This document shows positions 1 to 24,759 of a stretch of DNA of 24,759 nt, piece after piece. The notes beneath the pieces are model-generated. The model did no database searches, was not told the DNA's origin, and was given only the letters and a program-made list of their open reading frames with translations. The DNA comes from a virus, in IMG/VR virus record IMGVR_UViG_3300007346_000219, positions 1 to 24,759 of that record. One strand, 5' to 3'. Position 1 is the first letter of the stretch, and each line of letters starts with the position of its first letter. Position numbers and translations under genes: made by a program.

Positions 1-200
1 CTAACAAAGTTTCCGTTCCTTCCTGTCTTGAAGCACTGCCATAGACCACTATCTACATTAACGGAGCAGTGTCGCTTGTAGTCATTCCTTATAAAAGGAG
101 ACTCCATGATAAATTCACGGTCATTCGGAGATAAACGTCCGATATCAGAAAAATTGCTGGTAAGGAACTCTCTAATAAACTGAGGTGAAATCATGTACAT
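1..200 (-). CDS. CHC2-type DNA primase, N-terminal part (runs off left edge)
   Basis: Reading the minus strand from an ATG at 200-198 gives about 66 codons with no stop before the edge. The translation contains SPFIRNDYKRHCSVN, then GLWQCFKTGRNGNF. This follows the layout of the primase zinc-ribbon (CHC2) domain, in which PFH...PSF.VN is followed by G.YHCFGC..GGD. The zinc ligands are only partly conserved here (H and C before VN, C in WQCF), as in divergent phage primases. The protein probably starts primer synthesis for phage DNA replication; catalytic TOPRIM or helicase domains would lie outside the window. A second in-frame ATG is at 194-192. I prefer 200 because GGAG (213-210) lies 9 nt upstream of it. 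The start overlaps head to head with the plus-strand nuclease gene. Family assignment is by motif memory only. Confidence 0.62.
   Translation of the reverse strand, partial: MYMISPQFIREFLTSNFSDIGRLSPNDREFIMESPFIRNDYKRHCSVNVDSGLWQCFKTGRNGNFV
182..187 (+). promoter_or_regulatory. Shine-Dalgarno site of the nuclease gene
   Basis: GAGGTG sits 5 nt before the ATG at 193, a good position for a ribosome binding site, and supports that start. It lies inside the coding sequence of the minus-strand primase gene. Confidence 0.6.
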
Positions 201-981
201 AAATACTATCTCCGAATCTAAGTATCAAACTTTTAAACAGTGCCAATTGAAATACTGCTTCCGCTATGTAGACAGGCTACCTGAGCCAGAAGAGGCCAAC
301 ACTGAGGCCCTGCACTTTGGATCTTATATCCACAAGGTTCTTGAGGACGGCGTAGAAGCCAAGACTCAAGAAGAGATGGAGCAGATTGCTGAGGGTGTAA
401 AGGGCACATGGGATATATCAAAGAAGTACGAAGGCAAGGATTCTATTTGTTTCCGTAACTTTCTTGAGTTCAACGCTGGCTTAGAGGGCAGCATCGCCAC
501 AGAGCTAGTCTTTCAGGTTCCTGTAAAGGACGACATTACCCTTAACGGAGTCATCGACCGAGTGATCAAGGGGAAGGACGGAGGCTATCTGGTGATCGAC
601 TACAAGACCTCCAAGAGGGAGAAGAGCAAGGTAGACCTATACCAGGACTCACAGTTGAAGGGTTATGTTTACGCTATTAGTAAGCTGTACGATGTGCCCA
701 TCAAAAACATTGTGGCTGCACATTACTACCCTTTGACCAACAACTTCGTACATGTTCAGTACAGTGTACCTCAAATCAATGCTCATGTCAAGAACATCGT
801 TGATGAGGTCTGGAAGATCAGGAAGAAGAAGAAAGCAGAGCTAAAGCCTAGCAGAAACGACTTCTGTAACTGGTGTGCCTACAAGGGTCTATGCCCTGAG
901 TATAACGATCCACAGACCTGCACCAAGAAGTTTGACGAGCTAAAGGCTAAGAAGAAATCTTCTTCAAAGAGCCAAAAATAA
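193..981 (+). CDS. RecB/Cas4-like PD-(D/E)XK nuclease with Fe-S cluster motif
   Basis: This 262-aa protein has the ordered motifs of the PDDEXK_1 / Cas4-like exonuclease family. It has an N-terminal SESKYQTFKQC with Cys17, a GSYIH motif with His47, GVIDRV with Asp122, VIDYKTSK with Asp136 and Lys138, a QLKGYVYA motif with Gln154, and a C-terminal cysteine trio C225-x2-C228-x5-C234. Cys17 and the C-terminal trio are the classic four ligands of a [4Fe-4S] cluster in Cas4/AddB-type nucleases. The tail is lysine- and serine-rich. The protein probably degrades or resects DNA ends during phage replication, recombination or host DNA breakdown. The ATG at 193 has GAGGTG 5 nt upstream. The start overlaps the divergent primase gene, and the 3' end overlaps a convergent small gene by 35 nt. 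All catalytic residues appear intact. The biological role (5' or 3' exonuclease, or recombination partner) cannot be told from sequence alone. Confidence 0.85.
   Translation: MYINTISESKYQTFKQCQLKYCFRYVDRLPEPEEANTEALHFGSYIHKVLEDGVEAKTQEEMEQIAEGVKGTWDISKKYEGKDSICFRNFLEFNAGLEGSIATELVFQVPVKDDITLNGVIDRVIKGKDGGYLVIDYKTSKREKSKVDLYQDSQLKGYVYAISKLYDVPIKNIVAAHYYPLTNNFVHVQYSVPQINAHVKNIVDEVWKIRKKKKAELKPSRNDFCNWCAYKGLCPEYNDPQTCTKKFDELKAKKKSSSKSQK
210..213 (-). promoter_or_regulatory. Shine-Dalgarno site of the primase gene
   Basis: The minus strand reads CGGAGAT here, with 9 nt between GGAG and the ATG at 200-198. From the alternative ATG at 194 the spacing would be 15 nt, which is too long. The site therefore favours the upstream start. 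It is embedded in the first codons of the nuclease gene. Confidence 0.45.
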
Positions 982-1246
982 AAGGCTTATAGATATCTAT
1001 ATCTATTGTATGGAAGAAGTTAAGCACTTGCTCTTGTGAGTATTTACACTTCTTAGTAAGATAGTTAAAAAGCATTTCCTTCTTTATAGGCTTTTGTCGA
1101 TTCATAGAATCGAGAAGCTTAAGCTGGAAATGCTTTATAAATTTTTCACTATACTTATGTCTCCACTTTTCTGTAAAGGCATTACTCAGTGTATGATTTA
1201 TCAGGTCAAGGAAGTCTACTATTTCTATGTCTATGTTTTTGCTCAA
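947..1246 (-). CDS. Small helical protein of unknown function
   Basis: This 99-aa minus-strand reading frame would start with TTG (1246-1244); an in-frame TAG lies four codons upstream and there is no earlier ATG. AGG 8 nt before the TTG is a weak ribosome binding site. The protein is basic and rich in Lys, Phe, Ile and Leu, with no recognisable catalytic motif. Its predicted character is alpha-helical (IVDFLDLINHTLSNAF, then KYSEKFIKHFQLKLLDSM), with a terminal segment IDIDIYKPFIFG. The composition looks like real coding sequence, and no plus-strand frame explains this stretch. It converges on the nuclease gene, with which it overlaps by 35 nt, and diverges from the structural block. A regulatory or DNA-metabolism accessory role is possible but unsupported. 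If the TTG start is wrong, the next Met is at residue 48 and the product would be much shorter. Confidence 0.6.
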   Translation of the reverse strand: MSKNIDIEIVDFLDLINHTLSNAFTEKWRHKYSEKFIKHFQLKLLDSMNRQKPIKKEMLFNYLTKKCKYSQEQVLNFFHTIDIDIYKPFIFGSLKKISS

Positions 1247-1282
1247 TTTAAATACCTATATACTAATATATAAGAGCTAACA
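1247..1282. promoter_or_regulatory. Candidate bidirectional promoter region
   Basis: These 36 bp are the only divergent non-coding spacer in the window and lie between a minus-strand gene (start 1246) and the first gene of the long plus-strand block (start 1283). The spacer is almost pure A/T, with TATACT at 1259-1264 resembling a -10 box and an inverted TATATA...TATATA arrangement (about 1257-1272). No clear -35 box is visible (TTTTGC at about 1236-1241 is poor). The exact T4 late-promoter octamer TATAAATA is absent. Placement supports a promoter better than the motif does. The plus-strand transcript would carry the whole tail block. Confidence 0.35.
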
Positions 1283-1624
1283 ATGAGATTTATTTCAAAA
1301 GCAATCCTGAATTTTTTATCCAAAGTAGGTGTAAATAGCGACCAAAGAATACAGATGGTCCCTAAATCAGCCTCAGGGATTCGACCAGGGAGTATAGTAT
1401 TCTTTAAATATCAAGAATCTAGCGTAGTTCTTTTGGTGGTTAGTCCAGTAGTCAAGGACGCTAAGACGGGCAATAGACTATTCACTGGTTTTAAGGTTCC
1501 TTTGGGTGAGGATTATACACCTGAATCCTTGACAAATCTATATAAAAATAAGGAGCTTCCTACAGATAATTACAGGACATATATCCTGTCTAAGATAAAA
1601 GGACCTGTTAGGAGAATCAAGTAA
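1283..1624 (+). CDS. Conserved-looking small phage protein of unknown function
   Basis: This 113-aa protein is the first gene of the plus-strand tail block. After a basic amphipathic N-terminus (MRFISKAILNFLSKVGV) comes a beta-rich core: RPGSIVFFKYQ, VVLLVVSPVVK, RLFTGFKVPLG, then LYKNKELPTDNYRTYILSKIKG with a basic end (PVRRIK). The SIVFF.Y / VLLVVSP / FTGFKV strand pattern suggests a small SH3-like or OB-like barrel, but I do not recognise the family. Only a weak GAG-type ribosome site precedes the ATG. The stop overlaps the next start (TAATG at 1622-1626), tying it to the tape-measure candidate. It may be a tail assembly or structural accessory protein; this is inference from position only. 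Confidence 0.7.
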   Translation: MRFISKAILNFLSKVGVNSDQRIQMVPKSASGIRPGSIVFFKYQESSVVLLVVSPVVKDAKTGNRLFTGFKVPLGEDYTPESLTNLYKNKELPTDNYRTYILSKIKGPVRRIK

Positions 1625-3474
1625 TGGTATTACAAGCAGCTATTGAAGGTCTAAACGCGACTATTGGTAAAGCTATTGGCAGGATAGAGAACGCCATAGC
1701 TATTTCTGATCAGGCGCAAAAGGCAAGCTTGGCTTTGGGCCAGAGTCTAGCTGGAGGAAGTCGGACTCTTGATAATTCAATACGAGATCTAAAAGGAGCT
1801 TTTGGAAATACACTCCAAGCTCAACTGGTTGCGCTGAATTCTGGACTTCAGGGGAATGTCGCAGGGATAGGCAAACTTATAAACCAACAGCAGCTTACAG
1901 GAGGCAACTTCAAAGCTACTGCTAGAAGTTTGGCTACTCTTGAGTTAGCTTTAGGACTAACAAAAGATCAGCTAAATAACTTAGCTGTAGCTACTATAGA
2001 GACCGGAAAGAAGTATGGAGTTAGCACAGATAAGCTAATAGCTTCTATTGACTCCTTCTCAGACAATTTCGCTGCTTTAGAGTTGGCTGGGATGGGAGAC
2101 GGATTTATTAATGCTGCTACGAAAATATCGGCTCAAGTAGGACCAGCGGTGGAAAAACAGTTAGGGTCTGTATTAAGATTTCTTACCGATCCTTCGATAG
2201 AGGCTTTGGCTAAAAAGAGTGCTTTAGGGCTAGGAAACTTGATGGAGAGCTTGGGACCGGATGCGTCCCCTGAAGCTATTCAGGCTGCTCTCGCATCAGC
2301 AGCGCAGCACATTGAAAACATGGCGGGCAACACTAGCCAGTTCTTCGCTGGTATGGGTGTAGTTGAAAAACGATTCGGAAAAGTTGCTAGTGATATACTT
2401 ATCATCAACAGAGCTTTAGGTGAGAGGCAAGAGATAGAAGCACGAAATCAAGGAGAGTTCTTTGATCAGATTTCCGTGTTAAAGAATCAGATCTTAGCGC
2501 CTTTAGATAAATTGTTTTCTGATGAACTGTTCCCCAAAGTAAAAGAATTTGTTGATTTGCTTGGAAGAGTAGCAAAACCTATTATTGAAAACATAGAGAG
2601 TAGAATAAGAAAGTTCTTGTCTGATCCCGCGCTGGCTATAGGTAATTTTGTAAAGAATTTAGACAAAGTTCAAGTAGGGTTTACTAAAGTAATAAATGGT
2701 ATGATTACTGGTGTAAATCTTATGACTCGGGGGATGCTCAAGTTCATAGAACAGTTGAACGAAATTTGGACAATAGACATGCTTCCTGATTCTGCGGCAG
2801 AAATGTCTAAAGCAATAAAGAAAGAACGTTCTGAGGTGTCCGCACAAACGGGTGTAATAGCAGAACTACAAGAGACGCTACATACCCTAAAGACAGGCGC
2901 GGTCCCCGGCTCCGAGTTTCTAACAGACAAACAACGCATAAATGCCTATGTGGACGCTTTAGAAAGAGTACCTAATAATATACAAATTCAGGTCAGCAAC
3001 GCAATGCTTCATGGGGGGAAAACTAGAGAGGAAGCGGATAAGCTACAGATTAAACTTCTACAGGACCACCTAGTTAATTTAACTAAGGATAGAGATGCTG
3101 CTTCTAGGGCACTAAAAGAACAAGAAGCTTTTTTAGAAGACTTTTTCATGAAAACCGCCGACAAGATCGAACTTCAACCCTTTGAACTTGTGCCGGACAG
3201 GTTTGCTAAGGCACATGGAGAAATGCTAGGAGAGATCGCAACTAACACCGCAGCCACGGCGGAAAATACAGAGAAGGAAGACGACCTTGCCGACAGACTC
3301 CCATTCATGTTAGACCAGTCAATTGTTTCTTTAGGTGATGCTTTACTAGCTATAACTAGAAGAGCAGTGGAGGAGCCTGATCCTCTACAAGAAGCCATGC
3401 TATCTGAACTAGAATTTCAATCTCGTTCGATGGCGTCACCCGGAAGAGCACTAGCGCCCAGGAGGAGGTTCTAA
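1624..3474 (+). CDS. Tail tape measure protein (candidate)
   Basis: This 616-aa protein is mostly alpha-helical and rich in Ala, Leu, Gly and Gln with few aromatics, and has long heptad-like stretches. The N-terminal region (1-160) is low in charge with repeated small-residue helices. A helical middle (about 285-380, containing NQILAPLDKLFSDELFP and SRIRKFLSDP) and a charged, coiled-coil-like 400-530 segment follow. The C-terminus has ATNTAATAENTEKED and ends in a basic APRRRF. The position just upstream of initiator, gp53-like, hub and spike genes matches the tape measure (gpT) in P2/Mu-like tails. The tape measure fixes tail length and is ejected ahead of DNA. No peptidase, lysozyme or obvious transmembrane domain is seen. 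It could instead be a different elongated tail protein, since tape measures are recognised mainly by context. The start overlaps the previous stop (TAATG). Confidence 0.65.
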   Translation: MVLQAAIEGLNATIGKAIGRIENAIAISDQAQKASLALGQSLAGGSRTLDNSIRDLKGAFGNTLQAQLVALNSGLQGNVAGIGKLINQQQLTGGNFKATARSLATLELALGLTKDQLNNLAVATIETGKKYGVSTDKLIASIDSFSDNFAALELAGMGDGFINAATKISAQVGPAVEKQLGSVLRFLTDPSIEALAKKSALGLGNLMESLGPDASPEAIQAALASAAQHIENMAGNTSQFFAGMGVVEKRFGKVASDILIINRALGERQEIEARNQGEFFDQISVLKNQILAPLDKLFSDELFPKVKEFVDLLGRVAKPIIENIESRIRKFLSDPALAIGNFVKNLDKVQVGFTKVINGMITGVNLMTRGMLKFIEQLNEIWTIDMLPDSAAEMSKAIKKERSEVSAQTGVIAELQETLHTLKTGAVPGSEFLTDKQRINAYVDALERVPNNIQIQVSNAMLHGGKTREEADKLQIKLLQDHLVNLTKDRDAASRALKEQEAFLEDFFMKTADKIELQPFELVPDRFAKAHGEMLGEIATNTAATAENTEKEDDLADRLPFMLDQSIVSLGDALLAITRRAVEEPDPLQEAMLSELEFQSRSMASPGRALAPRRRF

Positions 3475-3483
3475 AGTTTAGTA

Positions 3484-4413
3484 ATGAAACCAATAAGAGA
3501 TAGAAAATTACCAGATAGATCAAAATTACTTTTTGAGTTTCCTGTACCTCAGGTAGGCGGCGGTAACTTTAGAATAACTCTGCCATTCTTTGAGAATATT
3601 AAAATTACAGAAAACAAACGAGCTAAGTATAAGAAGTATGATTTGATTTCAAGGTCGAGCCAATTATATTCCTACCTAGGTGCTGATTCAAGAAAGTTTA
3701 GTTTAGAGTTTGTTATGAGTTTCCCGCACATCTTAGAAGAGCATGGACCCAACGCTTTAGATTTTATAGATTTTGTAGAAAGTGAAGATCCTTGGGCGCA
3801 GAAAAAACAATTCTTTTCTGCTAAGGACGGGTCTTTCGGAAGCATAAAAAAGGATATCCAAAATAAATCTCAAAGGATTAGAGATACCTTTATAAGCTCC
3901 CTTGGGTCAGAAAAAGACATAGGCAAGCATTTTACTTCATCTTTCTTCTCAGATACTGTGGAGAATGTATTAGGTGTGCAGCCAGCAGCAGGAATTCAAA
4001 CTTTAGCGTTGTTTGCTTTCGCTAATGAAATTCGAGGAACAGAGCCAGTAAGCCAACATGACAAGATAATTGATTTAGTCATGTATTGGACTAATATAAT
4101 TAGATCCTCTGTATTAAATAATTCTGAAAACCCACTGTATGGTCCTCCGATAGTTAGAATAAATCATGGAATATTGTTTCAAAATATTCCATGTATATGT
4201 ACCGACTACAGACTTGAACCGATTGAAGAGGGCGGCTACGATGTAGCTACGCTAATGCCCAGGCGTATTAGATATACCATGAATCTAGAAGAAATTCGCG
4301 CTGGGGACTTTGGTAAGTTCACTCCTGGAACTGAAGTAAAGCAGGATAATATTTGTGGTTGGGAAGCGGTAGTTAGTAGCCCTCACCAAAGTGTTGATCC
4401 GGGTGTAATATGA
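3484..4413 (+). CDS. Tail tube initiator / hub-adaptor protein (gpU / Mu gpN role)
   Basis: This 309-aa protein has an N-terminal beta-rich domain: LLFEFPVPQVGGGNFRITLPFF, then ITENKRAKYKKYDLISRSSQ and LYSYLGADSRKFSLEFVMSF (about 15-80). The pattern of a strand, a basic loop, then 'R[SG]...LY.Y.G...R.F.L.F' is typical of tail proteins that bridge tube and baseplate hub. A helical middle (about 95-190) is followed by a second conserved-looking block, NPLYGPPIVRINHGILFQNIPCICTDY and PRRIRYTMNLEEIRAGDFG. Its place between the tape measure and the gp53-like and hub genes matches P2 gpU, Mu gpN and T4 gp48/54 functions. The function is inferred from synteny more than from a specific motif. An AGGAGGAGG run (3460-3468) lies 15 nt before the ATG, an unusually long spacing. 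The stop overlaps the next start (ATGA at 4410-4413). Confidence 0.55.
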   Translation: MKPIRDRKLPDRSKLLFEFPVPQVGGGNFRITLPFFENIKITENKRAKYKKYDLISRSSQLYSYLGADSRKFSLEFVMSFPHILEEHGPNALDFIDFVESEDPWAQKKQFFSAKDGSFGSIKKDIQNKSQRIRDTFISSLGSEKDIGKHFTSSFFSDTVENVLGVQPAAGIQTLALFAFANEIRGTEPVSQHDKIIDLVMYWTNIIRSSVLNNSENPLYGPPIVRINHGILFQNIPCICTDYRLEPIEEGGYDVATLMPRRIRYTMNLEEIRAGDFGKFTPGTEVKQDNICGWEAVVSSPHQSVDPGVI

Positions 4414-4718
4414 AAAAAGATGATCCTAGATACGGGCCTTATTCGGTAGACTTTTCTTCTGTCAAGCATCGTGACGCAGAAGTAACTACTATACTTAATA
4501 CAGAAGAGTTTGATAGTATGCTAGAAAATTTAGAAACTGCCTATGAATATGAAGTGGGTTTTATTCCGGCTGGATTTGAGCACAGGCCAGACTTGATATC
4601 AAACGTATTTTACGGATCTCCAAGTAACTGGTGGTTATTAATGCTGGTGAATGGAATAAGTGATCCTTTTGAGGGTTTCAATGTTAGAGACAGGATATTG
4701 ATACCAAAAATAAAATGA
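4410..4718 (+). CDS. gp53/LysM-like baseplate protein
   Basis: This 102-aa protein's C-terminal half carries the signature of the T4 gp53 baseplate wedge family and related LysM-type tail proteins (P2 gpX, Afp7-like). The signature is FEHRPDLISNVFYGSPSNWW (residues 56-75), then NGISDPFEGFNVRDRILIPK (81-100). Such domains link hub and wedges, and the LysM fold is thought to bind protein or peptidoglycan-like surfaces. The N-terminal 50 residues are acidic and unassigned. T4 gp53 is longer (196 aa), so this is a short form. It is translationally coupled on both sides by ATGA overlaps (4410-4413 and 4715-4718), so its production is probably tied to the initiator and hub proteins. Confidence 0.8.
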   Translation: MKKDDPRYGPYSVDFSSVKHRDAEVTTILNTEEFDSMLENLETAYEYEVGFIPAGFEHRPDLISNVFYGSPSNWWLLMLVNGISDPFEGFNVRDRILIPKIK

Positions 4719-7021
4719 GTGTAGCAGTTTCGAATGTAGTTGTTTCTCAAGATCTACAATCCTTAAATAACTTTTTGAGGGGCTTAGAGTCAGGAACACC
4801 CATGAAAAGTTTAGTAGATCAGTTTAATTCTTCCAATGGAGAAAATAAGCTATTGTTCTCTAGTTATAATAATCCTAATTTCATATCTTTTGAGCACGTT
4901 ACCCTGGATTCTGAGATTCAAAGTACACTAGAATTTATAGATCCTAAGAATGAATTCGAAGAAGTATTTTTAAACAGTGGTTCCGTGTATGACGACATGG
5001 CGAACTTTATTAAAGAAGCTAATTTGCCCGCAGGAAAAAAACTAAAAAAAGAGTTGCTAGATACTGTAAGAAGCAGGACATTTTATGTATCTTTTGGTTT
5101 GTCAGACAAAGCGAGTTCGTGGGCTCCCGCGCAACGAATGTTTTTGTCTAATGCACAAATTGACCCAACGCAAGGGAAAAAAATTACTTTAAAGTTAGTA
5201 TCCCTACCGAGACCTTTAGGCAAAGATCTAAGGATAGGGGCTTATAACGAATTGGTTGATTTGGATTCTTTGGGGCTGGAAATAGACTGTGATGGTTATT
5301 CAGATCGTATAAATGTATTGGAGCATTTTCTTTCTGGGGAGATTTTGTATGGGCGTGAGGATGTAGACCCAATCATAGACTTACACGCCCTCGTTGTTGA
5401 TACCATATACGACTACTTAAGGAAAGCAACTAATGGAGCAAATATTATTGTTCTCTTACCTGACATAAATCAAATATGTTCTGATGGGATAGAAGCTGCG
5501 AAAAAAGACGCAGGTAGCAAGTTTATCCGCCCGTATAACCAACAGGTTTACAGTACAGAGGTTACACTTTCGTGGATTAAGAAGTTTTTGAATAGAATAA
5601 ATATGTTCTTAGACGTTAAGATTCCAGACAAGGAGGGTATTGATGTTAGGACTGAATCTTTTGCTTCTAAAACTAGATTCCGAGGAAATATTTTTGACGC
5701 TGGTGAGAGTCTTTATAGGACATCTGTTTATAGATCTAGGATGTCGTCCTATAAAGAAGAAAACATCCCTGACCTAAGAAAACCTTTAGTTGATTTAGTT
5801 AAGGGGATAAATGACCAAGCTGCCAATAACTACAAAATAAATCCAGTTCTATTCAGCGAAACGGATACTAGAATTACTGATGGCGTTTGGTCTTTACTAA
5901 ATGTAAAATCAATAAACAACAAAATTAAATGGAGGGAAGAAGCTCCTACTGTAATTTTTGGGGACACTAATATGATTATTGATGTTCTGTACGGCCAAAA
6001 AGAAAAAGAAACCAGCGCCCCCCTATACGAAGGAACTAAGGAAGATTTAACCGGGGGATATAAGACTCAGGTAGCTAATATCTTTAAAAGAGAAGATGAG
6101 TTGACTCCTTTAGGCAGAACGTCACAAATACCTGATCAGTTTGGATACGCAGCCAATTTGTTTAACGAAGAAAATAGAACTACAATAAAAGAAAGAAAGA
6201 TACCAGTATTCACTTTCAATACTGATGACCCTAATATACTGGATATTGATTATTCTGACGAGGGACAATATTTTACATTACTTAACAACTCTTTTCAAAG
6301 AAATGTAGGAAGACTTGCTACAACAGCAGCGGAAGGAGGCGTTCCTTTGAGGATTAAGGATCATCTTATACTTACTAGAGCGGCGCTGGAAACTGCCATA
6401 ATAACATCCAAAGATTCCGCGTTCGGCACGGTGTTAAGTAACGAAGAGATTGTTAGACAAGTAGTTACAAGAATCTCACCTGAGCTTTTAAAGGAGATCT
6501 CCCCTAGGGAGTCTGCGGCAGATTTATTGGCTTATATTACTGATTTATTGACTAGCATTGACAGTAGTAAAAGCTTATCAGTAAAACTTAGAAGTGAGAT
6601 AAGAACACATCCGACTGCTATATTACAAAACTTCGCTGACAATTTAGCACAAAGAACAAAGACGATAACAATAAAGACTTTGCCTTTCTTTCATTTGTCT
6701 TGTAGAGGAATAACTTTACAGTCTCCCTGTGTAGTTTTTGCTCAAGACATCCCTGTTCTTGCCCAACAAAGACAACCAAGAACAAGATTTAATAACTTTT
6801 TATCTGGACTCTATAATATAGTAGGATTTAGGCATAAAATAAATGCTAAAGAAGCGCAGTCTGAGTTTGTTCTTATTGGCGCAGACACATCGCCTAGAAA
6901 CAGTCCTGGGCCTGGAGGAGCTAAAGAAGAAATTGATGAGGGGGAAAAAACACATGTAATAATCCCAAAACTTAGCGCAAGCCCGCCCACCCCATCGGAC
7001 CCATCTAAAAGAAATAGTTAG
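4715..7021 (+). CDS. Baseplate hub protein (gp27 / gpD-like)
   Basis: This 768-aa protein lies directly upstream of the spike gene, as hub genes do in contractile tails. A domain around residues 118-165 (RSRTFYVSFGLSDKASSWAP, then QRMFLSNAQID and KKITLKLVS) looks like the first beta-barrel of hub proteins. Near the C-terminus (about 670-725) is a second barrel with SPCVVFAQDIPVL and, at about 695, FLSGLYNIVGFRHKINAKEA followed by SEFVLI. This matches the hub pattern 'G.Y.V.G..H.I......T...L'. The middle 200-660 is larger than in T4 gp27 (391 aa) or P2 gpD. The last roughly 43 residues are Pro/Ser/Glu-rich and likely disordered. The hub forms the trimeric ring that carries the spike. Assignment rests on synteny and these patterns. 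The start is coupled to the previous gene by ATGA. Confidence 0.72.
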   Translation: MSVAVSNVVVSQDLQSLNNFLRGLESGTPMKSLVDQFNSSNGENKLLFSSYNNPNFISFEHVTLDSEIQSTLEFIDPKNEFEEVFLNSGSVYDDMANFIKEANLPAGKKLKKELLDTVRSRTFYVSFGLSDKASSWAPAQRMFLSNAQIDPTQGKKITLKLVSLPRPLGKDLRIGAYNELVDLDSLGLEIDCDGYSDRINVLEHFLSGEILYGREDVDPIIDLHALVVDTIYDYLRKATNGANIIVLLPDINQICSDGIEAAKKDAGSKFIRPYNQQVYSTEVTLSWIKKFLNRINMFLDVKIPDKEGIDVRTESFASKTRFRGNIFDAGESLYRTSVYRSRMSSYKEENIPDLRKPLVDLVKGINDQAANNYKINPVLFSETDTRITDGVWSLLNVKSINNKIKWREEAPTVIFGDTNMIIDVLYGQKEKETSAPLYEGTKEDLTGGYKTQVANIFKREDELTPLGRTSQIPDQFGYAANLFNEENRTTIKERKIPVFTFNTDDPNILDIDYSDEGQYFTLLNNSFQRNVGRLATTAAEGGVPLRIKDHLILTRAALETAIITSKDSAFGTVLSNEEIVRQVVTRISPELLKEISPRESAADLLAYITDLLTSIDSSKSLSVKLRSEIRTHPTAILQNFADNLAQRTKTITIKTLPFFHLSCRGITLQSPCVVFAQDIPVLAQQRQPRTRFNNFLSGLYNIVGFRHKINAKEAQSEFVLIGADTSPRNSPGPGGAKEEIDEGEKTHVIIPKLSASPPTPSDPSKRNS

Positions 7022-7025
7022 TAAT

Positions 7026-8171
7026 ATGCAAGAAGAAATACAAAAAACAGAAATTAGAATGGCAGAGGTACGAGCACGCTTTGATCCTAATCAGGAAGGA
7101 GTGTTTTACGCTGGAATAGAGGGTATTAGCGACGGCGCGTCTTTAATGGTTAATTATGTTAGCCCCTACGGTAGTGCTGCAAAGGCGGGCTTCATTGGAG
7201 TTCCAGAAGTAGGGGCAAGCATTTTGGTGTGTAAGCCTTCAGGAAGCAATGAATGGTTTTATATTGGATCTACGTTTCTTCCTGAGGACAAAAAACAAGG
7301 AGAAGATACTCTAACAACCCCACCCTTCTCCAGAGTTGACTCAAGCATCAACAAGGTGTCCGGTGTCCCCGCTAAGGTAATTCTCCACGGCAACAACGGG
7401 CAAGGATTAGAGATTTCAGACGAGCAAGATGGAGAAACTACTAACAACATTAAGACTGAGCTTACCTCATCAAATGGTAAGAAGATTACCCTGCATGATA
7501 GTCCGGGTATTGACGCTATCAAGCTAGACTCAGGGAACAATGCCAGTATAACATTAACACAAAACCCACAGAACAACCCGCAGAAGAGCGCAGCGTCTAT
7601 TGAGGTGGATTGTAATGGCCCCCAACTACATGTTAGCCGACAGTCGGACTTGGAAATGAAAGTATTAGGTGGGGGGCGAGAGCTTAACATCCAGAATAAT
7701 GCTAACGGAGTGGCTTGGGGTAATTTTCAACATGCTAACCCAATAAACCCTTGCGGGAATGTTAATATACAAAGTAGTTACGGTGATGTAAACATTATGT
7801 CCAAGTCTCCAGTAATTAGTAGGGTTTTTATAGAGACTCTAGACCCTGCTGGAGGCGCTCAACTAATTCAACTAAAAACAAATGGTCCTACAGGGACTAT
7901 AGTTTTAAAAACTGCTGGAACTTTAGCAATTGATGCAGGGGAGGTGGCCATTCAGTCCGCTGGAAACATAGCTATGGGGTGTAATGGAGTCTTTAGTGTG
8001 GAAGCTCTAGGCGGTGTTGCGGCACAAACTCCAGCAAACATAGATTTAGAGGGCGCTACGGTTAATCTAGCTCCGGGCTCGGCTCCGACTATTCCTGTAG
8101 AACCAATAATTGCAACTAGAACAGCATCACCCCTAAATAACAATGATTACTTCGGTAGAGGATTAGAATAA
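7026..8171 (+). CDS. Baseplate central spike (gp5/gpV/VgrG-like, no lysozyme domain)
   Basis: This 381-aa protein has an N-terminal OB-fold-like segment (about 14-85) with VRARFDPNQEGVFYAGIEG, VNYVSPYGSAAKAGFIGVPE and GASILVCKPSGSNEWFYIGS. This is the 'P..G...V..P..G..V.V....G......Y..G' layout of spike OB folds. From about 120 onward there is dense short-strand sequence (KKITLHDSPGIDAIKLDSG, IQLKTNGPTGTIVLKT, LAIDAGEVAIQSAGNIAMG), as in the triple-stranded beta-helix needle of gp5, gpV and VgrG. No lysozyme domain separates the two, unlike T4 gp5, and no cysteine/histidine metal-tip motif is obvious at the end (ends YFGRGLE). It should form the trimeric membrane-piercing tip mounted on the upstream hub protein. 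It starts 4 nt after the hub stop and has only a weak ribosome site. Confidence 0.85.
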   Translation: MQEEIQKTEIRMAEVRARFDPNQEGVFYAGIEGISDGASLMVNYVSPYGSAAKAGFIGVPEVGASILVCKPSGSNEWFYIGSTFLPEDKKQGEDTLTTPPFSRVDSSINKVSGVPAKVILHGNNGQGLEISDEQDGETTNNIKTELTSSNGKKITLHDSPGIDAIKLDSGNNASITLTQNPQNNPQKSAASIEVDCNGPQLHVSRQSDLEMKVLGGGRELNIQNNANGVAWGNFQHANPINPCGNVNIQSSYGDVNIMSKSPVISRVFIETLDPAGGAQLIQLKTNGPTGTIVLKTAGTLAIDAGEVAIQSAGNIAMGCNGVFSVEALGGVAAQTPANIDLEGATVNLAPGSAPTIPVEPIIATRTASPLNNNDYFGRGLE

Positions 8172-8172
8172 T

Positions 8173-10863
8173 ATGGCATCATTCGACGTAGATACATTTT
8201 TGACAGTGCAGGGCCAGACAGGGGCAGGGCCTATACAAGCTTTGGGCATGGCTTATGGTGTCCCTAGTTGTATGCTTAACCTTGCTGGAGACGTATTAAG
8301 TCTGCTGCCGACTCCTGTATTAGTTTCAATGAACCTCGCCACTCAGCAGGGTAAAGCAGCCGCTAATGAAGTAATTCAGAAGCTTTTTAAGATTATTCAG
8401 CTTGATTCAGGCATCATAACTTTTGATACGGAAACGGGAACATTTCAGTTTGGAGTTGATGACGGGTGGTTAGGTATTCAGTCTAAAGATTTGGCGAGCG
8501 TTCTAGGATTTATAAACGGCTTGTCCGCGTTCGGCGCTCAAATTTATCAAAATGTAACCGCAGCTATAGATCAGGTAGAGGCGATTAAAGATTGCGTCGG
8601 TTCTTTTGGGGATTATATGGCTGCAAAAGATCCTGGGTATGCGGCCAATCAGCTTTCGCCAGAAGAAAGAAGGACGAAGGTAGAAAATAAATACGCCGGG
8701 AGTATCGCTGCCGCAAATACTGCGAAAGATTTTATTGATCAGGCCACAGCTTTGGAGGATAGAATCAACGCCATTCTAAAAGCTAGACAAGATGATCCTT
8801 CTTTGGAGCCCGTGTTCAAGGATGATGCGGAGTTTGGTCTGAGCGGCCTCAATACGTCTGCTGCTATTGATCCTGGGCTCCAGGAGGAAGAAGTCTTCCG
8901 TCTTACGTTCGGCCCACCAGAGACGGTTACAGGCCAGTATATACTGACCAAGGACGGCCTATACTATGACTCTCAGTCGGGGGGCTTAGATCCTGTCTTA
9001 ACATCAATATCAGGAATTGTACCTGTAGGTGACAGATGGAAATACGATTATGATCCCAACCTAGGAGGCAAGGGCGAGAAGATTGATATAGACTCTCTGA
9101 ATAAATTTGCCGACAACATATTCGATCCTAATCGCGTAGATGATAGTATAGGCTTACAGGAGTATTACGACCAAGATCACTTCCTTCAGGTGGTAAAGCA
9201 GCAGAGGGACAAGCTAGTGTTTGATTTGTCTGCGGACCTACAAACATACATAGATCAGTATGGAGAGGAAGACGCGATTGTTCTAAACCAGAAGCAGTTG
9301 ATTATTTCAGAGATAGCGAATCATAACGATAAGTTAAACAGGAGAAAAAAGCAGATTGAGGTAGCCGTCAAAGCTCCTCAAATTTACGGCGGCGAGTCTC
9401 AGCCTATCTACGGACCAGGAGAGGTGCCAATTAACGACTTCTCTTACTTGGCCGATTATAATTTACAGGTTGACCTGGAAAAACAGAGGGCTTTAGTTTT
9501 TGAGCAAGCAGAGGTAACGGGAATAGTCTTGCCACTTAATCCTAAGTTTGTTCGCTCTAGCCCAAAACCTAGGTCTCTAAGCTACGAGCACCTTAATGTC
9601 CCAACAATAGGAAAAGGGAGTATTATCTATTCTCCTTCATCTACAAATAACACAAACGCAACAGTTCTGTCCTTAACTGACAACATTGTAACTGATGGGC
9701 TTTTCTCCATTTATAACTTCCTAGATACTAACTTAGAGTTGCCTTCATCGACAAACTTCCAAACGACTAATTGTGCTACAGAGGGTATGTACAATAATGC
9801 TCAGTTAGTAGGAACTTCTAGACAAACTATATTTGCGTCTGGATTAGCTATACCCTACTTAGATGGAATCACACGGAACAAGAGTACGCCTGGACAGACG
9901 GCGGCAGCGTCGGCGCTTGGAAGCTTTATAAAGCTTCCTGACACCAAAGAGTACAGAGATCTAACCTATTCTCCTTCTGGATTCAGTATGGAGTGTTGGG
10001 TTCACGTTCCAAACATAACTGACGCTGAAGAGGGGTGGCTAAGTAACGGGGCATCTTCCTTAACTAAGGTTCTTATTGGATCCGAGAATGTTGGTATAAA
10101 AGAAGGATTTGATAACCTAGATCGAACGGGGAATACTAGGGACCTAGACTTACTTCCAAATAATAAAGGGGATCAATTAGTAAGAGGAGTTGTCTGTGGG
10201 TTTACTAGGGACAGAAGAATAACGCAGTTATCTACTTCGTCTAATCCCATTGGATTCAGCAATGACAACGCAGCAAATGACCCAGTATCTTCTCTGAGCT
10301 TCTTTATAGCTCCAACGATATCCAGGGATGCTTCGTCGGCTTCTTTCATAAACAATGATGAGTGCGCCAACTACCCCACGTTCCACAAGATGAAGGTTGA
10401 TTTGTCTTCTACAGCGTTTGGTGATGTTTCTTCTCAGTTCGTTCTTGTAGGTATCACCTGCGACCCTGAAAAAAATGAAATTAGTATGTACGCTGACGGT
10501 AATTTAGTGGCTACTTCCTCCATATCAGATGTCTTTGGGGTGAGTGAAAATGGTACGCCTTCTTTACCGAACTTTAAACAGCGCAATAGTTTTGAATACT
10601 CATCTACAACTGTGGACGGTCCTGAAATTCTGAAGCAAGGTCCGCTGCTTAATCCTTTCTTCACTCCTTGGATAGTTGGAGGAGGGTATACAGATGGAAT
10701 GTTCTTCCGAGGAAACTTTATGGGTGGAGATAGAGGAGGCATAACAAGTGGTCTTCGCGGCCACATTGGAAGCCTTAAATTTTACTCTAAACCACTAGAT
10801 AGTACAGAGGCAAAAAAGAATTTTGATGCTCAGAAAGGCTTCTTCAAAAATATTAAAATCTAA
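8173..10863 (+). CDS. Large virion structural protein with C-terminal LamG-like domain
   Basis: This 896-aa protein of unknown role is inserted between the spike and gp25 genes. The N-terminal 100 residues (LGMAYGVPSCMLNLAGDVLS, then FGVDDGWLGIQSKDLA) form an unrecognised small domain. Alpha-helical, coiled-coil-prone sequence follows (about 105-215 and 330-405). A beta-rich segment (about 430-595) leads to a C-terminal concanavalin/LamG-type sandwich (about 600-890). Its visible marks are SGFSMECWVHVPN, SQFVLVGITCDPEKNEISMYADGNLVA, FTPWIVGGG and a terminal LRGHIGSLKFYSKPLDSTEA. These are the 'F[ST].E.W', 'Y.DG.L' and 'G.IG...Y...L...E' hallmarks of LamG laminin-type folds, which commonly bind sugars. 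It may be a baseplate component that contacts host glycans; that is inference. A GAGG about 10 nt upstream supports the start. Confidence 0.75.
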   Translation: MASFDVDTFLTVQGQTGAGPIQALGMAYGVPSCMLNLAGDVLSLLPTPVLVSMNLATQQGKAAANEVIQKLFKIIQLDSGIITFDTETGTFQFGVDDGWLGIQSKDLASVLGFINGLSAFGAQIYQNVTAAIDQVEAIKDCVGSFGDYMAAKDPGYAANQLSPEERRTKVENKYAGSIAAANTAKDFIDQATALEDRINAILKARQDDPSLEPVFKDDAEFGLSGLNTSAAIDPGLQEEEVFRLTFGPPETVTGQYILTKDGLYYDSQSGGLDPVLTSISGIVPVGDRWKYDYDPNLGGKGEKIDIDSLNKFADNIFDPNRVDDSIGLQEYYDQDHFLQVVKQQRDKLVFDLSADLQTYIDQYGEEDAIVLNQKQLIISEIANHNDKLNRRKKQIEVAVKAPQIYGGESQPIYGPGEVPINDFSYLADYNLQVDLEKQRALVFEQAEVTGIVLPLNPKFVRSSPKPRSLSYEHLNVPTIGKGSIIYSPSSTNNTNATVLSLTDNIVTDGLFSIYNFLDTNLELPSSTNFQTTNCATEGMYNNAQLVGTSRQTIFASGLAIPYLDGITRNKSTPGQTAAASALGSFIKLPDTKEYRDLTYSPSGFSMECWVHVPNITDAEEGWLSNGASSLTKVLIGSENVGIKEGFDNLDRTGNTRDLDLLPNNKGDQLVRGVVCGFTRDRRITQLSTSSNPIGFSNDNAANDPVSSLSFFIAPTISRDASSASFINNDECANYPTFHKMKVDLSSTAFGDVSSQFVLVGITCDPEKNEISMYADGNLVATSSISDVFGVSENGTPSLPNFKQRNSFEYSSTTVDGPEILKQGPLLNPFFTPWIVGGGYTDGMFFRGNFMGGDRGGITSGLRGHIGSLKFYSKPLDSTEAKKNFDAQKGFFKNIKI

Positions 10864-11330
10864 TGGCAGCTAATAGCACAGTTTTAAGGTTTGGTGAAAG
10901 ACCAACTAAGTATGAAGAGCAAGCCCCAAGGGCAAAGCGACAGGAAATTTATGGTCTCACTTTTCCACTTGGATCAAAAAAAGATTCTGGAGGAATTTTT
11001 AAAAAGAATAGCGGTCGCGAGATGATTCGCCAAGCAGTAGTACAGTTACTTAGGACTGAAAAGGGGGAGAGGTTAATGCTCCCCAACTATGGCTGCAATT
11101 TAAGAAAGTATTTATTTCAGCCCATAACCCAAGAACTATTCAGTAATATAAGAGAAACAATAGAAACGTCTTTTAGAAATTACATTGTTGGGGCACGATT
11201 GTTAAAGGTTGGAGTTTTTGAGACGGGAGAGTATGACGCGGCGGGAGGAAATCAAATTAGGGTTGTTTTGTCAATTCAACTATCGACGGACGACCTTGAA
11301 GTATTTGACGTAGAGGCAAAAATAAAATGA
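10863..11330 (+). CDS. Baseplate wedge protein gp25/gpW-like
   Basis: This 155-aa protein carries the gp25/TssE family core. Residues 65-87 read TEKGERLMLPNYGCNLRKYL plus FQP, the conserved 'T..GER.M.P.(F/Y)G..L...LF.P' element. A helix (ITQELFSNIRETIETSFRNY) and a beta pair ending in VVLSIQLST follow. gp25 binds gp6 and the sheath and helps start sheath polymerisation. The length is slightly greater than T4 gp25 (132 aa) because of a 40-residue basic N-terminal extension. It starts in a TAATG overlap with the preceding stop, with no evident Shine-Dalgarno site, so reinitiation is likely. It ends in an ATGA overlap with the gp6-like gene. The gp25-gp6 adjacency is one of the most conserved pairs in contractile systems. 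Confidence 0.9.
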   Translation: MAANSTVLRFGERPTKYEEQAPRAKRQEIYGLTFPLGSKKDSGGIFKKNSGREMIRQAVVQLLRTEKGERLMLPNYGCNLRKYLFQPITQELFSNIRETIETSFRNYIVGARLLKVGVFETGEYDAAGGNQIRVVLSIQLSTDDLEVFDVEAKIK

Positions 11331-12922
11331 ACTTTTCTGGGACAATAACTTCGGACTTTATGAAACTAGCTCCTATCGCTTTAAACAGGCGAGTGGACTT
11401 GATAAACTTTGCCGCAACGGACTTCCTTTCTTTAAGGGACTCCTTGATAGATTATGTCAAAGCAGTGTATCCTGATGATTACAAATATTTTGTGGAGTCA
11501 GATTTAGGTATGATGTTTATTGAGTTAGCGGCTTACATGGGTGCTGTAATGTCCATGAAAGCTGACATGCTCGCCAACGAAAACTACATAGCCACTGCAA
11601 AACAAAGAGCTAGTGTAAAGAAGTTACTGGAGCTAATAGGTATTAGGATGCGAGGGCCATTGTCAGCAGCGGCAGACGCTCAAATAACCTTCGATTCAGA
11701 TTTAACCACTGTAGGTTCGGTGAGCATCGGCCCAGCGCAAAGAACTTTTCAGGTTTTATCGCCTGAAGATGGGGCGCAGCTAACGTATACGTTATACAAA
11801 GTAGTTAATGGTTTGGTGAATCAAGCCACAAGGAATGCTACTATTGTTTTAGATCCTGCTTCGGAAGGATTGGGTGATGAGAAAAATGTTTTTCAAAACT
11901 TAGTTGTTCAGGAGGGGTCTTTAGTTTTAGAGGGTGGAGAGTTCGCTGCTACTGAGGGACAGAAGACAGTGCCTTTGACTGACGGCCCAGTTGTCGAAGG
12001 CAGCATAGAAGTATTTATTGACTCTCCTAATTCAGATTCTAACGGAGCTTACTCAGAAGTGGATAGTATTTATTTCGCTTCGGGTGCCGATGACAAGATA
12101 TTTGAAGTAGTTTATGATGAGTTCTATAACGCTACTGTGGTTTTTGGTACAGGTGTGGCGGGGATATCTCCCCCGGATTCGGCCAGCTACTCAATATCCT
12201 ATAGAGTTGGTGGAGGAACAAGAGGCAACTTGGAGAAAGATGCTTTAGCTGCCTCTGTAGTCGGGACTAGCGGAGTAAACTCTTATAACGGAACAATAAG
12301 AAACACTTCCAAGGCAACAGGCGGTTCAAACGCAGAAACAATAGAGCACGCTAAGAAGTATGCTCCTCTAACTTTTAGGAGACAGGATAGGTTAGTAACC
12401 TTGACGGACTATTCCACGTTTGCTAACACTTTTATAAGCACTTTTGGCACCGTGGGAAAAGCTACCGCTGCTACGCGAAATGCCTACTCTTCGGCTAACA
12501 CCATAGATATTTATTTGTTAGAAAAAGCAAGTGACCTTCAATTGCAGAGAGCAACGAGTAACTTTAAGACACAACTACTTGCTGCTATGAATGAGAAAAA
12601 AATGATGACAGATGACATTGTTATCGTCGATGGTTTAATCAGAACATTAGATCTAGTTTGTACCATACGAATAGATCAAGAGCAGCAAGAGAATGAGGAT
12701 ACAATAAAAGCCAAGGTAAGAAATAAGATCCTAAACTACCTGAGTATAGATAATACTGAGTTCGGAGAGGATTTAATTGTTTCAGACCTCAATAGGCAAA
12801 TTTTTGAAGTTGATGAAGTGAGATTCTCCACTTTGGACAATGTGGGTCAAGACATTAGGATAGACTTTAACGAGATAATTCAACTCAATAACTTAACAAT
12901 CAATGTAGAATACTTAGCCTGA
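11327..12922 (+). CDS. Baseplate wedge protein gp6/gpJ-like
   Basis: This 531-aa protein matches the Baseplate_J/gp6 family. Near the N-terminus is ESDLGMMFIELAAYMGAVMS (57-76), then NENYIATAKQRASVKKLLEL (84-103), the typical 'D.G..LI.L.A.......Y..N.....A' helical block. At about 294 is VGGGTRGNLEKDALAA, the 'Y..GG...GN......' loop of gpJ. At about 351 is RRQDRLVTLTDYSTFA, the 'R.V(T)..DY..LA' segment. The C-terminus ends with LNNLTINVEYL. gp6 dimers form the continuous inner ring of the baseplate that rearranges on contraction. The size lies between P2 gpJ (about 300 aa) and T4 gp6 (660 aa). A TAGAGG about 10 nt before the ATG and the ATGA overlap support the start. It ends in TGATG with the next gene. 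Confidence 0.88.
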   Translation: MNFSGTITSDFMKLAPIALNRRVDLINFAATDFLSLRDSLIDYVKAVYPDDYKYFVESDLGMMFIELAAYMGAVMSMKADMLANENYIATAKQRASVKKLLELIGIRMRGPLSAAADAQITFDSDLTTVGSVSIGPAQRTFQVLSPEDGAQLTYTLYKVVNGLVNQATRNATIVLDPASEGLGDEKNVFQNLVVQEGSLVLEGGEFAATEGQKTVPLTDGPVVEGSIEVFIDSPNSDSNGAYSEVDSIYFASGADDKIFEVVYDEFYNATVVFGTGVAGISPPDSASYSISYRVGGGTRGNLEKDALAASVVGTSGVNSYNGTIRNTSKATGGSNAETIEHAKKYAPLTFRRQDRLVTLTDYSTFANTFISTFGTVGKATAATRNAYSSANTIDIYLLEKASDLQLQRATSNFKTQLLAAMNEKKMMTDDIVIVDGLIRTLDLVCTIRIDQEQQENEDTIKAKVRNKILNYLSIDNTEFGEDLIVSDLNRQIFEVDEVRFSTLDNVGQDIRIDFNEIIQLNNLTINVEYLA

Positions 12923-15900
12923 TGGTAGATAACAGCAAATATACACCTAACCCTAGACAGTTCTATAAATCTAATTTTGTAGAACTCTTGGAGCAATTAA
13001 CTCCTAAGCTGTATATTCAAGAAGATCTCGATCTAAGTGGAACAGACGTTGATCCTCTTAGAAAAGTTATAAATACACATCTTCAAGCGGCCAAGAATTT
13101 CCCTACAATTCTGCCTTTATCCTCTATCCCAAATACGCAGACGAGTGAGTTAAGTTCTTTATCTGGTATATCACAGTATTTTGTAAAGCAGAATGGCCTT
13201 ACAAATATTACTACGCAAAGCTTTAGAGAAAAAATACTCCTTCCTCTAGGAGTAAATTACTCTGATTTCGACACGCAAGCACAGTATGAAAATTACTTGT
13301 CTTCGACGCTCATTCCTAAGTTAGTTCCTCCTGGGATAACAACGCCAGGAACGATTGAGGATAACATGGCAGAGCTTTCGGCATACACTAATGACAGTGC
13401 CGCCAGCAGCGTTCATAACTATTTAGTAGATAGTCTTGGTTGGTTTTACTTCCTCAACACTTCAGCCTTGGGGGGCCTGGATTACTCTCCATCTTCTTTC
13501 GTCGTTTCAAGTTTAGCTTCGCTATTTTTGGGGAATACGCTTGAGACTGTTGATGGTATAAAGGGGTTTACTGAGTATTTGTGGAAGAATGTTGAGGCTT
13601 GCTCTTTCGGTCAATACATACCTTCTAATTTTGTTTCTGGTGCTGCTGATGCGATACTAGACCCTAGTGCGGGAGAGGTAGCAACGTACACTAGCGGAAC
13701 GCAAAAGCTAGAAAATCTAAAAACTTTACTTGACGTTATCTATTCTCCTTTGGCTATTGATCGCCAGGACTTTACCGTCAAAGACGCTTTCGACAACTTC
13801 CTCGATGCAGACATAATTTCTGAAGATCAGGTGTCTAATGGCCCACACAGAAAAACACTAGCTGCTTTAGGCTTTCATTTTGCTGACATATCGGATCAAG
13901 TAGAGAACATTAAATACATCTATGACATTGAAGATGTCGATCAAGATAATATTAAGTACATCGCTGATCTTGTAGGATACAAATTAAGGGGGAATCAGTC
14001 AAACAAGTGGAGGCATCAGCTACGAATAGCAGCAGATATCTACAAAAAGTCTGGTACTGAGCAAGCTCTTCGCTCTGCTTTAAATGCCATTGTAGTTAAT
14101 AGTATTCTTGACCTTGATGGAAAAATTGTTCCTCTCTGGGAGTCTTATGTACCGTTTCTTATTTGGTATGCTTTAGCCACGGGGTCTCCGCTATTCAAAA
14201 ACCTGAGGACTTGGACTCCTGAGACAGCTAAGGAGTCAGGAGTCATATCCTATAGTAGTAGCAGTCTAGAAGAAAACCTAAAGTTAGTAACAGATTCTAT
14301 TCTCCTAGACTTAGTTTCAGCGTTCCCACAAAACTTCAAGTATTTTGGAGAAGAGTTCCCTTTACCTAGGTTCTATGTTTTAAATGAAGATGGAACTAAA
14401 GGGGAGTTGTATACCGTATTAGGGGATACTAAGATGAAGCCCTGGCATGGTCACACCGTAACAGGTCCAGGTTATCAGGCCATACGAAGACAAGCTATCG
14501 AATTTGGTGAAGAGGCGCTGTGGGATCGTGCCGTGGGTCCAGGACCTTTTGGGGAAGGGGTATACATGGCAGGTAAACGGCACCCCCTGGGTCTAGAGCG
14601 TCCTACCTATCTTCTTTTTGAGGGAGACCCAGAGTTCCTGTTTAATTATCGAGGCAGGTTTAATTATCCCATGCCTCCCTTTGAGGAAGTAAAGTATTAC
14701 CGAGATTCTGTTGTTAGTAAGCCTCTAGCTGATCTTTTGGTTGATCGGCTAAAGTGCTTTAAAGTAGACCCTACTCTTGCTGAGGATGTAGGAGAATACA
14801 TCGTTAGTGCTGCGGTAACCACAGACACGAACATAGGCTCTTTGAACGAGTTCTTAATGTTCTTTAGTTCCGTTCAACATCCTCCCAATTACGATGATGT
14901 AATGTTCAGCATCTCAGACTATGAGAAGAACTTATTAAGCTTGTGGAATGGAAAATCTTCTCATGTCTTCTTGGACTTTGACGAAGCCAGCTTTGATTTT
15001 AGAAACTCCACTCTAGAGGCAGATTCTAAGTATGCATTATATGAAACTGCTAGAGTAGCTCAAGAATATAGTCCGGCACATACTATACCTAGGGTTAACC
15101 TAAACGCTAGTGCGGTAGACGAATTTATAGTCTCAAGCACAAACTTCCTGTATGCTGGTTTAGATAGTGCCGATACTAGGGCAGGGTATTCTTCAGGTTC
15201 CGTTTTAGGAAATGCGGAGATAAGTGGAGTTGAGATTACATCAGATCCAGGAAGAGACGGGTTCAGCACATTTAAACGAGATCAAGTTGATGGTATAGAC
15301 ACACAACTAAGCTCAACAGACTCAATTGTTGGTCCTGCAAGAAGAGCTTTGAGAAGGAGAAACTTTAGGTATGTTCTTCCAGAGGAGGGGTACTACGATA
15401 GGACGGGCTTTAACGGCCCTGTGAGCTACGATCCTTCGGTTCTAGAGAGATCTATGGCAAGTTCCTTAGGTGAGCTTACGCTAGGTTACGTTGCCTCTGC
15501 GGGTAAGTTTTATCCTGTAGAGGACCATACAGAAATATCAGGTGTCTGGCATATTTGTGAAGGGTTACAATCAAGCAGCGTCTTTTCTGGAGTGGACACA
15601 AGTAACACATTCCCCTACAGAGGGCTAAAGGTTCTAGGGTCTGATGCCAAGAATGAAAACATTCCTTCGGATACTGATCGCTACGTTGATCGCGGACAAA
15701 CACCGAGGATAGTAAGAACCATGCACTCTCTTCTTGAGAAGAAAGCCAAGACCTACGCAGAGATGCAGGTTTCAGCGGACCCCTCTTCTTTTGATAATGA
15801 CTCGTATTGGAAGAATCAAGTTCAGAGCTTCACTAACTCTGCCATAGCTAGTGGGTATGTCATAGACTCTTACTCTGAATATGAAAACTTTAGCTTTGGT

Positions 15901-17280
15901 AGAGGACTACAAAACCTATACCGAGACTACTGCACAAGTTTTGGACAGCACGGATTAAGCCCAACTATTCAAGATAAAACAGGCGGAAATATTTTTGCTC
16001 ATGTTTTCGGAAAAGCGTTGTACAATTCTGATTTTAAGATCTCAGGTGCTAATGGAGCTTCATTTATTCAAACAAATTTACGGGAGTCTACCCCTATAAA
16101 CAATACTAATGTTTGGGCAGACGGTGGAGTAGGCACGTTCACAGCCAGCAGCTTGAATCAAGCAGTAGTTCCCTTGGTGGGTACTTATGTTTCTGGGGAG
16201 GCATTTGATTTTAGAAACCCCACTATTCTCAGCGGAATAGAGTTTTGCGATATCTCAGGGGCACCTAGTAGAAATGAGTTTAGAGTTATACATCTAGACA
16301 CTAGCTCCGCTGTCCCAGGGTTTGACAATTACTTTTTAGGCAATCCTGTGATAAAATGCAAGTCCGTTGGCGGATTACCTAGAATTCGTTTTGATGTTTC
16401 TTCCTATGGGGACATGCCTAACATGCTTAATGCACAGCATAAGTTTACTCTAAATGTAAAAGCTTTAGTTGCAGATGAAACTCTTCCTGACCTAGGTGGT
16501 GGTAGATTAGGTGTTTGGATTCATACCGAGCCAGAAGAAGATTTGATGTGGTCTTGGACTACTGATGGAAAGTGGACCCCAACCGAAGTAAGTAGCCTAA
16601 GCATTGATCAGGTAACAAAGAATCTGTGTCACACTTATTCGTTCCCAAAAAGTGTACCGGACAGGGCCACGCAGGAATACTGTTTGAACTCTATCGAGGC
16701 ACCAGAACAAACAGTAAATGATAAATCTCTTATTTTAATAAGGGGGGATTACTTCCAAAACTTCAAAGTTGAGTTTGATACAAGAAACTTTACAATATAC
16801 AACAACTACGAATACAAAAAGATTATTCCGAAAACAAATGAGCAATTTAAGTTAACGGATCAAGTCCATAAAGATCGTAATTATGTTATTGAGGTTTTCT
16901 TCTTACCAAACAATAACGATTCTAAGTATTTACTTATTGATTCTATAGACTTAGAGGACTCAACGCTTAGGTATGAGGCGGGCATATCAACGGGCCTTGG
17001 GTTAGAAACAAGCTCCAGACCGCTTATACCCTTTATAGAAGAGTATAAGTACAAGTTAGACAAACAAGAACTCGCGGATGTTCTAGGCTTCTATAATGGA
17101 TTAACAGGGCAGAGAGCAGGAGAGAATACTACCACACTAGCTTCTAGAGATGCAAGTATAACTTCAGGGACATTAGAGTTAAGTGGAGGTAGTAGGATAT
17201 CTTATAGGGTTCAGCCTGAGTGGGTCAATCACACAGATGGAGCTAACGGAAACTATACAGTTGTGGAGTTTGATAACTGA
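12922..17280 (+). CDS. Giant gp7/gpI-like baseplate wedge protein
   Basis: At 1452 aa this is the largest complete protein here. A gpI-like module (tail protein I, the core shared with T4 gp7) is recognisable at about 327-391. It reads as VENIKYIYDIEDVDQDNIKY, then IADLVGYKLRGN, RHQLRIAADIYKKSGTEQAL and RSALNAIV, followed by PLWESYVPFLIWYA. This fits the 'P...L..LA...G........(R)..I......H..KGT..AI' scheme. The N-terminal 320 residues and about 1000 C-terminal residues are additions. The C-terminal part is beta-rich (about 1030-1330) and could be jelly-roll-like wedge-peripheral or fibre-docking domains; it contains GRGLQNLYRDYCTSFGQHGL (about 993). The position right after gp6/gpJ matches gp7 and gpI, which clamp two gp6 molecules in the wedge. 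P2 gpI is about 176 aa and T4 gp7 1032 aa. The assignment is good for the module and open for the rest. Confidence 0.72.
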   Translation: MVDNSKYTPNPRQFYKSNFVELLEQLTPKLYIQEDLDLSGTDVDPLRKVINTHLQAAKNFPTILPLSSIPNTQTSELSSLSGISQYFVKQNGLTNITTQSFREKILLPLGVNYSDFDTQAQYENYLSSTLIPKLVPPGITTPGTIEDNMAELSAYTNDSAASSVHNYLVDSLGWFYFLNTSALGGLDYSPSSFVVSSLASLFLGNTLETVDGIKGFTEYLWKNVEACSFGQYIPSNFVSGAADAILDPSAGEVATYTSGTQKLENLKTLLDVIYSPLAIDRQDFTVKDAFDNFLDADIISEDQVSNGPHRKTLAALGFHFADISDQVENIKYIYDIEDVDQDNIKYIADLVGYKLRGNQSNKWRHQLRIAADIYKKSGTEQALRSALNAIVVNSILDLDGKIVPLWESYVPFLIWYALATGSPLFKNLRTWTPETAKESGVISYSSSSLEENLKLVTDSILLDLVSAFPQNFKYFGEEFPLPRFYVLNEDGTKGELYTVLGDTKMKPWHGHTVTGPGYQAIRRQAIEFGEEALWDRAVGPGPFGEGVYMAGKRHPLGLERPTYLLFEGDPEFLFNYRGRFNYPMPPFEEVKYYRDSVVSKPLADLLVDRLKCFKVDPTLAEDVGEYIVSAAVTTDTNIGSLNEFLMFFSSVQHPPNYDDVMFSISDYEKNLLSLWNGKSSHVFLDFDEASFDFRNSTLEADSKYALYETARVAQEYSPAHTIPRVNLNASAVDEFIVSSTNFLYAGLDSADTRAGYSSGSVLGNAEISGVEITSDPGRDGFSTFKRDQVDGIDTQLSSTDSIVGPARRALRRRNFRYVLPEEGYYDRTGFNGPVSYDPSVLERSMASSLGELTLGYVASAGKFYPVEDHTEISGVWHICEGLQSSSVFSGVDTSNTFPYRGLKVLGSDAKNENIPSDTDRYVDRGQTPRIVRTMHSLLEKKAKTYAEMQVSADPSSFDNDSYWKNQVQSFTNSAIASGYVIDSYSEYENFSFGRGLQNLYRDYCTSFGQHGLSPTIQDKTGGNIFAHVFGKALYNSDFKISGANGASFIQTNLRESTPINNTNVWADGGVGTFTASSLNQAVVPLVGTYVSGEAFDFRNPTILSGIEFCDISGAPSRNEFRVIHLDTSSAVPGFDNYFLGNPVIKCKSVGGLPRIRFDVSSYGDMPNMLNAQHKFTLNVKALVADETLPDLGGGRLGVWIHTEPEEDLMWSWTTDGKWTPTEVSSLSIDQVTKNLCHTYSFPKSVPDRATQEYCLNSIEAPEQTVNDKSLILIRGDYFQNFKVEFDTRNFTIYNNYEYKKIIPKTNEQFKLTDQVHKDRNYVIEVFFLPNNNDSKYLLIDSIDLEDSTLRYEAGISTGLGLETSSRPLIPFIEEYKYKLDKQELADVLGFYNGLTGQRAGENTTTLASRDASITSGTLELSGGSRISYRVQPEWVNHTDGANGNYTVVEFDN

Positions 17281-18347
17281 TGAGAGGTGAAGTAGAAGTT
17301 TGGAGTGGAGACGAGCTAATCCTTAAGGAAGCTAACATGCTAACTGATGGAGCGGGTGAGCTATTGGCAGATATCATGACGGTATCCCCATCACTAGCTA
17401 CGATATCCGACCCAGCAACGCAAGCGATTTTAGACACATCTAACTATACGATCCAGGCAATATCGTTTGGCACAGGGTCCGATGCTTTTAAAACAAATGC
17501 ACACAACATTGATGGTAAAAAAAGAAATTTGTTTGGTCAGCAATTAGGGGATATACAGACTGGGCGGTCTGGCAACATAGCTCTTCTAAGGACCAATAGA
17601 GAGGACGGAAACACAGCTTCAGTCGATCAACCTGTAGCCACTTCAGTTCCGATTTCTCCTGATCCTGCGTTAAAAGAATTAGAGATAAATACAGATTGCT
17701 CTGCGCTTTTTTCCGGTACAGGCGAGATTATAGAAATTAGCTCTATTTTTCCTGGTAACGGACAACTAACGAACTTCTTATTAACTCCTGCGGTGGATGA
17801 CGTTATTAAGAATACTCAACTTAGCTCTGATATTCTTGCTTATGGCGCAGCTTCAATTTTAGGTTGTTTCCCAGAAGGAAGTAGTGTTTCTCGAACAGAA
17901 GAACCGAGTAGAGTTGTTTATTACGATTCGGATTCGTCTGCCTTGAGGATAGAGTCTTCTGGTGGTTATTTTAATGAAGTAAGCTCAATGGATATTTCGG
18001 GGTTTGTCACCGCAGTTTCAGGAACGGCGAGTACAAGCGGACTAACAACGTCATCCAATGCATCCTTTGCAACTAATGGAACTGTTGAGTATGCAGTGAC
18101 CTTATCAAGATCAGATGCCTTGTTTGCTCATGCTTACGGAGGCATTTTTCATTTAGGTCTTTGGACCATAAACATGAAGGAATCTCTTCTCAATGGAAAT
18201 ACACCGCCTTTTGGGTTTAGTGTACTAGATAATCCTAGAAAGTACAGGCTGTTTTGCAGGAAAGGTGTATCAAAAGATCTGACCTACATAGAAGACGTTA
18301 CAGCATATGAGGATCTAACAATAAAGTGGAGGCTTCACTTCCTATGA
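17280..18347 (+). CDS. Structural protein, paralogue A of a tandem pair
   Basis: This 355-aa beta-rich protein has no enzyme motif. Its N-terminus (GEVEVWSGDELILKEANMLT, then GELLADIM and, after a gap, YTIQAISFGTG) and its C-terminus (LGLWTINMKESL, DNPRKYRLFCRKG, TAYEDLTIKWRLHFL) align with the beginning and end of the next gene's product. The two are diverged tandem duplicates; this copy carries about 150 extra Ser/Thr/Gly-rich residues in the middle. The end block resembles phage tail proteins that close with a 'NEIGLF...NP.....L.CYR.F......(D)FSL.(F)RW.I.F' pattern. A role as a baseplate-peripheral or fibre-linking protein, like the T4 gp8-gp11 group by position, is inference. It is coupled upstream by TGATG; TGGAG about 11 nt upstream may help initiation. 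Confidence 0.6.
   Translation: MRGEVEVWSGDELILKEANMLTDGAGELLADIMTVSPSLATISDPATQAILDTSNYTIQAISFGTGSDAFKTNAHNIDGKKRNLFGQQLGDIQTGRSGNIALLRTNREDGNTASVDQPVATSVPISPDPALKELEINTDCSALFSGTGEIIEISSIFPGNGQLTNFLLTPAVDDVIKNTQLSSDILAYGAASILGCFPEGSSVSRTEEPSRVVYYDSDSSALRIESSGGYFNEVSSMDISGFVTAVSGTASTSGLTTSSNASFATNGTVEYAVTLSRSDALFAHAYGGIFHLGLWTINMKESLLNGNTPPFGFSVLDNPRKYRLFCRKGVSKDLTYIEDVTAYEDLTIKWRLHFL
18328..18332 (+). promoter_or_regulatory. Shine-Dalgarno site selecting the start at 18344
   Basis: GGAGG is the strongest consensus site near this junction and lies 11 nt before the ATG at 18344. It makes the upstream in-frame GTG at 18326 unlikely as a start, because that codon overlaps the site itself. Confidence 0.5.
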
Positions 18348-18949
18348 AAAACTTTACAGAAGAATTAGGTATTAACGGACACCTTACCATCATAAAAAAG
18401 ATGAGTACGGGAGAAGAAGAAGTCCTTCTTGACGACTCTAACATAATCGTTTCTGGTATGGGGGTTGGTCTTTCTTACTTGTTTGCGGCTTCTGGGTCTA
18501 ACAATATCTTAGACTATCAAATACAAAAGTTTCAGCTTGGAGTTTCTGGTCCTCCTGCTGGAGGTGTTACTAGTGCGATCAACGAGTTATCGGGGTCCCT
18601 CACATCTGTAGATGAGTACGGGACGGGAAGTAACTTAGCTATTTTTGAGGGGACTCAGATTGTAGGTAACAGCGATATCCCTGGTAGATTTTTTGCCGAG
18701 ATACCTGCGAGTAAAATCACAAGGATTAATGATAGCTCAGTGAGATACACGTTAGTTGTTGATGAGGAAGCAGCAAACGGTTTAGAACGTGACGGCAATG
18801 ATGCAGCAATAAATGAGATAGGAATGTTCATGAAGAATCCGAGAGGAAGTGTGGACGATAAGCCGATCTTAGTTTGTTACAGAACATTTAGCGATATAAT
18901 AAAAACTAATGATTTTAGTTTAATCTTTCGGTGGACAATAAACTTCTGA
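18344..18949 (+). CDS. Structural protein, paralogue B of a tandem pair
   Basis: This protein is 201 aa from the ATG at 18344; a GTG at 18326 would add six residues. I choose the ATG because it forms an ATGA overlap with the previous stop, like other junctions in this block, and has GGAGG 11 nt upstream. It shares with the preceding protein an N-terminal strand set (NGHLTIIKKM, EEVLLDDSNIIVSGMGVGL, then ILDYQIQKFQLGVSG) and a C-terminal block (INEIGMFMKNPRG, then PILVCYRTFSDI and DFSLIFRWTINF). The NEIG(L/M)F element also occurs in tail-fibre proteins of P2-type phages, where it belongs to the tail-attachment region. It is probably a baseplate-peripheral or fibre-attachment protein. I do not know a named family for it. 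Confidence 0.68.
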   Translation: MKNFTEELGINGHLTIIKKMSTGEEEVLLDDSNIIVSGMGVGLSYLFAASGSNNILDYQIQKFQLGVSGPPAGGVTSAINELSGSLTSVDEYGTGSNLAIFEGTQIVGNSDIPGRFFAEIPASKITRINDSSVRYTLVVDEEAANGLERDGNDAAINEIGMFMKNPRGSVDDKPILVCYRTFSDIIKTNDFSLIFRWTINF

Positions 18950-18950
18950 T

Positions 18951-21900
18951 ATGGCATTCAACCAAAATGATATCTATACAAGCAGCGGCAACGTAGTCCT
19001 GTTTAATTCGTGGACGCCTTATGTGTCTAAGTTCGATACTAGTACCTTCTACAACTGGGAGCAGGACAACGTACCTCTATATGATTTAGAAGAGCGCACT
19101 TATGAACTTTGGGAGCAGGGAGGATTTGCCACTTCTGCTGGAGTTCCTGGTCTGGCTCTAACTGTATCTGCTGATACTCCTGAGCTTACACTCCAGCAAA
19201 ATCCAAATATATTCGTAGATGTTAGTTCTGCTATTGCAGCCATTCCTAAAGTTGTTCGGTTCCCTGTACTAGTGGAAGTAGCAAACTTTGGTGACCTTGG
19301 ACCACTAGAGTTACACAACTTTAGAATAGAAGAAGAAGGCTCTATAGAAATTATAAATAGAAACTTCTCTAGGACATACAACGCTTCCTCAGATGTGAGA
19401 ACTGTTGGAACTCCAAGCACAGGTCAGTATCTTCAAGTTCCGACACAGATTAGCTCATTAGATTTAAGCAACACGTTAACGGATACATCCTGCGTACACA
19501 TCGCAACCCCTGTTCTTTCTGGAGCGGGAGACGAAAGGTTCAATAAAGTAAATTCTATTTTCTACCCTTCTCATAGTGAAAGAGCTACTCCATTAGCAGT
19601 TACCCTTTCAGGCGGCTCATTTAGATCTGGCACGGCTAATCAGTTTGTTCCTAATGTTTTTGAAAATCTAACTGAGGATGGTACGATAGTAACCAGTGAT
19701 ATTAGTTCGGTCAATACCGCTACTACCTCGGATATAAAGCGTCCTCAAGTAAGTACAGCAGATCCTTTAGGAGGAAACGTGTACGGCAATGCTTGCTCTA
19801 AGATTAGTGTAAAGAATTGCGATGGGCCAATATTTATTAGGCACTTCTTTGTTGACGGACAAGCCGCAAGACCAGTAGGTATTGAGGTTACTAATTCCAA
19901 AGTGGTTATTGAGAACTGCGCGGCGGTTAAGTGTCAGGAAGCCGGGTTCAAGTTTAGTAACTCGGAGGTTACCTTATCTAGGTCAGCTTTCGCTTACAGA
20001 AACTATAAAGAGGCTACGGCAACCACAAGAGAGCCTGAGCTTGGAACTGGCTTCCACTTTATAAACAGTGACGTACTAGTTAGCTCTTTACCTCTTGACG
20101 TAACTTCTACCGAAGTTGGCGACACAGGTGCTGAAGGGAGAGACGCTACTTTCATTGCTTCAAGAAACACTAAAGGATTTGTTTTGGAGAACTCCAAGCT
20201 TCGAGGAGGTGTAAGGAGATCAGCCCCAGCGACAGCGAGCACAGGAGGCGTTATATGCTCAGAGCTTAACACTAGTGCGGGCATGACTCTAGAAAATGCT
20301 TTTGTGGACGTTGAGGGGCTAGTAGACGTTTACGGAAACAACGTAGGCATTCAAGCGAATAACTCTTTCTTCCGATACGAAAACCTTACGGTAGACGGAA
20401 ACCAGGAGCAAGGTCTTGAAAGCATAAAGTCTACATTAATCTTCGATTCTAACGATATCATGGAAGACAGCGCCCGTAGGCAATTAGATTTCTCTGCGAA
20501 TGCTGTTCATATGGACCTTACGGACAGTACATTTAAGTTTAAGATAAAAGACGATGTTCCCAGCGTCTATGGAAACTCTTTCTTCAGAACAGCCTTCGCA
20601 GGAACACCCGCTATTTTTGCTAATGATAACTCTAATGTTGACCTAATTAGTGCGTACATTGATGTCAGCGATGTCGATGGAAATGGGACAACTTACGGCA
20701 GAGGAATTAAAGCATCTAATGGATCTGTGGCAACGCTTAACGGAAAATCGAATGGGGCTACCTTCATCCTTGGCCCCTCTGACTACCCTACACAGCGTGT
20801 TATGGCTGGAGCTTGCGCTGATAAGAACTCAACAATAAGCTTTCACGGACCCACCGCAGTAGCACAGTTCGGTGTAGATGTCTTAGCTAAAGACAATTCC
20901 GTTATAAATTTTGAGCCTAGAAGAATCGAAGGCTCTTATGCACCGGACAATCAATCTTTTGCTTTAAGTTCTCCGCAAAATCATACAACTGTGGAGCTTC
21001 ACTCTACTCGTTCTTGCTTAGTGGCACAAAGAAATAGTACAATTAACATGCGGGATCTTGGTGCTTTCCCGGCAAACTGGGCGAGCACGCCCAGCGGAAC
21101 CCTAATGTTAGAAAAAGCTGACTATATCCTTCCCGCTAGTGGCGATGTTTCTGCGGGCTCTATGCAGTTCTTTGCTAACCCTCAAGATTCAGGTGTAATT
21201 GCTACTTCAGGCGTCAACACAATTCCGACTGTTTCAGTTCCCCTTACCCCAACTTTAGCGGGGGGACGAACAAATACACTTTTAGTTAACGATGGCGGTT
21301 ACTCATCACCTAATTTCAACCCAGGTTCAGACAGGACATCAACTGCTATAGGTGGAGTATGTCTTAGAGCCGTAGAGGATAGCGTAGTAAATGTACATAA
21401 CTCACACTTCCCGGTTCCTCCAAACGGTAGTCCCGCTGACGGTCTTTTCTTTGATGCTAGTGGGGACGACTGCGATAAATTCAACATTTGGAATATTGCC
21501 GATAGCTCAAGACTCAATGCATCCTATGTTTCTCTTAGCGGTATGCACCCAATAAGCTGCTTGCAGCACGGGCCAAGCGCAATATACTCAGGCACTGACG
21601 CGCTTGCTTCGGGCGCTCCTTCAGGGACACCAGATACTGGATCGTTAAGTATTCTTGATGCTTTTGGTGCAGGAAGTGCTGTCTGGGTTGTTCCTTCCGG
21701 TGTGGATGTAAACTCACAGTTCGAAAGATTTTATCCGGTATCAGGCGGAATAAATGGTGAGACAGCGAGCGCCCTTTCTGAAGCTGGTATAAACGTAAGT
21801 GGAACTACAGCTTATACCTTTGGGGTTAGTGGGGCGTTTAACAATAGAGGGTTCTTCAGACTATACTGGTCACCTAAAGCAAGTGCTAAGTTACTGCAAA

Positions 21901-22334
21901 ATAACGTAGCTACTGATGGAAGTTTTTCCGGGGTAGTAGGACCAGCGTATCAAATATTTTCTCAAGGCTACAATTGTTCCGGTGATTTATCAGCCATCGT
22001 ACCAGAAAATGAAACAAATGCAAGCTCAGTAGCTCCTGACCTATTAAAACTTAGCTATGATAGTGATAGCGATGGTATCTATGATCAGCTATGGACATCA
22101 GGATTCTACTATTGCGGAGAGATGTTGGAGGAAAACCCAACACAATGTATTCTTGATGAGTCTGCTGCGGACATGTTCGCTAACGCTAGAAACGCGAGTG
22201 TTGGTTTAGCGGGTAGACCCAGAAAGGCTACAATTTACAGCGACAGCACTGAGAGGAATGGAGAGTCTTACTCCGGTGACGAAATAAAGGGCTTTAAATC
22301 AGCTTCTATCTTTGACCTTTCGAGGGATAACTAA
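18951..22334 (+). CDS. Beta-helix tail fibre / tailspike protein
   Basis: This 1127-aa protein's N-terminal segment (33-56) contains NWEQDNVPLYDLEERTYELW, a motif also present in the next gene product and a likely virion-attachment element. About 285-655 is a right-handed parallel beta-helix: many short turns with Asn/Ser/Val ladders, such as GPIFIRHFFVDGQ, IEVTNSKVVIENCAAVKCQ, GFVLENSKLRGG, VGIQANNSFFRYENLTVDG and PAIFANDNSNVDLISAYIDV. This fold is typical of tailspikes that bind or cleave polysaccharide. The 660-1030 region is Ser/Gly-rich with beta character. At 1037-1045 is DSDSDGIYD, a thrombospondin-3/dockerin-like calcium loop (DxDxDGxxD). The protein is likely a trimeric host-recognition protein. 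Catalytic residues cannot be assigned by eye. It starts 1 nt after the previous stop, and its stop overlaps the next start (TAATG). Confidence 0.72.
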   Translation: MAFNQNDIYTSSGNVVLFNSWTPYVSKFDTSTFYNWEQDNVPLYDLEERTYELWEQGGFATSAGVPGLALTVSADTPELTLQQNPNIFVDVSSAIAAIPKVVRFPVLVEVANFGDLGPLELHNFRIEEEGSIEIINRNFSRTYNASSDVRTVGTPSTGQYLQVPTQISSLDLSNTLTDTSCVHIATPVLSGAGDERFNKVNSIFYPSHSERATPLAVTLSGGSFRSGTANQFVPNVFENLTEDGTIVTSDISSVNTATTSDIKRPQVSTADPLGGNVYGNACSKISVKNCDGPIFIRHFFVDGQAARPVGIEVTNSKVVIENCAAVKCQEAGFKFSNSEVTLSRSAFAYRNYKEATATTREPELGTGFHFINSDVLVSSLPLDVTSTEVGDTGAEGRDATFIASRNTKGFVLENSKLRGGVRRSAPATASTGGVICSELNTSAGMTLENAFVDVEGLVDVYGNNVGIQANNSFFRYENLTVDGNQEQGLESIKSTLIFDSNDIMEDSARRQLDFSANAVHMDLTDSTFKFKIKDDVPSVYGNSFFRTAFAGTPAIFANDNSNVDLISAYIDVSDVDGNGTTYGRGIKASNGSVATLNGKSNGATFILGPSDYPTQRVMAGACADKNSTISFHGPTAVAQFGVDVLAKDNSVINFEPRRIEGSYAPDNQSFALSSPQNHTTVELHSTRSCLVAQRNSTINMRDLGAFPANWASTPSGTLMLEKADYILPASGDVSAGSMQFFANPQDSGVIATSGVNTIPTVSVPLTPTLAGGRTNTLLVNDGGYSSPNFNPGSDRTSTAIGGVCLRAVEDSVVNVHNSHFPVPPNGSPADGLFFDASGDDCDKFNIWNIADSSRLNASYVSLSGMHPISCLQHGPSAIYSGTDALASGAPSGTPDTGSLSILDAFGAGSAVWVVPSGVDVNSQFERFYPVSGGINGETASALSEAGINVSGTTAYTFGVSGAFNNRGFFRLYWSPKASAKLLQNNVATDGSFSGVVGPAYQIFSQGYNCSGDLSAIVPENETNASSVAPDLLKLSYDSDSDGIYDQLWTSGFYYCGEMLEENPTQCILDESAADMFANARNASVGLAGRPRKATIYSDSTERNGESYSGDEIKGFKSASIFDLSRDN

Positions 22335-24759
22335 TGGCAGACCAAATCTACGAAGAGAGTGTTTATAAATTTACTGATCCGGTAAGATTATTTAAAGCAA
22401 ACGATCCTTATTACTTTGAGGTAGACAATATTCCTCTTAAACAGCTTCAAGAAAACTGTCTTTGGTTAAAGGATCAGATTAGAAGAGACGTAATTAAAAT
22501 CAGCAATGTCAAGAGAGTTGATATTGAAGAGCTAAGGCCCTATGCTAGTGGAGGTGATCGTGTAGTTAGGGTCAAGCCAGGGAGGTTTACTGCTAGGATA
22601 AACGATGCTTCTACAAAGAAGCCCCTGGCTTACTTAAGAAAAATTTTAGGTCTTGAAGTGGGCGAAGTAGATGTTTACGAAGCCGCTCTACCTAATCCGG
22701 GCACATTTTCTACAGAAACAGAGGCAGGTGTCAATGCTCTCTTAGTGGATGCTCTGGACACATTTAAAAGTCGTCTAAGCGAAGACTCATTAGGACTTAA
22801 TGGTTTGGGTGAGAGGTCGTTCACTTGGCCTATTGTTTCTCCTGATAGGCCCGTAGATCAGAATGGCGTCACAGTCTCTACTCAGGCTGATAGCGGTGCC
22901 TTGGGTTATGAAAGCCCTGGTTCAGGAAGGGCTTCAGAGCTAGTTCCCATGATCATTACCGAGGCACTTGTTTGGGCAAAAGCAAGGAATGCCGTGGCGG
23001 ATAGAATTACTCTTACCACTTATGATTATACTGACCCCTTCAATGGCTTCGCTACTATGCCTAAGACCGATAGTTTCTTTGTGCGGGCTTGGAGAGGTGT
23101 TGCTAGAAATGCTATCGTAGATGTTCCTGAAGAACTTACTATCGAAGTACCTAGTTTCTCTGATGATGATTTTAATTACATTGATGAGAATGGTGATGAG
23201 GTTAGGGTAGACAATGTTTACAATAGAGTTGACATGGTATTCATCTACAGTAAACCTGTAGACGCTAGTTCTACTACCATCCTCAAAGGTTCAGGTAAAG
23301 AGGTAATTACTAGACCTACCTTAGGCATTGTTCGGGGGGCTGGTATTAAAGCTAACTTAGAAGGAACAACTAATTATACCGAAGAGTATATCGAAAGCAC
23401 TGGCGATGACCATAAGATAATGGCTTCCCCTGGTGATACTGAAAATGAAAATATAGGCTTCATTTCTGCTTCGGCAAATGACATAGCATTCGATGTTCGT
23501 GGAAGCTTCCCGGCACCGGATGATTTACTAAACATCGCTCCACTTATTTCTGAGCAGCTTGAGAATGATGCCTTTGAGTTAGTCGGGCAGTCTATCCTGC
23601 CAGTGGCTTATGTGTGGGTGACTAGAGGCTCTTCCGTCGTTTCTACTACAGACGTAATTGATATTCGTCCACTCTTCAGAACTGCTGAACTAACTTACAA
23701 TGAGAGAGCAGGTATTGCAGCAGCAATGCCTCAATTATCTCTAGCTAATCCCGCTGTTGGAAAAGCACAAATGGATTACGAATTAAAGCGTCAGTACGAT
23801 TCAGTAAATGCTAGACTTAATAATTTGGAAGTAGAGGAGGAAGCTGGTCTTCCCCAAGGTATGAGGACTGTGGCTGGCGGGTATGTCTTCGGTGGTTGGA
23901 ATTTTGGACCAGAAGGTGCGATGTACGACTTCTATAGACAGGTATTCTCTCAAGACCTGAACCCTGACAATGACTCCGAGGCGGCAATCAAAGATTACGT
24001 TAGACAAAAGTACGGGCTGTCTAGAACAGGCTTTGAGGTTCCTGCTTACCCTGATTGGGATTTGGCCGATTGGGCCACGCTTAATCCTGATCTAACTGAA
24101 GTTGGTCGATACCCTAACGACTATATAAACACTTTCTTTTCTCAATATGGAGATTATCCCAGCACAAGCACGGCGGACGGGTCTATTGTTGCAGGTGCGG
24201 CTAGAGAATTTGTTGGGCCAGATGGTCTAAACTCTGGAGGTAATCCTCCTGAAAGACAAGTTCAGTTTTCTAATGCAAGTATGCCTAATAGAGAACAAGA
24301 AGAGCAGAAAGACAGGGTGCATTTCAGTTTTATAAAGAAAAGAATAGAGTTTGATAGAGCTTCTTATCCAGGCATGATTGATTATGCTGTGGACATAAAC
24401 TTAGTAAATAGCGTTCCACAGATCAGTGGAGCCAAAGGTAGTTCTAATAGAGTTTTTATTGGAAACAGCGGTTTTGGTGATCCTGACTTAGATGAATCTG
24501 CAAGATACATAGGTCACTGGGTTGAGAAAGGAGAAGACTACTTCATTATTTACATTGCTTTTGCTACACATGATATTACGGGAAACAATATTGCCTTCCA
24601 ACAAGGAAATCCTCTTACTTATCTTCCTTTAGTTCCCGCCCCACACACTTTCCGCCGACCAGGAGGAAGTAATACGATAACTAGTAGTGAGCGGGGTGGA
24701 GAAAGATTTAGTAGTTTCCTTGTTCCTGTAGACGATATCATAAAATCTAACCCAAACCC
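22334..24759 (+). CDS. Large tail-fibre-like structural protein, C-terminus missing (runs off right edge)
   Basis: The ATG at 22334-22336 overlaps the previous TAA (TAATG). The frame stays open for 808 codons to the edge, so the gene is partial. Residues 26-48 carry YYFEVDNIPLKQLQENCLWL, which matches the N-terminal motif of the preceding fibre. About 110-250 and 270-440 are mixed alpha/beta. At about 435-500 comes DVIDIRPLFRTAELTYNERA, then a heptad-like helix (QMDYELKRQYDSVNARLNNL) consistent with a trimerising coiled coil. A YVFGGWNFGPEG segment follows. Low-complexity or linker sequence rich in Pro, Asn and Asp occupies about 560-670. It appears to be a baseplate-proximal fibre or neck-of-fibre protein, with the shared motif as the docking element. 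The distal receptor-binding part, if any, is outside the window. Confidence 0.7.
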   Translation, partial: MADQIYEESVYKFTDPVRLFKANDPYYFEVDNIPLKQLQENCLWLKDQIRRDVIKISNVKRVDIEELRPYASGGDRVVRVKPGRFTARINDASTKKPLAYLRKILGLEVGEVDVYEAALPNPGTFSTETEAGVNALLVDALDTFKSRLSEDSLGLNGLGERSFTWPIVSPDRPVDQNGVTVSTQADSGALGYESPGSGRASELVPMIITEALVWAKARNAVADRITLTTYDYTDPFNGFATMPKTDSFFVRAWRGVARNAIVDVPEELTIEVPSFSDDDFNYIDENGDEVRVDNVYNRVDMVFIYSKPVDASSTTILKGSGKEVITRPTLGIVRGAGIKANLEGTTNYTEEYIESTGDDHKIMASPGDTENENIGFISASANDIAFDVRGSFPAPDDLLNIAPLISEQLENDAFELVGQSILPVAYVWVTRGSSVVSTTDVIDIRPLFRTAELTYNERAGIAAAMPQLSLANPAVGKAQMDYELKRQYDSVNARLNNLEVEEEAGLPQGMRTVAGGYVFGGWNFGPEGAMYDFYRQVFSQDLNPDNDSEAAIKDYVRQKYGLSRTGFEVPAYPDWDLADWATLNPDLTEVGRYPNDYINTFFSQYGDYPSTSTADGSIVAGAAREFVGPDGLNSGGNPPERQVQFSNASMPNREQEEQKDRVHFSFIKKRIEFDRASYPGMIDYAVDINLVNSVPQISGAKGSSNRVFIGNSGFGDPDLDESARYIGHWVEKGEDYFIIYIAFATHDITGNNIAFQQGNPLTYLPLVPAPHTFRRPGGSNTITSSERGGERFSSFLVPVDDIIKSNPN

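Follow-up and report, generated by a model that had tools for sequence, protein, structure and literature searches.

A nuclease gene and a primase gene form a divergent overlapping pair in the viral DNA analyzed here, and both are real genes. The embedding of start signals in this pair is one-sided: those of the nuclease lie within the codons of the primase, whereas no conserved counterparts were found for the primase. The model that we favor, with a probability of roughly 0.6, proposes that the nuclease would be expressed from these embedded signals and the primase from a read-through transcript arriving from upstream. The window, by which we mean the whole stretch of 24,759 bases, is a linear IMG/VR record (IMGVR_UViG_3300007346_000219), and the pair belongs to a lineage of uncultured T4-like tailed phages.

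The two proteins and their shared 5′ ends

The nuclease gene (193–981, plus strand) encodes a protein of 262 aa of the RecB/Cas4-like PD-(D/E)XK family, with profile matches to PDDEXK_1 (1.9e-31) and Cas_Cas4 (5.4e-08). The PD-(D/E)XK core with its catalytic D...(D/E)xK is present, and residues C17, C225, C228, C234, D122, D136 and K138 are invariant in 12 of 12 diverse homologues; we take the four cysteines to be the predicted ligands of an iron-sulfur cluster. The primase gene is cut by the window edge, so that only its first 66 codons (3–200, minus strand) are contained in it. The initial annotation had read this minus-strand frame as a primase and had proposed a profile search, which bears the reading out: the closest relative, the primase of locus L082, is 100% identical over the 66 aa of the window and extends to 331 aa, with matches to Toprim_2 (2.2e-12) and to the PHROG DNA primase (5.4e-28). 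It harbors the Toprim catalytic domain, and E218, D261 and D263 are invariant in 12 of 12 homologues. For the CHC2 zinc finger, Zn_ribbon_DnaG scores 14.8 bits, below its cut-off of 24.9, and C56 is the only cysteine in this region that is nearly invariant among 12 homologues; to judge from its sequence, the zinc finger is degenerate. A tblastn search of the 66-aa piece against phage records gave no match, and the full primase and nuclease match these records only below 60% identity, so that this collection holds no close relative.

Read directly from the letters, the nuclease starts with the ATG at 193–195 on the plus strand and the primase with the ATG at 200–198 on the minus strand. Both 5′ ends therefore share positions 193–200, the palindrome ATGTACAT, in the 8-bp head-to-head overlap that had been described for this locus and that most of the sampled junctions also have. 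A second in-frame primase ATG is found at 194–192 on the minus strand, within the CATG at 192–195. Both candidates are present in the window and in ten close relatives, whereas 52 of 79 rows in one junction table have no primase ATG candidate other than that of the 8-nt overlap. The primase may start at this ATG rather than at 194–192. The window has no Rfam match at gathering scores.

Conservation of the arrangement

The search for relatives covered 346 loci, with a 595 kb phage and contig pieces left out. Both genes were found in 334 of them, nine had the nuclease only and three the primase only. As the initial annotation suggested looking for the arrangement in related phage contigs, it is relevant that the two genes are divergent in all 334 fetched loci that carry both, and that 98 of 101 distinct sampled junctions overlap or abut. 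The overlap is 8 nt in 79 junctions, 2 nt in nine, 0 nt in eight, 11 nt in one and 17 nt in one, and the three remaining junctions have spacers of 27, 30 and 46 nt. A smaller set of 265 loci with both genes, all of them divergent, yields 98 distinct junctions (8 nt in 81, 11 nt in one, 2 nt in eight, 0 nt in six, and spacers of 27 and 30 nt in two); its total differs from that of the larger set because the stretch over which junctions had to be identical to be merged was not of the same length. Junction counts are preferable to locus counts, since contigs recur across the locus searches. In four of the searches behind these loci the best 80 of 227, 374, 321 and 265 relatives, respectively, were kept, so that more distant junction forms may be missed.

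The overlap is also kept at low similarity: a contig from a Maricaulis bin has the 8-nt form, its nuclease and primase being 48% and 42% identical to the best query. In a primase tree of 72 rows, whose bootstrap is not settled and in which many forks are weak, most deep branches carry the 8-nt form and one deep group carries the 0- and 2-nt forms. The three rows with spacers cluster with a single 8-nt row, that of L180 (support 81/59).

Several trivial origins of the overlap can be discarded. An assembly or strain error is ruled out by the divergent orientation in 334 of 334 loci. A misannotated start, the error described in PMC2478687, is ruled out by conserved nuclease residues from codons 1–5 and by the Shine-Dalgarno sequence that precedes codon 1. 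A third candidate, that the 8 bp are essential, is also ruled out: the 8 bp themselves are dispensable, since junctions with an overlap of 0 or 2 nt, and three with a spacer, also exist.

Two records from the edges of the search are worth describing. In the 595 kb phage (LR756511.1, L272), distant homologues of nuclease and primase are likewise divergent, with a 204-aa gene on the primase strand between them and a 54-nt spacer between this gene and the nuclease; a scan seeded with the primase of this phage found no relative. A member contig (QCKN01000003.1, L296) is catalogued under the Prochlorococcus single-cell genome AG-409-P03, which is either a host hint or contamination; this contig and that of L191 are both 130,604 bases long.

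It could be argued that plain genome compaction is enough to explain the junction, the two starts having grown together until neither was movable, with distant promoters for both genes and no regulatory coupling. The coexistence of overlaps of 0, 2, 8, 11 and 17 nt with spacers of 27–46 nt fits this explanation, and four long contigs are indeed rich in short divergent gaps and contain several convergent overlaps. However, of the 38 divergent pairs that a crude gene caller predicted in these four contigs, only six have a gap below 0, and four of these six are the nuclease/primase pair itself, as matched by hand from the coordinates (one of the four has, we think, a wrongly picked start). The codons at the junction, treated below, weigh further on this explanation.

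Gene neighborhood

Among the junction representatives the gene order is UvsW (minus), up254 (plus), up342 (plus), in some loci up184 (plus), primase (minus), nuclease (plus), ORF99 (minus), ORF113 (plus) and then the tail genes. up254 encodes a baseplate protein of the T4 type, with a PF12322 match in L192, and ORF113 (1283–1624, plus strand) is the first plus-strand gene leading into the tail and baseplate genes. ORF99 (947–1246, minus strand) encodes a protein predicted to be mostly helical, and its 3′ end overlaps that of the nuclease by 35 bp (947–981). Among the 98 junction representatives plus the window, ORF99 was found in 95 of 99, each time in minus and never in plus orientation, the remaining four loci (L058, L060, L094 and L245) ending before it; up342 was found in 88 of the 99 and UvsW in 68, the rest being mostly cut by locus ends. 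The structural model of ORF99 has a mean pLDDT of 92.8. Its sequence has no confident match in the PDB (best E 0.037), and its fold has none at E ≤ 0.001 in either the PDB (best E 3.9) or BFVD (best E 3.7). In L191, L192 and L067 an extra minus-strand gene, DUF1360-like in L192, lies between the nuclease and ORF99.

The divergent ORF99 and ORF113 are separated by an AT-rich spacer (1247–1282), a candidate promoter region for the minus-strand unit. No terminator-like site was found on the minus strand between 1246 and 200; given this and the layout, a minus-strand transcript could run from ORF99 through the antisense of the nuclease into the primase.

Shine-Dalgarno sequences are unevenly distributed among these genes. 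At the 4-mer level they precede the nuclease in 98/98, up254 in 58/62 and up184 in 18/19, and UvsW in 2/58, ORF99 in 5/92 and the primase in 5/98; the plus-strand genes up342 (38/81), ORF616 (28/54) and ORF113 (11/72) do not follow a clean split. The spacers between UvsW and up254 (for example in L015, L018 and L191) hold a palindromic box of the type ACTATWATAGT. In most of the loci listed it lies a few nt before the UvsW start, as in a leaderless gene, and about 10–35 nt before up254, the baseplate gene, which in most cases has a Shine-Dalgarno sequence. In 11 of 14 contigs the strict 11-mer is present only once or twice.

Nuclease start signals within the primase codons

Two elements precede the nuclease on the plus strand. 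The Shine-Dalgarno sequence GAGGTG (182–187) lies over primase codons 5–7, and a −10-like box, TCTAAT (171–176; consensus TNTAAT), lies over primase codons 9–10. Both are present in 98 of 98 junctions (the Shine-Dalgarno sequence as a 4-mer, the box at −22 in 89 of the 98) and each of them in 100 of 101 in the wider set.

Synonymous-site conservation, measured in 95 nucleases and 89 primases, indicates that these letters are maintained through the codons of the primase. In the primase, no window is more constrained than codons 4–11 (z 5.6), and from codon 12 onward the constraint has fallen to background. Codons 6 and 8–11 are nearly fixed, and codons 3, 4 and 7 are near expectation. Pro6 is CCT in 85 of 86 primases with proline, and Ile9 is ATT in 88 of 89. 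At codon 10, which is AGA in 62, AAA in 22 and ATA in five, the amino acid varies among Arg, Lys and Ile while the plus strand reads TNT in 89 of 89. Read on the plus strand, the fixed codons are the AGG of the Shine-Dalgarno sequence and the TNTAAT box.

Synonymous recoding gives the same picture: the box is kept in 88 of 89 primase coding sequences against 32.3 expected, and the Shine-Dalgarno sequence in 88 of 89 against 54.3. When the primases are thinned by similarity to sets of 69, 57, 32 and 21, with the spacer loci left out and 400 recodings, the box is found in 69/69, 57/57, 32/32 and 21/21, against recoding means of 24.7, 19.5, 11.5 and 5.9 and maxima of 35, 28, 18 and 11; the Shine-Dalgarno sequence is found in 68, 56, 31 and 20, against 39.5, 31.9, 17.1 and 10.8. 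The 57 thinned loci, from which boxless and spacer loci had been excluded beforehand, give the consensus TCTYTAATAWA. These 57 loci also share a nearly constant AANTT between −20 and −16 relative to the box; this constancy is due to amino acids, because the codons of Asn16 and Phe17 are at synonymous background.

Genome compaction alone does not account for this upkeep of TNTAAT at synonymous sites in primases that share very little similarity, nor for the stop of the constraint at primase codon 11, and we consider compaction rather unlikely as the whole explanation.

The three loci with spacers, L182, L186 and L306, have a CTATNATAG box within the spacer. In L186 (primase codons ATC AAA GAT) and L306 (ATA CGA GAA) the box is absent from the primase. 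In L182 the primase retains ATT AGA GAC even though the spacer box is present.

It may be asked whether the frozen codons serve the primase itself, as the open, AU-rich start of an mRNA that has no Shine-Dalgarno sequence, instead of a nuclease promoter. Folding around both starts in the window is weaker than in shuffled sequences (z 1.82 and 1.85), as such a role would have it, and the first codons of other genes are conserved too: the excess at the 5′ end is 0.25 in up342 and 0.21 in ORF113, compared with 0.36 at the primase peak. Part of the primase signal could therefore be a start-region effect, and conserved first codons alone are no proof of an embedded signal, since both neighbors show such an excess. 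Little or none of it is found in UvsW, up254 and ORF99, however, and UvsW and ORF99 are the genes that, like the primase, mostly start without a Shine-Dalgarno sequence. Moreover, read from the opposite strand the invariant letters give TNTAAT and AGG, and the frozen codons are lost in two of the three spacer loci, which are better controls than the first codons of neighboring genes. A role in the primase alone is thus improbable, and the reading of these codons as nuclease start signals is the one that we retain.

Other stretches are also constrained. Codons 1–8 are the top window of the nuclease (z 3.8), with codons 2–4 and 8 carrying the peak, and the primase has a secondary peak at codons 44–54 (z up to 3.3). 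A TATAAT-like element on the plus strand at or near the nuclease ATG (ctataATG), which maps to primase codons 3–5, occurs in 45 of 89 primases, where recoding predicts 28.4. In up342, codons 1–5 recur as ATG CAA TTA AAC GGA in many of the loci listed, for example L015, and in UvsW the synonymous sites of codons 337–363 are strongly conserved in places, with an excess of about 0.3 in 54 sequences.

Primase start signals

A GGAG lies upstream of the primase start (210–213, minus strand), and had been proposed as its ribosome-binding site. Few relatives share it. A 4-mer Shine-Dalgarno sequence precedes the primase in only 5 of 98 junctions (6 of 101 in the wider set), and with the start taken at overlap 8 throughout it is found in 5 of 95 against 6.3 on recoding; since it is no commoner than recoding predicts, the GGAG of the window is at chance level and the proposal is not supported. 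With the start again at overlap 8, the 3-mers GGA, GAG or AGG are commoner than expected before the primase (62 of 95 against 47.0), so that the primase may have a weak ribosome-binding site.

In the nuclease, the excess of TATAAT-like elements on the minus strand, taken by 3-codon bins in 95 sequences, revealed no conserved primase promoter; among the eight highest-excess bins listed, such elements occur in only 11–26 of the 95. Nuclease codons 69–85 are a region of secondary constraint (z up to 3.1) that could hide a minus-strand promoter. A sigma-70 match at 763–791 on the minus strand was considered as a primase promoter and rejected, with three sites against 3.7 in shuffles and variable codons at that place.

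The initial annotation had placed each ribosome-binding site, and of necessity each promoter, inside the other gene. This stands for the plus strand, where the nuclease has its Shine-Dalgarno sequence and a promoter-like box within the primase; on the minus strand it is not supported, the Shine-Dalgarno sequence of the primase being at chance level and no conserved promoter for it having been found in the nuclease. The same asymmetry bears on the switch that had been suggested from reciprocal embedding, in which primase and nuclease expression would exclude each other through polymerase occlusion or antisense RNA, as in an excludon. The promoter-like box inside the primase, which any minus-strand transcript entering the primase must cross, would give such a switch one of its two halves. 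However, no conserved primase promoter or Shine-Dalgarno sequence was found inside the nuclease, and the exact overlap is not essential, so that a reciprocal switch seems quite unlikely and one-sided embedding is the reading carried forward.

Type of box and candidate sigma factor

The nuclease box has no recognizable −35 element, and its second position is mostly C or T. A match to Sigma70_r2 is found in nine of nine long contigs, over the Pfam cut-off in only one of the nine, and Sigma70_r4 was found in none of them. The T4 late sigma factor gp55 is not known to have a sigma region 4. The Sigma70_r2 proteins comprise a small form of 114–128 aa in eight of the nine contigs and a longer one of 197–215 aa in three; contig G010 has only the longer form (197 aa). 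One of the 114-aa sigma-like proteins matches the PHROG family 'late sigma transcription factor' at E 0.003.

As stated in PMC10268837, sigma-70 needs an A at position 2 of the −10 element. The nuclease box is thus not a standard −10, because this position is mostly C or T. In T4, gp55 recognizes late promoters by a short motif, TATAAATA, whose counterpart in Aeh1 is CTAAATA (PMC1524935; PMC7618050 deals with another gp55). The nuclease box is similar to that of Aeh1. A T4-like late promoter defined by the TATAAATA motif was considered for the nuclease and rejected, the box reading TCTYTAATAWA; the exact motif occurs in the window at chance level (two against 1.73 expected), neither occurrence being near the junction.

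In two contigs the small sigma-like gene is itself head-to-head with a DNA polymerase exonuclease/UDG-like gene (L288:16144–17528 and L285:12780–14157). The spacer of 14–16 nt contains little beyond a palindromic CTATAATAG box, which lies a few nt from each ATG, so that both mRNAs would be leaderless. Leaderless signals of this kind are described in PMC3160421.

Proposed model

The proposed model states that the nuclease would be expressed from its own compact signals, the box at 171–176 and the Shine-Dalgarno sequence at 182–187, both kept in primase codons 5–10. Transcription would start near 182–184, giving a leader of about 10 nt; this predicted start falls at or inside the Shine-Dalgarno sequence, which is tight and counts against the model. 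The primase would start without a conserved Shine-Dalgarno sequence, on a transcript coming from beyond the nuclease, probably from the ORF99 gene, that would cross the whole nuclease gene in antisense as in a noncontiguous operon. This upstream read-through is suggested by the lack of conserved signals of its own near the primase start, together with the minus-strand position of ORF99.

From the sequence data we infer that the embedded box acts as a promoter, and that it may be read by the sigma-region-2-only protein of these phages. The two strands may be used at different times of infection, or they may interfere with each other. Interference is plausible because a minus-strand polymerase must cross the nuclease box to reach the primase.

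An extension of this model would turn the arrangement into a time-ordered toggle written in coding sequence, in which the embedded nuclease promoter ends priming and starts nuclease action. Early in infection, read-through from ORF99 would make the primase and keep the nuclease promoter cleared. Later, the region-2-only sigma would load polymerase on the box in primase codons 9–10, so that the nuclease would be made with the plus-strand structural genes and the minus-strand polymerase would be blocked from the primase. We regard this extension as speculative and unlikely.

Relation to known systems

Among prokaryotic gene overlaps the divergent kind is the rarest, making up 1% (457) of the well-characterized ones, and 75 long divergent overlaps (>60 bp) that were checked have been attributed to annotation errors (PMC2478687). 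The strong underrepresentation of divergent overlaps is probably due to the need to encode regulatory elements upstream (PMC2174442). As far as these two sources go, they agree with the earlier remark that divergent genes normally have a spacer. No published description of this primase/nuclease pair was found among the papers listed on divergent overlaps, leaderless divergent phage genes, opposite-strand Shine-Dalgarno sequences and noncontiguous phage operons, a search in which few subscription journals were covered.

The layout resembles the noncontiguous operon described for menE-menC-MW1733-ytkD-MW1731 of S. aureus (Saenz-Lahoya 2019, as reviewed in PMC7154746), which according to that review is found in staphylococcal phages too, in that the plus-strand nuclease sits between ORF99 and the primase, both on the minus strand. 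Within this layout, the nuclease of the window overlaps its neighbors at both borders. Unlike the noncontiguous operon, the 5′ end of the nuclease overlaps the primase start and its signals lie in primase codons; in a noncontiguous operon the outer genes share one polycistronic transcript antisense to the inner gene, and here such a transcript is predicted from the layout. The excludon, as presented in PMC7154746, is similar in that the layout would yield overlapping antisense transcripts, but no conserved second embedded promoter was found here.

Bidirectional promoters with a symmetrical −10 element (Warman 2021, as described in PMC10268837) have their likeness in the palindromic CTATNATAG-type boxes between divergent starts, in the UvsW/up254 spacers and in L182, L186 and L306. 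In contrast, the box of the window is inside the primase and faces the nuclease, rather than lying between the starts. With T4-type late promoters it shares a short box, without a recognizable −35 element, before a gene that has the same orientation as the tail genes. A C is common at its second position, as at −12 in the Aeh1 late promoter CTAAATA, although TCTYTAATAWA differs from the T4 sequence TATAAATA.

The pair therefore combines known kinds, a divergent overlap and the layout of a noncontiguous operon, and what is unusual in it is the depth of its conservation and the one-sided embedding. A short divergent overlap is conserved here across very dissimilar primases, and it suggests a solution to the conflict between such genes, in which the start signals of one are kept in the codons of the other, which itself has no conserved signals. 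It also offers a natural system for measuring promoters and Shine-Dalgarno sequences within a conserved protein code, with the spacer loci as natural controls.
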